Positions 1 through 64,000 of a stretch of 64,000 nucleotides of DNA are shown here, one piece after another. Each line of letters opens with the position of its first letter. The stretch's first letter is position 1. The position numbers and the translations under genes were made by a program. Under the pieces are notes generated by a model. The model saw nothing but the letters and a program-made list of their open reading frames with translations, made no database searches and was not told where the DNA came from. The stretch spans positions 2,542,001 through 2,606,000 of the forward strand of contig NZ_CP012160.1 of NCBI RefSeq assembly GCF_001187845.1, given 5' to 3'. Origin of the DNA: Octadecabacter temperatus. GTDB taxonomy: Bacteria; Pseudomonadota; Alphaproteobacteria; Rhodobacterales; Rhodobacteraceae.

Positions 1-1
1 C

Positions 2-1526
2 TTTGACACGACTCTGCGCGACGGCGAGCAATCCCCCGGCGCAACAATGTCTCATGACGAAAAACTGGAAATCGCAGAGATGCTGGATGAAATGGGCGTC
101 GATATCATCGAAGCCGGTTTTCCCATCGCCTCAGAGGGTGACTTCAACGCGGTAAGTGAAATCGCAAAGCTGTCCAAGAACGCCCAAATTTGCGGGTTAT
201 CGCGCGCCAACTTCAAAGACATCGACCGCTGCTGGGAAGCCGTGAAACACGCATCCAAGCCGCGTATCCACACGTTCATTGGCACCTCACCGCTGCACCG
301 CGCGATCCCGAATCTCGACATGGATCAAATGGCGGAACGCATCCACGACTGCGTCACCCACGCCCGCAATCTGTGCGACAACGTGCAGTGGTCCAGCATG
401 GACGCGACCCGCACCGAATGGGATTTCCTAAAGCGCACCGTTGATATTGCCATCAAAGCAGGCGCGACCACGATCAATATTCCAGACACCGTGGGCTATA
501 CCGAACCCGTGGAATCCGCCGATCTGATCAAGCGTTTGATTGAAGAAGTTGATCGTGCCGATACGGTTATTTTCTCAACCCATTGTCACAACGATCTGGG
601 GATGGCGACAGCGAACTCATTGGCGGCTGTTCAGGGCGGCGCGCGACAAATTGAGTGTACAATCAATGGCCTAGGCGAACGCGCAGGGAATACTGCGCTG
701 GAAGAAGTCGTTATGGCAATGAAGGTTCGCAAGGACGTGATGCCGTATCGTACTGGCATTGATACCACTAAAATCATGAACATCTCGCGCCGCGTTGCGA
801 CGGTTTCCGGCTTTAACGTGCAGTTCAACAAAGCCATCGTCGGCAAGAACGCATTCGCCCATGAATCCGGCATCCACCAAGACGGCATGCTGAAAAACCG
901 CGAAACGTTCGAGGTCATGCGCCCTGAGGATGTTGGTCTGTCCGGAACGTCCCTGCCGTTGGGCAAACACTCCGGCCGTGCCGCGCTGCGCGCAAAGCTG
1001 ACTGAGCTGGGCTTCGAGATGGGCGACAACGAACTGAAAGACGTGTTCGTACGCTTCAAAGACTTGGCTGACCGCAAGAAGGAAGTCTTTGACGACGACC
1101 TGATCGCGCTGATCCGCCAAAACGATACTGAAGATGATCGTCTGAAGCTGAAAGACCTGACCGTCATCTGCGGTATGAATGGCCCGCAAAAGGCGACGAT
1201 GGTTCTGGAAGTCGATGGGACCGACCACACGACCCAAGCCACAGGCGATGGCCCAGTTGATGCGACCTTCAACGCTGTTAAGGCCCTGTTTGACCACAAC
1301 GCACGCTTGCAGCTGTACCAAGTGCATGCAGTCACTGAGGGCACCGACGCGCAGGCGACTGTATCGGTTCGCATGGAAGAAGACGGGCGCATCGCAACAG
1401 GCCAGTCAGCAGATACAGACACGGTGGTTGCCTCTGCAAAGGCGTACATCAACGCGCTTAACCGATTGATTGTAAAGCGTGAAAAAACTGCGCCGGGGTC
1501 TGATACTGCAGGTATCAAATACACGG

Positions 1527-1540
<14 letters not shown>
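2..1540 (+). CDS. leuA: 2-isopropylmalate synthase, 5' truncated by the window edge
   Basis: Condenses acetyl-CoA with 2-oxoisovalerate, the first committed step of leucine synthesis in the cytoplasm. The frame is open from base 2 and already reads FDTTLRDGEQSPGATMS, the conserved N-terminal DmpG/HMGL-like motif, so the true start lies upstream of the window and the ATG at 47 is internal. The TIM barrel carries the metal-binding HCHNDLGMA motif and NGLGERAGN. The C-terminal third, from about residue 370, is the LeuA dimer/regulatory domain that senses leucine (family knowledge). The stop overlaps the start of the next gene, suggesting coupled translation. Only a few N-terminal residues are missing. 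Closely related homocitrate and citramalate synthases are the alternatives, but the length and C-terminal domain favour LeuA. Confidence 0.95.
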
Positions 1541-3483
<1,943 letters not shown>

Positions 3484-3497
3484 GTTAGGGGCAGATC

Positions 3498-4415
3498 TTG
3501 GCCCGGGATAGACAGCAATCTGAGGATTTTGTAAGCCCCGTCCGGCGTTTGTTGGTCGGCATGCTGGTGCTGTTCATGCTCGCAACTTTCCTAATCTGGC
3601 GCATCGATAACCCCCGCGTTGAGCGCTTTCGCATGATGGTGATTGATGCCGTTGTGCCGAATTTTGACTGGGCAATGGCACCAGTGACGGGTGTTGCGAA
3701 CCTATTGTCTGATTTTCAATCCTATCAACGCCTTGCCCAGCAAAACTCGGACCTACGACGTGAATTGCAGGACATGAAAAGCTGGCGTGAGGCGGCTATT
3801 CAACTCGACCAAGAAAACGCCCGATTGCGCGACCTGATCAACGTCCAACTCGACCCACAACTGACGCGGATCACGGGTGTAGTCATGGCTGACTCGGGCT
3901 CTCCGTTTCGTCAATCTGTTCTACTTAATGTAGGCGCGCGTGATGGTATTCTTGACGGATGGCCCGCAATGGATGGCATTGGTCTTGTCGGGCGTATCTC
4001 CGGTGTTGGCGAAGAAACATCGCGTGTGATCCTCGTGACAGACACTTCTAGCCAGATCCCAGTTACGATCCAGCCATCCGGCCAGCGTGCTATTTTGTCG
4101 GGTGACAATACGATCAACCCGTTGCTGCAATTCATCGAAGACCCTGACCTTGTGAAACCGGGGGACCGTATCGTAACTTCAGGCGACGGAGGCGTGTTTC
4201 CAGCTGACCTATTGGTGGGCCAACTTGCGCGCGGTACGGACGGTCGCCAACGCGCGCGCCTGTCTGCTGATTTAGAACGCCTTGAATTCCTACGCGTGCT
4301 GCGAAGCCAGCCAAATGCGCGTATTGAAGAAGCGGGTACCCTCCTTGCACCGACGTTCCAGCCGCAGCTTCCGGTCGAGCCTGAACCTGAAGCCGAGGGC
4401 GGCTCCGATGGCTGA
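3498..4415 (+). CDS. mreC: Rod shape-determining protein MreC
   Basis: Bitopic inner-membrane protein that links MreB filaments to PBP2/RodA on the periplasmic side. The chosen start is the TTG at 3498, preceded by AGGGGCAGATC and giving MARDRQQSEDF. One membrane helix covers roughly residues 18-35 (LLVGMLVLFMLATFLIW). A coiled coil follows at about 75-110, then the beta-rich MreC domain at about 115-275. The C-terminal tail is rich in Pro and Glu and ends in a short disordered stretch. The stop overlaps the mreD ATG by eight bases, indicating translational coupling. Identity is clear from position and domain order. Confidence 0.94.
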   Translation: MARDRQQSEDFVSPVRRLLVGMLVLFMLATFLIWRIDNPRVERFRMMVIDAVVPNFDWAMAPVTGVANLLSDFQSYQRLAQQNSDLRRELQDMKSWREAAIQLDQENARLRDLINVQLDPQLTRITGVVMADSGSPFRQSVLLNVGARDGILDGWPAMDGIGLVGRISGVGEETSRVILVTDTSSQIPVTIQPSGQRAILSGDNTINPLLQFIEDPDLVKPGDRIVTSGDGGVFPADLLVGQLARGTDGRQRARLSADLERLEFLRVLRSQPNARIEEAGTLLAPTFQPQLPVEPEPEAEGGSDG

Positions 4416-5040
4416 CAACGACCTTTCTCGTCGTAGATGGATCGGGCGCATCACATTTGCCTTGCTTTGCCTCTTCATCATTTTTACGCACCTCATTCCG
4501 CTTGAAATAGTCCCCCCAAGTTTTGGTGGCAGCACCCTCATTCCGATTGAACAGCGCAGCGCAGCGCAATCTGGCGTGGCCGAGGTTGAACAGTTTTTCG
4601 ACCCTGTTCGATGGATCGCGCCGCAATTCTTGGTCCTCCTTGCGGCGACTTGGGTAACGCGGCGCCCGTCGTTCGCACCCGTCTGGGTCATTGCGGTCGT
4701 CTTCTTGCTTGCTGACTTCCTGTTTCAACGCCCGCCTGGGTTATGGGCGGCTTTGGTTCTTATCCTCACGGAAATCTTGCGCGGACGATCGCGGTCAATG
4801 CGGACCCTACCGTTTTGGTTGGAATGGGCGACCGTTGCTGCAGGCATCGTGGCGATTTCGGTCATCTACTGGGTCACATTGTCGATAGTTCTTGTTCCAC
4901 CGGGGACGCTGGGGCTGGCATTGATCCAGTTAACCCTTACATTGCTGGCATATCCGCTTGTTGTGTTCGTGTCTTATGCGTTGTTTGGCGTAAGCCGCCC
5001 AGCGCCAGGCGAAACAGACGAATTAGGACACCGCATATGA
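4408..5040 (+). CDS. mreD: Rod shape-determining protein MreD
   Basis: Polytopic inner-membrane protein of the Rod complex, about 210 residues. The open frame runs back to 4282 inside mreC, but the ATG at 4408 (MADNDLSRRRWIGRITFALL), overlapping the mreC stop, gives a protein of normal size. Four to five hydrophobic helices are visible, at about residues 12-30, 65-110, 120-150 and 160-190. MreD is poorly conserved in sequence, so the call rests on hydropathy, length and place between mreC and mrdA. Ten bases separate it from mrdA. Confidence 0.88.
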   Translation: MADNDLSRRRWIGRITFALLCLFIIFTHLIPLEIVPPSFGGSTLIPIEQRSAAQSGVAEVEQFFDPVRWIAPQFLVLLAATWVTRRPSFAPVWVIAVVFLLADFLFQRPPGLWAALVLILTEILRGRSRSMRTLPFWLEWATVAAGIVAISVIYWVTLSIVLVPPGTLGLALIQLTLTLLAYPLVVFVSYALFGVSRPAPGETDELGHRI

Positions 5041-5050
5041 GGTTGGTCTT

Positions 5051-7015
5051 ATGAAAAAAGGTCCAAAGGAGACCGAGGAAGGCGCCCGCCGCTTGTCCCG
5101 TCGCGCCATGTTGCTTGGATCGGCGCAGGCCGCCATTGTCGCGACTTTGGGGGCGCGGATGGCGTCTATGCAGGTTGATCAAGCGGACACGTTTCGCATG
5201 TTGGCCGAGGAAAATCGCATCAACATCGGCCTGATCCCGCCTGCCCGCGGCTTGGTTTATGATATCAACGGTGTCGTACTGGCAGACAATGAACAGCATT
5301 ATTCCATCACAATGACCCGCGAAGGCGCGGGAGACGTGGATGAAGTTCTGGCCCGATTGGACCGGATCATCGCGTTGGACCCCGAACGCCTTGAAAAGGC
5401 GCGCGGTGAGTTGAAAGCACGCTCGCCTTTCGTCCCTGTGACTGTCGCGGAACGCATTAGCTGGGAAGACGTTTCCCGCGTAACCGTAAACGCCCCCGCG
5501 TTGCCCGGTGTTGTCGCCGAATTGGGTCGTAGCCGGATCTATCCGCAGGGACCCGACATGGCCCATGTCGTTGGATACGTTGGTCCTGTGTCCGACTACG
5601 ACCTTAGCCAGATCGACGACCAAGATCCTTTACTGCAAATTCCGCGCTTTCAGATCGGTAAAACGATGGTCGAAAATCGGATGGAACGCGACCTGCGCGG
5701 ATCTGCTGGCACCAAGCGTGTCGAAGTTAACGCCGCTGGCCGCGTAATGCGCGAACTTGACCGTGTTGAAGGGATCCCCGGCGCTGATGTGCAACTAACC
5801 GTCGACGCGCGCCTTCAAAACTACGTCCAAGCGCGGCTTAGCGGTGAATCCGCGGCCGCAGTTGTTATCGACGTCACAAATGGCGACGTCGTTGGTATCG
5901 GTTCGGCACCGAGCTATGATCCAAATGTCTTCGTGACGGGAATCTCAACGAAGCTTTGGGACGAACTCAACGAACGAGAAGTTGAAGCCCCGCTTCACCG
6001 CCGCCCATTGGCTGCAAAAACCGTTCAGGGGACCTATCCACCCGGATCTACGTTCAAGATGGTAACAGCCTTGGCTGCGCTGGAAGACGGAAAAGTCGAC
6101 GCCGACGAAACCGTGCGCTGCGTAGGCCATACCGATGTATTTGACGTGCGCTTCCACTGCTGGCGCCGTTCCGGTCATGGCAACATGAACCTGAATGAAA
6201 GCCTGAAACAGTCTTGTGACGTTTACTATTATGACATCGCCCAGCGCGTCGGCATCGACAAGATCGCAGCAATGGGGCGCAAGCTCGGCCTTGGGGAGCG
6301 CCACGAATTGCCCATGTCTGCCATCCGCTCTGGCATTATGCCCGACAAAGCATGGAAGCGCGAAGCACGCGGTGAAGATTGGCGCATTGGTGACACCGTT
6401 AACGCGAGCATTGGACAGGGCTATGTTTCGACGTCACCGCTGCAACTTGCGGTGATGACCGCGCGTATTGCGACGGGTCGCTCTGTAACACCGCGCCTTG
6501 TTCGCTCAATTGATGGGGTCGAAGAACCTTCAGGTGCAGGCGAAAGCCTTGGGCTGAACGAAAACAACCTGCGCCGAATTCGAAGCGCGATGTATGATGT
6601 CTCGAACCATTCGCGCGGCACCGCTTACCGCACGCGCATCGCCGCGCAAGAATTCCGCATGGCGGGTAAAACCGGTACGTCACAGGTACGCCGAATTACG
6701 CAGGCCGAGCGCGATGCCGGCGTAACGCGCAACGCTGATCTGCCATGGAACCGCCGTGACCACGCGCTGTTTGTGTCTTTCGCCCCAGCTGACAATCCGA
6801 AATACGCAGTTGCCGTTGTGGTTGAACATGGCGGCGGTGGCTCGACAGCGGCGGCACCCATTGCACGCGATGTCATGCTCCAAGCGCTTTATGGTGGAAC
6901 GCCTCCGCTCTCTGCCTATCCATCCGCATCACGCAGCGCGATCGCGGCGCAACAGCGTCGCTTAGAGCCACTGTTGCGCGAAATCCGGCCCGGCCGTGAC
7001 ACGGACGAAGCCTAA
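5051..7015 (+). CDS. mrdA: Penicillin-binding protein 2, elongation transpeptidase
   Basis: Class B PBP that cross-links peptidoglycan during lateral growth together with RodA. Residues about 20-38 form the single membrane anchor. The pedestal/dimerisation domain covers about 60-235 and the transpeptidase domain about 265-625. Catalytic motifs are visible: SxxK as STFK with Ser333, SxN-type SCD at 388-390, and KTG in MAGKTGTSQ. Length 654 is normal. Its final base is shared with the rodA ATG in a TAATG overlap, so PBP2 and RodA are made from one message. It would be a beta-lactam target (family knowledge). Confidence 0.96.
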   Translation: MKKGPKETEEGARRLSRRAMLLGSAQAAIVATLGARMASMQVDQADTFRMLAEENRINIGLIPPARGLVYDINGVVLADNEQHYSITMTREGAGDVDEVLARLDRIIALDPERLEKARGELKARSPFVPVTVAERISWEDVSRVTVNAPALPGVVAELGRSRIYPQGPDMAHVVGYVGPVSDYDLSQIDDQDPLLQIPRFQIGKTMVENRMERDLRGSAGTKRVEVNAAGRVMRELDRVEGIPGADVQLTVDARLQNYVQARLSGESAAAVVIDVTNGDVVGIGSAPSYDPNVFVTGISTKLWDELNEREVEAPLHRRPLAAKTVQGTYPPGSTFKMVTALAALEDGKVDADETVRCVGHTDVFDVRFHCWRRSGHGNMNLNESLKQSCDVYYYDIAQRVGIDKIAAMGRKLGLGERHELPMSAIRSGIMPDKAWKREARGEDWRIGDTVNASIGQGYVSTSPLQLAVMTARIATGRSVTPRLVRSIDGVEEPSGAGESLGLNENNLRRIRSAMYDVSNHSRGTAYRTRIAAQEFRMAGKTGTSQVRRITQAERDAGVTRNADLPWNRRDHALFVSFAPADNPKYAVAVVVEHGGGGSTAAAPIARDVMLQALYGGTPPLSAYPSASRSAIAAQQRRLEPLLREIRPGRDTDEA

Positions 7016-8154
7016 TGAGCTATCTCGCATATCAATTCAAAGACGTCCCGGTCGGGTTTCGCAAACTTTTGTTCCTGAACTGGCCGGTCGTGTTTTTGAT
7101 CACCGCAGTGTCTGGCTTTGGCTTCCTGATGCTCTACTCGGTTGCGGGCGGATCAATGAACCCTTGGGTCACGCCGCAAGTCCAGCGCTTTGGCCTTGGT
7201 CTGGCTGTGATGGTCAGCATGGCGATGGTCCCCATCTGGTTTTGGCGCAATATGGCTGTGGTAGGTTACTTGGTTGCCCTTATTTTGCTCGTCGCCGTCG
7301 ACATCGTGGGTGTCGAGCGCAATGGGTCCCAACGTTGGCTCGACTTGCGTTTTATGGACTTCCAGCCCTCTGAAATGATGAAAATCACACTCATCATGTT
7401 GCTGGCCGCCTACTACGATTGGCTGCCGCTGAGCAAAGTCAGTAAACCCGTTTGGATCCTCGTCCCGCTTCTTTTCATCGCCGCACCGGCTTACCTCGTC
7501 CTCAGCCAACCTGACTTGGGGACCACGATCCTTTTGGTGTCAGGCGGCGGCGCGATCATGTTTTTGGCGGGTGTTCACTGGGCCTATTTTGCGACTGTGA
7601 TCGGTGCAGTTATCGGGCTGGTTACGGCTGTTTTCCAGTCTCGTGGCACGGGTTGGCAGGTGTTGAAGGATTACCAATATCGCCGCATCGATACGTTTAT
7701 CGATCCCACCCAAGACCCGCTTGGTGCGGGCTATCACATCACGCAAGCCAAAATTGCGCTTGGGTCTGGGGGCTGGACGGGGCGTGGATATATGCAAGGC
7801 ACCCAAAGCCGGCTGAACTTCCTGCCGGAAAAACATACCGACTTTATTTTCACGACCCTAGCCGAAGAGTTCGGCTTCCTCGGCGCTTTCGGCCTTCTTA
7901 TTCTTTATGCCCTCATCATCATCTTCTGTGTGCAATCCGCGGTGACGAATAAGGACCGCTTCGCGTCCCTCATAACGATGGGTGTCGCCGTGACATTCTT
8001 CCTGTTCTTTTCGGTGAATATGGCGATGGTGATGGGCCTCGCCCCCGTCGTTGGTGTGCCGTTGCCACTGGTCAGCTATGGTGGTTCTGCGATGCTGGTT
8101 CTGATGGTGGCTTTCGGGTTGGTTCAATCCGCGCACGTCCATAAGCCACGTTAA
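7015..8154 (+). CDS. rodA: Peptidoglycan glycosyltransferase RodA (SEDS family)
   Basis: Integral-membrane SEDS glycosyltransferase that polymerises lipid II for side-wall growth and works with PBP2. The 379-residue protein shows about ten membrane helices. SEDS motifs are present: SEMMKITLIMLLAAYY near residue 120, QPDLGTTILLV near 165, and the C-terminal GVPLPLVSYGGSAMLV near 350. LPEKHTDFIFTTLAEEFGF is the typical RodA/FtsW periplasmic loop. It closes the mre/mrd run; the following reductase gene begins 11 bases later and may be read through. Confidence 0.96.
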   Translation: MSYLAYQFKDVPVGFRKLLFLNWPVVFLITAVSGFGFLMLYSVAGGSMNPWVTPQVQRFGLGLAVMVSMAMVPIWFWRNMAVVGYLVALILLVAVDIVGVERNGSQRWLDLRFMDFQPSEMMKITLIMLLAAYYDWLPLSKVSKPVWILVPLLFIAAPAYLVLSQPDLGTTILLVSGGGAIMFLAGVHWAYFATVIGAVIGLVTAVFQSRGTGWQVLKDYQYRRIDTFIDPTQDPLGAGYHITQAKIALGSGGWTGRGYMQGTQSRLNFLPEKHTDFIFTTLAEEFGFLGAFGLLILYALIIIFCVQSAVTNKDRFASLITMGVAVTFFLFFSVNMAMVMGLAPVVGVPLPLVSYGGSAMLVLMVAFGLVQSAHVHKPR

Positions 8155-8165
8155 CTGAGGTTCCC

Positions 8166-9092
8166 ATGATCCGCGCATTGTTCTCAGCTGGCGATCACGT
8201 TTGGCCTGAATACCTTGAGGCACTGCCGCCTGCCTTTAACACTGAGGGGCTAATCGTTGACCTCTCGCGCAGCCACGCCCCAGAAACGGTCGATTACATC
8301 ATCGCTGCCCCAAATGGCCCCGTACAAGATTTCAGCCCTTACACATTCTGCAAAGCGGTCCTGAACCTTTGGGCGGGCGTTGAAGATATCGTTTCGAACG
8401 AAACGCTTACGCAACCGCTCGCGCGGATGGTTGACCCTGGTTTGACAGACGGGATGGTGGAATGGGTGGTTGGCCATGTCATGCGCCATCACCTCGGCAT
8501 AGACGCGCATATATTGGGGCAAGACGGTGAGTGGCGTACGGATTACCCACCTTTGTCGCGGGAACGCCCTGTCACCATCCTCGGCCTTGGCGAACTCGGT
8601 GCTGCCTGTGCGCAGATGCTAGCCACGCTCGGATTTCCCGTAACGGGATGGAGCCGTTCGCAGAAAACCATTCAAGGTGTAACATGCCTCGCTAGCGACA
8701 CTGGGCTAAAGAAAGCTCTGACAGGGGCAGAAATCATCGTCCTGCTCCTGCCCCTTACGGACGCCACAACAAACATACTAAACGCAAAGACCCTTGCGTT
8801 GCTTGCAGACGGCGCCTTCATCATCAACCCGGGCCGCGGACCACTTATCGATGACGACGCTCTTGTCGCCGCACTTGATGCCAATATCGCGCACGCCACA
8901 CTGGATGTCTTTCGAACCGAACCCCTTCCCGAAAACCACCCGTTCTGGAAACACCCACAGGTCACGGTGACACCGCACATCGCATCCACAACGCGCGCGA
9001 AAACGGCCGCCACATGCATTGCAGAAAACATCCGCCGCGGCGAAGCTGGGGAACCGTTTCTGTACCTCGTGGACCGAACCAAAGGATACTAA
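8166..9092 (+). CDS. Glyoxylate/hydroxypyruvate reductase A-type D-2-hydroxyacid dehydrogenase
   Basis: Cytoplasmic NAD(P)H-dependent reductase that turns glyoxylate or hydroxypyruvate into glycolate or glycerate; the true substrate cannot be read from sequence. The 308-residue protein has the Rossmann motif ILGLGELGAACAQML at about residue 140. Catalytic residues of the D-hydroxyacid dehydrogenase family are seen as Arg in NPGRGPLID, Glu in RTEPLPENHP and His in TPHIAS. The short, divergent N-terminal half resembles the GhrA subgroup rather than SerA or GhrB. It lies 11 bases after rodA on the same strand, an association that I take to be positional only. Confidence 0.85.
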   Translation: MIRALFSAGDHVWPEYLEALPPAFNTEGLIVDLSRSHAPETVDYIIAAPNGPVQDFSPYTFCKAVLNLWAGVEDIVSNETLTQPLARMVDPGLTDGMVEWVVGHVMRHHLGIDAHILGQDGEWRTDYPPLSRERPVTILGLGELGAACAQMLATLGFPVTGWSRSQKTIQGVTCLASDTGLKKALTGAEIIVLLLPLTDATTNILNAKTLALLADGAFIINPGRGPLIDDDALVAALDANIAHATLDVFRTEPLPENHPFWKHPQVTVTPHIASTTRAKTAATCIAENIRRGEAGEPFLYLVDRTKGY

Positions 9093-9138
9093 ATCCCGCT
9101 TTCTTTGGCTCTTAAATACTCATTTTATTGGCTACAAC

Positions 9139-9930
9139 TTAATGCAACTTTGGCGGTTTATTTGGGTCCATCCCCGGGTTCGCTCCAGGTTGGCTCGGCA
9201 TCTGCGGGCTTGGCAGATCGAACCGCAACCCGACCTTTGCAACGCGTTCAGACACCGGATCACCGCCTTCAAGATGGGCGACATCCAACATGCCCGCATC
9301 GATCCCTGAAAACACCAAAGCTTCGTTGACCGCCGCCGTTAACGCACCTTCCGCGCCTTCAACGGTCCCGACAAACGCAAGCATATGCCCGCGTCCGCCA
9401 CCTTCATAGGTAACGCCGCACAAATAGGCTTCAACCGCGAGCCCAGCCGCAGTCGCTAACTTGCGATCAAGCGCTTCGAGCAATACTTCTGGCAACCCTT
9501 TTGGCGCCGTCAATTCGGTGATTTGGCCGTCAACCTCTTCAGGGTCATTCCCAAGCGTTTGTGCGAGCCAATCAACAGCTTCGGCCGGCACCAACATCGC
9601 GGACGGTGCGACACCCATATTCAATGCCATGCCGATACGTTGCCCTGTCAGCATCTGGGCCATACCGCGCCCTGAAAGCGCGGCGTAGGGCGCAATCGCC
9701 TTACCGTAGAAATCAACCATGCGTTCTTCGCGATCAAAAATCAGAACGAACTCCTGACCTTCGGCTTCAAACATTGCGGGTGAAATCTGGTCACCCTCGG
9801 CTTCGCCTTCCAGCAACATGAACAACTCGCTCTCGGCGAGGCGCTCATAAAACCGCAACCGCGCGACGTCGTCGGCTTCATCAGCAACCATTGCAGCATG
9901 GGCGCGGTCGATCTCTGTTACGTCAGTCAT
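9139..9930 (-). CDS. SseB-family protein
   Basis: The 263-residue protein resembles the SseB family (enhanced serine sensitivity), whose biochemical role is unsettled. The N-terminal SseB domain covers about residues 15-130 (AESELFMLLEGEAEGDQ, EFVLIFDREERM), and a C-terminal SseB-like domain about 135-245. The tail is Pro-rich and probably disordered. It has no signal peptide and is acidic and soluble. Its ATG overlaps the stop of the upstream glycosylase-like gene by eight bases (ATGACTGA), so the pair is translationally coupled. Confidence 0.8.
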   Translation of the reverse strand: MTDVTEIDRAHAAMVADEADDVARLRFYERLAESELFMLLEGEAEGDQISPAMFEAEGQEFVLIFDREERMVDFYGKAIAPYAALSGRGMAQMLTGQRIGMALNMGVAPSAMLVPAEAVDWLAQTLGNDPEEVDGQITELTAPKGLPEVLLEALDRKLATAAGLAVEAYLCGVTYEGGGRGHMLAFVGTVEGAEGALTAAVNEALVFSGIDAGMLDVAHLEGGDPVSERVAKVGLRFDLPSPQMPSQPGANPGMDPNKPPKLH

Positions 9931-10507
9931 TCAAAACCTCTTTCACACGGGCACGCAGGGCGGGCAAAACCTCTTCCTCGAACCACGGATTCTTCTTTAA
10001 CCATCCGGTATTGCGCCAAGACGGATGAGGCAAGACAAACGTATCAGGCGCATGGTCGCGCCACCCTGCAACAGTTTCACTGACACCTCGCTTCACCCCC
10101 AAATGATACCGATGCGCCGATGCCCCAACCAACACCCGCAATCGAACTTGCGAAAGCGTTTTCATCACGCGATCATGCCAAGTTTGGCCGCAAATAGGTG
10201 GCGGTGGCAGGTCAGATCCTTTGGCGTCATATCCGGGGAAACAAAACGCCATCGGGACAATCGCCACGCGGGATTTGTCATAAAAATCAAGATCATCAAG
10301 CCCAAGCCAGTCCCGCAGTCTATCTCCGGATGGGTCGGTAAAGGGGCGAGCGCTATTGTGAACCTTCATACCAGGGGCTTGGCCGGCGATCAGTATGCGC
10401 GCCGAGGACGAAAACCAAACGACGGGGCGCGGTTCATGGGCGGTCTTGGTTGCGCGAAACCGCTCGGCGCATATTCGGCAGTCGTTGATTTCGTCGCTCA
10501 AGGTCAT
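9923..10507 (-). CDS. Uracil-DNA glycosylase family protein
   Basis: The 194-residue protein has the fold signature of the uracil-DNA glycosylase superfamily: LIAGQAPGMKVHNSARPFTD near residue 40 in place of the usual GQDPYH/GEAPG water-activating loop, and LPHPSWRNTGWL near 160 in place of the HPSP loop. This matches the short UDG-like proteins common in proteobacteria, some of which lack proven glycosylase activity. An N-terminal CRICAERF pair of cysteines could be part of a metal or Fe-S site, but four cluster cysteines are not obvious. It is first in a two-gene operon with the SseB-like gene. Confidence 0.8.
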   Translation of the reverse strand: MTLSDEINDCRICAERFRATKTAHEPRPVVWFSSSARILIAGQAPGMKVHNSARPFTDPSGDRLRDWLGLDDLDFYDKSRVAIVPMAFCFPGYDAKGSDLPPPPICGQTWHDRVMKTLSQVRLRVLVGASAHRYHLGVKRGVSETVAGWRDHAPDTFVLPHPSWRNTGWLKKNPWFEEEVLPALRARVKEVLND

Positions 10508-10721
10508 TTACTCTAAATACGGGTTTCCCGCCTATTCACCAGCGGATGCACGCAATTATGCGCGTCTTTCACGATTTCGGGACTTAAGCGTTGAAAATTT
10601 TAGGTCTACACCGACATATTATAGCCAGATTGTTCTCTTATTGGAGACAATGAAGGGGTAATCTGTCACGTAAGGCGGAAAGACCAACAATCGCCCCGAA
10701 CCGAGGTAGTATAGGCATTCA

Positions 10722-11417
10722 ATGCTTGAGTTTGTGAACGTCAGTAAGTCCTTTTGGACCGGCACCCAGCGCAAGGTAATCCTTGATCGCGCGAGTTTTC
10801 GCGTGGAGCTTGGCAACTCGCTCGGTATCTTAGCGCCAAACGGCACGGGTAAAACCACGATCATCAATATGATGGCGGGCTTGGAAAAGCCTGACGAAGG
10901 ACAAGTAAACCGCAACTGTCGCGTTTCATTTCCGCTCGGGTTTATGGGTGGCGTCGTGAATCGCCATACGGCGATGGAAAACAGCCGCTATATCGCGCGG
11001 CTTTATGGCCTTGATCCCGATTACGTCGAAGCATTTTGCCGTTGGATGACCGGAATTGATGAATATTTCGATATGCCCATCGGCACATACTCGTCCGGAA
11101 TGAAGGCACGTTTTACGTTTTCGTTGATGCTCGCGCTCGACTTTGACATTTACCTGATTGATGAGGGCATGCCCCAAACCACCGATGCTGAGTTCAACCG
11201 CAAAGCCGGTGAAGTTCTCAGGGAACGGTTAGCCACCACGACGGTCATCATCGTATCACACCAAGCGGAAACGCTTGAAAAATTCGCCCGGTCTGCTGCC
11301 GTCCTTCGGGATGGTCAGTTGACCATGTTTGACACCTTGGAAGAAGCGAAACAGCTCTATGACTACGAAGCCCAAGGCACAGAAATTCCGGATACGACGC
11401 GGTTCCAGCACGGCTAA
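10722..11417 (+). CDS. Capsule polysaccharide ABC-transporter ATP-binding protein (KpsT/CtrD type)
   Basis: ATPase of an ABC-2 exporter that moves Kdo-linked capsule chains across the inner membrane. Residues 1-231 form one ABC domain: Walker A as APNGTGKTTI near residue 45, a signature TYSSGMKARF near 130 that departs from LSGGQ as usual for KpsT, and Walker B IYLIDEGMP near 150. No permease (KpsM) gene lies beside it: the 214 bases upstream hold no frame of that size, so the partner must be encoded elsewhere. The gene overlaps the next by 59 bases. kdsA two genes on supports a Kdo-linked polymer. Confidence 0.88.
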   Translation: MLEFVNVSKSFWTGTQRKVILDRASFRVELGNSLGILAPNGTGKTTIINMMAGLEKPDEGQVNRNCRVSFPLGFMGGVVNRHTAMENSRYIARLYGLDPDYVEAFCRWMTGIDEYFDMPIGTYSSGMKARFTFSLMLALDFDIYLIDEGMPQTTDAEFNRKAGEVLRERLATTTVIIVSHQAETLEKFARSAAVLRDGQLTMFDTLEEAKQLYDYEAQGTEIPDTTRFQHG

Positions 11418-13017
11418 CGCCGCAGCGACATCGTCCGATCCTACACTCGACACAGCCGCCCCGACTTCGCCTTCGGCGCAGGGCCATTCTCAAGGTGTGG
11501 GCGGTGCAATGTCAGGTACTGTCGACAGCGCAAACACTGTTACCGCCGAAACAGACATTGATGCGATCCGCCAAGAAGGGCTGACCGGACGCCAATTGCG
11601 TATGGCCCGCCGCGTCGCCCAAAAGAGCGGTTTTGCGGTGACATCTGATTTCGACGCGGTTCGCCAGTTGCGCCAACATGGGATTGACCCGTTTCAGCGT
11701 GCAAATGTACTTGAGCTTGTGACCCCTGACGACGGGCAAACCAACGTCGCAGCCGGCCAGATGCGGGCGGCCACGGCCAAAGTTCCCGCCGACCAAGCAA
11801 GGGTGCAACTTCCCCAAACCGTGCAGCGCAAAACAAGTTTACCGTCAACGCAACTCGGACCAGGTGAAAATCCTGCTGAGCGCCGCGCAAGTGAAATCGG
11901 CCGCATTCAACGCGACATCGCAAAACGCCGCCGCCGCAATATCGCGTCCCTGATAGGGCGTTTGGCGATGTTTGTTCTTCTTCCAACAATCGCTGCTGGC
12001 TTTTACTTTTTTACAATCGCAACGCCGATGTATGGAACAAAATCCGAATTCATTATCCAACAGGCAGAAAGCCAAGGCGGAGGCGGTTTGGGCAGCTTGT
12101 TCCAAGGAACCGGCCTTGCCACGCAAACCGACAGCACCACGGTGCAGTCGTTCATGACCTCGCGTGAGGCCTTTTTGCGACTAGACGAAGAACACGGATT
12201 TACCGAGCATTTCTCTAACCCTGACATTGATGCCATCCAACGCTTAGACGAGGACGCGACACGTGAAGCGGCTTACGCAATGTTCCAAGATCTTGTGAAA
12301 ATTGGTCTCGATCCAGCCGAAGGCATCCTCAAAATGGAAGTCATCGCCGCTGACCCGGTCAAGAGTCAGGACTTTTCCGATGCGCTTATCAGGTATGCTG
12401 AAGAACAGGTTGACCAGCTGACCCAGCGCGTGCGCGAAGATCAAATGTCAGGCGCTCGAGCCAATTTCGAATTGGCGCAGCAACGTCGCCAAACTGCCCT
12501 TACTGAATTGATCACCATTCAGCAGGAAACCGAGACAGGTCCCGTCGGTGCAGAACAGGCCGCATTGCAACAACGTATCACGACCCTACAAGTCGAGCTC
12601 GATCAGGAGCAATTGAACCTCGCAGGGTTCGCGGGTGTTCGCCGGCCGAACGAGGCGCAGGTACGGGCGACGGAAAACAGCATTGCGCAGATCGAAAACC
12701 AAATCGCCTTGCTCAGAAGTCAAATGTCCAGCGAAGGCTCTTTGACGACAAACGATGCGCGTTTGCGCGTTGCTGAGGAAAACTACGCCTTTGAAGTTTT
12801 AAACGTTCAAACCGCACAATCGACCTTGTCGACTGCTGAAATCGAAGCAAACCGTCAGGTACGTTATTTATCTGTGTCCGTTGCCCCAATCGCGCCGGAT
12901 GAGCCGACTTACCCAAGATCGTTTGAGAACACGCTGTTGGCCTTCCTGATTTTCTCAGGCATCTATCTGATGATCTCGCTCACAGCCTCGATCTTGCGTG
13001 AACAGGTCAGCGCGTAA
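11359..13017 (+). CDS. Capsule export inner-membrane protein, polysaccharide co-polymerase (KpsE type)
   Basis: Inner-membrane/periplasmic adaptor of capsule export, 552 residues. I chose the ATG at 11359 (MTTKPKAQKFRIRRGSST), a basic N-terminus of a kind I associate with this family in Rhodobacterales. It lies inside the end of the ATPase gene in another frame. A long low-complexity cytoplasmic region (Ala/Thr/Gln-rich, about 10-190) precedes helix 1 at about 205-225. Then come the Wzz-like periplasmic domain, a coiled coil at about 350-460, and helix 2 near 525-545. The N-terminal extension is longer than in E. coli KpsE. Confidence 0.85.
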   Translation: MTTKPKAQKFRIRRGSSTANAAATSSDPTLDTAAPTSPSAQGHSQGVGGAMSGTVDSANTVTAETDIDAIRQEGLTGRQLRMARRVAQKSGFAVTSDFDAVRQLRQHGIDPFQRANVLELVTPDDGQTNVAAGQMRAATAKVPADQARVQLPQTVQRKTSLPSTQLGPGENPAERRASEIGRIQRDIAKRRRRNIASLIGRLAMFVLLPTIAAGFYFFTIATPMYGTKSEFIIQQAESQGGGGLGSLFQGTGLATQTDSTTVQSFMTSREAFLRLDEEHGFTEHFSNPDIDAIQRLDEDATREAAYAMFQDLVKIGLDPAEGILKMEVIAADPVKSQDFSDALIRYAEEQVDQLTQRVREDQMSGARANFELAQQRRQTALTELITIQQETETGPVGAEQAALQQRITTLQVELDQEQLNLAGFAGVRRPNEAQVRATENSIAQIENQIALLRSQMSSEGSLTTNDARLRVAEENYAFEVLNVQTAQSTLSTAEIEANRQVRYLSVSVAPIAPDEPTYPRSFENTLLAFLIFSGIYLMISLTASILREQVSA

Positions 13018-13044
13018 CGGAAAACAAAGGCGGATGGCTACACG

Positions 13045-13878
13045 ATGAAAGATGTAAAGATCGGGTCGATTACGGCCTCCAACGACCGCCCATTGACGGT
13101 CATCGCAGGCCCCTGCCAACTCGAAAGCCTTGATCATGCCCGTATGATCGCCACCGAAATGGCCCGTGTTTGCGATGCTTACGGCGCGCAGTTCGTGTTT
13201 AAAGGCAGCTACGACAAGGCCAACCGCACATCGCTTTCAGGCAAGCGCGGTCTTGGACTGGACGAAGGTCTCGCGATCCACGCGGCAATCAAGGCCGAGT
13301 TCGGTTGCCCCGTTTTGACGGACATCCACACCGCTGAGCAATGTGCGCCTGTCGCTGAGGTTGTCGACATCCTACAAATTCCCGCGTTTCTGTGCCGCCA
13401 GACGGATCTGCTGCTTGCCGCAGGCGAAACTGGCGCGGTTGTGAACGTCAAGAAAGGCCAGTTCCTTGCGCCTTGGGACATGGCCAACGTGGTTGGCAAA
13501 ATCGAATCCACGGGAAATGAACGCATCATGTTGACGGAACGTGGCGTGTCCTTTGGCTACAACGCACTGGTGGCCGACATGCGGTCCCTGCCTGAAATGA
13601 TGAAAACTGGGTATCCGGTGGTGATGGACGCAACCCACGCCGTTGCCCAGCCCGGCGGCCTTGGCGGATCAAGCGGCGGTCAGCGTGAATTTGCTCCGGT
13701 TTTGGCACGCGCAGCAGTTGCACAAGGCATCGGTGCGGTTTTCCTTGAAACACACGAAGCCCCAGACAACGCCCCATCCGATGGCCCGAATATGATCGCG
13801 CTTTCCGATATGGACGGCGTCATGAAGACGTTGATGGCGATTGATGGCATCGCGAAGGCCGACCCAATTCGTCTGTAA
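13045..13878 (+). CDS. kdsA: 3-deoxy-8-phosphooctulonate (Kdo-8-P) synthase
   Basis: Condenses phosphoenolpyruvate with arabinose 5-phosphate to give Kdo-8-phosphate, precursor of Kdo for LPS and for the lipid linker of capsule. The 277-residue protein is of normal length and has AGPCQLES near residue 21, [12 protein letters not shown] near 52, the GFGxxG-like VSFGYNALV region, and [11 protein letters not shown] near 195. The Cys in AGPCQ suggests the metal-dependent subclass, but this is not certain. It sits 27 bases behind the capsule adaptor gene, fitting a capsule-supply role. A perfect hairpin follows the stop. Confidence 0.95.
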
Positions 13879-13911
13879 CGCACTCTGGTCAGTCAGATTC
13901 GAACCCCTTAA

Positions 13912-13941
13912 GGTCGCCGTATCAATTTTAAAACGGCGACC
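13912..13941 (+). terminator. Perfect 9-bp hairpin between kdsA and the MscS-like gene
   Basis: GGTCGCCGT and ACGGCGACC pair exactly around a 12-base AT-rich loop. There is no T-run after the stem, so it is a weak classical terminator. The stem ends four bases before the ATG at 13946 and occupies the place of the ribosome-binding site, so it might also control translation of the downstream gene. Confidence 0.45.
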
Positions 13942-13945
13942 CATT

Positions 13946-15271
13946 ATGCATTTCCTTCGCGTCTTCACATTCCTTGCTCTCCTGTTACCTGCCGTCCCGA
14001 TGGCCGCCCAAGAGGCACCATCCGGCACGATCACCACGGAACAAAGCGGTGAAATGGACGCGAATATCGCTGTTCGTATTCGTGAAATCCTTGGCGAGCT
14101 GGGCAATTACGAAGATGTCACCGTTACGGTCTCTGATGGCGTCGTTACCCTGCGCGGCACCGCCAATTCACGCAATGAAGCACAAGACCTCGACGCGCTT
14201 GTAACGCGGGTTGAGGGCGTGGTCGCCATCAAGAACGACGTGTCTGAAACCACAGACATCGTCCGCCGCCTTGATCCCGCAATTGAGCGTTTCATGGGCA
14301 GGGTCGAACAATTGCTCATTCAGCTCCCCCTCGCCCTTATCGCGCTTACCGTTTTCCTGATCATCATTTGGGTCGGCATGTCCGTCGCCCGCTGGAAGAA
14401 CCCGTGGAACCGCCTCGCGCCAAACGCCTTTATTGCTGACCTATTCCGGACAATCGTGCGCATTGCTTTCGTGATCGCCGGCATCGTCATTGCGTTAGAC
14501 ATCATGAACGCAACAGCTTTGTTGTCGACGATCCTTGGTGCTGCTGGTCTGATTGGTTTGGCGATTGGTTTTGCCGTGCGCGACACAGTTGAGAATTTTA
14601 TCGCCTCTGTGATGCTGTCCATCCGTCAGCCATTCCGCCCAAACGATGTGGTCGAGATCAATGGTGATCAAGGTAAGGTCATCCGCCTAACCAGCCGCGC
14701 GACTATCTTGCTGAGCTTTGATGGCAACCACATCCGAATCCCCAACGCGACGGTTTTCAAAAGTCGGATCATCAATTTCAGTCAAAACCGCGAACGCCGT
14801 TTCATGTTCACCATCGGCATCGACAGCAGCGCGGATCTTGGCGCAACGCGTGAGCTCGCGGTAACGACGACGCAAAACTTACCCTTTGTTTTGAACGAAC
14901 CCGCCGCAAATGCTTGGATCGGTGACATCACTGATGCAGGTATTGAAATCGTTGTGGTCGGTTGGATCGACCAAATCGAAACATCCATGAGCTTAGCCCG
15001 CGGAGAGGCGTTACGCCTTGTTAAGCGCGCGATTGAGGCTTCTGGCGTTGCCCTCCCGAATACGACCTACACGTTGCAAATAGACGGTTCTACGCCCTCA
15101 ATGGACGGCCCTGCAGCCGCGAACCCGGCTAAGCCACAGCCAATTCAGGAAAGCGCCGAAGTCGCCGTTGTGAACGCCGAAGCCGAAGGCGCACTTGATC
15201 GGATGATCGACGCAGAGCGCGAAGAATCCGACGGCGAAGACCTGCTGCGAGATGACGCCGCAAAGGAATGA
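13946..15271 (+). CDS. MscS-family mechanosensitive channel with an N-terminal BON domain
   Basis: Inner-membrane small-conductance-type channel of 441 residues. The ATG at 13946 gives a clear signal peptide (MHFLRVFTFLALLLPAVPMAAQ). A BON domain follows at about residues 35-105 (VTVSDGVVTLRGTANSRNEAQ), then three membrane helices at about 125-225. The pore-lining TM3 reads GAAGLIGLAIGFAVRDTVENF, and the MscS beta and C-terminal domains reach about 370. The tail is acidic and disordered. The periplasmic BON domain may contact lipid or the wall. No Shine-Dalgarno sequence is visible because the hairpin at 13912-13941 lies there; this start is the least secure part of the call. Confidence 0.88.
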   Translation: MHFLRVFTFLALLLPAVPMAAQEAPSGTITTEQSGEMDANIAVRIREILGELGNYEDVTVTVSDGVVTLRGTANSRNEAQDLDALVTRVEGVVAIKNDVSETTDIVRRLDPAIERFMGRVEQLLIQLPLALIALTVFLIIIWVGMSVARWKNPWNRLAPNAFIADLFRTIVRIAFVIAGIVIALDIMNATALLSTILGAAGLIGLAIGFAVRDTVENFIASVMLSIRQPFRPNDVVEINGDQGKVIRLTSRATILLSFDGNHIRIPNATVFKSRIINFSQNRERRFMFTIGIDSSADLGATRELAVTTTQNLPFVLNEPAANAWIGDITDAGIEIVVVGWIDQIETSMSLARGEALRLVKRAIEASGVALPNTTYTLQIDGSTPSMDGPAAANPAKPQPIQESAEVAVVNAEAEGALDRMIDAEREESDGEDLLRDDAAKE

Positions 15272-15333
15272 AGAATTAGCAGTTTTTGTGGGTTGATCCC
15301 CTGTCGGGATTTGCGTATCACCCACCTCGCTGA

Positions 15334-15408
15334 TGGGGTGTAGCCAAGTGGTAAGGCAACGCTTTTTGGTAGCGTGCACCGTAGGTTCGAATCCTACCAC
15401 CCCAGCCA
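15334..15408 (+). tRNA. tRNA-Gln (anticodon TTG)
   Basis: All arms fold: acceptor TGGGGTG/CACCCCA, D-stem GCC/GGC, anticodon stem ACGCT/AGCGT with loop TTTTGGT, variable region GCACC, and T-stem GTAGG/CCTAC with loop TTCGAAT. The anticodon is TTG, reading CAA as glutamine. Discriminator G and CCA are encoded (15405-15408). Confidence 0.96.
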
Positions 15409-15449
15409 GCTCCTCTCGACCATAATTTCAGTGTTAGCGGTGCACTAAA

Positions 15450-15465
15450 GGGGCCCAAATGCCCC
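15450..15465 (-). terminator. Possible terminator of the RTX gene
   Basis: Read on the minus strand, GGGGC-ATTTGG-GCCCC is followed by TTTAG, just past the RTX stop at 15515. The stem is short and the T-run weak; a competing pairing with the GCCCCT at 15473 is possible. Confidence 0.35.
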
Positions 15466-15514
15466 AATAAGTGCCCCTAGGTCTGAGGATGATCGCATGT
15501 ACCCTTTGGCACCG

Positions 15515-18500
15515 CTAGAGAATTAAGGTCGAGTAGAACGTATCAAGATCACCTTGATCAACGACAACGCTCCCATAAAGCGTGATCGACTGACCATATC
15601 CCAACTGAACGAAGAATCCGCCGTCATTCGTAACCGAAACGTGTTCGGCAGCCCATGCTTCTGTGTTTGCGTACACATCCAAAAGACCAAAATCTGACAG
15701 GTCAATCAAATCTTGGGTCGCGCCCCTAAACTGGTGGTCCAAAATAGTGTCGTGGTGGGTGCCATTTGACGACAAGAATACGAAAGCATCACCGCCGCCA
15801 CCGCCCTGTATTTCGTTGTTGCCGGTACCTGCCTCAATTACGTCAACGCCCGCACCACCAGAAATGGTATCAGAACCAGCGCCCCCATAAATTTCATCGG
15901 CGCCGGAACCGCCATCAAGTTGATCTTGTCCTCCACCTCCGAACAGATGGTCGCCGTTGGCGCCACCCGAGATCGCGTCGCGTCCTGCACCACCGTAAAG
16001 GACATCAGCCCCCTCACCTCCGAAAAGTTCATCATTCCCGTTATTCCCAGACAAAATATCGTCGCCACTTCCTCCTAAAAGAATGTCGTTGCCACTCTCG
16101 CCGCTTAGGTCGTCTGCTCCCGCGTTACCTGAGATGTGATCGTTCCCACGGCCACCTTCGAGGTGATCTTCACCGGAATTGCCTGACAAAGTGTCATTGC
16201 CGCGACCACCGAATAACGAGTCATCAGCAGCACCGCCCCAGAGCACATCATTCCCGTTACCCCCGGTCAGGTCATCATTACCAGCGCCGCCATAGATGAC
16301 ATCGTTACCTGATCCGCCTTGAAGCGCATCTAGGCCAGACTCACCGTACAGAGTATCACCACCCGCACCGCCCAAAACGACATCGTCGCCCGCGCCCCCA
16401 TGCAGCTTGTCGTTCCCAGAACCACCATCAAGCTGATCGGCGCCATCAAGCCCGTACAAAGTATCGAAGCCGGCCTCTCCAAACAGCTGGTCGTTACCAA
16501 TTCCGCCGTTGATCAAGTCGTCCAACCCGCCTCCGTGAACGATATCGTCGCCAGCCCCAGCCGAGATCGTGTCATCCCAGCCAGCGCCTTCCAACTCACT
16601 AACAGTAATATCATTGACCAAGACATCTGCGGTTGCATCGATATCGGCGAACGGATCGTTTCCTCGGGGGTCCATCGCTCCATCATTGTTGCCTGTCGAT
16701 TGCGCTGATGAAATTAGCTCTGCGGTTGCGAACTGCCCAGTATCGTCGATGTTGATCAGGTAAACACCACCTGAATTTTCTGTCGCCGGATCAAGGTCAT
16801 GATCACCACTATTCAAGCCAGCGTACAGGTTCCCCAAACCGTCCATAAACACGGCACCAAAGGCCCCTTGTGGCATTCCAATGATTGTTTCGCCTTCGAT
16901 TAGGGATTGTATGATCGGAATTTCAGAAACGACCGGAACGCCACCATTTGAAACTGCATTCATGTCGATCACCAAGATACTGCCAGCATTGCCGGAGCTA
17001 TTTGGGGCAACCACGCCATAGAACAAATTGTTCTCGTGATTGTAGGCAATGTCGTAGATATTGGACGACACCAGGCCAGCGGGAAACTCGAAGGTTTCTA
17101 CGCGTGGGTTACCATCTTCATCAAGATCATCCACATCAACCATAGTTGCCCGATCCAATGTTGAATGGAACGTCCAAAGATTGCCGAAAGCGTCGAAGTC
17201 ACCGACAAAATCGGGATGAGATCCGTCACCCAACCGATAAACCTGCCCTGTGGCATCCATCATAATGAGCGAGTTCACATCAAGCGGGTTTCCTAGGGCG
17301 TCAACACCGTTGGACCGCGCGTAGCCGTAGATCAAATCATCTTCGGCGTTAAACCCGATTGCATTGATCTTGAAGCCTGTGTCGCTACCCACACTCGTAT
17401 AGGTCTGAGTTTCTGTATCGAAAATTTGCAACTGCCCACTGATGACCTGAAAGAGTTTTGCTTGACCAGGGGCGAAGGCCGCAACGTCGAACGCCCCATC
17501 ACCTAGGTCGACTGTTTTCTCGTAGGTAATGATGGGACCTGATGTGTCGTAAATTGACGTCGCTGTTCCGTCAGACTCTGCTGTTCGAATAGAGATTCCG
17601 GTACCATCACCTACGCCAGAGACCTCATATGTAAGGGTCTCGAACGCACCGCTATCGACCTGTACGGTATCGATTACAACCCCATTCCATAGCACCTCAA
17701 TTGCTCCTGAAACAAAGCCCCCAGCGAAATTCGCGGCTACATCGACGCTGATCACATAGCTCTTATCAGCATCAGTATCGACGGTTTGCGTCATTGACGT
17801 CTGGCCGGTTTCGCTATCATTCGTAACAACCCAATCAGTGCCTTCGAATTGCGCAACAGACCGCCCCACACTTTCGCCGTCGTCGGAAAGCAGGTTTTCG
17901 GGAAGATAGTCGCCATAAATTATGTCATTGCCGACACCTCCTCGGATTTGATCTTCACCGGCACCCCCAACAGCAAAGTCGTTACCCTCAAACAGGTTGA
18001 TCGTGTCATTCGCAGCTCCGCCAAAGGCTTGATCGTGCCCACGGCCGGCGTTCAGAAGGTCGCTCCCTTCTTCGCCAAGCAACAGGTCATCGCCGCCGTC
18101 CCCATTTAGGACGTCGCCTCCCGTGCCCCCGCTTAGAACGTCAGCGTTGGCTCCACCGAAAAGGTAATCGACGCCGTTTTCACCAGACAGATTGTCATTT
18201 CCGCTACCACCGTAAGCGACGTCGTTCCCAGTCCCCCCGAACAGGACGTCTTTGCCGCCGCCTCCGAACATGTAGTCGCTGCCTTCTTCACCGGACACCA
18301 AGTCGTCATCCGCTTGGCCAAGAAGCCGATCGTTCCCGCTTTGACCGAATATATCGTCTTCACCAGTGCCGCCCCAAATGTAGTCGTCGACCCCACCTAA
18401 GGCTTCTGCAGATGCAGCGCCTGCGCTCACATCTCCGCCCAACAAGAGATCGTTGCCGCTGCCTCCGAAGATGCTATCGGAACCATTTGACCCATCAACA

Positions 18501-18700
18501 AAGTCATCACCTGAGCCTGCAAAGCCCTTATCCGCCCCACCGCCAAGGTCGATTGTGTCTTCCCCAGACTGGCCAAATACCTCGTCCGCGCTGCTTGATG
18601 AAACGACGTTATCATCGCCAGATTTGCCATAAATGTGGTCAGGGCCAGCGCCACCCTCAATGGTATCGCTCTCTGAAGTCCCGTAAATGTTCCGTGCCAT
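15515..18700 (-). CDS. Large RTX (calcium-binding nonapeptide) protein with a central propeller-like domain
   Basis: Predicted secreted 1061-residue protein. The ATG at 18700 (MARNIYGTSESDTIEGG) has AAAGGGA upstream; the frame extends ten residues further but without a better site. GGxGxDxUx-type repeats fill residues about 8-265 and again about 705-985. Between them lie a beta-sandwich-like stretch (about 285-385) and a 300-residue region of repeated blades (LFQVISGQLQIFD, NLWTFHSTLDRATM, NNLFYGVVAPN, GNLYAGLNSG) resembling a beta-propeller. The last 70 residues are the usual place of an uncleaved type I secretion signal. No ABC/MFP secretion genes are nearby. The absence of a lipase, protease or haemolysin motif leaves the role open; adhesion or matrix building are possible. 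Confidence 0.88.
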   Translation of the reverse strand: MARNIYGTSESDTIEGGAGPDHIYGKSGDDNVVSSSSADEVFGQSGEDTIDLGGGADKGFAGSGDDFVDGSNGSDSIFGGSGNDLLLGGDVSAGAASAEALGGVDDYIWGGTGEDDIFGQSGNDRLLGQADDDLVSGEEGSDYMFGGGGKDVLFGGTGNDVAYGGSGNDNLSGENGVDYLFGGANADVLSGGTGGDVLNGDGGDDLLLGEEGSDLLNAGRGHDQAFGGAANDTINLFEGNDFAVGGAGEDQIRGGVGNDIIYGDYLPENLLSDDGESVGRSVAQFEGTDWVVTNDSETGQTSMTQTVDTDADKSYVISVDVAANFAGGFVSGAIEVLWNGVVIDTVQVDSGAFETLTYEVSGVGDGTGISIRTAESDGTATSIYDTSGPIITYEKTVDLGDGAFDVAAFAPGQAKLFQVISGQLQIFDTETQTYTSVGSDTGFKINAIGFNAEDDLIYGYARSNGVDALGNPLDVNSLIMMDATGQVYRLGDGSHPDFVGDFDAFGNLWTFHSTLDRATMVDVDDLDEDGNPRVETFEFPAGLVSSNIYDIAYNHENNLFYGVVAPNSSGNAGSILVIDMNAVSNGGVPVVSEIPIIQSLIEGETIIGMPQGAFGAVFMDGLGNLYAGLNSGDHDLDPATENSGGVYLINIDDTGQFATAELISSAQSTGNNDGAMDPRGNDPFADIDATADVLVNDITVSELEGAGWDDTISAGAGDDIVHGGGLDDLINGGIGNDQLFGEAGFDTLYGLDGADQLDGGSGNDKLHGGAGDDVVLGGAGGDTLYGESGLDALQGGSGNDVIYGGAGNDDLTGGNGNDVLWGGAADDSLFGGRGNDTLSGNSGEDHLEGGRGNDHISGNAGADDLSGESGNDILLGGSGDDILSGNNGNDELFGGEGADVLYGGAGRDAISGGANGDHLFGGGGQDQLDGGSGADEIYGGAGSDTISGGAGVDVIEAGTGNNEIQGGGGGDAFVFLSSNGTHHDTILDHQFRGATQDLIDLSDFGLLDVYANTEAWAAEHVSVTNDGGFFVQLGYGQSITLYGSVVVDQGDLDTFYSTLIL

Positions 18701-18730
18701 ATCGACATCCCTTTCCAAACATAGCCCCAA

Positions 18731-20129
18731 CTTTTGTGGCTAAACACTTTGGAAAGTTATTGCTGGTGTCTAAAGGTATAGGCGGGCGGTCTATCAGTAT
18801 AGCTGACCCAACTTTGAGTTGGCTGAACATATTAGCCGAATTTTCCTAAACCTCTTTTGAGGTACAGCCAGCTTTCTTCTAAGTTACTGATTTATTAAAA
18901 TTGCCTGCATTGGGCTGCGTTGGTTTTCCCCTCTGCATCACGAGGGTGCGTAAAGCGGGAATATGCGCGTAAATATACTCGAGATCCTTTCAATTAAGTG
19001 GACGGGCTCAATGGAGCATCTGAATCACGTATCGCCGTGGCGCAGTTTATGTTTGGCGTCGATGGCGACCAAAACATTGAACCAATCAAAACCGGGATTT
19101 TGTTAGGTTAATCTTCAGACAAAAGAGTGTTCCACCACAAAAAAAATCTCTGCACTTATAAATTTTGCTTTCATGACTTCCATCCTATTCGTGAAGGGCA
19201 AAAGGATCACTCGCGCCGAGGCCCAAGTTTTTCTTTCGGAAGTCGTTGCACTGGAATTGGAGCGCGGCCGACCCTTTGCCACCCACATCAGCTAGTCATG
19301 CACGTCTTTATTTCTTTTTATCTAAGCTGGTTGAAGGTCAGGAATAAGCAGTGAATATTGATCAATAAGCCCCCACTCCACGAAAGCAGACCATAGCGGC
19401 GTTTCAGAAAATTGGTTAGATTGGGCTAGTTCCCGCCATTGGGCCGATCACGGCATTCTTGGGTTCGACCACATAGTGAACAGCAGCTTTCACGAAACTG
19501 TCCTAGTTACCGCACTTCCGCAGCGAAGGTCCGTTATCTGACCGAGGTGTTTTTCTCCGTATTTGCAGCCTCGGAAAAGCAGTCATTTGGTGGAAGGTCT
19601 CCAAGGTCGGTCCTGTCCCGCGGTCCGGTCATTCCCGCTTTGCTAAATGCTGCGCTGACAATGAATGGCAGCTATGTGGGCTGCAGCCGCAGCGTGGCGA
19701 CACCAGGCCGAATGTCGGCTTAGGGCTCATAGTCGCCATTAGATCGTTCGCAGCATTCGCACCTGAAAGGTACATTGCGACTGATAGGAACGGCCCATTG
19801 CTGCCATTCGCCTCGCCATGCCAATGCTGCATTCGCAACCCGCATAGCGGACATTGATCGATACCGCAGCATTTCAGGAAGCCCAGATGACTGCTGTCTG
19901 CTCAGACCAGACATTCTCTGCAGTCACGAAACCCTGTGACGGGCGAATTCGTACAATGCGGGCGGAGTGAGCATTCACAGAGACATTGAAAGCGACCACT
20001 TTCAAATGCAAGCGTAAGCTCTGGTTAGGTTTCTCAGCGACGCTGTACCAGACCATTTAGAATAATCTAGCATCCCGAAAACTGTTGTCGATTTCCATTT
20101 TTTCAATTCGTGCGACCAACCCTTTTGGC
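18731..20129. other. 1.4 kb gene-poor region with decayed repeats
   Basis: No convincing gene is seen; the short frames here have no recognisable domains. A hairpin CCAACT-TTG-AGTTGG sits at 18808-18822, about 110 bases upstream of the RTX start. A 37-codon frame (18998-19111, GTG start, ending IEPIKTGILLG) reads like coding sequence and may be a gene remnant. From about 19500 to 19860 there are degenerate copies of the dispersed GCAGCGAA repeat described separately. Low coding density and mixed frames suggest decay rather than a hidden operon. Confidence 0.6.
19511..19542 (+). repeat. Dispersed intergenic repeat, copy 1
   Basis: Contains CGCAGCGAAGGTCCG at 19519-19533 after a GCAC at 19512, the same order as in the copies near 24.8, 33.6, 33.7 and 49.5 kb. 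Further degenerate modules (GAATGTCGGCTTAGGGCTC near 19712) lie downstream. Confidence 0.5.
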
Positions 20130-20783
20130 TTACGGTAAAGGCGGCTTTGCCTTCAACAGATAAGCCTCCATCGCTGCGTGATATTGTGACAGCTCTTGCG
20201 CGACCACTGGGTGGTTCCGCAGGCGCGCATCATAGGCCAAAACGGCATCTGGCCAATCAATCGGCAATTCGAGAGCTTCTTCAAACGCTCTGATCCATGC
20301 AAAGGTCACGGCGAACCCGCAGTCACACATCCAGAGCGTATCAGAGGGCAGTTGATCTGTTTCGAGGAACAGTGCGAGCGATTGTAGATGTTTTGAAATC
20401 GTGGCGCCGCCTGTTTTGATAGCTTCGGCGTCACGGCCATCATAGGCAACGTTTGGGTAGATCGCCCGCACGGCAGGTTCCAGACGCGTGTCATGCAAGC
20501 GGCTTTTTTCACGGGCTTAGGCGCGTAGGTAAATAGTGTCAGGCAGCATCGGTGTTTCTGGGAACGCCTCTTCGATGTATTCTGCAATTGCTTCGGAATC
20601 TGCCAATATCAGATCGCCATGAACCATGGCGGGCAAATTGCCAGAAGGCACCAGCGATTTGTATTCTGCAGAGCCATAGCCCCCCGGTGGTGGCTGCTCT
20701 GAAAATGGAACGCCTTTGTGCCGTAACAAAATACGTAGCTTAGCGTTGTAAACCGAAACGGGCACTGCGTAGATCGTTAGCAT
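20130..20783 (-). pseudogene. Glutathione S-transferase gene interrupted by an in-frame TAA
   Basis: Residues 1-88 (MLTIYAVPVSVYNAKLRILL...) form the thioredoxin-like GST N-domain with the SNAIL/TRAIL-like DSEAIAEYIEE motif. The frame ends at a TAA at 20517-20519. Without any shift of frame the sequence continues as AREKSRLHDTRLEPAVRAIY through a full C-terminal helical domain to 20130. Total length without the stop would be about 217 residues, normal for a GST. A single AAA-to-TAA change would explain it. It could be a true nonsense mutation, a sequencing error, or two separate polypeptides with a TTG restart at 20498; the first two are more likely. Confidence 0.8.
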
Positions 20784-20807
20784 CTGAGGGTCCTTTATAA
20801 TAAACAG

Positions 20808-20838
20808 GCCGCCCGCAGGACAGCGGGCGGCTTTGTTT
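20808..20838. terminator. Strong hairpin between the amino-acid binding protein gene and the broken GST gene
   Basis: GCCGCCCGC and GCGGGCGGC pair exactly around AGGACA. On the plus strand TTTGTTTT follows; on the minus strand CTGTTTATT follows. It ends the binding-protein transcript coming from 21636 and insulates the GST gene. Confidence 0.75.
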
Positions 20839-20856
20839 TCAAATTACACGCAGGAC

Positions 20857-21636
20857 TTATTCAGCAAGCAGTTGCCATTTAACACCGAGCTCATCGAAGA
20901 AGCCCTGTTCCTGCTTAAGCGTGATCCATGTGTTCACATAGTTGATCCAAACTTGGTCATCTTGCGGCAAAAGCATCGCGATCGGCGTTGGGGAACGCGC
21001 TTCTGCGACTGGAACGATCATCAGCTGTTCGTATTGGGCAACCAGTTGGTTTGCTTCAACGTTCGATGTGATGTTGGCATCGGCACGCCCCGCTAGAACC
21101 TCTTGGAAGTCACGGGCTGGGGCTTCGACGATCCGGTGCTCGGCGTCAGGAAAGTACTGACGAACCTGTGTCTCTTGGGTTGTGCCTAGTGTTGCGGCGA
21201 CAGAAACATCAGGGTTGTTGAGATCATCCCAAGATGTGAAGCGCTCTGCGTTCTCGCGCAGTGTCAAAGGGACGGTCGCCAATGAGAAATAGCTGTCAGA
21301 GTAACCAGCCGCTTTCGCACGTGCTGGTGATACGGATGCGGATCCTGTGATGTGGTATTGGCCGGCCGTAACGCCACTGACCAGTGTTTTCCAATCCGTA
21401 GCCACGAATTCGACTTCGACACCCAGATCGGCGGCAAGTTCTGTCATTACGTCGATGTCATAACCAACATAGGAATTTGTGGCGACATCGCGCATTGTCA
21501 TTGGGTTCCAATCGCCCGTCGTGCCGACCTTTAGCACGCCTTCGCTTAGGATTTCATTGAGTGCGGATTGTGCTGACGCGGCTACCGCGCTTGTCGCCAG
21601 CAAAACGGTCGTTGCGGCAATTTTGAAAAATTTCAT
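20857..21636 (-). CDS. Amino-acid ABC transporter periplasmic substrate-binding protein
   Basis: Family-3 solute-binding protein, 259 residues, with signal peptide MKFFKIAATTVLLATSAVAASAQ. The ATG at 21636 is preceded by GAGGGAAG. Typical features are LKVGTTGDWNPMT after the signal, GYDIDVMTELAADLGVE, and the hinge region SPARAKAAGYSDSYF with the amino-acid-binding Arg. It resembles the cyclohexadienyl-dehydratase-like branch, so catalytic activity cannot be excluded. It is divergent from the ATPase and permease genes at 21758-23264, which complete a polar amino-acid importer. Ligand unknown. Confidence 0.88.
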   Translation of the reverse strand: MKFFKIAATTVLLATSAVAASAQSALNEILSEGVLKVGTTGDWNPMTMRDVATNSYVGYDIDVMTELAADLGVEVEFVATDWKTLVSGVTAGQYHITGSASVSPARAKAAGYSDSYFSLATVPLTLRENAERFTSWDDLNNPDVSVAATLGTTQETQVRQYFPDAEHRIVEAPARDFQEVLAGRADANITSNVEANQLVAQYEQLMIVPVAEARSPTPIAMLLPQDDQVWINYVNTWITLKQEQGFFDELGVKWQLLAE

Positions 21637-21757
21637 GGGTCTTCCCTCTTGGAGTAACATTCGAGATCTAATTTGCCACTTGTTAGAAGCAATGCAAAGA
21701 TTGACGTCGGTCCAATTGCACTATTTCAGGCTTCCGCCGCCCCAAAAAGGAAATTCC

Positions 21758-22519
21758 ATGACGAATGATAACGCGCCTATGGTCGAACCCGTGATCAAAA
21801 TGCGCGATGTTTCTAAGTTTTATGGTGATTTTCAAGCCCTGAAGGCCGTCAATTTGGATGTCGCGCAGGGGGAACGCATGGTGATTTGCGGCCCATCAGG
21901 ATCGGGAAAATCGACCCTGATCCGCTGTATTAACCGACTTGAGGCGCATGAAAGCGGTCACATTAACGTTAACGGTATCGAGTTGACAGATAATTCAGAA
22001 AGCCACGACCAGATTCGAGGTGCGGTCGGGATGGTGTTCCAGCAGTTCAATCTGTTCCCGCATCTAACGGTTCTCGAAAACCTCACCCTTGGCCCGCGAC
22101 GTGTTCTGAACCTCTCAGACGCAGAGGCAAACGCACGGGCCATGACCTATCTAGAACGGGTGCGTATTCCTGACCAAGCCGATAAATACCCTCGCCAACT
22201 GTCGGGTGGTCAGCAACAGCGCGTCGCGATTGCTCGCGCGTTATGCATGGACTCAAAGATACTGCTTTTCGACGAGCCGACATCGGCCCTGGATCCTGAA
22301 ATGATCGCAGAAGTCTTGGATGTTATGACCGAGCTTGCCTCATCGGGGATGACAATGATTGTTGTGACCCACGAGATGGGCTTTGCGCGCAAAGTGGCGG
22401 ATACAATGGTGTTTATGGATCAAGGTGAAATCGTCGAGATCGGCCCGCCTGATCAGGTCTTCACCGCGCCAAAGTCGCAACGTTTTGCGACGTTCCTCAA
22501 ACAAATCTTGCAACACTGA
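21758..22519 (+). CDS. Polar amino-acid ABC transporter ATP-binding protein (GlnQ/HisP type)
   Basis: Cytoplasmic ATPase of 253 residues. The ATG at 21758 follows AAAAGGAAATTCC; earlier in-frame starts lie in the divergent promoter region. Walker A is GPSGSGKSTLIRCINRLE, the Q-loop is VFQQFNLFPHLTVLENL, the signature LSGGQQQRVAIARAL, Walker B ILLFDEPTSALDPEM, and the switch His lies in VVTHEMGFA. All motifs are intact. One base separates its stop from the permease ATG, and the divergent binding-protein gene completes the importer. Confidence 0.94.
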   Translation: MTNDNAPMVEPVIKMRDVSKFYGDFQALKAVNLDVAQGERMVICGPSGSGKSTLIRCINRLEAHESGHINVNGIELTDNSESHDQIRGAVGMVFQQFNLFPHLTVLENLTLGPRRVLNLSDAEANARAMTYLERVRIPDQADKYPRQLSGGQQQRVAIARALCMDSKILLFDEPTSALDPEMIAEVLDVMTELASSGMTMIVVTHEMGFARKVADTMVFMDQGEIVEIGPPDQVFTAPKSQRFATFLKQILQH

Positions 22520-22520
22520 G

Positions 22521-23264
22521 ATGTCCCGCATGAAATGTATCGCGTTATTCGCCACCTTGTTACTGCTCACAGGATGCTCTGGAAACTGGGGCTGGTATGT
22601 GGTTGATCCAACCACGCCTAAGGGCTTGATCAACCTCAAGTTCATGCTCTCAGGGATGTATTACACGATCTTGTTGTCTGTCACGGCAATCTCGATTTCT
22701 GTGATTGTCGGGCTGCTCGTGGCGTTACCCGGATTGTCCGAAAAGAAAGGCTGGCGCAGGTTCAATCGCACCTACGTGGAAATTGTGCGCGCCGTACCGA
22801 TCCTTGTGCTGATCTTATGGGTCTACTACGGTCTACCTGCGCTGTCGGGCATCACATTAAACGTGTTTTGGGCCGGTGTTTTGGCCTTGGCTTTATCAGA
22901 CAGTGCATTTCAAGCCGAGATTTTCCGCGGAGGCATTCAATCGATCGCCCGCGGGCAATATGAAGCGGCGAAATCTGTGTCGTTAAATTATAGCGATACA
23001 ATGCGTTTTGTGATCCTGCCTCAAGCGATCCGGCGTATCTTGCCCGCATTAGGCAATCAGCTGGTCTACATGCTGAAGATGTCGTCGCTTGTGTCAGTCA
23101 TTGGAATGCAGGAATTAACCCGCAAAGCAAATGAACTGTCGGTTTCAGAATACCGACCTTTGGAAATATACACGGTGCTTGTGCTAGAATATCTTGTGTT
23201 GATCCTTGTTGTATCGGCCTTTGTCCGGCGCTTGGAACGGCGGATGCAAGTAGCAGAAGCGTGA
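22521..23264 (+). CDS. Amino-acid ABC transporter permease (HisM/GlnP type)
   Basis: Inner-membrane permease of 247 residues with five or so helices and the EAA loop YEAAKSVSLNYSDTMRFVILP near residue 155. The N-terminus is odd: MKCIALFATLLLLTGCSGNWGW looks like a lipoprotein signal with lipobox LTGC, followed by a short periplasmic stretch before TM1 at about 45. A start at 22530 instead of 22521 would keep this feature. Its stop overlaps the GTG start of the MATE gene (GTGA). Confidence 0.9.
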   Translation: MSRMKCIALFATLLLLTGCSGNWGWYVVDPTTPKGLINLKFMLSGMYYTILLSVTAISISVIVGLLVALPGLSEKKGWRRFNRTYVEIVRAVPILVLILWVYYGLPALSGITLNVFWAGVLALALSDSAFQAEIFRGGIQSIARGQYEAAKSVSLNYSDTMRFVILPQAIRRILPALGNQLVYMLKMSSLVSVIGMQELTRKANELSVSEYRPLEIYTVLVLEYLVLILVVSAFVRRLERRMQVAEA

Positions 23265-24673
23265 GTATTACACGCGATCTAGACCTGACCCAAGGCCCGC
23301 TGCTACCTCATTTTCGCGCTCTTGCTGTACCTGCGGCGTTCGGGATGTTGTTTTCGACGCTGTATAACTTAGTCGATGTTTATTGGGCGGGGCGCCTGTC
23401 AACCGAGGCGCAAGCTGGCCTCGCAATCGGGTTCCAAGCGTTCTTTATCATGATGGCTATCGGTTTCGGGCTGGGTGCTGCAATGTCTGCGCTTGTTAGC
23501 AACGCCAAAGGATCGCGTGACACCAGCAGTGTGCGAGCTTTCGCTTTACAAGGCATCGCCTTCGGGGTCATCGCGACGCTTATCTTGATGGTTCTCGGAT
23601 GGATCGTCGGCCCTTACCTGATTGCCCTCGTGTCTGAACCTGGCGGATACCGCGATGCCGCAACGGGTTATTTCAATTGGCTCGTCTTGTCACTGCCCGG
23701 TTTTTTCTTGGCTTACGGTGCAAACGGCATCCTACAAGCGCATGGCGACACGGTAACGTTGCAACGCGGTTTGATCGTTGCGTTTTTCGCGAACGTCGTT
23801 CTCAATCCGTTGCTTATGTTCGGTGTGCCCGGCATCTGGGACGGTATGGGCTTTAACGGCATCGCGCTGTCCACCGTGATCAGCCAAACGGGGGTGATGC
23901 TATGGGTGTTGCGCGGTGTTTTCGCCCTTGATGTGTTGCGCGATGCAAGGCTCGCCGAACTGCGCCCCAACGCCACGAAATTCCGACAGATCACCGCCCA
24001 GCTATTGCCGGCAAGCACCGCTATGATGGTGATGTTTATCTCGGGTTTTGTGGTTCAATACGCGTTGAAGGGGTTTGGTGAAGACGCAATCGCAGCCTAC
24101 GGCGTGGCCCTGCGCATCGAACAAATTCTGCTGCTTCCGGTCTTGGGGATGACGGGTGCGTTGCTTCCCATCATCGGTCAGAGCTTTGGAGCCTCGGATC
24201 ACCAACGGGTCAAGGATGCGCTGTTTTTGTGTTGGAAAATCGGCTCTGCAATGTCGGTGTTTGCAATGCCTCTTTTATGGTTTGGCGGACGATACGCGAT
24301 GGGGCTTTTTACCGAAAACCCAGCCGTGATCGATATTGGTGCCAGCTATCTTTTGGTCGATGGTTTTCTTTTTCCCATCTACATGATGCTCTTTGCAATT
24401 AATTCCTTTCTACAAGGTCTCAAACGTCCGATCTGGACACTTTGGATCAGTGTCTACCGACAAGGTGTCGGCGTAGCCTTATTCATTTGGCTCTATGTCG
24501 GCGTGTTTGGCTTGGACGTGTGGGGCGTTTGGTTTGGGATCGGGACGGCTGTTAGTACAGGCTGGATTGTAGCGCTGCTCGTTGCTCGCCGTGTTGCAAA
24601 CCAAGAGATTGCAAAATCGTTGGCAACCGCCAATGTTAGGCGCTCAGACACTCACTCAACATTACCACCCTGA
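23261..24673 (+). CDS. MATE-family multidrug/solute exporter
   Basis: Inner-membrane antiporter of 470 residues with twelve hydrophobic helices in two MatE repeats (about 15-175 and 235-400). LPHFRALAVPAAFGMLFSTL opens repeat one, and NLVDVYWAGRLS is the usual TM1-TM2 region. The GTG start overlaps the permease stop by four bases, so it is translated with the amino-acid importer, an unusual pairing. Import genes followed by an exporter could reflect export of a metabolite of the imported compound, but this is inference. It could export drugs, Na+-coupled or H+-coupled. Confidence 0.9.
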   Translation: MSITRDLDLTQGPLLPHFRALAVPAAFGMLFSTLYNLVDVYWAGRLSTEAQAGLAIGFQAFFIMMAIGFGLGAAMSALVSNAKGSRDTSSVRAFALQGIAFGVIATLILMVLGWIVGPYLIALVSEPGGYRDAATGYFNWLVLSLPGFFLAYGANGILQAHGDTVTLQRGLIVAFFANVVLNPLLMFGVPGIWDGMGFNGIALSTVISQTGVMLWVLRGVFALDVLRDARLAELRPNATKFRQITAQLLPASTAMMVMFISGFVVQYALKGFGEDAIAAYGVALRIEQILLLPVLGMTGALLPIIGQSFGASDHQRVKDALFLCWKIGSAMSVFAMPLLWFGGRYAMGLFTENPAVIDIGASYLLVDGFLFPIYMMLFAINSFLQGLKRPIWTLWISVYRQGVGVALFIWLYVGVFGLDVWGVWFGIGTAVSTGWIVALLVARRVANQEIAKSLATANVRRSDTHSTLPP

Positions 24674-25077
24674 TAACATCGCCAAGCATCTTGGCAATGA
24701 GGCTCAGGGTTTGTTGTCAGTCCAAAATCCATCAAAGAAGACCGTCTCGGTTAGGCTTTGGGGTCATCATAGTCGGCTCTTGAAAAGGAATGCCCCAACT
24801 CCACCGGAATGTCTGTATTTGTTGGATGTCTGATACATTATTGCACCCGCAGCGAAGGTCCGCTTCCCGCCCTTGGTGTCAGCTTAGACGACACACATTA
24901 GCATTGGTAGGTTCCGGCGATTGCGCCCTCCCGCAACCAACACTAATTCGTAAGTTTTTGCAAAGGCTTGAGTTTTTACACTCCTGCGCTTCTTGCATCT
25001 CTCCCGTTTTGCTCAGTCCAGAAATAAGATCATACACACGAGACTGATACGTAGCTTCCATCTTTGGGTGGATGGGC
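24674..25077. other. Gene-free gap with repeat copy 2
   Basis: No gene seen. A short hairpin GCCAAG-CAT-CTTGGC lies at 24681-24695 just after the MATE stop, without a T-run. The dispersed repeat is at 24843-24872. The minus-strand frame across 24879-25217 overlaps the end of the GST gene and has no family features, so I do not call it. Confidence 0.6.
24843..24872 (+). repeat. Dispersed intergenic repeat, copy 2 (best preserved)
   Basis: Thirty bases containing CCGCAGCGAAGGTCCGC. By eye it matches the inverse copy at 33637-33666 at 28 of 30 positions, although the two sit in unrelated gaps 8.8 kb apart. Confidence 0.7.
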
Positions 25078-25854
25078 TCAGGTGCTGATGTGTGCGAAAG
25101 CTTTGCTTCGGGTGCCGTTGGGCAGAACCTTATAGCGTTCGCTGACACGCGTTCCGGGGTAAAACGTGTTGGCAAAGCTTTCGCGTTGTTCAACGTCAGT
25201 CCACCAGCGTTGCACACATTTGGACACGGTCACCATGTCGCCCAATCCAATATCTCGCATTCGGTCTATTGTTGGGATCACGCAAATATCGGCAAGCGTT
25301 AAGTCGTCACCACACAGAAAGCGGTTTGTCGTCAACGCCTGCTCCATGCGCGTGATGGTCTGCTGCAATTGCCCCAGAGAGGCCTCATATCGCGCGTCGT
25401 TGAACCCCTCTCGCCCCATTTCCTGATAAAAGCCTTTTCGCAGGGGACGGCGGTTTGCTTCGTCCTCTAGCTCTTGGTCGCTAAGATCGATCCGTAGCTG
25501 ACGAAACACCTTGTTGAAGGATGGCACGCGGATTGCCGTTGTCGGTACTTCTTCTAAATACCGCATCCAACTGCGCATGTTTGCGCGCGCAACGGGGGCG
25601 GTTGGGCTCAGCTTGTTATTGGGAAAAACATCGTCGAGGTATTCAACAATCACCGAACTGTCGAGAATGGGGTGACCATCATGCACCAATGTCGGCACCA
25701 CGCCGTTCGGATTGATCGCCAGATATTCAGGGGTGAGATGATCGCCCCTCCAGAACTCCATTTCGGTGGTGTCAAAGGTCAGCCCCTTTTCAAACAAAGC
25801 CAACCGTACTTTTTGAGAACAGGTCGAATATGCGCTGTGATAGAGATGTAGCAT
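25078..25854 (-). CDS. Glutathione S-transferase family protein
   Basis: Soluble 258-residue protein. The ATG at 25854 gives MLHLYHSAYSTCSQKVRLAL, a thioredoxin-like N-domain with the S/C-x-x-x motif at residues about 9-12, followed by NPNGVVPTLVHDG (cis-Pro) and the DSSVIVEYLDD glutathione-binding motif. The helical C-domain covers about 90-240. It follows dctM by two bases and is the last gene of the TRAP/CoA-ligase operon. In that context it may be a glutathione-dependent isomerase or lyase of the pathway rather than a detoxifier, as maleylacetoacetate isomerase is; this is inference. Confidence 0.88.
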   Translation of the reverse strand: MLHLYHSAYSTCSQKVRLALFEKGLTFDTTEMEFWRGDHLTPEYLAINPNGVVPTLVHDGHPILDSSVIVEYLDDVFPNNKLSPTAPVARANMRSWMRYLEEVPTTAIRVPSFNKVFRQLRIDLSDQELEDEANRRPLRKGFYQEMGREGFNDARYEASLGQLQQTITRMEQALTTNRFLCGDDLTLADICVIPTIDRMRDIGLGDMVTVSKCVQRWWTDVEQRESFANTFYPGTRVSERYKVLPNGTRSKAFAHIST

Positions 25855-25856
25855 TT

Positions 25857-27158
25857 TTAAAGCAGTCCGATTGCGATCCAAGGGAACGCCATGACGAGGC
25901 CCAAAACAATCAACATCATAAGGACGAACGGCGCAGCTCCCATAAAGATATCGAAAAGAGACACGTCGTCGTCGTCGAGCGCGGCCTTAATGACAAACAC
26001 CGATAACCCAAAGGGCGGGGTCAGAAGACCGATTTCAATTGCGATCAGTGTCACGATACCAAACCAAATCAGGTCGATCGCCTGTGCTTCGATAACGGGC
26101 AACATCAACGGCACCACGATCAGCATGATGGACGATGAATCAAGGATCATACCTAGAAAAATCACGACCACGACATAGGCCAGCAAGATCATTAGGACGC
26201 TGAAATTTCCGCTTGTCGCCAGTTCGCCCAAGCCGCGCGGTAGGCCCGTGAACGCCAGCATGCGCGAATACATTTGCGCGGCGATGATTAATAGGCAGAC
26301 GGCCGCCGTGACAAGACCCGTTTCCACAAGAACTGTGCGCAATGAAGAAAGGGTGAACCTACGCATACACAAACCTAACAGGAACGCGCCGAGTGCGCCT
26401 ACGGCTCCAGCCTCTACTGGTGTGAAGAAGCCTGTATAAATACCGCCGAGAACCAACAGGATCAGTCCAGCGATTGGACCGGCTTTCTTCAAAAGCGTGA
26501 GAGAGGTCATTGGCGTATGTGTATCGTCGATTTCACCGACAAATCCGGGGTACCATTTTGCCATGATGTAAATGCCTGTGGCAAATACCAGCGCCAGTAA
26601 AATACCAGGTCCGATGCCTGCAATAAACAGGTCTCCGATGCTGGATTCTGTCAAGATCCCGAACAGGATCAACAACAGAGATGGCGGGATCAACATTCCT
26701 AAAACCGAGGACCCTGCGACAATGCCCGTCGCGAAGCGCGCTGAATAGCCGTGGCGACGCATTTGAGGGACGGCGATCTTGGTGAATACGGCCGCCGAAG
26801 CGATCGAAACGCCAGTAATCGCGGCAAAAATTGCGTTGGCCCCTACGGTTCCAATGCCAAGCCCGCCTTTAATCCGATTGAACAGACTATTGGCAACATC
26901 GAACGCATCGCGCCCGAACCCTGCCTGGGAAACAAGAAAACCCATTAAAACAAAGACAGGTATTACGCCGAAAAAGTAACTGGCGACGGCGTCATTTGCC
27001 GCCAGACCAACCATCTTTGCGGCCAATTCCGGGTTCCCTCGGATAGCCCAGACACCCGCGAAGGATGCCAACATAAGCGCGAATGGCACTGCCATCCCCA
27101 ACATGACAAGTAGCCCCATTCCAGCCAGTGCCAACATGCCGATTTCAATAGGGGACAT
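25857..27158 (-). CDS. dctM: TRAP transporter large permease (DctM)
   Basis: Twelve-helix membrane subunit of a Na+-driven TRAP transporter, 433 residues. DctM features are FALMLASFAGVW at the N-terminus, AAITGVSIASAAVFTKIAVPQMRRHGYS, GSSVLGMLIPPSLLLILFG, and LLTPPFGLSVFVIKAA near the C-terminus. It directly abuts dctQ upstream and the GST gene downstream. With DctP and DctQ it imports a carboxylic acid that the operon's CoA ligase probably activates. Confidence 0.95.
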   Translation of the reverse strand: MSPIEIGMLALAGMGLLVMLGMAVPFALMLASFAGVWAIRGNPELAAKMVGLAANDAVASYFFGVIPVFVLMGFLVSQAGFGRDAFDVANSLFNRIKGGLGIGTVGANAIFAAITGVSIASAAVFTKIAVPQMRRHGYSARFATGIVAGSSVLGMLIPPSLLLILFGILTESSIGDLFIAGIGPGILLALVFATGIYIMAKWYPGFVGEIDDTHTPMTSLTLLKKAGPIAGLILLVLGGIYTGFFTPVEAGAVGALGAFLLGLCMRRFTLSSLRTVLVETGLVTAAVCLLIIAAQMYSRMLAFTGLPRGLGELATSGNFSVLMILLAYVVVVIFLGMILDSSSIMLIVVPLMLPVIEAQAIDLIWFGIVTLIAIEIGLLTPPFGLSVFVIKAALDDDDVSLFDIFMGAAPFVLMMLIVLGLVMAFPWIAIGLL

Positions 27159-27683
27159 TTATTTCTCCCAGCGACGGATCAATCCCGCCAACAATTGTAA
27201 GATGAGCATTGCGCTGCCAATCAGGACGGCCAGCTTGATTGGCCAGACCGGAGCCGTGAAATCACCAATAGAGCCGATGAATTCGTTGCGCTCCCACGCT
27301 TTAAGAAAGATTGGCAAGGTTGCGTAAAACACGATTCCCGTGATCACCATTCCTAAAAAATCTAAGATAGTTCCCAACACACGTGCGGCGGTTGGAGAGG
27401 CTTTCGCCAATGCATCAGAAATCGCCGTACTTTGCGGGATACGACCTTCGCGCAGGGCTTGCGGTGCCTGCAGGAATACAATTCCAACGATACAAAGTGT
27501 CACGATCTCAGGCACGCCTGATAACGGTGCGTTAGCGGCGTTTCGACTGATGACATCAACACAAACGATCGAGGCAACCACCACGATCAACGAAGACCCG
27601 ATAACATTTAGCGTTTGGGTCAGCGTGTTAAGAAGTTGCAGCGCGAGACCCTCGCGCTGCTTTGGTTTTTCGTCGAGTGTCAT
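27159..27683 (-). CDS. dctQ: TRAP transporter small permease (DctQ)
   Basis: Four-helix subunit of 174 residues. The ATG at 27683 (MTLDEKPKQREGLAL) overlaps the dctP stop in ATGA, so the two are coupled. Helices lie at about residues 25-45, 55-75, 100-120 and 140-160. VCVDVISRNAANAPLSGVPEI is the DctQ motif region. It bridges DctM and the binding protein. Confidence 0.92.
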   Translation of the reverse strand: MTLDEKPKQREGLALQLLNTLTQTLNVIGSSLIVVVASIVCVDVISRNAANAPLSGVPEIVTLCIVGIVFLQAPQALREGRIPQSTAISDALAKASPTAARVLGTILDFLGMVITGIVFYATLPIFLKAWERNEFIGSIGDFTAPVWPIKLAVLIGSAMLILQLLAGLIRRWEK

Positions 27684-28738
27684 TGTGCATCCCAAGTGCG
27701 CAGTGGTTCTGCACCTGCGGCGCGCATTGCGTCCATATAGGCGTTCAGAACTGCGGTGCCGGAACGTCCACGTTCGTCCAGTTCAGCGGCCCACGTCTGC
27801 GCTGCATCGTCCATCCCATCGGCCCAAGCTTGGTTGTCTGCCGGAGAAATTTCGACCACCGTCACGCCAAGTTCATCGAACTGCGCATAGGCAGCTTCAA
27901 CCGCAGCCTCGAGGTCGTCAAGGTACCAAGCTCCAGCAGCATCTGCGCCAGCACTAAGAGCCTCAACCACTTCTGCAGGTTGGTCTTCGATCCAGTCGGA
28001 ATTTACGCAAAGACCACCAGCGAACTGTGCACCAAAACGTGCACGGGTGACGTGGGGTGCAACTTCATACAGACGACTTGGGATTGCGGCAGAAGCAAAT
28101 AGGAAAGCCCCTTCGTAAACGCCATTCTGGATTTCGTTGTAGAAGGTCGTCAGGTTACCGGCGACACCCACGGCACCCGTACCAGCCAACCAGTTCAGGT
28201 TCGGTCCGGCGCCAGAGATCCGACGTCCGTCTAGATCCTGCGGCGTGTTGATCGGGAAATTCGACATGATGAAATAGTCATCAAGAATGACCGGTGCACC
28301 AATATAAGTGACGCCGTTTTCGGTATAGCCAGCCGTCATTGCAGGTTCGTTTTCATGCAAATCCGCCATAACATTGGCGATCACGCGCGAGTCTGTGGAT
28401 ACAAACGGTGTATAATAAGTGACATTTGGCTCGGCCAACTTGGCAGGGTCAAAGACGCTGAGGCAAACCCCAATCTCGGCTAAGCCACTTTCAACGGTCT
28501 CAAGCTCTTCCCCGACACCGGCGATTGCGCCGCCATATTGTGTCTGGAACGCTACGCTATGACCTTGAGCCTCCAGCGCCTCAGTGGCGACAGGAATAAA
28601 GGCTTCGTCGATCATACGGACCCATCGAAAAACGGACGGATGCCCTGTTACGACAGTCAGGTTGTAATCTTCCGCAAAACTTGCGGTTGGCAGTATCGCC
28701 ATTGTGGTGATTGCTGCGGTCAAAGTTGATTTAAACAT
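27680..28738 (-). CDS. dctP: TRAP transporter solute-binding protein (DctP)
   Basis: Periplasmic binding protein of 352 residues with signal peptide MFKSTLTAAITTMAILPTASFA. GGGAGGAACTA precedes the ATG at 28738. The fold is DctP-like (LTVVTGHPSVFRWVRMIDE, DLDGRRISGAGPNLNWLAGTG, NEIQNGVYEGAFL), but it has two cysteines (GVCLSV, GGLCVN) not typical of the family. The ligand is not predictable. The operon suggests a 3-oxo or other short carboxylate, perhaps aromatic-derived. Confidence 0.9.
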   Translation of the reverse strand: MFKSTLTAAITTMAILPTASFAEDYNLTVVTGHPSVFRWVRMIDEAFIPVATEALEAQGHSVAFQTQYGGAIAGVGEELETVESGLAEIGVCLSVFDPAKLAEPNVTYYTPFVSTDSRVIANVMADLHENEPAMTAGYTENGVTYIGAPVILDDYFIMSNFPINTPQDLDGRRISGAGPNLNWLAGTGAVGVAGNLTTFYNEIQNGVYEGAFLFASAAIPSRLYEVAPHVTRARFGAQFAGGLCVNSDWIEDQPAEVVEALSAGADAAGAWYLDDLEAAVEAAYAQFDELGVTVVEISPADNQAWADGMDDAAQTWAAELDERGRSGTAVLNAYMDAMRAAGAEPLRTWDAQ

Positions 28739-28760
28739 TAGTTCCTCCCGGTTTTTAGTT

Positions 28761-30002
28761 TTAGAGTCGTTCTATGATAATTGCTGGCGCCATCCCCCCC
28801 GCTGCGCACATGGTAATCAATGCATAGCGGCCACCGGATCGTTCCAATTCGTCAAGCGCCGTACCAATCAGAATCGCGCCAGTGGCTCCGATTGGGTGCC
28901 CAAGGGCAATGGCGCCGCCGTTGATGTTAACTTTAGAACGGTCCAAGTTCAGATCACGGATCGCTTTTTCGGGAACGACAGCAAAAGCCTCGTTTATCTC
29001 GAAAACGTCGATATCCGCTATTGAAAGCCCCGCTTTGTCCAGCACCTTGCGGATGGCCGGTACTGGAGCGTTGAGCATGAGAGTCGGGCAGTCGCCGATG
29101 TTTGCTGTCGCCACAACGCGTGCCCGTGGTTTTAAACGATTGCGTTCTGAATAACGCTCAGATGCAAGAAGGACTGCGCCCGCTCCATCAACAATACCAG
29201 AGGCATTTCCGGCATGGTGCACCCATGTCATCTTATCGCGTAGGTCCGGGTATTTCTGATAGATCATATCGCCAAATGTAGCGCCATCAGGCCCAATCTC
29301 GGCTCGCGCAACCCTTTTGAAAATCGCGGGTAAAGACGCAAGTGTGTCTGCCGTTGTGCCGGGGCGTGGAAATTCATCGCGGTCCAACGCGACAGACCCA
29401 TCATCGTTAAGCACGGGCACTATAGCGTTGTGAAAGCGCCCTTCCTTGATTGCCATATCCGCACGCACTTGCGACGTAACCGCGAGTGCATCTACGGCAG
29501 TCCGGTCAATCCTTTCCAATGTCGCGATTGCATCGGCAGAAACGCCTTGTTGCGATTGCGGGTGCTGCGCACGCAGAACAAGGTTTTCACTATCCAGTTG
29601 CGTGTTCCCGACAAGTTCGGGGTGAATACGCGTATGGCTCATCATTTCGCTGCCGCCACAGACGACCAAATCTTCCATGCCAGACATGACCTGCGCCGCA
29701 CCAAGGCTGACGGTTGTAATGCCGGTGCCGCAGAAACGGTCTAGGGTCATGCCGCTGGAACGTTCATCAAAACCCGCTTCTAATGCCGCCATCCGGCCTA
29801 AATTGTGGCCCTGCAATCCACGCTGCACCGAGGTGCCCCAAATCACGTCATCTACATGACTGGTATCGATGTCATTTCGTTCGGCTAATGCGCGAAGAAC
29901 TGTAGACCCCAACCTATGCGGATGCAGATGCGACAGGGCACCTTTTGGTGCCTTGCCAATCGCGCGCGGCGTACGGACGGCATCAATTATGAAAGCGTCC
30001 AT
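28761..30002 (-). CDS. Acetyl-CoA acetyltransferase / 3-ketoacyl-CoA thiolase
   Basis: Cleaves a 3-oxoacyl-CoA with CoA to acetyl-CoA plus a shortened acyl-CoA, or runs in reverse. The 413-residue protein has the nucleophile Cys91 in DRFCGTG, the NEAFAV motif near 320, His in GGAIALGHPIGATG near 358, and the second Cys in MCAAGGMAPA near 395. Its ATG is overlapped by the stop of the upstream CoA ligase (TGATG). This couples ligase and thiolase: acid + CoA, then thiolysis. Acetoacetate would give two acetyl-CoA. Confidence 0.93.
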   Translation of the reverse strand: MDAFIIDAVRTPRAIGKAPKGALSHLHPHRLGSTVLRALAERNDIDTSHVDDVIWGTSVQRGLQGHNLGRMAALEAGFDERSSGMTLDRFCGTGITTVSLGAAQVMSGMEDLVVCGGSEMMSHTRIHPELVGNTQLDSENLVLRAQHPQSQQGVSADAIATLERIDRTAVDALAVTSQVRADMAIKEGRFHNAIVPVLNDDGSVALDRDEFPRPGTTADTLASLPAIFKRVARAEIGPDGATFGDMIYQKYPDLRDKMTWVHHAGNASGIVDGAGAVLLASERYSERNRLKPRARVVATANIGDCPTLMLNAPVPAIRKVLDKAGLSIADIDVFEINEAFAVVPEKAIRDLNLDRSKVNINGGAIALGHPIGATGAILIGTALDELERSGGRYALITMCAAGGMAPAIIIERL

Positions 30003-32005
30003 CAGGTTGCCTCCCTTTGCATTTGGGCTCTTGCGACATCGATGATTGCGTCGAGTGCCGCCGGATCGCGCATGGCACCCCGATTGGCTGCAGTTTCAGC
30101 ATCGGCCCCCATCAAGATACGCTTTACCGGAACTTCCAGTTTTTTACCGCTGATCGTGTAAGGAATGGAGGAGACTGCCAACATTTGATCTGGAACATGG
30201 CGCGGCGAGGCCTCACTGCGCAGGCGCTTGACCAGATTTGTCTGCAATTCTTCCGTCAACGCGCAGCCATCGGCGATTTGCAGAAACAAGAGCATCGTTG
30301 AACGATCGCCATCTTCTACGTTCACGACAAGGCAATCTTCGACATCAGGGTTGGCTTCAACCACATCATAAATTTCGGCCGTGCCAATCCGAACCCCGCC
30401 ACGGTTAAGCGTCGCGTCGGATCGGCCCAAGATGCGCGACGTGCCGTCGCCATGGGTTAAAAACAGATCACCTTGACGCCACATCCCAGGGAAGTCGTCA
30501 AAATAGGCAGCGCGTAGTCGGGATTTATCTGGGTCGTCCAGAAAACCGACGGGCATTGACGGCATCGGTTGGCGAATAATCAGCTCACCCACTTCACAAT
30601 TCAGTACCTCGCCCTGATCGGACATCGAAACCGCATCGGTGCCCAGCCAAATACACTGAAACTCTCCAGCATAACTTGGAACATCAGGGCAGAAACCAAC
30701 GAAACAGGTAAAGATGTCTGTTCCGCCCGAAGCCGTGACCATTTGTGCGCCACGTCCAATATTTTGGGCGGCCCATTCCATGCTCTCAGGAGCGGCGGGG
30801 GATGCACCAAAGATCACCATTTTCAGAGCAGTCAGATCAAAGCGGTCATTTGGGGCATCGCCGACTTGGATGCGGTTCGCAACAAAGGCCGAGCTCACTC
30901 CTAAAACGGTGGTGCCGCTGGTTTCGGTGAACTTCCAGAATGGAGCCGCTTCATCCATTAGCGGATTTCCATCGTAAAGCCCGATCCCGGCCCCAGTTCC
31001 AAGGGCGCCAATCACCATAAACCAAACCATCCAACCTGTGGTGGTGAAAAATGTATAAACGTCGCCTGGCCCCATATCGCCATGCAGCGCGTTCATTTTG
31101 AACGCTTCTAGCGTCAATCCACCATGGCCATGCAGAATGCCCTTTGGCTTGCCGGTCGTACCTGATGAAAATGCCGCAAGCAGAGGATGGGCAAAGGGAA
31201 CCGATGCGTATTCAAATGGCGCGTCGCCGCCCGCGTTAATGGCATCGTCCCAAGAAATTGAATGGCGGTCGAATGGGTTAGCGGTCGCTTTCGCTGACGG
31301 AACATGCACAACAGTGCCAATGGACGGCAAATCCGACAAAATGGCATTTACTACGTCCTGGCGATCGAAGAATTTACCGCCGTAGTTATAGCTATCCACT
31401 GTGATCAACACATTGGGCTTAAATGCTCCAAAGCGACTGAGCGTCGCGTCGACCCCGAAATCTGGCGAAACACTGGTCCATGTTGCTCCAAGCGCCGCGC
31501 AGGCAAGGAATGCCACAACGGCTTCAGGCGTATTGGTGAGGTAGGCGGCAACTCGGCTGTCTTTGCCAACGCCTTGGGACGCTAAATAGGCCGCAAAGTC
31601 TCGGACTTGATTAGACAGCTCCGCCCGAGTGATCTTTCGGGTAACGCCTGCTTCATTAGACGCATGAATGGCGACAGAATTGGGATCAAAACCTTTGTCG
31701 CGAAGCATATGCGCCGCGAAATTGACTTCGGCACTGTCAAACCATGAAACATCCGGCATAACACCTTCGCTCAAGACACGTGAATAGGGTACGGCACTCT
31801 CGATCTCAAAGTAGTCGTAAAAATCGGCCCAAAAATCCGAAAGATTGCTGATCGACCACGCCTGCAAAGAGGCATAGTCAGGCAAGGGAATGTTGCGCCG
31901 ATCCGCGACCCATTCCCTGAACTGCGTCATCTGGGATTTTGGTTCAGAAGGATCAGGCTGCCAAATACAGGCGCCGCGCTGAGGGGATGGGTCTGGCAAT
32001 GACAT
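30002..32005 (-). CDS. Acetoacetate--CoA ligase-like acyl-CoA synthetase
   Basis: ATP-dependent CoA ligase of the ANL superfamily, 667 residues, matching acetoacetyl-CoA synthetases in length and motifs. The ATG at 32005 gives MSLPDPSPQRGACIWQPDP. AMP-binding motif SSGTTGKPKGILHGHGG lies near 275, FTTTGWMVW near 325, GRSDATLNRGGVRIG near 530, and the catalytic Lys region SGKKLEVPVKRIL near 620. The N-terminal extension with FWADFYDYFEIE is typical of the AACS/ACS group. Related 3-oxoacids other than acetoacetate are possible given the TRAP and cupin partners. Confidence 0.92.
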   Translation of the reverse strand: MSLPDPSPQRGACIWQPDPSEPKSQMTQFREWVADRRNIPLPDYASLQAWSISNLSDFWADFYDYFEIESAVPYSRVLSEGVMPDVSWFDSAEVNFAAHMLRDKGFDPNSVAIHASNEAGVTRKITRAELSNQVRDFAAYLASQGVGKDSRVAAYLTNTPEAVVAFLACAALGATWTSVSPDFGVDATLSRFGAFKPNVLITVDSYNYGGKFFDRQDVVNAILSDLPSIGTVVHVPSAKATANPFDRHSISWDDAINAGGDAPFEYASVPFAHPLLAAFSSGTTGKPKGILHGHGGLTLEAFKMNALHGDMGPGDVYTFFTTTGWMVWFMVIGALGTGAGIGLYDGNPLMDEAAPFWKFTETSGTTVLGVSSAFVANRIQVGDAPNDRFDLTALKMVIFGASPAAPESMEWAAQNIGRGAQMVTASGGTDIFTCFVGFCPDVPSYAGEFQCIWLGTDAVSMSDQGEVLNCEVGELIIRQPMPSMPVGFLDDPDKSRLRAAYFDDFPGMWRQGDLFLTHGDGTSRILGRSDATLNRGGVRIGTAEIYDVVEANPDVEDCLVVNVEDGDRSTMLLFLQIADGCALTEELQTNLVKRLRSEASPRHVPDQMLAVSSIPYTISGKKLEVPVKRILMGADAETAANRGAMRDPAALDAIIDVARAQMQREAT

Positions 32006-32027
32006 GCGCAATCTCCGGTACAGAAAA

Positions 32028-32576
32028 TTACGCGAGTTCGCGGTCAACCAGCACGCCCAAACAGATCGCTGTTTCGTCACCAACAGCCTCCCAGGCATGG
32101 TTCGTGCCGCGCTGAATCACCACATCACCGGGTTTCAGTTCAACCTCACCATCTTCCATGATCAATTTGATGCGCCCCTTGAATACGGCGACAACATCCA
32201 TCGTTTTCGTCAAGTGCATGCCTGGATGGCTGTCAACATTCACACGTGAACCGTGACCACCCATCGCATCAAAGGCTTCATTGAGCGATTCAAGTTGATC
32301 TTCAGCCGAGACATCTTTGCCGAACGGTGCGATCGAAAACCACCGAACCCGAACACCATTTGCAGGGGGCGCAAGGACAACATCGCCCTTTGCAACGTCT
32401 TCGTGATTTGTGCGCACGATCGTCGCGCCTTCATCGTTCCACGCCTCGTACAATCCGATGGTGCCATTTTCGAGCACCTCGGCCGGGCCGTCATCGATTG
32501 CGATGATAGATTTACCGCTCGTGTTATTTCCAGTGATGACTCGGCGTAGGCCCTCGGCGATTTCCAATGCAGACAT
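32028..32576 (-). CDS. Cupin-domain protein
   Basis: First gene of the operon, 182 residues, with GGGAGGAATATT ahead of the ATG at 32576. A cupin barrel occupies about 100-175 (HPGMHLTKTMDVVAVFKG, then GDVVIQRGTNHAWEAVG). His residues in both motifs could bind a metal, but the usual HxH pair is incomplete. Small single-domain cupins act as isomerases, decarboxylases, oxygenases or sensors, so the role stays open. Its position before the CoA ligase suggests processing or sensing of the imported acid. I see no signal peptide. Confidence 0.85.
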   Translation of the reverse strand: MSALEIAEGLRRVITGNNTSGKSIIAIDDGPAEVLENGTIGLYEAWNDEGATIVRTNHEDVAKGDVVLAPPANGVRVRWFSIAPFGKDVSAEDQLESLNEAFDAMGGHGSRVNVDSHPGMHLTKTMDVVAVFKGRIKLIMEDGEVELKPGDVVIQRGTNHAWEAVGDETAICLGVLVDRELA

Positions 32577-32638
32577 AATATTCCTCCCAAAAAATCCAAT
32601 GCTCAACCGCATCTCCCGTGCGGCAGTTCGACTCGTAT

Positions 32639-32677
32639 TTAAACAATGTTTAAGAATTTGTCAACAATGCCTAAAAT
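32639..32677. promoter_or_regulatory. Probable TetR operator: palindrome plus a degenerate second copy
   Basis: TTAAACA-A-TGTTTAA (32639-32653) is a perfect 7-bp inverted repeat. A second, degraded copy with AACAATG begins 21 bases later (32663), two helical turns away. It lies between the divergent cupin and TetR starts, the expected position for an autoregulating TetR repressor. Confidence 0.65.
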
Positions 32678-32733
32678 CTTTACAACGATGCATGACCGCC
32701 ATAAGCATGCCGAGATAGGTATTGAGTGAACCA

Positions 32734-33417
32734 ATGGACAAAAGCACTGCCAAACGGCAACGAAGCAAAACCTCGACTTCGGTAGGGGCGACCAAAACGG
32801 CAATTCTAAACACCGCAGAACGTGTTTTCGCGACCGAAGGGTTGTTAGAAGTTTCGCTGCGTCAAGTAGCACGAGAAGCCGGCGTGGATCCTGCGTCGAT
32901 TACATATCACTACGGCAGCAAGGAAGATGTGTTGGCCGCCGCGATTGCACGTAGATACGAAATGCTACGCGGCCGGCGTATGTCAGCACTGAACGACGCG
33001 CTCGCTCGGACAAAGAACAAACCTTCGGCGCGGGACGTGCTTGATGCAATGTTCAGACCCTGGCTTGAATACAGCCTCAGCGAAGATCCGGGATGGCGTC
33101 ACTATTCCAAATTGATCGCTGGAATGATGACGACACCCCGCATCACAGAAATCATTGGAGACCTTGCCGGAGTTTGGGAACACACCCAAATCAACGCACT
33201 TCGCCTCGCGCACCCTGAAGCAAATGACGAACAAATCATGCGTGCCCTGACATTGACGCTGGGTACAAGTTTCTTTTTCTTTTCAGAAACGAAACGAATT
33301 GACGTTATGTCTGGAGGTAGATTTCGCGCAGACGACCTCAACCATGGATACCCACAGTTTCTAGACTTTGTGTCAGCTGGGTTCGAAGCCGCTGTGAAAT
33401 CAGAGCTTGGCAATTAG
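32734..33417 (+). CDS. TetR/AcrR-family transcriptional regulator
   Basis: 227-residue regulator. The ATG at 32734 (MDKSTAKRQRSKTSTS) is chosen over a TTG four codons earlier. The HTH lies at about residues 25-70 (VSLRQVAREAGVDPASITYHYGSKEDVLAAAI). The C-terminal domain (WLEYSLSEDPGWRHYSKLIA) is the ligand and dimer part and is unlike well-known subfamilies. It is divergent from the seven-gene cupin-to-GST operon, with a palindromic operator between, so it most likely represses that operon and itself. The inducer may be the acid or its CoA ester. Confidence 0.92.
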   Translation: MDKSTAKRQRSKTSTSVGATKTAILNTAERVFATEGLLEVSLRQVAREAGVDPASITYHYGSKEDVLAAAIARRYEMLRGRRMSALNDALARTKNKPSARDVLDAMFRPWLEYSLSEDPGWRHYSKLIAGMMTTPRITEIIGDLAGVWEHTQINALRLAHPEANDEQIMRALTLTLGTSFFFFSETKRIDVMSGGRFRADDLNHGYPQFLDFVSAGFEAAVKSELGN

Positions 33418-33636
33418 CGTTTCTATGTAAGGCGTTTGCCAGGTGTGTGTTCTTGACAATTACAGCGGGCAGTCGCTGCCTTGAGGTCTGTCAAAGTCAG
33501 AAACGACCACGCTGCGGCAGCCCAACCATCCAAGATGCTACATGTGACCGCCAATGTCTGCTTTGGGGGAGTTGCAGCGCAGCATCAAGCTTCAACGCCA
33601 TGGTCGGCTTTGGGCCCGAAGCGGTTCCGGTAATAC

Positions 33637-33666
33637 GGGCGGAAAGCGGCCCTTCGCTGCGGGTGC
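33637..33666 (-). repeat. Dispersed intergenic repeat, copy 3 (inverse orientation)
   Basis: On the minus strand it reads the same 30-base unit as 24843-24872, with two differences by eye. Its core is CCGCAGCGAAGGGCCGC. Confidence 0.65.
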
Positions 33667-33713
33667 AAAGTATAGGCTCAGCGTATGAGCAAGCAGACGT
33701 TCGGCAGCACGTG

Positions 33714-33749
33714 GCACTTTCAACCGCAGCGAATGGCGGCTTTGAGCCC
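33714..33749 (+). repeat. Dispersed intergenic repeat, copy 4
   Basis: GCAC followed by CCGCAGCGAATGGCGGC and TTTGAGCCC. It lies 48 bases from the inverse copy 3, so the two form a loose inverted pair. Confidence 0.55.
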
Positions 33750-34021
33750 AATTCGACCGTTTCTGAGAGTTGAACAGAGGTCTGCTTTCGTTGAGCTAAC
33801 AGGACACAGGTCGCGCGACTTCCCATCTTGCTCAGGGGCCAATTGGACTGTCCCACCATTAGTCCGAATTCATAAAGGCAGGGTCAAAGGTACATCTTAA
33901 CAAATTACTTGCAGGGGAAGGTAACTCATACATACTCTCGGAAGCTGGATAGCTCCCCTTGCTGCGATTGAGGAGCAACTCAAAGGCTGCTGCGACGGGC
34001 TAACAACTGGAAAGCAAATCT

Positions 34022-34984
34022 GTGTCGAAAACCACAAGGCCGACAAAGGAACGCAAACTGGAGCTGGCTGCACGGGCAGCTTGGCTTTATTATATTGCAG
34101 GCAACGACCAGAGCGAGATTGCGGACAAGCTTCAGATATCTCGCCATTCGGTGCAACGTCTCGTAGCGACAGCGGTCCGCGAGAAACTCATAAAATTTCG
34201 CGTTGAACATAACTCGGTCGATTGCATCGAACTTGCCGAGAGACTGCGCGAAAAGTTTTCTCTCACCTTCACCGACGTGGCGCCGCATTATCCCAGTCTC
34301 GCAGACACCGAGATCGCCATTGCCGGCTTAGCGGCCGCGAAGATCGAAGACCTTCTGACGCCGAAAAAACCGGTGACCATTTCCATTGGAACGGGACGCA
34401 CACTGCGGGCCGCGGTCGATGAGGTAAGCAGCTTGGAACGCCCTGACCACAAGATTGTCTCCATGGTTGGGAACGTCACACGGGACGGGCGCGCCAGTGG
34501 CTTTGATGTAGCAATGCGTCTCGCCGATCGGATCGGAGCGCAATGTTATCCACTCCTCACTCCGGTGCTCGCCAACAGCCTCGAGGAGCGCGATCTTCTT
34601 CGTTCGCAACGGGCGTTTCAAATGGTCCATGATCTTGTTCGGGAATCGAAAGTGTCTTTCTTAGGTCTGGGAGAGGTTGAATCACAGGCACCCATATACA
34701 AGGATCGTTTTGTTAATCGCGACGAGCTCGATGAGTTGATCAGCACCGGCACGGTCGGAGAAATGATTGGCTGGTCCTTCGATGAGGAGGGCGCAATCTG
34801 TCCCAAGGGCACAAATGCTCGTGTCGCCAGCATTCCACTTGAAGTTCCGCCCAATCGCCTGACCATTGCCGTTGCCGGAGGTCGCGCCAAGCACGGGGCC
34901 ATTGCAGCCGCATTGCGAGGCGGATTGATTAACGGCCTAATTACAGACGAAGATACCGCGCGGGTTTTGCTGCAGGCGAAATAG
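34022..34984 (+). CDS. SorC/DeoR-family sugar-binding transcriptional regulator
   Basis: 320-residue regulator with a GTG start at 34022. The HTH is at about residues 20-60 (YYIAGNDQSEIADKLQISRHSVQRLV). The SorC sugar-phosphate-binding domain follows at about 65-315, with TISIGTGRTLRAAVDE, VSFLGLGEVE and GRAKHGAIAAALRGGLINGL (the last is typical). SorC proteins sense phosphorylated sugars and work as tetramers (family knowledge). It converges with the ABC importer operon, whose promoter region holds four phased TGCA sites. It is the likely regulator of that importer. Confidence 0.92.
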   Translation: MSKTTRPTKERKLELAARAAWLYYIAGNDQSEIADKLQISRHSVQRLVATAVREKLIKFRVEHNSVDCIELAERLREKFSLTFTDVAPHYPSLADTEIAIAGLAAAKIEDLLTPKKPVTISIGTGRTLRAAVDEVSSLERPDHKIVSMVGNVTRDGRASGFDVAMRLADRIGAQCYPLLTPVLANSLEERDLLRSQRAFQMVHDLVRESKVSFLGLGEVESQAPIYKDRFVNRDELDELISTGTVGEMIGWSFDEEGAICPKGTNARVASIPLEVPPNRLTIAVAGGRAKHGAIAAALRGGLINGLITDEDTARVLLQAK

Positions 34985-35012
34985 GCACATCCGCCTGCAA
35001 CAAGGGAGCCTC

Positions 35013-35045
35013 AACTCAGTCCGGAAAAGTTTATTCCGGCGAGTT
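35013..35045. terminator. Bidirectional hairpin between the SorC gene and the ABC importer operon
   Basis: CCGGAA-AAGTTTA-TTCCGG, flanked by AACTC/GAGTT that extend the stem with a small bulge. It contains the stop of the ATPase gene and lies 29 bases after the SorC stop. No strong T-run. Confidence 0.55.
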
Positions 35046-36143
35046 GGGGATAACGTGGGCCCGGCTTTCTTGGAACCGGATGCCGACTTTAGAGCCTTCG
35101 GTTGGCAGTTCTATGCCCCCGCTCGAATCCAATGTTGCCAATGCAGTTTGTCCACCGACTTCGATCAAGCATTCCGTGTGCGTTCCCAAAAATTCAGAGC
35201 CGCGAACGATGCCGTGAACGGAACTTTCGCTTTCCGGCACAATCTCCAAATGCTCTTGCCGGATCACAAGCAAAACATTGTCACTCTGTTCGCTGCCGGG
35301 AGCCCATGAGCCGATATTGAATGTGCCGCCGCTGAACTCAACGACGAGCCCATCTGACTTTCGCTCAAGCACGCGTGCTGGGAAGAAGTTCGCGCTGCCA
35401 ACGAAGTCTGCGACAAATCTATTGTCCGGCCGTTGGTAGATATCTTGCGGCGTTCCGACTTGCATAACCTGCCCAGAGGACATGACTGCAATGCGATCCG
35501 ACAAGCTCATCGCTTCACTTTGATCGTGGGTAACATAGATTACCGTGGGTCGCAGACGCTGGTGCACCCGTCTGATCTCAGCGCGGACCTGAACGCGCAG
35601 GCGCGCATCCAAGTTTGACAGCGGCTCATCGAACAAAAGAACTCTTGGATCGGACACCAATGCCCGCGCCAAAGCGACACGTTGCTGCTGGCCGCCGCTG
35701 AGCTGAGCTGGGGAGCGATCCGCAAGATGGCCTAGACCAACGAGAGAGAGCATCTCCTCGACACTCGCTTTTGTTTCAGCCTTAGGTCTTTTCCTAAGCG
35801 TTTGACTGTAGGCGACATTGTCGAAGACCGTTTTATGCGGGAAAAGGGCATAGCTTTGAAAGACAAGGCCGATGTTGCGCTTGTATGGCGGAAGTTCATT
35901 TACACGCTCCCCCCCAATCGAAATCTCACCGCGCGTTGGCTGCTCTAGGCCTGCGACCATCCTCAAGATGGTGGTCTTGCCGCATCCAGATGGGCCAAGT
36001 AGCGAAACGAATTCGCCCGGTGCTACATCCAAGGATATCTTGTTTACAGCCGTTACCATTCCACCATCTGGCGCTTGGAATTCCTTTTCCAAGTCTACGA
36101 GTCGAAGGTCGTTACCCTGTGTTGTTGAGGTTTCCATGCTCAT
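35031..36143 (-). CDS. ABC importer ATP-binding protein (AfuC/FbpC/PotA type)
   Basis: Cytoplasmic ATPase of 370 residues. Walker A is GPSGCGKTTILRMVAGLE, Q-loop VFQSYALFPHKTVFDN, signature LSGGQQQRVALARAL, Walker B VLLFDEPLSNLDARL, and switch VTHDQSEA. A TOBE domain occupies about 275-365. The gene starts five bases after the permease. Sequence alone cannot separate Fe(III), polyamine, thiamine, phosphonate and sugar-phosphate members of this subfamily. The SorC regulator and HAD phosphatase beside it favour a phosphorylated sugar. No Fur-type box was noticed. Confidence 0.92.
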   Translation of the reverse strand: MSMETSTTQGNDLRLVDLEKEFQAPDGGMVTAVNKISLDVAPGEFVSLLGPSGCGKTTILRMVAGLEQPTRGEISIGGERVNELPPYKRNIGLVFQSYALFPHKTVFDNVAYSQTLRKRPKAETKASVEEMLSLVGLGHLADRSPAQLSGGQQQRVALARALVSDPRVLLFDEPLSNLDARLRVQVRAEIRRVHQRLRPTVIYVTHDQSEAMSLSDRIAVMSSGQVMQVGTPQDIYQRPDNRFVADFVGSANFFPARVLERKSDGLVVEFSGGTFNIGSWAPGSEQSDNVLLVIRQEHLEIVPESESSVHGIVRGSEFLGTHTECLIEVGGQTALATLDSSGGIELPTEGSKVGIRFQESRAHVIPNSPE

Positions 36144-36148
36144 AGCCC

Positions 36149-37807
36149 CTATGATGTTTTTTGCCGCTCAATGAAGCGGAACAAGATTATGTTTATTGCA
36201 ACGACGATCACGACGAGGACCACTGCGAATGCTGACGCCACGCTAATTCTCCCCGTTTCGATCTCTGACAGCATTGCCGCCGTGACCAGTGTCCAATTTG
36301 CGGACACGACAAAAATCACCGCGCTGAGAGACGTTATGTTTCGAGTGAACATATAAATGATACTTGCGACGAAGCTGGTCCGGATCAAAGGTGCAGTGAT
36401 GCGGGCAAAGGTTTGGAACCTGTTCGCACCAAGGGTCAGCGATGCCTCATCAATTGCTACATCAATTTGTCCAATGGCGGCGACAGACATTCGCAAACCG
36501 AAAGGCATCGTGCGCACAATAAACAAAAGTATGATGATAAGCGCCGTCCCCGAAATGATCAGCGGGGGCTTGTTGAAGGCAATGGCAAAGGCAATACCAA
36601 TAACAACGCCGGGCACAGCCATTGGTATCATGCTTAGAAAGTCGATCATGCCCCGCCCTTTAACCGGCACACGTTGCACCATGTACCCGATCGCAAGACT
36701 AAGCACACCGCCAAAGACCGCAGCGATTGAAGCAAGGAAGAAGGTATCTTGCAGCGCCCTTAGGCCCAAGTTTCCCGCCCCGAAAACAGCTCGGAAATGG
36801 TCTAAGGTTGGCGTGTAATTAACACCCCAAAGCCGTGTCGATGCCCCGGCTAGGATGGTCAAATAAACGGCCGCAATGATGAGTGCGATGAAGGCGCAGA
36901 AAGCCCACGCCGACCAGACGATACCGCGTTCACCGATAGAGGTTGATGAGCCTGAAGGACGACCGGATACCATGGCGTAGGTTGTGCGTTGTTCCAGTCT
37001 TTTCTGCCAAATAAAGAGCACGACCGCAGGGAAAAGAACCGTAACCGACAGAGCGGCCCCACGAGCGAAGTCAAATTGGCCGACAATTGCGAGATAAATC
37101 TGTGATGACACGACCGTATAGTTACCGCCGATAAGCAGAGCGTTTCCAAGATCTGCCATGGAATAGATAAACAGCAGAAGGAAGGCGCTCGCGATTCCGG
37201 TGACCATAAGCGGCAATGTTACACTGAAGAGCGTCTTGAAGCGATTGGCCCCTAACGTCGATGCAGCCTCCTCTAGCGCAGGATTAAGGCCAAGCAGTAC
37301 GCCACGTAAAAGCAAATAAGCGAATGGGAAAAACCCAAAGATCTGGGCCACAGCCATGCCTTTTAGCCCGTAGATTGCACCTGTGTTCAAACCCAATATT
37401 TCATGGGTTATAAGACCTTGGCGCCCGAAGAGCATAATCACCGCAAGCCCAAATGCAAAAGGCGGTGAGATTGTCGGAACCAGTGCGACGATGTGGAAAA
37501 ATTTCTTTCCGGGTATATTAACTTTGGTGACGGCCAGAGCAAATATCAATGCAATAACTGTCCCAAAGGTAGCAACGATCGCCGCTAGGCGAAACGAATT
37601 TGCGATAACACGGCGATAGTATGCCGTTTCGAAGAGGGAGACGAACTCGCTCAGAGAGAAGCTACCGTTCACAAAGAACGCAGCAATCAAAACCTGAACC
37701 AAGGGATAGGCTATTAAAACGAGGAGCCACACCCATGCAAGTCCGAAGACTGCATAGGTGCTTTTCTCTTCGCGAGTGCCGCCTTGTTTTTGTTTACTTT
37801 TTTTCAT
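36149..37807 (-). CDS. ABC importer permease with two fused membrane domains (AfuB/FbpB type)
   Basis: 552-residue inner-membrane protein with about twelve helices and two EAA loops: EEAASTLGANRFKTLFSVTLP near residue 185 and DEASLTLGANRFQTFARITAP near 460. The duplication marks the Fe(III)/sugar-phosphate/phosphonate group, in which one chain supplies both transmembrane halves. A very basic N-terminus (KKSKQKQGGTREEK) precedes helix 1. It lies 30 bases after the binding-protein gene on the minus strand. Confidence 0.92.
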   Translation of the reverse strand: MKKSKQKQGGTREEKSTYAVFGLAWVWLLVLIAYPLVQVLIAAFFVNGSFSLSEFVSLFETAYYRRVIANSFRLAAIVATFGTVIALIFALAVTKVNIPGKKFFHIVALVPTISPPFAFGLAVIMLFGRQGLITHEILGLNTGAIYGLKGMAVAQIFGFFPFAYLLLRGVLLGLNPALEEAASTLGANRFKTLFSVTLPLMVTGIASAFLLLFIYSMADLGNALLIGGNYTVVSSQIYLAIVGQFDFARGAALSVTVLFPAVVLFIWQKRLEQRTTYAMVSGRPSGSSTSIGERGIVWSAWAFCAFIALIIAAVYLTILAGASTRLWGVNYTPTLDHFRAVFGAGNLGLRALQDTFFLASIAAVFGGVLSLAIGYMVQRVPVKGRGMIDFLSMIPMAVPGVVIGIAFAIAFNKPPLIISGTALIIILLFIVRTMPFGLRMSVAAIGQIDVAIDEASLTLGANRFQTFARITAPLIRTSFVASIIYMFTRNITSLSAVIFVVSANWTLVTAAMLSEIETGRISVASAFAVVLVVIVVAINIILFRFIERQKTS

Positions 37808-37837
37808 GCGACCAACGCTTAAAGTCAGAGTTATAGT

Positions 37838-38863
37838 TTATTCAGCGATCAGGATTTCGTTCTGAAATCTTTCAATCAAACGAGTCTTGTTTGCACCCGC
37901 CCAATCGAAATCATAGTCGATAAGCACCATATCTTCTAAGGCAGAAGCCTCGGCGCGTGGCGACAATTCCGGATTGGTGAAGCTAAGCAGGTGGAAGTGT
38001 TCCTGCATGACCGACTGACCTTCAGCACTTAAGATATAGTCGATGAACATTTGTGCTTCGAGTTGGTCAGGCCCGTCTTTCAGCATCGCCGCTGGTTCAA
38101 GAGCAAAACCTGTACCCTCTGACGGTGTTGACAGTTCCAGATCGAAACCTTGTTGTTGGATCAGGTACGCGTCCTGAAGCATCAAGATGCCAACTAGAAT
38201 TTCGCCTGATCCAGCCATACGGCCCGGTGCGCTACCGCTCTTTGTATACTGAGCGATATTTTCGCTGGCTTGATCCAGGTACTCAAACCCTTCTTCTTCG
38301 CCCATCAGCTGCGCGATTGTGCTGATGTATGCATACGCAGTTCCCGAGGTGGCCGGATTCGCAACAGCGACCAAGCCTTCCAATTCTGGTGCAAGAAGAT
38401 CTTCCCATGATGTGGGAACCTCAATGCCTCTTTCAGCAAGCAGTCCACGGTTGCTGGCGAAGCCGAGATTTGAGGTGTAAAGGCCCGTCCAGTAACCGTC
38501 CGGATCCTTAAACTGGTCGGCGATGTTCTCTGCGGATGGTGAAATGTAAGGCTCTAACAGTCCTTCTTCCTGTGCCACCCGGTAGGAATCGCCGGGGCCG
38601 CCGAACCAAACACTGGCTTGCGGGCGCGCTTGCTCGGCGCGGATTCGGTTTAACGTCTCTCCAGTCGATGCCCGCACATACACGGTCTCGATACCGGTTT
38701 TAGCCTCAAAGGCTTGAGCGACATCACGCACAACATCTTCAAGTGTGCTGCCGTAAACAGTCAGTTGGCCGGTTGCTTCTTGTGCGGTCACTGCGGTGCC
38801 ACTCACAGTAATGGCAAGGCACGCCATAGTGGATAGAACGTTGCGACGTAACATATTTCTCAT
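37838..38863 (-). CDS. ABC importer periplasmic binding protein (AfuA/FbpA type)
   Basis: 341 residues with signal peptide MRNMLRRNVLSTMACLAITVSGTAVTAQ; GGAGGAGAGTCCC precedes the ATG at 38863. Family-1 fold: LTVYGSTLEDVVRDVAQAFE, ETVYVRASTGETLNRI, PQASVWFGGPGDSYRVAQEEG and PSEGTGFALEPAAML. The Tyr-Tyr pair that binds Fe(III) in FbpA is not obvious near the C-terminus, which weakens an iron role. AfuA of Actinobacillus, in the same family, binds hexose phosphates (established). A 2-aminoethylphosphonate or glycerol-phosphate ligand is also possible. It heads the three-gene operon. Confidence 0.9.
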   Translation of the reverse strand: MRNMLRRNVLSTMACLAITVSGTAVTAQEATGQLTVYGSTLEDVVRDVAQAFEAKTGIETVYVRASTGETLNRIRAEQARPQASVWFGGPGDSYRVAQEEGLLEPYISPSAENIADQFKDPDGYWTGLYTSNLGFASNRGLLAERGIEVPTSWEDLLAPELEGLVAVANPATSGTAYAYISTIAQLMGEEEGFEYLDQASENIAQYTKSGSAPGRMAGSGEILVGILMLQDAYLIQQQGFDLELSTPSEGTGFALEPAAMLKDGPDQLEAQMFIDYILSAEGQSVMQEHFHLLSFTNPELSPRAEASALEDMVLIDYDFDWAGANKTRLIERFQNEILIAE

Positions 38864-38957
38864 GGGACTCTCCTCCGTTGATGACATTCAAGAATTCCGT
38901 TGATTGCTTTCAAGAAAAAAATCCTCCCGATTTTCCACTTGACGAATTTCTCAAAAG

Positions 38958-38990
38958 TGCACTTATATGCACATACTGCACATTTATGCG
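38958..38990. promoter_or_regulatory. Four phased TGCA half-sites in the divergent promoter region
   Basis: TGCAC occurs at 38958, 38968 and 38977, and TGCG at 38987, a spacing of 10, 9 and 10 bases. The array lies 95 bases upstream of the importer start and 190 bases upstream of the HAD gene. One protein face would see all four, as expected for a tetrameric SorC regulator. Confidence 0.5.
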
Positions 38991-39046
38991 TAAGTTTTTT
39001 GGGCAGTCAAGAAATAAATGTTGATGTGGGACGCAAAGGCGCCCCG

Positions 39047-39172
39047 ATGAACACACACCGAGGAGTTGGTCCGCGTCATGCGTTGCAGTCTGAAAGCAAG
39101 GATAAAAATAGGATTGTTATGACAGATGCACTCAATGCCTATGCGCGCTCCAACAAACACATAATTAGCTGA
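39047..39172 (+). CDS. Possible small ORF, 41 aa, before the HAD gene
   Basis: ATG at 39047 with AAAGG nine bases upstream, ending eight bases before the HAD start. The sequence (MNTHRGVGPRHALQSESKDK...) shows no known motif. An inner ATG at 39119 with AGGA ahead would give only 17 residues. It could be a leader ORF or chance. Confidence 0.2.
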   Translation: MNTHRGVGPRHALQSESKDKNRIVMTDALNAYARSNKHIIS

Positions 39173-39179
39173 GGACACC

Positions 39180-39845
39180 ATGACCGCACACGCAATTCTC
39201 TTTGATATGGACGGCCTCCTTCTGGATACAGAAAAGGTTTGCTTTGATAATTTTGTCGAGACTCGACGTCACTTTTCCCTTTCAGATAGTCCTGAAGTTT
39301 TTCTGAGGTGTGTTGGACTTCGGCGTCCGGAGTGTGATCGGGTCATCCTGGAAAGCTTGCCCGACCAAGTCGAATTCCAAGACTTCAACGAAGTGTGGCG
39401 TGAAAAAATTTCTGCGACGCTTCAGCGCGAGATCCCCCTAAAAGCGGGAGCCCTTCAGCTTTTTCAAGTCCTTTCTTCAAAAGGGTATTTGATGGGCGTC
39501 GCAACTTCTACCGAGACGGAAGTGGCACGATCTCATCTTGAAAAAACCGGCCTGCTTCCATTTCTGGCAGGGGTTGTCGGCGGAGACCTCGTTCAACAAG
39601 GGAAGCCGAATCCCGAAGTGTATCATAAAATTGCGGAACATTTGGGAGTGAGCGCGGCTGATTGCATTGCTTTCGAAGACAGTGAAACAGGCACGAGAGC
39701 AGCGGTCGCTTCAGGTGCCAAAACTATCCAGATACCTGATCTGATACCACCTTCGGCGGACATGTTAGAATTCGGTCATGTTATCGCGCCTAGCTTGTTA
39801 GAGGGCGCTTTGAAAGTAGACCTAATTCAAACATCGGACATTTGA
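39180..39845 (+). CDS. HAD-superfamily phosphatase/phosphomutase (beta-PGM-like)
   Basis: 221-residue cytoplasmic enzyme with all HAD motifs: motif I DMDGLLLDTE at residues 9-18, motif II ATSTETE near 109, motif III Lys in QGKPNPEVYHKIAEHL near 150, and motif IV FEDSETGTRAA near 170. The four-helix cap between I and II fits sugar-phosphate phosphatases and beta-phosphoglucomutase. It is divergent from the AfuA-type binding-protein gene. A role in removing phosphate from, or isomerising, the imported sugar phosphate is inferred. Confidence 0.88.
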   Translation: MTAHAILFDMDGLLLDTEKVCFDNFVETRRHFSLSDSPEVFLRCVGLRRPECDRVILESLPDQVEFQDFNEVWREKISATLQREIPLKAGALQLFQVLSSKGYLMGVATSTETEVARSHLEKTGLLPFLAGVVGGDLVQQGKPNPEVYHKIAEHLGVSAADCIAFEDSETGTRAAVASGAKTIQIPDLIPPSADMLEFGHVIAPSLLEGALKVDLIQTSDI

Positions 39846-39904
39846 AGGCTATAGGTAAAACGGTCACTTTGTCCCGCATACCGGTCGTTGGCGTGGCTCT
39901 ATTT

Positions 39905-40024
39905 CTAGTTTTCCTCAAGCAACTGATTAGGCGCAACTCCTAACGGTGCAGCCAGACGTGCCAACACCACAATCGTCGGGTTTCCACCGCAAAAACTCTT
40001 GACCAACCTTATAAACACAGGTTT
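39905..40024 (-). pseudogene. Possible remnant of an XRE-type regulator
   Basis: The minus strand reads GGNPTIVVLARLAAPLGVAP then NQLLEEN and stop, very like the last helices of an XRE helix-turn-helix domain. The preceding residues in the frame do not continue the domain. A degraded fragment is the simplest reading; chance is possible. Confidence 0.35.
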
Positions 40025-40398
40025 CGCGCCCTGTAGGCTACGGTGTGGTATCCAACGACCGTGACACAGCAGTTTATGGCCGCCCCGTTTCGCTTGAACG
40101 GCCAATTACTAACTTGATCGAAAACGCTCTGAAATACGGTCGACGCGCGACTGTATCACTGGAGGCAAACGCGCAATCCGCGACGATCATCATCGAAGAT
40201 GAGGGCTCTGAAAGTTCTGCCGCTGAAATTGAAAAGCTCTTGGCCCCATTTCAGCGTGGAGAGAACACGGCAACGATAGATGGCCACGGGCTTGGCCTTA
40301 CAATTGTAGCGACAATTGCAAAATTGCATGGAGGCCGGCTGACATTTGAAGACTCTGCAACGGGTGTGACTGCGCGATTGGCTATTCAGAGATCATGA
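40015..40398 (+). pseudogene. Truncated sensor histidine kinase (ATPase domain only)
   Basis: The frame opens after a TAA at 40012 and encodes a kinase HATPase domain: N-box TNLIENALKYG, G1-like EDEGSES (DxGxG is damaged), and G2 DGHGLGLTIVATIAKLHGG. The membrane, HAMP and HisKA parts are missing, and upstream sequence is unrelated. A free 117-residue ATPase from the GTG at 40045 cannot act as a kinase alone. I read it as the stump of a deleted two-component gene next to another remnant. Confidence 0.7.
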
Positions 40399-40749
40399 GA
40401 AACGACACGATGTCTAGATATACAACACACCCCGAAGCCCAATGGAAGTTCTTGCGTTCTGCCGTCGTAACTGTCGAGGCCAACCGTAACGTGCCGAGCA
40501 ATTTAACTGTATCGAATGTCCGGCAATTGACCTTTGATCTTTGAAATTACAGCTCAACCCAACAAAGTCGGCATAGCAGCAACCCATGGCACATCGTCGC
40601 TACAAAACAGATAAGGCCTTCGTAGAGGAAGCTGCGGTACAGTGATTAATCTAATGTTATGCGTCTGTTTTGGGGCCACTCGTACCTTTTCAAGCTGCAA
40701 GAATTCAGTGCTCATCAAAAACCTTACTTTTTTGCCTAAGTAACTTCCT
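40399..40749. other. Gene-free gap after the kinase stump
   Basis: No gene seen in 350 bases. The region is AT-richer than its neighbours and probably continues the decayed locus. Confidence 0.5.
40716..40743 (-). terminator. Possible terminator of the polysaccharide operon
   Basis: On the minus strand TTACTT-AGGCAAAA-AAGTAA is followed by GGTTTTTG, six bases past the glycosyltransferase stop. The stem is short. Confidence 0.4.
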
Positions 40750-42585
40750 TCAAGCGACGCGAATTGGCCTATCCGAAACGATATCGCGCCGAATAACGTG
40801 TTCTAAGTCTTCACCCTTTTCGTCCACCAATATGCTCAGCATGGACTCGAGGGTGAAGTAGGCGCGAAGCACGCGGAATATTAGGTATTCGGGCAGCGCG
40901 AGAATACCTTTGGGCACCCCATTCAAGAGCGACGCCAACACAGCCATGATCGCCGGTGCGCCGGTTGTGACGGCGACAATGGATTGCCAAATGATCGGAC
41001 TGTCAGGGTTAAGTCGAAGACCCCATTCAAGCGCACCATAGAGGATCAGTGGAACCAACATTGCGCGGCGCGCGGAATTGATCAGCATATATGGCAGGAT
41101 GATCTTACCGCGGAGCGTCTTGTTTGGCCCGTAAATCAAATCTCGGCATCTCGAAGAGATATGATAAATCGAGCGGAACCATCGCATACGTTGCTCACGC
41201 ATATGGCTGTACGACGATGGAACCTCAGAAATATAGCGGATCCTCGGATCAACGACCGAGTGGAATCCAAGTTCGCCAATGCGCAAAGAAATGTCAGTGT
41301 CTTCGCCATTCATACCCTCAACAAATCCGCCAAGATAACGTGGATGATGGGTCCGATAGACAACGAACATTCCAGGGATGCCCACAACACCATTCACCGC
41401 ACCCATAGCAACCGAGTAGAAACCATGTTTCACCAAAACCTCGAGAAGGCGCGCACGATCAAATAGCGCCCCACCAGGCGGCACGGGAACCCCACCGACA
41501 ACCCCAACTTGCGGGTTGGCAAAGTAAGGCATCGCACGCGAAAAATTATCTTTGCCAACCAAGGTATCGGCATCTACCCGAACTAGAAATTCGGTCTCAC
41601 AGGCGTCTAAGCCCGCGTTCAACGCGTTCGACTTTCCGGGCTTGGGGACATTGATCACCCTTCCCTTTGCGGCCTTGCATGCGTCGAGAGTCTCGCGTGC
41701 GATGTCTTCGGTATCATCCGTTGAATTGTTGTTCATGATTAGGATGTGGACGTCACCACCGTAATGCAGGGCTGCGGCGTCCATTGCATTAATGGTGTCT
41801 TTGATGATGTAGGACTCATTGTGCGCCGGTACGATCACGGAAACAGGTGGCCTAAAGTCCGGCGTTTTGGCGGTCCAAACGTCGTAGACCGCAAGCAGAT
41901 AAAGTTGTCCGAACAACGTTGGCAGAAAGAGAAAAACACCCGGCCCGATCCCGCCAAGCAATGTCCACTGCCGCAAAACCTCAACGAGGTTAATATCCAT
42001 TCCGCCCACCCAGATCGAGACGAACATTGCGATAAGCGTCGTAATCCCTATGCGCCAGAAAGCGCGACCCTGACTGACTGGAATATGCTCAATCCGAATG
42101 CGGGCTGGCATCAGCCCACGCTCAAGCAACTTGAACGAATAGATCGCGAAACCAAACAGCCCCGAAAGGATTGCGCTGAAATGTAACGACAAGGATTGGC
42201 CAATAACACTATGCGCGGCTGCATTGGCCAAATCAAAAACAGCACACCCAGCCAAAAACGTGAGAATCATATCGAGCCCGAACATAACGCGGCCGCGCGT
42301 CCCGCCGTTGCTAAACGCGGCGAAGGAAACAAAGAACGATATTAGGAATATCCGGATTGCGATCGCATGGCGCCCCTCATGAAGCGAAAACACATAGTCA
42401 TGGTTAGGGAAAATCCGTGCCGCGCCCTCAAGGTTGACGAGCCAAAGCTGCAGCGTCGCAAGCGCCACAAAGACCAACAACATTTTCGGAGCCTGCCAAT
42501 CGTTCACGGCACCCGCAAATCGTTTCGGTGCGCTATCTACAGAGATGAAGTTGATCTGTTCGCGCTTGTCATCTGTATCGCTCAT
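40750..42585 (-). CDS. Processive family-2 glycosyltransferase, cellulose-synthase-like
   Basis: Inner-membrane synthase of 611 residues that should polymerise a beta-linked sugar and extrude it. Four to six helices lie before residue 240. The GT-A domain spans about 245-480: VSVIVPAHNES, DxD as D338-A-D340, GEDTD at 427-431, and the processivity motif Q465-R-M-R-W469. Further helices follow to about 575. It lacks the PilZ c-di-GMP domain found in BcsA and is shorter than BcsA. Its ATG overlaps the stop of the BcsB-like gene by four bases, so the two are made together. The sugar donor is not defined by these motifs; the operon suggests UDP-sulfoquinovose or a mix. Confidence 0.88.
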   Translation of the reverse strand: MSDTDDKREQINFISVDSAPKRFAGAVNDWQAPKMLLVFVALATLQLWLVNLEGAARIFPNHDYVFSLHEGRHAIAIRIFLISFFVSFAAFSNGGTRGRVMFGLDMILTFLAGCAVFDLANAAAHSVIGQSLSLHFSAILSGLFGFAIYSFKLLERGLMPARIRIEHIPVSQGRAFWRIGITTLIAMFVSIWVGGMDINLVEVLRQWTLLGGIGPGVFLFLPTLFGQLYLLAVYDVWTAKTPDFRPPVSVIVPAHNESYIIKDTINAMDAAALHYGGDVHILIMNNNSTDDTEDIARETLDACKAAKGRVINVPKPGKSNALNAGLDACETEFLVRVDADTLVGKDNFSRAMPYFANPQVGVVGGVPVPPGGALFDRARLLEVLVKHGFYSVAMGAVNGVVGIPGMFVVYRTHHPRYLGGFVEGMNGEDTDISLRIGELGFHSVVDPRIRYISEVPSSYSHMREQRMRWFRSIYHISSRCRDLIYGPNKTLRGKIILPYMLINSARRAMLVPLILYGALEWGLRLNPDSPIIWQSIVAVTTGAPAIMAVLASLLNGVPKGILALPEYLIFRVLRAYFTLESMLSILVDEKGEDLEHVIRRDIVSDRPIRVA

Positions 42586-44138
42586 CCCGCTAAATCCATT
42601 AGGTTGACGCCATTCGGAACCACTAAGACCCCCAGACTATGACGCGGTAATTCGGAGCCTTCTTGAATGAATTCTGCCCCCAGTTTTAGCGTTGCTGGAT
42701 CGCGTGTAACCAACCAAACAGGTCCGACGTTTTGAAGGCTGGAGATAACATTTTCAGAGGACGTCAAAATAATGTTGGCTGACTCACTGTTCGGTCCAAC
42801 AGCAACAGCATCTGGCAGCAAAGCCCCCAACATTTCACTCATCGCTTGGGCGTCAGATGCCGAGAAATCCGTTACCATCCCGACTTTCAACCGACCAAGA
42901 TCCGCAAGTGTCGCGCGCACATCGCCGATAGGATCGATAAACGTCGTATCGCCATGGTGCAGTCTGGATGTCGGCAACAATTCAGCAAAAAGCTCAGGTC
43001 CGATATCGCACTCACCGGTTGAGAGGTGAGGAGACGCCACACTAACCTCGAGGACGTTTACGGTGGTTTGCATCTCTTCAGGTAGGGAAACCGAAGCCTC
43101 GAATTGAAGGTGATCAGGCGCAACGATTTCTTGATGCACAAGACGGTTGTTAAGCACGACCGTCACGGTCCAGCCTTGAGCATTCATTTGCCGCCCAAGT
43201 GCGAGATGAAGGTCAAAGGTTTCTGGAATTTTCATGGCCGGATCGTCCCGCACATCGTATCGTTCACGCCATGTCGTGCGGCGGTAAAAGTGGCGAATGC
43301 CTGCGTTTGTTCCACTTTGTGCGAGTGCCTTGGGCCATTCAGCCTCTCCAAGGTCACTGCCCAGCGCCGCAAAAAACGGGAGTGCATTGCGCATCTCGTC
43401 GGTTGTCAGAGCATCGTTGGAATGCCCATCAACCATCACCGATTGAATGCCATACCGTTCGAACTGAGCAGCAAGAATTAGACGTCTAATGCGTTCTTCG
43501 CGTTGCAACCAATCTGGCCATGCAACGCGTGTTAAATTACCCCACGCATGAACCCTGTCACGCGGTGTTTCTAATGTGCGGTCTAAGGTGAGAACCAAAA
43601 GGCTGGTCGTCTCGATCTCAACGACGGCTTCCAAACCTTCGTTCCTAGAACAGGAAGAACCGGGGCCCTCGCCTTGCAATGAGAAAGAGACGACCAACTG
43701 GTCCCTTACAAAATCCGTCGGTGAAAGCGGAATTTGTAAGGTACGCTCGACCACGCCTGGACGCAGCAACAATTCGCCTCTTTTGGCGCCATCAATGGAG
43801 ATCCGAAGAACCCCTTCAACGCCGTCAAGAACCTGAAGTGTTGCATCAACTTGGAGGTGTCCAGATGTAGGTCGCGCATCCAATGGAAGATTGAATTGAA
43901 CGCTTTGATAGGCCGGAAGCCCAGACAAAATGACCGGATGGTCTGGATTGGACCGATAGACCAATCCGATGTCCTCGCCACTCGTTTCAACGGCCCTACG
44001 ATCTTCAAATACGAGGTTTTGATCCTGCGTAAGCGCGCCAAAATAGTGTTGCCCTCTATCCAAAAATCCAGTCGTCGATAGCAGGAGAGCTACGCCTGCA
44101 AGGAGAAATCCCATAAGCCCAATGCCTATCATTCGCAT
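42582..44138 (-). CDS. BcsB-like periplasmic partner of the glycan synthase
   Basis: 518 residues from the ATG at 44138; the frame extends to 44252 inside the synthase gene upstream. An N-terminal hydrophobic helix (MRMIGIGLMGFLLAGVALLL) is a signal or anchor. The periplasmic part is beta-rich, with two jelly-roll-like repeats at about 60-200 (YQSVQFNLPLDARPTSGHLQ) and 290-420, as in BcsB carbohydrate-binding domains, and a CDIGPE/GSSCSRNEG cysteine pair. It is shorter than E. coli BcsB and lacks the C-terminal membrane helix that docks BcsB onto BcsA. That is unusual and suggests a different way of holding the synthase. Confidence 0.75.
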   Translation of the reverse strand: MRMIGIGLMGFLLAGVALLLSTTGFLDRGQHYFGALTQDQNLVFEDRRAVETSGEDIGLVYRSNPDHPVILSGLPAYQSVQFNLPLDARPTSGHLQVDATLQVLDGVEGVLRISIDGAKRGELLLRPGVVERTLQIPLSPTDFVRDQLVVSFSLQGEGPGSSCSRNEGLEAVVEIETTSLLVLTLDRTLETPRDRVHAWGNLTRVAWPDWLQREERIRRLILAAQFERYGIQSVMVDGHSNDALTTDEMRNALPFFAALGSDLGEAEWPKALAQSGTNAGIRHFYRRTTWRERYDVRDDPAMKIPETFDLHLALGRQMNAQGWTVTVVLNNRLVHQEIVAPDHLQFEASVSLPEEMQTTVNVLEVSVASPHLSTGECDIGPELFAELLPTSRLHHGDTTFIDPIGDVRATLADLGRLKVGMVTDFSASDAQAMSEMLGALLPDAVAVGPNSESANIILTSSENVISSLQNVGPVWLVTRDPATLKLGAEFIQEGSELPRHSLGVLVVPNGVNLMDLAG

Positions 44139-44223
44139 AATTTTCACCGATATGTTTTGAAGCTGAATCGACAAGATCGCAGCGCCCCACCTCCAAGCGG
44201 AATGCTGCGACCGAGCCAGTCGG

Positions 44224-45444
44224 TTAAGCTGCTCGTGAGTTGTCCGGATCAATCACACCGGGGCGTTGATTGTCAGTCCATGTGGACACGCACGGGATCA
44301 TTTTCCGGATGCAACGTCCCGCATACTTTGCTGCGATTTGCTGCGTTTCATCCATAAGACCTTCAGCCAATGTAACGGGCTTTAGACCTAATGAGATGAA
44401 CGTTTTGTTCGAGACACGCAGGTCGTTTTCTGCGGCTTCGTTGCGTGGATTGTCGACATTCGCAATCTTCGCACCAGACGTTTCAGCCACAAGATTGGCA
44501 AGCGCCCGCACCGTGTGCGTTTCCGTCATCTGGTTCAAAATTGCGACTTTTCCATCCCGTGCGGGTGGGTTTGCAACAGCCAATGCAAGACATTTTACCG
44601 TATCCTGAATGTGAATGAATGCGCGGGTCTGTCCGCCGGTGCCGTGTACCGTCAATGGGTGGCCAACGACAGCTTGCATCAAGAAGCGGTTAAGCACCGT
44701 TCCGTAGTCACCGTCATAATCAAAGCGATTGATGAGCCGCTCATCCAAACGCGTTTCATTCGTCTGCGTGCCCCAAACGATTCCTTGGTGCAGGTCAGTA
44801 ATCCGCATGTGGTCGTTCTTTGCGTAGAATTGGAACAGCAACTGATCCATGGACTTGGTCATGTGGTACACGCTGCCTGGGTTGGTTGGGTACAGAATGT
44901 GACGCTGGAAAATCTTCTTGTTGTCACCTGGGATGTAGACCGGAAGATACCCCTCAGGAATCTCGATGCCATCGTCGTCGTATCCGTAGACCCCCATTGT
45001 GCCGAGGTGGACGAAGTGGGCGTCCAAGCCAAGCTCAACAGATGCAGCAAGAAGATTGTGGGTACCTGAAATGTTGTTGTCGACGGTGTAGCGTTTCTCG
45101 CAGACACCCTTCATCGAATACGGTGCGGCACGTTGTTCACCAAAATGGATGATCGTATCGGGCTTAACCGTCGCCATAAGGTCACGAAGACGGTCAAATT
45201 CACGGGCGACATCAATCTTCTCGAACTTGATCGTAAGGCCAGTCTTCTCTTTCCAAGCGAGAAGGCGATCTTCCATTGAGGAAAGTGGGGTTAGGCTGTC
45301 GGCACCCATCTTCGCATCGATTGCGCGACGTGACATGTTGTCAACGATCGTGATGTTGTGCCCTTGCCCTGACAAGTGCAGAGCTGTAGGCCATCCACAA
45401 AATCCGTCGCCGCCAACTACAATGATATTCTTTGAGTTTGTCAT
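44224..45444 (-). CDS. UDP-sulfoquinovose synthase-like NAD-dependent epimerase (SqdB/SQD1 family)
   Basis: Extended SDR of 406 residues matching the SQD1/SqdB pattern through its length. NAD motif VGGDGFCGW at 10-18; DSLTPLSSMEDRL near 50; HFGEQRAAPYSM near 100; catalytic T149 in HLGTMGVYG and Y193-xxx-K197 in YHMTKSMD; DLHQGIVWGTQTNET near 220; GHPLTVHGTGGQTRAFIHIQDT near 255. SQD1 makes UDP-6-sulfoquinovose from UDP-glucose and sulfite (established). It leads an operon with a BcsB-like protein and a processive synthase, not with sulfolipid genes (sqdX/sqdD). AAAGGACATAGAAA precedes the ATG. A related UDP-sugar epimerase is the main alternative. Confidence 0.82.
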   Translation of the reverse strand: MTNSKNIIVVGGDGFCGWPTALHLSGQGHNITIVDNMSRRAIDAKMGADSLTPLSSMEDRLLAWKEKTGLTIKFEKIDVAREFDRLRDLMATVKPDTIIHFGEQRAAPYSMKGVCEKRYTVDNNISGTHNLLAASVELGLDAHFVHLGTMGVYGYDDDGIEIPEGYLPVYIPGDNKKIFQRHILYPTNPGSVYHMTKSMDQLLFQFYAKNDHMRITDLHQGIVWGTQTNETRLDERLINRFDYDGDYGTVLNRFLMQAVVGHPLTVHGTGGQTRAFIHIQDTVKCLALAVANPPARDGKVAILNQMTETHTVRALANLVAETSGAKIANVDNPRNEAAENDLRVSNKTFISLGLKPVTLAEGLMDETQQIAAKYAGRCIRKMIPCVSTWTDNQRPGVIDPDNSRAA

Positions 45445-45606
45445 TTTCTATGTCCTTTCAAATCGACCCTCCAAGCGGGCCGCGTTGTTGATGAACAAAG
45501 AAATAATGATAGAACGCCCCGAGAACGCCGGACCGAGGGTGTAGGTTGCGAAACGTAAGAATAGATCGGCTACTCGTTCGGATAGTCCGCCCTTCGAACG
45601 GATATC

Positions 45607-48135
45607 TTAAAGTGGCGCTGACATCCGCTTGTCGAAATCTGCTTCTGCTTTACGGGCAAGGTTTTCAACTGATTCTAACTGCGCGCTGAGGTCAGGAATC
45701 GACCCTAGGCGCGCGTCGTGCTCAATCTCTTGCAACATTATCTCCAGCTTTTCGAAACCAAAAAGAGACGCAGCGCCCTTCATTTTGTGCGCAACCTCTG
45801 CAAGCGTTAAGGGCTCAGCGTCGAACGCGCCATCTCGGGCTTGCGCGTCAAACTCTTTCAGCTCATCGAAAAACTGTTTCCCAACAGCGCTCGCTTTCTC
45901 GGCGCCAAGTGTATTGCGCATTTCACCCAATGCATCTGGGTGCGTCGAAGAGCCTAGCAACACATTATCGGTCGAAGATAACTCAGCGATGATAGTACGC
46001 AGAGCATCAAGGCGAATGGGTTTTGTATGGAAACGGTTCATCCCAGCTTGTTCCGCCTCTTCACGGTACTCTTCCCGGCCATGTGCCGTTAGCCCCACGA
46101 TCCGCGTCGCCGCGTTGGGGCCGTTATCATGACGAAGTCTACGCGTAGCTTCGATTCCATTCATGATCGGCATGCTGATATCCATTATAATGGCGTCGAA
46201 TTCTTCCAGTGCTGCTTTCTCAATGCAATCAGCACCATTGATAGCTTGGGTCACGTGGTGCCCCATCCCCTCAAGCATATCGCTAAGCACTTTGCGGTTA
46301 ATGCTGTTGTCTTCGACCACCAACACCTTGCAGGAACTTGTGAAAGACACGACAGGTTCTTGCTCGGCGGGGCCGCTATTCGGTACCTCTTCTCTCCGTT
46401 GCAAAGGAACCGTTAAGGTAAATGTTGAGCCAATTCCGACTTCACTATTCAAGCTGATATCACCGTCCATTCGACGCGCAATTTTGCGCGAAATTGCGAG
46501 CCCAAGGCCATCGCCGCGTGATTGCCGTCCTTCGCTAGGGGCAAGTGCTACAAAGTCGTCGAACACCTGCTCTTGGTGTTCCGGCGCAATTCCCGGTCCA
46601 GTGTCAGAAACCTTGAACTTTACAGACGAATGCTCTGGTCCGTGAATACCACCCACCTGAACGGTGATCTCTCCACTGCCTGAAAACTTAATCGCGTTGC
46701 CGATCAAGTTCGTCAATATCTGACGGATGCGATTACTGTCCCCATAGAAATCGATACAAATGAGATCGTCCAACTCAACGTTTAGGTCTAGATTCTTTTC
46801 ACGCGCCAACGGTTCTAAGACATCCACTAAACCGTTGACCATTTCCGGCAGGTCAAACTGTTGTGGCGCAAGTTTCAGATTACCCGTTTCAATCCGTGTA
46901 ATGTCCAGCGCCTCGTTTGTGTGTTCCAACAGTATCTCACTCGATGCGAGGGCGATGTCGGCATAACGCTCTTGGGCAGGTGATAGTTTGGTCGTCTTAA
47001 GTAAATCCAACACGCCCATGATGCCATTCAACGGTGTGCGCATTTCGTGGCTCATTAAGGTTAGGAACTGCGACTTGGCTTTGTCAGTCTTTTCCGCACG
47101 ATCTCGTGCGTCGACCAATTCTTGTTCGGCGATTTTCCTTTCGCTGATATCGCGAATGTAAGCGATAAATTTAGTGCCGTCCTCATCTTCGGTAGCTGTG
47201 ATATTTAGCTCGACAGGAAATTCTTCGCCGCTTTTGCGCAACGCCGACAGCTCGACCCGACCCGCATCCACCACCCGTGGTTTGCCCGTTTCAAGATAAC
47301 GCCGCATGCCATTGTGGTGGGCATCGCGCATATGGTGAGGGATGAAGGTTTCCTCCATCGTTTTGCCGATCATCTCACTTCGGCTCCAACCAAAAACTTT
47401 CTCAGCCGACAGGTTGAAATCAATGATTTCCCCTTCGCTATTCGCCGTAACAATCCCGTCAAGCGACGCTGTGACTGTAGAGCTAAGCAGCTTTGCCGAT
47501 GATTGCAGCGCCGCGTCATTCACGGCCGCTTGACGGAACATGCGGTCCAGCAACATCAAAAGCGCGCCCATCAATACAAGCAATACAATTGCGATGCTTC
47601 CTGTGCGTTTCAGCTGTTCGGCAAACAAGGCGCGGCGTTGTTGGGATTTCTCAGCTGAAAGGCTTAGGCCCAGCAACGCAATTTTACGAACATTTGGACG
47701 CAGATCCGTAACGCTAACCAGCAGCTCAGAAATATGATCGTTGGTGAGCGGGGTCGAACTGTCCGAAATGGATATCGCCTGTGCCTCAAATTGACCGAGT
47801 GCACGGATCAAAGAGCTCAGCTCGGCGTTTTCACCGATAAGCAGTGCGGCGCGACCCGAGTTTACAATGTCGAGGCGGCTTAGCGTAATATCTATCCGCA
47901 ACTTCAGCTCTTCATCTGAAAACCGTCCCGTTGCTAACTGATCGGAAAGATCTGCGTTTAGATTGGCGAATTCAGTATCTAGCTGAGAAATGCTCCATTG
48001 CGTGCTGTCACCCTGAGCGGTCGAAAGGTCTCGTAGTTGCGACAAAAGGTTGGTCACCATTAAGACCAACAACAAGGACAGCAGACCTAGGCCTGCCAGT
48101 ATCACGAGTCTGTACTTTTCTGAATTCAATTTCAC
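45607..48135 (-). CDS. Hybrid sensor histidine kinase with PAS, receiver and Hpt domains
   Basis: 842-residue membrane sensor. Helices at about 9-30 and 180-198 enclose a 150-residue helical periplasmic sensor. Then PAS (about 212-335, with VFGWSRSEMIGKT), HisKA with His363 in LMSHEMRTPLNG, HATPase with DTGPGIA at 511 and GDGLGLAI at 541, a receiver domain with Asp652 in IIMDISMPIMNG, and a C-terminal Hpt domain with His783 in VAHKMKGAASLFG. All phosphorelay residues are intact, so the output is probably the divergent LuxR-type regulator (48829). It follows a small periplasmic protein gene by 43 bases. The polysaccharide operon lies 160 bases downstream on the same strand and may be partly co-transcribed. 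Confidence 0.93.
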   Translation of the reverse strand: MKLNSEKYRLVILAGLGLLSLLLVLMVTNLLSQLRDLSTAQGDSTQWSISQLDTEFANLNADLSDQLATGRFSDEELKLRIDITLSRLDIVNSGRAALLIGENAELSSLIRALGQFEAQAISISDSSTPLTNDHISELLVSVTDLRPNVRKIALLGLSLSAEKSQQRRALFAEQLKRTGSIAIVLLVLMGALLMLLDRMFRQAAVNDAALQSSAKLLSSTVTASLDGIVTANSEGEIIDFNLSAEKVFGWSRSEMIGKTMEETFIPHHMRDAHHNGMRRYLETGKPRVVDAGRVELSALRKSGEEFPVELNITATEDEDGTKFIAYIRDISERKIAEQELVDARDRAEKTDKAKSQFLTLMSHEMRTPLNGIMGVLDLLKTTKLSPAQERYADIALASSEILLEHTNEALDITRIETGNLKLAPQQFDLPEMVNGLVDVLEPLAREKNLDLNVELDDLICIDFYGDSNRIRQILTNLIGNAIKFSGSGEITVQVGGIHGPEHSSVKFKVSDTGPGIAPEHQEQVFDDFVALAPSEGRQSRGDGLGLAISRKIARRMDGDISLNSEVGIGSTFTLTVPLQRREEVPNSGPAEQEPVVSFTSSCKVLVVEDNSINRKVLSDMLEGMGHHVTQAINGADCIEKAALEEFDAIIMDISMPIMNGIEATRRLRHDNGPNAATRIVGLTAHGREEYREEAEQAGMNRFHTKPIRLDALRTIIAELSSTDNVLLGSSTHPDALGEMRNTLGAEKASAVGKQFFDELKEFDAQARDGAFDAEPLTLAEVAHKMKGAASLFGFEKLEIMLQEIEHDARLGSIPDLSAQLESVENLARKAEADFDKRMSAPL

Positions 48136-48178
48136 TTCAACCCCCTACGCTGAAGCCACCCTAGGGTGCGATCCTTTA

Positions 48179-48673
48179 TCAATCTATGACGTTTAATCGG
48201 TTCAGTTGCCAAATGCTGCGCGCAAAGGTGACTTCGGTGCTGTACTTTGGATCGCTGTCATAGGGAAAAACCACCCAGAACGGTCCTTTGTCGCGCACGG
48301 ACATGATGCTTCCGTCCATTCTCGTGGCGATGATGGGCGCGCTATCTTCTAAGTCAGAGATCGGCATGGTCACTGAATAATCGTTAAGTGCGACCATCTC
48401 GATTGTTGTGCCGCTTGCATCAATGTTTTCCAGCAACGCCCTTAGCGAAACACCTGAGAACTGGGTTTCGCCGTCAGTCCAAATTGTTGTTGTTGTGAAC
48501 TCGACTTGCTCAAACGCGTCCAGCTCTTCGAGGCTAAACTCGATAATGTCCGAAGACGTCTCACTTGGCGTAACCTGAAGCGCCAGTACATCTTGAGAAG
48601 CCGCCGATGACGCAAAAAACGTAGTGAAAACAAGAAAGAGGATCGATTTCCGTGAGTGGATTAGTGCGGCCAT
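48179..48673 (-). CDS. Small periplasmic protein resembling a molybdopterin-binding oxidoreductase fold
   Basis: 164 residues with a signal peptide (about 8-26, SILFLVFTTFFASSAASQD). The mature part has FSLEELDAFEQVEFTTTTIW, FSGVSLRALLENI, LNDYSVTMPISDLEDSAPII, and a C-terminal FWVVFPYDSDPKYSTE, as in short relatives of the sulfite-oxidase/SUOX molybdopterin-binding domain. The cofactor-ligating Cys is absent, so it is probably not a redox enzyme. It precedes the hybrid kinase gene in one operon and may bind a ligand for the kinase's periplasmic domain (inference). Confidence 0.75.
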   Translation of the reverse strand: MAALIHSRKSILFLVFTTFFASSAASQDVLALQVTPSETSSDIIEFSLEELDAFEQVEFTTTTIWTDGETQFSGVSLRALLENIDASGTTIEMVALNDYSVTMPISDLEDSAPIIATRMDGSIMSVRDKGPFWVVFPYDSDPKYSTEVTFARSIWQLNRLNVID

Positions 48674-48749
48674 TTTCCGTTTCCTTTGATCAGATCAACT
48701 GAAAATAAAAGAAATTCGAAAAAATAGTTTAGGGCATCGGCATAGCGAT

Positions 48750-48765
48750 CTATACTTTGGTATAG
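48750..48765. promoter_or_regulatory. Dyad in the divergent kinase/regulator promoter region
   Basis: CTATAC-TTTG-GTATAG is an inverted repeat 64 bases upstream of the response-regulator start. The size fits a LuxR-type dimer site and would allow autoregulation. GGTATAGG also appears upstream of the RTX gene, near 18775. Confidence 0.4.
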
Positions 48766-48828
48766 GTTTGCCACGTTTAGATCATATTTGTTGTGCAAGT
48801 TTAGGTAGAAATAAAGGACGATAGACCT

Positions 48829-49446
48829 ATGCCTAATATTCTTTTGGCCGACGATCATGATCTCGTTCGCGATACAATCGCGGCATATCTAAGAACCGTC
48901 GAAGAATTCAATGTTCTGACGGCACCAGACTTGGGCGGCGCTTTGGAGCTGATGGCGGGGATCGATTCTATCGACCTGTTGATACTGGATTACAATATGC
49001 CTGGAATGAACGGGCTAGATGGACTCGTTCAAGCACGCGAGGCCCACCCAGTCGCGAAGGTCGCCATCATGTCAGGTGTCGCCAATCGTGACGTGGCGAA
49101 CGCCGCCATGGACCGTGGGGCCCATGGTTTCATTCCAAAGTCACTGACAGCAGACACTTTGGTTAACGCCATTAAATTCATTCTGGCGGGCGAGCGTTAT
49201 ATCCCTTTCGACTTCGGATCGAACGACCCCAGAGAGAAGACAAGTGGTGAGTTTGCGAATTTGTCGGCGCGTGAAATGCAGACCTTGGAAAAATTGTGTC
49301 TTGGACTGTCGAACAAAGAAATTGCACGGGATCTCGACATCCAAGAAGTCACAGTAAAGCTGCATGTCAAAAACCTGTTGTCAAAACTTGGCGTTTCAAA
49401 CCGAACTCAAGCTGCTCTATTCGCGAAAGAGCGTCACCTGTTTTAG
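48829..49446 (+). CDS. LuxR/FixJ-type response regulator
   Basis: 205-residue DNA-binding regulator. The receiver domain (1-120) has the acidic pocket DDHD at 8-11, phospho-acceptor Asp54 in LILDYNMPGMNG, and the conserved Lys in GFIPKSL. The LuxR HTH covers about 140-200 (LSAREMQTLEKLCLGLSNKE, VTVKLHVKNLLSKLGVSNRT). AAAGGACGATAGACCT precedes the ATG. It is divergent from the 164-residue protein and hybrid kinase, making it the likely end of that relay. Target genes are unknown; the adjacent polysaccharide operon is the first candidate. Confidence 0.93.
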   Translation: MPNILLADDHDLVRDTIAAYLRTVEEFNVLTAPDLGGALELMAGIDSIDLLILDYNMPGMNGLDGLVQAREAHPVAKVAIMSGVANRDVANAAMDRGAHGFIPKSLTADTLVNAIKFILAGERYIPFDFGSNDPREKTSGEFANLSAREMQTLEKLCLGLSNKEIARDLDIQEVTVKLHVKNLLSKLGVSNRTQAALFAKERHLF

Positions 49447-49523
49447 CAAGACGTAATTTCTTTTGGTCAAATTTAACTACGAAGCCGTATTAGGTTAGCG
49501 ACCCATACAGGGCCCATTTTGAC

Positions 49524-49560
49524 CGCACAAATATCCGCAGCGAATGTTCGCCTTCCGCTT
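49524..49560 (+). repeat. Dispersed intergenic repeat, copy 5
   Basis: GCAC followed after seven bases by CCGCAGCGAATGTTCGCC and TTCCGC, the same order as in copies 1-4. Confidence 0.5.
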
Positions 49561-49738
49561 CGGCGAAGAGTTGGACTGTTTGTTTTCATTACCCAACTCG
49601 CAGGCATAATCGAAACATCCGATGCCTATTTCGCGATAGAGCCGCTACCTATGAAATGCAGCTCTGCACATTGAACGCGAAGCATATGGCGCTCCTTTGG
49701 TGCTTGAGCAAACCAAAAATTCATGCTTTGCCCAAAAA

Positions 49739-49752
49739 TGCAACCGGTTGCA
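49739..49752. promoter_or_regulatory. LacI-family operator of the first inositol operon
   Basis: TGCAACCGGTTGCA is a perfect 14-base palindrome, 51 bases upstream of the isomerase start. The same sequence with one more base pair on each side lies at 58032-58047. The central CG and the size are typical of LacI/GalR sites. Confidence 0.85.
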
Positions 49753-49803
49753 AAAATCTCCATCCAGATTAGACTGACCAGCGAATCAAAGGGCTACCTC
49801 CGA

Positions 49804-50622
49804 ATGTTTGCTATCGGTCTGAACCATAAAACTATGCCTCGCGCCTCGACCATTTCGGTCTTGGACGCAGCGTGTGATATGGGTTGTGTTGGCGTTGAGC
49901 TGCGCAATGATTTGACAGGGACCCTTTTCGATGGGCAACCGCCTACTGCCATCCGTGATGCCGCCACAAGCAAAGGCCTGCGCATTTTGGCATTGGCTGA
50001 GGTTTACGGTTTCAACGACAACACCAAAGCGACCCGCGCGCAAGTTCAGAGCCTAATCTATCAGGCTATAGGCTGCGGAGCCGAGGCGATTGCCTTAATC
50101 CCCCGCATCAATGACACCCCGGTCCAGCGCGATGTTCAACGGGGTCTACTGAACGCTTCACTCGTAGCCCTGCAGCCGATGTTCGAACGATCAGGTATCA
50201 CAGGGCTGATCGAACCGCTTGGCTTTGCCAACAGCAGTTTGAGGTTCAAATCCGATGTCCGCGCCGTGTTGAACGACATGCAAAACCCTGCTTGTTTTGC
50301 TCTAATCCACGACACATTTCACCATGCGCTCGCGGGTGAGACAGAGGTTTTCGCCAAAGACACGAAGATCGTCCATATATCGGGCGTGACCAACCCGACT
50401 GTGGCATTCACCGAAATGACAGACGCGCACCGCGGACTTGTCGATGATCATGACCGCCTCGGAAATATCGAACAGATCGCCAGCCTAAGGGCGCAGGGAT
50501 ACGACGGCCCGTTCTCTTTTGAAGCCTTCTCAGACGAGGTTCATGCGTTGAAAAATCCAATCTCGCATATCGCCGTCTCAACGAAATTCATAACTTCTCA
50601 AATCGCCGAAAGGGAGGCCTGA
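49804..50622 (+). CDS. Sugar-phosphate isomerase/epimerase-type TIM barrel, probable inosose isomerase (IolI-like)
   Basis: 272-residue protein. The ATG at 49804 (MFAIGLNHKTMPRASTISV) starts directly at the first barrel strand; the frame opens earlier at 49723, across the operator. Xylose-isomerase-like AP-endonuclease-2 fold with metal ligands suggested by GLIEPLGF (Glu), LIHDTFHH (Asp/His), VHISG (His) and FSFEAFSD (Glu). IolI interconverts inosose isomers (known in Bacillus). It opens the operon isomerase - importer - LacI with the operator upstream, so a role in inositol-isomer use is well supported. A keto-sugar epimerase is the alternative. Confidence 0.82.
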   Translation: MFAIGLNHKTMPRASTISVLDAACDMGCVGVELRNDLTGTLFDGQPPTAIRDAATSKGLRILALAEVYGFNDNTKATRAQVQSLIYQAIGCGAEAIALIPRINDTPVQRDVQRGLLNASLVALQPMFERSGITGLIEPLGFANSSLRFKSDVRAVLNDMQNPACFALIHDTFHHALAGETEVFAKDTKIVHISGVTNPTVAFTEMTDAHRGLVDDHDRLGNIEQIASLRAQGYDGPFSFEAFSDEVHALKNPISHIAVSTKFITSQIAEREA

Positions 50623-50702
50623 GGAGGAATGAAGTAAAAGCCCTTTAAACAGGGCCCCGGAAAATGAACCGTGTGCCGGGCACGATTTTGGGAGGAAACC
50701 AA

Positions 50703-51641
50703 ATGAACAAACTATTCTTGGCCGCAGGCCTGACAGCGCTGATGGGAACATCTGCAATGGCGCAGCAGATCGGTGTATCCGTTGCACGTTTCGACGACAA
50801 CGGTCTGACCGTGATGCGCAACGGCATGACAGCGTTCGACGAAGCAAACGACGATGTGTCTTTACAGATCGAAGATGCGACTGACGACGTTGCTAAGCAG
50901 CTCGACCAGATCAACAACTTCATCGCGTCTGGCGTTGATGCAATCATTGTGAACGCAGTTGACACCAACGCAACCGAAGCGATGTCCAACGCGGCAGCAG
51001 CTGCTGGCGTTCCACTGGTTTACGTGAACCGTCAGCCAGTCAACATGGACACACTGCCAGAAGGTCAGGCGTTCGTTGCATCCAACGAGATTGAATCCGG
51101 TACATTGGCTGCGTTCCAGATGTGTCGTCAGCTGCGTGCTGAAGGCAAATCCGGTGGTGCGACTGCGTACATGTTGATGGGTCAGCTTTCTAACCAAGCG
51201 GCTGTTCAGCGCTCCAAGGATTTCCATGACGTTATCGGCATGGACATGTGTAACTTCATCACGCTGATCGACGAGCAGACAGCGAATTGGTCACGCGATG
51301 AAGCGAACGATCTGATGACAAACTGGATTTCCTCCGGTGAGCCATTCGACGCTGTTTTCGGCAACAACGATGAAATGGCACTAGGCGCGATCCAGGCGAT
51401 GAAAGCTGCAGGCATTTCCATGGACGACGTTGTCGTTGGCGGTGTTGACGCGACTTCCGATGCTCTGCTTTCCATGCAGGCTGGCGAAATGGACGTCACA
51501 GTGTTCCAAGACCTTGCAGGTCAGGGCGCTGGCTCTATCGAAACAGCGATCGCGTTGATCAACGGCGACGAAGTCGACCAAACGGTCTTCATCCCGTTCA
51601 AGCTGGTCACACCAGACAACATCGGCGACTTCATCGAGTAA
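50703..51641 (+). CDS. Inositol/sugar ABC transporter periplasmic binding protein
   Basis: 312 residues with signal peptide MNKLFLAAGLTALMGTSAMAQQ. GGGAGGAAACCAA precedes the ATG at 50703. Type-I periplasmic fold: IGVSVARFDDNGLTVMRNGM, VDAIIVNAVDT, VYVNRQPV, FDAVFGNNDEMALGAIQAM and VVGGVDATSDAL. This matches the IbpA/ribose-binding group. Its place in the regulon points to myo-inositol. A strong hairpin separates it from the permease gene, a common way to raise the level of binding protein. Confidence 0.92.
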   Translation: MNKLFLAAGLTALMGTSAMAQQIGVSVARFDDNGLTVMRNGMTAFDEANDDVSLQIEDATDDVAKQLDQINNFIASGVDAIIVNAVDTNATEAMSNAAAAAGVPLVYVNRQPVNMDTLPEGQAFVASNEIESGTLAAFQMCRQLRAEGKSGGATAYMLMGQLSNQAAVQRSKDFHDVIGMDMCNFITLIDEQTANWSRDEANDLMTNWISSGEPFDAVFGNNDEMALGAIQAMKAAGISMDDVVVGGVDATSDALLSMQAGEMDVTVFQDLAGQGAGSIETAIALINGDEVDQTVFIPFKLVTPDNIGDFIE

Positions 51642-51664
51642 TCTGCTTTGACAGACTTAAAGAC

Positions 51665-51698
51665 GTGCGGGGCGGCACAAGCGGCCCCGCACTTTCAA
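51665..51698 (+). terminator. Hairpin between binding protein and permease genes
   Basis: GTGCGGGGC and GCCCCGCAC pair exactly over nine bases around a ten-base loop, followed by TTTC. It lies 24 bases after the stop of the binding-protein gene inside the operon. It probably stabilises that message and lets only part of transcription pass. Confidence 0.7.
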
Positions 51699-51732
51699 TA
51701 ATCTCGCCCCGACTATTTAGGAGAACGGAACG

Positions 51733-52806
51733 ATGTCCGACGCAAGCGAAGGCACTGGTGGCCTGACGTACGACAAATCGAAACGGCATTGGCCAAATGA
51801 GCTGAACGTCTTCGCAGCCCTTGTGTTGATTGTGATCATCTTCGAGATCCTCGGCGCGATCTTCATGCAGCAAAGTTTGCTTTTTGATACGCGCGACCGT
51901 TTTGACAGCATCTTTAACGAAGCGCGGTTGCGGATCATCATCATTCAGGTCGCCATCATCGGCATTATCGCCCTAGGGGTGACCCAAGTTATCATCACAG
52001 CTGGGATCGATCTGTCGTCAGGGTCTGTCGTCGGCGCGACGGCAATGATCGCGATGAGCTTTGCTCAAGTCGCCGAAGTTAACGGCGGTCCGAACCCAAA
52101 GGCGATTTTTGGCGAATGGGCATTGGATCTTCCGGTCGTTATTCCAATCCTTGTTGGCCTTTCAGTCGGGATGATCGCTGGCATCATCAATGGGCTATTG
52201 GTTGCCTATTCGCGCATCCCGCCCTTCATCGCGACACTCGGCATGATGCTGTTCGCGCGCGGCGTGGCGCAATGGTGGTCTCTGGGCAACCCAGTATCCT
52301 TTCCAACAGAAAGCTATGCAAAAATCGGCGCGGGTATGATGCCGGTTATCATCTTCTTGTCGCTGGCCGTACTGTTCCACTTCATCATGAATTATACCGT
52401 CTACGGCAAACACACCTATGCGATTGGCTCAAATGAGGCCGCTGCACGGATGTCGGGCATTAACGTGCCCCGTCACCTCGTGCTGGTCTATTTGATCGCG
52501 GGCGGTCTGGCTGGCCTCGCAGCTGTAATCCTGACCTCCAAGAACCTGACAGCGCAGTCAGGAATGGGCCTGTCCTATGAATTAGAAGCGATTGCGATGG
52601 CCGTTATCGGCGGCGTATCGCTGTTTGGCGGGCGCGGATCAATCATCGGTACGGTGATCGGGGCGCTCATCATCGGCGTCATCACCTCTGGCTTCACGTT
52701 CCTGCGTCTTGGCGCTTACTATCAGGAAATGGTGCTTGGCATCATCATCGTCGGCGCAGTCGCGCTTGATCAATGGCAACAAAAACGCGCCGCGGCGCGG
52801 GCATAA
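51733..52806 (+). CDS. Inositol/sugar ABC transporter permease
   Basis: 357-residue inner-membrane protein of the RbsC/IatP group with eight to ten helices. Seen are GVTQVIITAGIDLSSGSVVG near residue 80, RIPPFIATLGMMLFARGVA near 160, YAIGSNEAAARMSGINV near 225 and AVIGGVSLFGGRGSIIGTV near 285, all conserved in this family. GGAGAACGGAACG precedes the ATG. It forms one importer with the flanking binding protein and ATPase. Confidence 0.94.
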   Translation: MSDASEGTGGLTYDKSKRHWPNELNVFAALVLIVIIFEILGAIFMQQSLLFDTRDRFDSIFNEARLRIIIIQVAIIGIIALGVTQVIITAGIDLSSGSVVGATAMIAMSFAQVAEVNGGPNPKAIFGEWALDLPVVIPILVGLSVGMIAGIINGLLVAYSRIPPFIATLGMMLFARGVAQWWSLGNPVSFPTESYAKIGAGMMPVIIFLSLAVLFHFIMNYTVYGKHTYAIGSNEAAARMSGINVPRHLVLVYLIAGGLAGLAAVILTSKNLTAQSGMGLSYELEAIAMAVIGGVSLFGGRGSIIGTVIGALIIGVITSGFTFLRLGAYYQEMVLGIIIVGAVALDQWQQKRAAARA

Positions 52807-52820
52807 GGGAGGGCATAGCA

Positions 52821-53600
52821 ATGTCAGATATCATTCTGGAAACCAAAGGCCTGACCAAGCACTACGGTGGGGTCCATGCCTTAGAGGAGGCAGACTTCAC
52901 TCTGGAGCGCGGCGAACACGTCGCGATCATGGGGGACAACGGGGCAGGTAAATCCACCTTCGTTCGCCAGATCACGGGGGTCGAACAACGCACGCGTGGT
53001 ACCGTCACCTTTGATGGCGACGAAGTCCACTTTGCAGGGCCACTGGATGCGCGCGAAGCTGGCATCGAAACGGTGTTCCAAACGCTGGCGCTGGCCGATG
53101 ACCTCAACGTGCCTGACAACTTGTTCCTTGGACGTGAAAAAACCAAGTTCAACTGGCTCGGTCCATTTCGAATGCTCGACTACAAAGGCATGCGTGGTGA
53201 CACGATGGCAGGGCTGGAAAAGACGGGCGTCAAAATCCCGAACATCAAGAACAGCATCGCCAATATGTCCGGTGGCCAGCGCCAATGTGTGGCCATCGCT
53301 CGCACAGCGACGTTTGCCTCTAAACTGACGATCATGGACGAACCAACAGCCGCCCTTGGTGTGCAAGAAACAGCACAGGTCGAAAACATTATCAGAACCC
53401 TAAAAGAACAGGGAGAAAGCCTGATCCTTGTGTCGCACAACATGCGGCAAGTGTTCGATCTCGTTGATCGGATCATTGTCTTCCGCCGCGGGCGCATTTG
53501 TGCGAACCTCGACATCAAGAATAGTGATTACACAGGCGAGGACGTCGTGAGCTACATTACAGGTGCCAAAACGGGTGCGGAATACGAAGGGGTCGCATGA
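52821..53600 (+). CDS. Inositol/sugar ABC transporter ATP-binding protein (single domain)
   Basis: 259-residue ATPase with the ATG at 52821. Walker A GDNGAGKSTFV, signature MSGGQRQCVAIART, Walker B LTIMDEPTAALGVQE, switch VSHNMRQV. Most sugar-type (RbsA) ATPases carry two ABC domains in about 500 residues; this one has a single domain, as in FrcA, so it must act as a homodimer. The stop overlaps the start of a small membrane protein gene (ATGA). Confidence 0.92.
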   Translation: MSDIILETKGLTKHYGGVHALEEADFTLERGEHVAIMGDNGAGKSTFVRQITGVEQRTRGTVTFDGDEVHFAGPLDAREAGIETVFQTLALADDLNVPDNLFLGREKTKFNWLGPFRMLDYKGMRGDTMAGLEKTGVKIPNIKNSIANMSGGQRQCVAIARTATFASKLTIMDEPTAALGVQETAQVENIIRTLKEQGESLILVSHNMRQVFDLVDRIIVFRRGRICANLDIKNSDYTGEDVVSYITGAKTGAEYEGVA

Positions 53601-53797
53601 GGAAACTCATCGACCTTTACCACCCGTTCTTTGCGCCCGTTTGGATCCGCATAGTTGTCGTCGTGGTGCTGGTCGCATGGGGTCTGTTTGAACTCAGCAC
53701 AGGGGCCGTCCTCTGGGCGATAATTTTCATCGGGATAGGCGCTATATGTGCGTGGCGGTTCGCCACGATTGACTACAATGCCTTTTCCGATGATTAG
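53597..53797 (+). CDS. Small two-helix membrane protein in the inositol operon
   Basis: 66 residues, unrecognised. Helices at about 17-34 (WIRIVVVVVLVAWGLFEL) and 37-54 (AVLWAIIFIGIGAICAWRF), with short polar ends. The start overlaps the ATPase stop by four bases and the LacI gene follows after six bases, so it is translated with the importer. It may be an accessory subunit of the importer. No signal peptidase site. Confidence 0.7.
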   Translation: MRKLIDLYHPFFAPVWIRIVVVVVLVAWGLFELSTGAVLWAIIFIGIGAICAWRFATIDYNAFSDD

Positions 53798-53803
53798 GAC
53801 GTC

Positions 53804-54799
53804 ATGGCTGTCACCTTAAAAGACGTAGCAGAAATGGCGGGCGTGTCCCGTTCTGCGGTTTCACGCACCTTTACCGAGGGCGCGTCAGTCTCCGCCAAGA
53901 CGCGTGCAAAAGTAATGAAGGCGGCGAAAGAATTGGGATACAGCCCCAATGCTCTCGCCTCGTCTCTGACCACAGGCCGCACTAAGATGATCGGCCTTGT
54001 GTCCAACAATTTTCACAATCCGATCTTCCTAGAGGTCTTTGACCTATTCACTCGCGGCCTGCACGAACGCGACCTGAGGCCCCTACTGGTGAACCTGACA
54101 GATGAAACCGACCCGGAGGCCTCCGTAAGGATGTTACGCCAGTATTCGGTGGACGGTGTCATCGTCGCTTCCTCCACCCTTCCCCATGATTTCGCCCGTG
54201 CGTTTCGCGATGCAGGCGTTCCGGTTGTGCATTCCTTTGGTCGCCAGACGGCGACCCCAGCGGTCGATGTTTTGGGAATCGACAACATCGCGGCGGGCAA
54301 ACTGGCCGCGCTAACCTTAATTGAACGTGGTTACACCGAGGTTGGTTTTTTGGGCGGCCCTGTCGATGCGACATCGACCATCGACCGCCAAACCGGATTT
54401 CTAGCCGAAGTGGCAAAGCACCCAAAGGTCACCGCGACGACAAGTTTCGCAAACGCCTATTCCTTCGAGGCTGGCCGCGCCGAGATGGCCCGCCTGTTGG
54501 CGTCAAAACCCGCGCAAGCATATTTCTGCGGTGATGATGTGCTGTCCATCGGGGCCATGTCGGCACTGCAATCAGCGGGCCTGAATGTGCCCGATGACAT
54601 CGGCATTATCGGGTTGAATGATATGGAAATGGCGGGTTGGGAAAACATTAACCTGACGACGATCCATAACCCCGTAACCGAGATTATCGCCGCCTCAATC
54701 GCGCGCGTCGTGCAACTGGTTGCCGACCCGACACTGCAGCCGCAAGCGCGGTTGTTTAATGGATCGGTTATTGAACGCGGAACACTACAGTTAGCCTAG
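53804..54799 (+). CDS. LacI-family repressor, probable regulator of the inositol regulon
   Basis: 331 residues. HTH at 1-50 (VTLKDVAEMAGVSRSAVSRT), hinge helix PNALASSLTTGRT, then a periplasmic-binding-type effector domain (GLVSNNFHNPIFLEVFDLF, VDGVIVASSTLP, GIDNIAAGKLAA, GLNDMEMAGW). It ends the first operon. Two matching palindromes at 49739 and 58032 are its likely sites, which would make it autoregulatory. Inducer probably inositol or an early intermediate (inference). Confidence 0.93.
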   Translation: MAVTLKDVAEMAGVSRSAVSRTFTEGASVSAKTRAKVMKAAKELGYSPNALASSLTTGRTKMIGLVSNNFHNPIFLEVFDLFTRGLHERDLRPLLVNLTDETDPEASVRMLRQYSVDGVIVASSTLPHDFARAFRDAGVPVVHSFGRQTATPAVDVLGIDNIAAGKLAALTLIERGYTEVGFLGGPVDATSTIDRQTGFLAEVAKHPKVTATTSFANAYSFEAGRAEMARLLASKPAQAYFCGDDVLSIGAMSALQSAGLNVPDDIGIIGLNDMEMAGWENINLTTIHNPVTEIIAASIARVVQLVADPTLQPQARLFNGSVIERGTLQLA

Positions 54800-54827
54800 G
54801 CGCCCGAACTCATCGGGCGCCCGTTTT
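54799..54827. terminator. Rho-independent terminator between convergent operons
   Basis: GGCGCCCGA-ACTCA-TCGGGCGCC followed by CGTTTTGTT, starting on the last base of the LacI stop codon. It can also serve the convergent oxidoreductase gene ending at 54829. Confidence 0.88.
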
Positions 54828-54828
54828 G

Positions 54829-55983
54829 TTACCGAAACATCGGAGGGCGCGCATCAAGCCACGCACCGTCTTGCTTGCCGGATTCAGCGACAGCCACAAC
54901 GGCCGACATCGAGCGTAACCCATCCTCAGCGCGTGGGAATAGGTTCGCCGCAGCGTCCATCTTGCGGCTTTCTTTGCGGGCACCGATAGCCTCGGCCAAG
55001 TCAGTGTAGATGTTGGCAAAGGCCAGCGGCATGCCCTCGGCATGGCCGATGGTCACCCGCGTCGTTCGATCCGCCTCTGGTGAGAGGTTTGCCTCACCAC
55101 GTTCAATGATCTGCATGCGCTCGTTTAATGGCATGTAGTAGAGCTGGTTGGGGTGCTCTTGGCTCCAACGCAGGCCACCGGTTTCGCCGAACACCTGGAT
55201 GCCCAGCCCGTGCTGCCGACCGATTGCGATGGAGGACGTCCAAAGGCGGCCAACCGCTCCACCATCCATACGGAAATTGACCATGGCGTCGTCTTCAAGG
55301 GTGCGCACATCAATGCAGGACACACAATCGGCAGAGAGTTTAGTGACTTCCTGACCTGTCACAAAGCTGGCCATATGCAGCGCGTGGATGCCGCAATCGG
55401 CAAACTGAGCCGATACACCCGCCTGTGCAGGATCATAGCGCCACCGCACGCGAGGGTTGTCTGCATCTGTTGCGTCCGCGTGATGCCCGTGGGCAAATTC
55501 TGCGTTCACAAGGCGGACTTTCCCGATATCCCCACGCGCAATCATCGCCTTCATATGCCGGACCAATGAATAGCCTGAGTAGCCATAATTCACCGCACAG
55601 ATATTGCCCGTCTTGCTAGCGATCTCGACAATCTCCTGCCCTTCATCGACCGTCATCGTCATTGGCTTTTCACACAGCACGTGAAATCCGGCCTCTAGAT
55701 AGGCCTTGGTGATTTCAAAGTGGGTGGAATTTGGCGTAGCGACCGTAACCAGATCAACGCGATCCTCGCGCTTTTTCTCGCCTTCCAGCATGTCCTGCCA
55801 CGACCCATAGGCGCGATCCCCAAGGCCGAGCCGTTGCCCATAATCAATGCCTTCATCAGGTCTGTGATCCAACGCACCCGCGCTGAACTCAAACAAACCA
55901 TCAAGTCCAGCACCGAGGCGGTGCGCTGGCCCGATCTGGCTGCCTTCGCCGCCGCCAATCATTCCCCATTTCAACTTCGCCAT
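54829..55983 (-). CDS. Gfo/Idh/MocA-family oxidoreductase
   Basis: 384-residue NAD(P)-dependent dehydrogenase; the ATG at 55983 gives MAKLKWGMIGGGEGSQIGPA. Rossmann GGGEGSQIG, then CEKPMTMTVDEGQEI (the EKP motif) near 100 and the C-terminal beta domain with DCGIHALHMASFVTG (catalytic D-xxx-H). It starts four bases after iolE and is the last gene of the minus-strand inositol operon. Probable role: oxidation of an inositol isomer such as scyllo- or D-chiro-inositol; not proven. Confidence 0.88.
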   Translation of the reverse strand: MAKLKWGMIGGGEGSQIGPAHRLGAGLDGLFEFSAGALDHRPDEGIDYGQRLGLGDRAYGSWQDMLEGEKKREDRVDLVTVATPNSTHFEITKAYLEAGFHVLCEKPMTMTVDEGQEIVEIASKTGNICAVNYGYSGYSLVRHMKAMIARGDIGKVRLVNAEFAHGHHADATDADNPRVRWRYDPAQAGVSAQFADCGIHALHMASFVTGQEVTKLSADCVSCIDVRTLEDDAMVNFRMDGGAVGRLWTSSIAIGRQHGLGIQVFGETGGLRWSQEHPNQLYYMPLNERMQIIERGEANLSPEADRTTRVTIGHAEGMPLAFANIYTDLAEAIGARKESRKMDAAANLFPRAEDGLRSMSAVVAVAESGKQDGAWLDARPPMFR

Positions 55984-55987
55984 GGCT

Positions 55988-56884
55988 TTATGCTCCTTCA
56001 AAACCAATGGATTTCAGATACGCACGGTTCAGCTTCGCGTCATCGATGGGCGAGGTATCGCCCTCTGGATCGCAATCCTGCTCTACCGTACACCAACCAG
56101 AGAACCCGTTCTCCATCAAAACCTGCCGCACGGCCGGGAAGTCAACATCCCCGTCGCCAAGGTTGCAGAATATCCCCTGACCGCACGCGTCATAGAAGTC
56201 GGTGCGATTTTTTACGACTTGCGCTTTCACCTTCGGATCAATGTCCTTGAAATGCATGTAACTGATCCGATCGATATTGCGGCGCATAAAAGCCACTGGA
56301 TCAAAGCCTGCGTAAGAATGGTGACCTGTGTCGAAACAGATCTTGAGGATCGCTTCGTCGACTTCCGCCAGCAGGCGATCCAGCTCGGGTTCAAAATCCA
56401 TGAATCCGCCTGCATGGGCGTGAATACCTACGGTCAGGCCGTATTCCTCGGTGCCCATCTTGGCGACGGTCGCGATTTTGTCGCGGTACGCTGTCCATTC
56501 AGCCTTATCCATCTGCTCGGCCTCACCCACGCGGCCCGCGGTAGGCGCGCGACGCGGCGAAATGCTGTCGATAAGCACAAGGTGTTCCGCCCCATGCGCT
56601 TTCAGCGCCTTACAGGTGCGCACTGCGCCATCCATCACATCATCCCAAGCGTCAGGGTCATGGAACGGGCGGAAGACAACGCCCCCCACCAAAGTCTGCC
56701 CGAATTCTTCCAGCGCATCAGACAGCGCAGTTGGGTCCTCGGGCATGTACCCGACAGGCCCAAGTTCGATCCCCGTGTATCCCGCATCCGCGTTTTCTTG
56801 TAAAACTTTGCGCCAGTTCGGGTTCCGCGGATCATCCGCGAATTCGACACCCCAAGAACAAGGTGCGTTGCCAATCTTGATCAT
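55988..56884 (-). CDS. iolE: Inosose dehydratase IolE
   Basis: Dehydrates 2-keto-myo-inositol to 3D-trihydroxycyclohexane-1,2-dione, second step of inositol breakdown. The ATG at 56884 gives MIKIGNAPCSWGVEFADD, the recognisable IolE N-terminus. 298 residues, TIM barrel; metal ligands suggested by HAHAGGFMD, CFDTGHHSYAG, YMHFKDID and CTVEQDCD. It lies between two Gfo/Idh genes, spaced 4 and 17 bases. Confidence 0.93.
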   Translation of the reverse strand: MIKIGNAPCSWGVEFADDPRNPNWRKVLQENADAGYTGIELGPVGYMPEDPTALSDALEEFGQTLVGGVVFRPFHDPDAWDDVMDGAVRTCKALKAHGAEHLVLIDSISPRRAPTAGRVGEAEQMDKAEWTAYRDKIATVAKMGTEEYGLTVGIHAHAGGFMDFEPELDRLLAEVDEAILKICFDTGHHSYAGFDPVAFMRRNIDRISYMHFKDIDPKVKAQVVKNRTDFYDACGQGIFCNLGDGDVDFPAVRQVLMENGFSGWCTVEQDCDPEGDTSPIDDAKLNRAYLKSIGFEGA

Positions 56885-56901
56885 GTTCAAGCCCTTTTTG
56901 A

Positions 56902-58005
56902 TTAGAAATTTTTGATATCGACCCAAGCGCCTGTGCGACTTGAGGCCAGTGCTGCAGCGACAACGCGGTTCACTTCCATCCCTTCGGCGAAAGTCGGCCA
57001 GATGTTGCGTTGTTCATGAATAGCCCGCAAAAAGTCATGGGCCTCGATGATAATTTGATCCTGATAGCCCGTCCCGTGGCCCGGCCCCTGACAGAACGGC
57101 AGGTAGTCTGGGTGCGCTGGGCCGGTCAGGATTTTGCGAAACCCGCGCTCGGCCTCTGGGCCATCCATCGTATACAGATGCAGCGCGTTCTGATCCTCTT
57201 GATCGAAACGGATCGCGCCTTTGGTGCCGTGAATTTCATAGGCGTAGCCCATCTTCCGCCCAGTCGCGATGCGGCTGAAGAACAGATGCCCCTGCGCCCC
57301 GTTTTCAAAACGGCACATCATTTGCGCCTGATCGTCGTTATCAACGGTGCCACCTGGGCGGTTCGCGTGGACGGTCTCTGCTGTGGCGTTCAGGCTTACA
57401 ATCGGCCCGATAAGGGCACGGGCAGCGTTGATCATATGGGGCGCAAGATCACCCATGGTGCCGTTGGCCGCGCCTGTAGTGCGCCACGTGGCAGGCAACG
57501 TCTCGTCTGCCAGAAAGTCCTCGGTATGTTCACCGCGAAACCATGTGACAGCCCCGATCCGTCCTTCAGCGATCAGTTGCCGCGCAAACTGCGAAGCAGG
57601 CGTGCGGATATAGTTAAATCCAGTCATGTGAATCGCACCTGCAGCCTCAGCTGCCGCCAGCATTGCGCGGCTGTCTTCAAGCGAGGCACCCAGCGGCTTT
57701 TCACAAAACACAGGTTTGCCCAGCGCAAAGGCGGCTTCGGCGATCTCACGGTGGGTCGATTGGGGCGAAGCGATCACAATCGCGCCGACAGATTCGTCAG
57801 CTATCACACTGCGCCAGTCATCGGTTCCGCGCTTGAACCCATAGGCAGCTCGGTAACGTTCTGCGGATGCAGTGGATGACGCACAAATCACCTCAAGGAC
57901 GGGGCGTAGTGCCGTATCAAAGACCCCTGCCACCGCCGCATAAGCAACCGAATGGGCCTTACCCATATAGCCGCCGCCGATCAGCCCTATCCCAATCTCA
58001 GACAC
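56902..58005 (-). CDS. Gfo/Idh/MocA-family inositol dehydrogenase
   Basis: 367 residues from the GTG at 58005 (MSEIGIGLIGGGYMGKAHSV), preceded by GGGAGAAAGAAAAA. An ATG nine codons further upstream lies inside the operator and is less likely. Rossmann GLIGGGYMGKAHS, CEKPLGASLEDSRAM, and GDLAPHMINAARAL with the catalytic D-xxx-N/H region. It is first in the minus-strand operon, divergent from iolD across the palindromic operator. The family member oxidises inositols or related sugars; the specific isomer is not known. Confidence 0.88.
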   Translation of the reverse strand: MSEIGIGLIGGGYMGKAHSVAYAAVAGVFDTALRPVLEVICASSTASAERYRAAYGFKRGTDDWRSVIADESVGAIVIASPQSTHREIAEAAFALGKPVFCEKPLGASLEDSRAMLAAAEAAGAIHMTGFNYIRTPASQFARQLIAEGRIGAVTWFRGEHTEDFLADETLPATWRTTGAANGTMGDLAPHMINAARALIGPIVSLNATAETVHANRPGGTVDNDDQAQMMCRFENGAQGHLFFSRIATGRKMGYAYEIHGTKGAIRFDQEDQNALHLYTMDGPEAERGFRKILTGPAHPDYLPFCQGPGHGTGYQDQIIIEAHDFLRAIHEQRNIWPTFAEGMEVNRVVAAALASSRTGAWVDIKNF

Positions 58006-58031
58006 TTTTTCTTTCTCCCACAAGAATCTCA

Positions 58032-58047
58032 TTGCAACCGGTTGCAA
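58032..58047. promoter_or_regulatory. LacI-family operator between the divergent inositol operons
   Basis: TTGCAACCGGTTGCAA, a perfect 16-base palindrome, 27 bases upstream of the dehydrogenase start and 79 bases upstream of iolD. It can block both promoters at once. It shares its 14-base core with the site at 49739. Confidence 0.9.
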
Positions 58048-58125
58048 AACGGCTATCTTTGATTGGGGGCGCAGGTCAATAGCGATTTGTCGCACGCCAA
58101 ACGTAATCTCAAAGGGGGCGCCACG

Positions 58126-59997
58126 GTGGAGACCTTAAACCAAACAGTTACGCTGACAACTGCACAGGCAATTGTGCGGTTCCTTGCGGCTCAATACATT
58201 GAGATTGATGGCGCGGAAACGCACCTTTGCGGAGGCGGGTTCGGCATTTTTGGCCACGGCAATGTCACCTGCCTTGGCGAAGCGCTGCGCGACCACAAAG
58301 ATGTGCTGCCTCTTTATCGCGGTCAGAACGAACAGGGTATGGGATTCGCTGCGGCGGCCTATGCCAAGGCGCATCTGCGTCGCCGCTTCATGTTTTGCAC
58401 AGCAAGTGCAGGCCCCGGCACGGCGAACCTGCTGACCAGCGCTGCGCTAGCCCATGCGAACCGCCTGCCTATGCTGCTGCTTTGTGGTGATGCCTTCATC
58501 ACCCGCCTTCCCGATCCTGTGTTGCAACAGCTCGAGCACTACGGAAACCCGACCTTCGGCGTGAACGACGCGTTCAAAGCCGTGAGCCGCTATTGGGATC
58601 GGATCACGCATCCAGCGCAAATCATCCAATCCTTGCCGGCCGCGTTGAATACAATGCTTGATCCCGCCGATTGCGGGCCCGCCTTCCTTGGCCTGCCGCA
58701 AGACGTACAGGGTTGGACATATGAATACCCTCTGTCCTTCTTTGATAAACGTGTGCACCGCATCCGCCGTCAGGCCGCAGATACCGCCGAAATCACCGAG
58801 GCCGCAGCCCTGTTGAAAACCGCCAAACGCCCGATGATAATCGCGGGTGGCGGGGTACAGTATTCAGGCGCTGTCGAAGAACTGACGCTTTTCGCTGAAA
58901 CGCATTCTATCCCAGTTGTCGAAACCATCGCCGGACGTGCGAACCTGAAAGCGACCCACGCCCTTAACATCGGGCCACTTGGGGTAACTGGATCAGACAG
59001 TGCAAATGCAATTGCTGAACAGGCTGATGTCATTCTCGCGGTTGGCACACGCTTGCAAGACTTCACGACCGGTTCATGGACCGCATTTGCCCAAGACGCA
59101 CAGATCATCGGATTAAACGCGGCGCGCCATGATGCGGCAAAGCACATGTCCGCAACCGTTGTCGGCGATGCCAAACTGGCACTGGGCACGTTGCAAGATG
59201 CTTTGGGTGATTACGTAACCCCAGACGATTGGGTCGCAACCGCCAAAGCCGAACGGGCCAAGTGGGACGACTATGTCGCAAACAATACTCGTCTCGGGAA
59301 TGGCCCTGCGTCTTATGCGCAGGCAATCGGAGTGGTAAACGCAGCTTGCGATCCACGTGATCGGATCGTCGCCGCTGCTGGCGGACTACCTGCCGAAGTC
59401 ACCGCGAATTGGCGAACGCTGGACATCGGAACCGTCGATGTTGAATTCGGCTTTTCCTGCATGGGTTATGAAATTGCAGGCGGTTGGGGCGCGCGGATTG
59501 CGCAGGCCGAAAAAGAACCAGATCAAGATACGATCGTGTTTACGGGTGACGGGTCATACTTGCTGATGAACTCGGATGTCTATTCCTCGGTTCTGACCCA
59601 GAAGAAGATGATCATCATGGTGCTGGACAACGGCGGCTTTGCTGTCATCAACAAACTGCAAAACAATACCGGCAACGAGAGCTTCAACAACCTAATCGCG
59701 GATACACCAACAGCGACCAATCAGGTCGGTGTTGATTTCGAGGCACACGCACGCTCCATGGGGGCGTTGGCGGAAACGGTTGCAGACCCGTCTGGCCTTG
59801 CCGATGCCTTTGCCCGGGCAAAGGCGGCTGACCAGACCTACGTCATCGTCATGAAAGTCGATCCCTATGAAGGATGGACGACAGAGGGCCACACATGGTG
59901 GGAAGTTGGAACGCCTCACATTACCGACAACCCCAAGGTCAAAGCTGCCCACGAAGACTGGGAAAGCAGCCGATCCAAACAGCGTAAGGGCGTATAA
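58126..59997 (+). CDS. iolD: 3D-(3,5/4)-trihydroxycyclohexane-1,2-dione hydrolase
   Basis: Thiamine-diphosphate enzyme that opens the inositol ring to 5-deoxyglucuronate. 623 residues from the GTG at 58126, with AAAGGGGG eight bases upstream; the frame opens at 58063. N-terminal PYR domain with GIFGHGNVTCLGEAL and the catalytic Glu in RGQNEQGMGFAAAAYAK; C-terminal PP domain with FTGDGSYLLMNSDVYS (GDG...N metal motif) and VLDNGGFAVINKLQ. One base separates its stop from iolC. Confidence 0.96.
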   Translation: METLNQTVTLTTAQAIVRFLAAQYIEIDGAETHLCGGGFGIFGHGNVTCLGEALRDHKDVLPLYRGQNEQGMGFAAAAYAKAHLRRRFMFCTASAGPGTANLLTSAALAHANRLPMLLLCGDAFITRLPDPVLQQLEHYGNPTFGVNDAFKAVSRYWDRITHPAQIIQSLPAALNTMLDPADCGPAFLGLPQDVQGWTYEYPLSFFDKRVHRIRRQAADTAEITEAAALLKTAKRPMIIAGGGVQYSGAVEELTLFAETHSIPVVETIAGRANLKATHALNIGPLGVTGSDSANAIAEQADVILAVGTRLQDFTTGSWTAFAQDAQIIGLNAARHDAAKHMSATVVGDAKLALGTLQDALGDYVTPDDWVATAKAERAKWDDYVANNTRLGNGPASYAQAIGVVNAACDPRDRIVAAAGGLPAEVTANWRTLDIGTVDVEFGFSCMGYEIAGGWGARIAQAEKEPDQDTIVFTGDGSYLLMNSDVYSSVLTQKKMIIMVLDNGGFAVINKLQNNTGNESFNNLIADTPTATNQVGVDFEAHARSMGALAETVADPSGLADAFARAKAADQTYVIVMKVDPYEGWTTEGHTWWEVGTPHITDNPKVKAAHEDWESSRSKQRKGV

Positions 59998-59998
59998 G

Positions 59999-60979
59999 AT
60001 GGACGCGCTGCTGTCAGGGATCAAAGCCAACAATTTCGTCATCGTCGGCCGCGCGGGGATGGACTTCTTCACGCCTGCGGGCACCGCAACAGAGGACGCC
60101 GAAGTCTTTCACGCCGGACTTGGCGGATCGTCGGCCAATACGGCAGCGGGCATCTGCAAACTAGGCGGGCAAGCGGCGCTTGTTACGCGCGTGTCCGACG
60201 ACAGTATCGGGCGTTACTGCGTGAACCAATTAAAGCGCTATGGCGTGAGTGCGGATTACGTGACCCCCGTGGGCGGCGAATTTCGCAACTCCCTCGCCGT
60301 CTATGAAAGCCGCCTTGAGGGACACCAATCGGTAATTTACCGAAATGGCGCCGCTGATTTCGAGATGAACGAGGCAGACGTCGAGGCCGTGGACTATGCC
60401 CGTTTTGGCGCCCTGATCACAGCTGGCACCGTCTTCGCCGCAGAACCATCCCGTTCTGCCACCTTCCGCGCTTTTGAACTGGCCAAAGCAGCGGGCCTTC
60501 CGGTTATCTTCGACGTCGATTACCGCCCCTACTCATGGCCTTCCCCCGAGGTCGCTGCCGACGTGCTCAGTCGCGCTGCAGCAGCGTCAGACATGATCGT
60601 CGGCAACGACGAGGAATTCGGCTTTATGGCGGGGTCCATCGACAAGGGTCTCGATAAGGCGCGCGATCTTTCACAGACCAGCGCCGCGCTCGTCGTTTAC
60701 AAAATGGGGCCAGAGGGCGCGATCACTTTTGCCGATGGGCAGGAGATCCACACCGGCATCTATCCTGTTGAAGCCTTGAAACCAACGGGCGCGGGAGACA
60801 GTTTTATGGCGGGTATGTTGACGTCTTTGGCCGATGGCCATGACCTAAAAACATCCATTCTACGCGGCTCTGCCTGCGCCTCAGTCACAGTATCGCGGCC
60901 CGGCTGTGCGCCCGCGATGGCAGACACGGAAACTCTCGAAACTTTTCTGGCCACCCACCCCGGCCCAACCCAACGCTAA
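59999..60979 (+). CDS. iolC: 5-dehydro-2-deoxygluconokinase
   Basis: PfkB-family kinase that phosphorylates 5-dehydro-2-deoxygluconate. 326 residues from the ATG at 59999 (MDALLSGIKANNFVIVGRAG); an earlier frame lies in iolD. Motifs: GLGGSSANTAAGICKLGG near 40 (PfkB signature 1) and PTGAGDSFMAGML near 262 with the catalytic Asp. Unlike some bacteria, the kinase is not fused to an aldolase domain; a separate aldolase gene follows two genes on. Confidence 0.94.
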   Translation: MDALLSGIKANNFVIVGRAGMDFFTPAGTATEDAEVFHAGLGGSSANTAAGICKLGGQAALVTRVSDDSIGRYCVNQLKRYGVSADYVTPVGGEFRNSLAVYESRLEGHQSVIYRNGAADFEMNEADVEAVDYARFGALITAGTVFAAEPSRSATFRAFELAKAAGLPVIFDVDYRPYSWPSPEVAADVLSRAAAASDMIVGNDEEFGFMAGSIDKGLDKARDLSQTSAALVVYKMGPEGAITFADGQEIHTGIYPVEALKPTGAGDSFMAGMLTSLADGHDLKTSILRGSACASVTVSRPGCAPAMADTETLETFLATHPGPTQR

Positions 60980-60989
60980 AGGAACGATC

Positions 60990-61832
60990 ATGCATATTGC
61001 TCCGTTTGATAATCAGAACAAACCCATCGTTGATATCGACGATAGCACCGTTCCGCTGAACTATTTCAACATCGTCAAACTCAAAAAGGGTGAAGCGTTC
61101 GAATACGAAGTACCCGGCTACGAAACCTGCATCGTGCCCGCCACAGGCAGTATTGATGTGAATATCGAAGGCTTCAAAGCGAACGGCATCGGCGGGCGCG
61201 GCGAAGATGTTTGGGACGGCGAACCTGAGGGCGTCTATGTGCCGACCGCCGCCAAAGCCGAAATGGTCTGCACATCAGATGAAGTCGAAATTTTCATCGC
61301 AGGCGCGCGTTACGACAAGGTTCTGGATGCTTTCGCGGTGCGCAACGACGAACTCGACCTTGTACAATACGGGTCGGACGACACCAAAACCCACCGCAAG
61401 ATCAAACATATTCTTGGCACCAAATATCACGACAAGGTTGGCCGTCTGCTGGTCTCTGAGTTGTTCACCGTCGGTGAAGGTGGCTGGTCAGGCTTTCCAA
61501 GCCACAAACACGACACCGACCGCCTGCCGCAAGAAACGCGACACGACGAAACATACAACTTCCGTTTTAAACCCAACCACGGTTCAGGCGTACAGATGTT
61601 GCAGCGCGAAGATGGTAAGGCGGGTGACGCCTATCACATCGTAGATGGCTCAACGATTTGTCTCGACAGCGGATACCACCCCTGTGCGGTACTGCCCGGT
61701 TATCAGATGTATTATTTCACGATCCTCGGCGGGCTGTCACAACGCAGCCTCGTTCAATACTTCCAGCCGACCCATGCCTATCAGATCGAAACGATCCCAG
61801 GCATCAAAGATATGATCGCAAAGTTCAAATAG
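60990..61832 (+). CDS. iolB: 5-deoxy-glucuronate isomerase
   Basis: Bicupin isomerase turning 5-deoxyglucuronate into 5-dehydro-2-deoxygluconate. 280 residues from the ATG at 60990, after AAAGGAACGATC. The metal site is visible in SGFPSHKHDTDRLPQETRHDETYNF (His, His, Glu) and the last His near HPCAVLPGYQMYYFTI. Ten bases after iolC and nine before the aldolase. Confidence 0.95.
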   Translation: MHIAPFDNQNKPIVDIDDSTVPLNYFNIVKLKKGEAFEYEVPGYETCIVPATGSIDVNIEGFKANGIGGRGEDVWDGEPEGVYVPTAAKAEMVCTSDEVEIFIAGARYDKVLDAFAVRNDELDLVQYGSDDTKTHRKIKHILGTKYHDKVGRLLVSELFTVGEGGWSGFPSHKHDTDRLPQETRHDETYNFRFKPNHGSGVQMLQREDGKAGDAYHIVDGSTICLDSGYHPCAVLPGYQMYYFTILGGLSQRSLVQYFQPTHAYQIETIPGIKDMIAKFK

Positions 61833-61841
61833 GGGCAACAC

Positions 61842-62669
61842 ATGCCATTGGTAACTCTCGCAGATGTTCTGCAACCGGCGTTGAAAAATGGCACCGCAGT
61901 TGCTGGACTAGTGACACTGGGCTGGGAAGATATGCGCGCCTTTGTGCGGGCCGCAGAAGCGGAAAACTGCCCCGTCATTCTGCAGGCTGGCCCCGGCTGC
62001 CGCGCCCATACGCCCCTGCCCGTCCTTGGCAAAATGTTCCGCCATCTGGCCGAAAACGCCTCTGTGCCCGTCGTCGCCCATCTCGATCACGGCTACACTT
62101 ACGATGAGTGCGCCGAAGCCCTGGATTCTGGCTTTACCTCGCTGATGTTCGACGGGTCGCGCAAACCCTTCGACGACAACGTAGCCGAAACTAAACGCAT
62201 CGCCGATATGGCCCATGCTGCAGGCATTTCCTGTGAGGGCGAGATCGGGTTTGTGGGTTATGCCGAGGGTGAGGCTTCCGCAGGCACAGACCCTGCTGAG
62301 GCCGCCAAATTTGCTCTAGAAACGGGCGTTGACGCGATGGCAATTTCGGTTGGTAACGTGCACCTGCAAGAAGAAAAAGAAGGCGGGCTAGACGAAGGGC
62401 GCATCGCCGAAATTCAGGCCGTGACAAACGTGCCGTTGGTGATCCATGGCGGCTCTGGTGTACCTGTGGAACAGCGTGCTCGTCTGGCGCGCAACACAAA
62501 CATCTGCAAATTCAACATCGGGACCGAATTGCGCATGGCGTTCGGCGCCGCTCTGCGTGATGCCGTCTCCGCCGACTCCAAAAGGTTCGACCGTGTGTCG
62601 ATCCTTAAAGACACCGAAACCCCCATGATTGCCGCCGCACGCCGCGTGCTGGCTCCGCTCAAAGGATAA
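61842..62669 (+). CDS. iolJ: Class II aldolase, probable 6-phospho-5-dehydro-2-deoxygluconate aldolase
   Basis: Zn-dependent aldolase of 275 residues that should split the phosphorylated intermediate into dihydroxyacetone phosphate and malonate semialdehyde. HLDHGYTYDE near residue 83 (Zn His and catalytic Asp), GEIGFVGYAEGE near 130, VGNVHLQEE near 175 and VIHGGSGVP near 205 are class II fructose-bisphosphate-aldolase motifs. The inositol context decides the substrate; the fold alone would not. Confidence 0.9.
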   Translation: MPLVTLADVLQPALKNGTAVAGLVTLGWEDMRAFVRAAEAENCPVILQAGPGCRAHTPLPVLGKMFRHLAENASVPVVAHLDHGYTYDECAEALDSGFTSLMFDGSRKPFDDNVAETKRIADMAHAAGISCEGEIGFVGYAEGEASAGTDPAEAAKFALETGVDAMAISVGNVHLQEEKEGGLDEGRIAEIQAVTNVPLVIHGGSGVPVEQRARLARNTNICKFNIGTELRMAFGAALRDAVSADSKRFDRVSILKDTETPMIAAARRVLAPLKG

Positions 62670-62673
62670 CAGA

Positions 62674-63669
62674 ATGCTCAACGTCGGACTTTTGGGATGT
62701 GGACGGATCGGCCAAGTTCACGGTGCGACCCTTTCAGGAATGAAAACAGCGCGCACTGTAGCTGTGTCTGACTTTCTGCCCGAAGCAGCGAACGCACTGG
62801 CCAGCCAATTGAATGCGAAGGTCATGACCAGCGATCAGATGCTCGAAGATCCTGGCATCGACGCCGTCGTCATCGGCACGCCAACAACCACCCATTACGA
62901 CCTGATCCACAAGGCCGCCGCGCACGGAAAAGCAATCTTCTGCGAGAAGCCCGTCGACCTCTCCGTCGATCGTATCCGAGAGTGCCTCTCCGCCGTTGAG
63001 GTGGCTGGCGTGCCTTTCATGGTGGCCTTCAACCGCCGTTTTGACCCCAGCTTTGCGCACCTTCAAAAACAGATATCCGATCAAGTCATCGGCGACGTTG
63101 AGCTCGTCACGATCCTGTCGCGAGATCCAGCGCCACCGCCCATCGGATACATCAAAACCTCAGGCGGGATTTTCCGAGATATGATGATCCACGATCTTGA
63201 TATGGCCCGGTTCTTGCTTGGCGAAGAGCCCGTGGAATTGACCGCTGAAGCCTCTTGTTTAGTGGACCCCGCGATTGGCGAGGCGGGGGATTTCGACACT
63301 GCTGTGGTGACCCTGAAGACCGCGAATGGCAAGATATGCCAGATTAGCAATTCGCGCCGCGCAACCTATGGTTATGATCAACGGATCGAAGTGCATGGCT
63401 CAAAGGGTATGCTGCGTGCGGACAATATGCTCGAAAATTCGGTTCAGCTGGCGACAGGCGCAGGCCACCAAACTGCCGCGACCCAACCCTTCTTTCTGGA
63501 ACGCTATGCAGCTGCCTATCGTGCGGAAATGGAACATTTCGTCTCCTGCATTGCAGCCGGCGTGCCGATAGCTCCAACTGGTGAGGACGGGCTGAAAGCC
63601 CAGATCCTCGCTGATGCTGCAGATGCCGCAGCACGAGACGGTTTGCGTCGCTCACTTTCGCAAACCTAA
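62674..63669 (+). CDS. iolG: myo-Inositol 2-dehydrogenase
   Basis: 331-residue Gfo/Idh/MocA enzyme that starts the pathway by oxidising myo-inositol to 2-keto-myo-inositol. The ATG at 62674 gives MLNVGLLGCGRIGQVHG. Rossmann GLLGCGRIGQVH, FCEKPVDLSVDRI (EKP motif, Lys97 region), FMVAFNRRFDPSF, and DMMIHDLDMARFL with the catalytic Asp-xxx-His/Asp. Of the three Gfo/Idh proteins in the cluster this one is closest to classical IolG. It ends the plus-strand operon. Confidence 0.92.
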   Translation: MLNVGLLGCGRIGQVHGATLSGMKTARTVAVSDFLPEAANALASQLNAKVMTSDQMLEDPGIDAVVIGTPTTTHYDLIHKAAAHGKAIFCEKPVDLSVDRIRECLSAVEVAGVPFMVAFNRRFDPSFAHLQKQISDQVIGDVELVTILSRDPAPPPIGYIKTSGGIFRDMMIHDLDMARFLLGEEPVELTAEASCLVDPAIGEAGDFDTAVVTLKTANGKICQISNSRRATYGYDQRIEVHGSKGMLRADNMLENSVQLATGAGHQTAATQPFFLERYAAAYRAEMEHFVSCIAAGVPIAPTGEDGLKAQILADAADAAARDGLRRSLSQT

Positions 63670-64000
63670 GTTCGCGGATCGACGGTTTTTCCAGCGCAGT
63701 TTGTAACTGTAGCGGCGCCATCATGGCCTTGTCTAAAAGTGACATTGCGGCGATTTCTTTCTTGGAAAAAGCAATCTGTTACAAGGCATTGCGAAGAGTT
63801 TTCCGCTAGCCGCTTGGGAGCACTTGAGCTTCGTTGCAAAACCATCGAGGTCTTTACTGACAGATCGGTAGGGGGCTGTAGTTCGGTGCGGGCAATGAGG
63901 CGCGCCATTCTCGAATTATCGGCTCAAGTTGGCGTTTAGGCCAGAACCGTGGTGCGCCAATTTGGTTAAGGCACGAGCTGTTCCAATAATGCCCGTCTAC
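63670..64000. other. Gene-free end of the window
   Basis: No convincing gene. The 66-codon plus frame (63739-63939) has no family features. Short stretches recall the dispersed repeat but too weakly to call. Confidence 0.5.

Follow-up and report, generated by a model that had tools for sequence, protein, structure and literature searches.

Sulfoquinovose is a sulfur-bearing sugar known mainly from the membrane lipids of plants and algae. An excerpt of a 2026 review attributes its synthesis to phototrophs and certain archaea and its degradation to heterotrophs, notably roseobacters, and lists Bacillus coahuilensis as a sulfolipid maker (PMC12890257). In the sqdBDC operon of R. sphaeroides, deletion of sqdB abolishes the sulfolipid SQDG (PMC11346425, in excerpt). 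UDP-sulfoquinovose synthases have a published fingerprint, [ST]MG...YxxxK, where 4,6-dehydratases have acid/base pairs (PMC8987622, in excerpt). In the archaeal enzyme Agl3, alanine at His95, Arg101, Met145, Tyr182 or Lys186 gives inactive protein, at Ser180 or Thr185 it impairs the enzyme, at E147 it leaves 12% activity and at Thr144 it has no effect (PMC4388408, in excerpt). Our search of the open-licence PMC papers, as distinct from the subscription literature, turned up neither a sulfoquinovose polymer of bacteria nor any account of the gene set presented here. sqdBDC-type operons are present in some roseobacters.

Organisation of the locus

The window, meaning the whole stretch of 64,000 nucleotides analysed here (C1:2542001-2606000 within a 3.26-Mb genome), carries on its minus strand three genes in the order SDR, BcsB-like and GT2; the three-gene set of the preliminary description is borne out by reading frames that are open throughout. 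The SDR (44224..45444, 406 aa) is a homologue of UDP-sulfoquinovose synthase (SqdB/SQD1) by PDB and NCBIfam matches, motifs and phylogeny. The BcsB-like protein (42582..44147) is assigned by PF03170, predicted fold and hydropathy, and the third gene (40750..42585, 611 aa) encodes a membrane family-2 glycosyltransferase (GT2) of processive type, with DxD, GED and QxxRW motifs. GT2 begins before the BcsB-like frame ends, with four bases in common. The BcsB-like frame is open up to a TTG at 44252; in seven close relatives (L009-L012, L014, L017 and L018) it starts at the position equivalent to the GTG at 44147, which gives 521 aa.

Upstream and in the same direction lies a hybrid histidine kinase (45607..48135, minus strand; PAS-HisKA-HATPase-receiver-Hpt by Pfam), probably a regulator of the polymer set. 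Ahead of it, a probably exported protein (48179..48673, minus strand) has a borderline Pfam match to Oxidored_molyb; this molybdopterin-fold product contains no cysteines. A LuxR-type response regulator is divergent (48829..49446, plus strand). Among 69 related loci, the hybrid-kinase cluster occurs in 32, the molybdopterin-fold cluster in 27 and the LuxR-type cluster in 29. The scan of the locus for promoters and terminators gave a result below shuffle expectation. The seven neighbourhood proteins scanned with Pfam include neither BcsZ nor BcsC. They also lack any further glycosyltransferase or sugar-nucleotide enzyme, a point in favour of a simple polymer.

The UDP-sulfoquinovose synthase homologue

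The top PDB sequence matches of the SDR are SQD1 (1qrr, 3.6e-95; 1i24, 5.7e-95); SQD1 entries span E values from 3.6e-95 to 2.8e-94, and the next-best non-SQD1 entry stands at 6.8e-13. Its score is 83 bits against PF01370 and 330 bits (E 1.7e-98) against NCBIfam NF041015, the UDP-sulfoquinovose synthase model, below the cut-off of 575 bits. None of the 248 family genomes, in which sqdBDC-type loci are included, passes that cut-off, so it does not delimit the SqdB type; of the two control genomes detected at E 1e-60, Synechococcus elongatus and Sulfolobus acidocaldarius, just one lies above it. Against plant SQD1 the SDR shows 43.4% identity (376 columns), against the SqdB-type protein encoded on pSymB of Sinorhizobium meliloti 59.2% (402 columns), and some of its relatives are already called 'UDP-sulfoquinovose synthase' in the JGI annotation.

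A glycosyl transferase gene comes directly after the one on S. meliloti pSymB, and 'Glycogenin-1' and 'UDP-glucose 4-epimerase' come after the same-type SDR of Marinovum algicola. A GT8 and a further SDR directly follow the SDR in six titled loci (L061-L066) and in 11 of 30 loci of the family survey, and the SDR-GT8-SDR order of these 17 loci matches the sqdBDC operon of R. sphaeroides. Our label 'sqdBDC' is based on this gene order and on the excerpt of PMC11346425, the 120 matches listed containing no named R. sphaeroides SqdB.

The active site was compared by residues in sequence alignments. T149, Y193 and K197 align with T145, Y182 and K186 of SQD1, in agreement with the earlier claim that the SDR keeps these SQD1/SqdB residues. 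The fingerprint is present as T149-M150-G151 with Y193 and K197, and likewise in 59/59 GT2-linked SDRs. Mapped through SQD1, with the register of the Agl3 His and Arg assumed, the seven important Agl3 positions correspond to H100, R105, M150, Y193, K197, S191 and T196 of the window SDR. Among the 59 GT2-linked SDRs, T149, M150, G151, S191, Y193, T196 and K197 are kept in all, H100 in 52 (five Gln, two gaps) and R105 in 57 (one gap, one Thr). E148 of SQD1 is replaced by V152, and the position of Agl3 E147 is Val in the window SDR, in the S. meliloti protein and in the 17 GT8-followed SDRs. Loss of the sulfoquinovose active site through this substitution was considered and rejected, since the Val also occurs in S. 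meliloti and in every one of the 17. Single substitutions aside, the window SDR shares with the 17 the motifs HF[AG]EQRAAPYSM, LGTMGVYG, SVYHMTK, DLHQGIVWG, NRFDYDGDYGT and GGQTRA; at residue level, its active-site motifs equal those of the sqdBDC-type SqdB clade.

In a 66-row tree with an SQD1-type root, three clades group together (98/84*, and 98/88* in a 71-row tree): the window clade, with 34 rows that are all GT2-adjacent (89/81); clade B, with 11 rows that include two GT2-linked ones (98/91*); and the sqdBDC clade, with 12 rows (99/100*). SQD1 lies outside the group formed by the window SDR and the sulfolipid-operon SqdB. The 71-row tree places S. meliloti and Marinovum inside the sqdBDC clade (14 rows; 100/99*). 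The preliminary description had raised the question of whether the SDR falls outside the UDP-sulfoquinovose synthases; when this was examined, it grouped with sqdBDC-type SqdB, the S. meliloti pSymB protein included. The branching order of the three clades is not the same in the two trees, for both of which rows were picked from about 105 and long-branch warnings were given; the 71-row tree has one Pseudonocardia row among its outgroup. Our earliest SDR tree was of no use for rooting, as some of its outgroup rows were non-SDRs, and it left out L009 (a near-copy of the window) and the fragments L071 and L072. In the 66-row tree the label 'GT2-linked' changes twice, as forced by starred branches: in the window clade and in the pair L112/L134 (genomes G073 and G038; 100/97*), which sits inside clade B. 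Since the clade-B rows are unlabelled in the 71-row tree, its single change is no argument against two.

SqdD was not found in the window genome by a search that detected it in 3/3 positive-control genomes, which makes the SqdBDC route improbable in this genome; this agrees with the preliminary description, where sqdD is noted as absent, and a SqdBDC sulfolipid operon was rejected as an explanation of the locus. In one genome (G025) the SDR occurs in separate places, with SqdD next to one copy and the GT2/polymer set next to another. The clade-B loci, searched in stretches of 11-19 kb, gave no match to the SqdD reference; in L115, L120 and L123 the SDR has glycosyltransferase genes nearby. Five of the 12 clade-B loci include, within the stretch, a gene for PAPS reductase, whose product is sulfite; among all other loci searched, one more (L051) has it.

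The glycosyltransferase, its BcsB-like partner and their linkage to the SDR

D338/D340, G427-E428-D429, Q465, R468 and W469 are invariant in 39/39 aligned GT2 sequences (window included), which supports the initial description of a processive-type enzyme with DxD and QxxRW. The predicted structure matches BcsA and hyaluronan synthases over 312-380 residues; the best single structural match is PcManGT, an archaeal mannosyltransferase. The protein has six N-terminal hydrophobic segments, and its Pfam hits include no match to PilZ. It scores 21.1 bits against the CelA model (TIGR03030), whose cut-off of 699.1 places it outside BcsA proper. Judged by motifs and predicted fold, GT2 would be a synthase of the processive type, with a polymer as its predicted product.

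Its partner scores 26.1 bits against PF03170, over the curated cut-off of 21, and 37 of the 48 members of its family match at E 0.001. PDB sequence searches with the protein and its profile returned no BcsB; the 22 best PDB matches of its predicted structure are all BcsB. Score and predicted fold together confirm the BcsB-like partner noted earlier after the SDR. Hydropathy gives one hydrophobic segment, at residues 6-24, and none at the C-terminus. BcsB has a C-terminal membrane anchor; since this is not seen here, we use the name 'BcsB-like' and not BcsB.

From the SDR side, a tblastn survey of 69 loci found a GT2 match in 59 (in L035 covering 250 residues only) and a BcsB match in 51, with one subgroup of loci lacking the BcsB-like gene. 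The SDRs of the ten loci without GT2 (L060-L066, L069, L071 and L073) are 55-62% identical; that of a Devosia locus (L059) is 62% identical, and GT2 is present there. From the GT2 side, the family survey (248 genomes, about one per genus) yielded 11 GT2 places at E 1e-40, the weakest at 9e-161, all of which adjoin an SQD1-like SDR by coordinates. In the order survey (390 genomes), 28 GT2 places in 26 genomes, four of them also in the family survey, pass E 1e-30; 26 places adjoin an intact SDR and two (G432 and G421) an SDR remnant, one 23 residues shorter over the HFGEQR stretch and one matching from residue 130 only. SQD1-like SDRs occupy 68 places (at least 301 bits; next score 53) in 61 of the 248 family genomes. 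Compared with the 11 GT2 places, this number indicates that the SDR has other uses, whereas GT2 without the SDR was not seen in these genomes; both surveys score candidates from a loose first pass, in which no match is not the same as proven absence. The GT2-side linkage in both surveys led us to reject a chance neighbourhood of SDR and GT2.

The same three genes occur in identical order on a plasmid of Rhodococcus qingshengii (Actinomycetota). Its SDR is 59.8% identical and in the 71-row tree branches basally in the window clade, with weak support (86/56); its GT2 is 36.7% identical over 96%, and its BcsB-like protein is recognised by hhalign (probability 99.3, E 2e-20), with 19 bits against Pfam BcsB, below the cut-off of 21. 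The set is followed by an alkyl sulfatase and preceded, at a distance of 3 kb, by a SulP permease. GT2 matches just one other plasmid, from Deinococcus (29% over 47%); an SQD1-like SDR at E 1e-60 was found on 18 plasmids, and this one does not belong to them. Seen from the GT2 side, synteny is near absolute, and it reaches another phylum. Within Octadecabacter, three of the genomes listed have GT2 and at least two are without it. Carriers of the set include Octadecabacter algicola, whose SDR is 96% identical, and Ruegeria atlantica. Two further genera pair GT2 with an SDR of clade B; in L112/L134, porin-like, BcsB-like and GT2 genes are followed by the SDR in facing orientation. Porin-like genes adjoin the set in several relatives, and no outer-membrane channel of the set was identified in the window genome. 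The c10 protein of relatives, to which Pfam assigned no family, looked barrel-like by eye; it was not found in the window genome in a search run without a positive control.

A predicted sulfoquinovose polymer

We consider it likely that the locus encodes a synthase-dependent system that makes its own unusual donor sugar and secretes an exopolysaccharide containing sulfoquinovose, a product chemistry deduced from the genes. Gene order, homology, motifs, phylogeny, predicted folds and linkage are observed; from them we infer donor use, product, export route and regulation, and with these a sulfonated sugar within the polymer. The SDR would oxidise UDP-glucose at C4, eliminate water across C5-C6, add sulfite at C6 and re-reduce C4 to give UDP-sulfoquinovose. 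GT2 would extend a chain from this donor, alone or alternating with UDP-glucose, and pass it across the inner membrane; the BcsB-like protein would then guide the periplasmic chain, and an outer-membrane channel would release it. A phosphorelay of hybrid kinase and LuxR regulator probably controls expression.

A GT2 that is not a polymerase could instead add one sulfoquinovose, made as UDP-sulfoquinovose by the SDR, to a lipid carrier or surface glycan, the BcsB-like protein presenting or exporting the glycoconjugate. The mannosyltransferase PcManGT as best structural match and the subgroup without a BcsB-like gene speak for such a single transfer, but QxxRW is invariant in all 39 sequences, BcsA and hyaluronan synthase align over the 312-380 residues given above, 51 of 69 loci have a BcsB match and some have porin-like neighbours, and we think it unlikely. 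Less likely again is an SDR whose activity has changed (e.g. to formation of UDP-glucose-5,6-ene, or to that of a 4-epimerase or dehydratase), leaving the polymer sulfur-free. Identity to SQD1 of just 43%, an NF041015 score under the cut-off and V152 in place of E148, with sulfite contacts compared by residues alone, would fit this; the motifs shared with S. meliloti and other sqdBDC-type SqdB, the TMG that replaces the acid/base pair of dehydratases (PMC8987622, in excerpt) and the PAPS reductase gene nearby in 5/12 clade-B loci argue against it.

That the SDR serves sulfolipid (SQDG) synthesis, merely adjacent to an unrelated polysaccharide operon, is very improbable. It is of SqdB type, and our search for a sulfolipid transferase covered SqdD; against this stand the window genome without SqdD (controls found in all three), the linkage from the GT2 side, and the two SDR copies of G025, one by SqdD and another by GT2.

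On the preferred reading of a secreted polymer, this conserved roseobacter gene set probably makes and exports a sulfoquinovose polymer, as predicted from its genes. More tentatively, and with the balance slightly against it, roseobacters may also secrete a sulfoquinovose homopolymer or glucose co-polymer, resembling cellulose or hyaluronan with a carbon-bound sulfonate, from a three-gene module spread between phyla. Synthase-dependent exopolysaccharide export is a known kind of system; what looks new is that it is combined with a sulfosugar synthase. If correct, this reading would extend the bacterial exopolysaccharides by a new kind, one that bears carbon-bound sulfonate in the sugar as against sulfate esters. 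UDP-sulfoquinovose would gain a role beyond lipids and archaeal N-glycans, and heterotrophic roseobacters would synthesise and export sulfoquinovose, alongside the sqdBDC-type operons of some, possibly as an additional source in the marine sulfur cycle. The module is small and amenable to genetic and chemical testing.

Among known systems, SqdB/SQD1 (SQD1 1i24; R. sphaeroides sqdBDC) are alike in SDR family, active-site motifs and clade grouping, but the window SDR forms its own clade and adjoins BcsB-like and GT2 genes rather than sqdD and sqdC. Agl3 of Sulfolobus acidocaldarius is likewise a UDP-sulfoquinovose synthase that feeds a glycoconjugate and not a lipid; in contrast, it is archaeal and serves N-glycans (PMC4388408, in excerpt). 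With BcsA-BcsB the locus shares a membrane GT2 with DxD, ED and QxxRW adjoining a partner of BcsB fold; it differs in a GT2 without a PilZ match and in a partner that is shorter, with its hydrophobic segment N-terminal and none C-terminal. Unlike cellulose systems, the set has its own sugar-nucleotide synthase, and BcsZ and BcsC are missing from the seven scanned proteins. Hyaluronan synthase, which makes an anionic polymer, is also a membrane GT2 and of the processive type to which the predicted fold points here, but the window GT2 has six N-terminal hydrophobic segments and a BcsB-like partner, and in its product a sulfonate is predicted in place of the carboxylate.

Genes flanking the three-gene set

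Beside the hybrid histidine kinase gene (45607-48135, minus strand), upstream of the UDP-sulfoquinovose synthase homologue (SDR), lies a minus-strand gene at 48179-48673 for a protein of 164 amino acids, with a borderline Pfam match to Oxidored_molyb (24.5 bits against a cut-off of 24). This protein is devoid of cysteines and is probably exported. Its cluster was present in 27 of the 69 loci found from the SDR side, with the hybrid kinase as its usual neighbour. Instead of acting as an enzyme, the protein may be a partner in sensing.

On the GT2 side, a plus-strand ORF of 117 amino acids (40045-40398), with HATPase_c as its sole Pfam domain, looks as if it were the tail end of a histidine kinase gene. 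Further out, genes at 35031-39845 were assigned by eye to a putative ABC importer (binding protein, fused permease and ATPase), adjoined by a HAD-type hydrolase recognised by Pfam.

Variant and damaged copies

Among related loci in other genomes or plasmids (L-numbers), seven form a subgroup in which a porin-like gene (cluster c12) accompanies the SDR and GT2 genes, and in which the BcsB-like gene was not found (L046, L047, L049, L050, L052, L076 and L140). The residue corresponding to His100 of the window SDR is Gln in the GT2-linked SDRs of L040, L041, L043, L045 and L048; L041 is a second SDR copy in Octadecabacter algicola. Damaged SDRs also adjoin GT2 genes: that of L036/L169 is short of 23 residues over the HFGEQR stretch, and the match of L072/L170 begins only at residue 130. 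The GT2 gene of L035 (10841-11587) is perhaps broken or shortened, its match spanning only 250 residues within a 274-residue ORF.

Plasmid-borne genes and a possible local sulfite supply

On a Rhodococcus qingshengii plasmid (L143:4307-15822), SDR, BcsB-like and GT2 genes are arranged as in the window and are followed immediately downstream by an alkyl sulfatase; a SulP permease lies 3 kb upstream of them. A Deinococcus plasmid (L144:5709-9158) has a long glycosyltransferase gene, weakly matching the window GT2 and adjoined by a diguanylate cyclase gene.

In clade B, which groups with the window and sqdBDC clades in the trees, a PAPS reductase gene shares a stretch with the SqdB-type gene in L115, L116, L118, L120 and L122, and directly adjoins it in L116 and L118. 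Such loci possibly place sulfoquinovose in heteropolysaccharides, with sulfite supplied locally.
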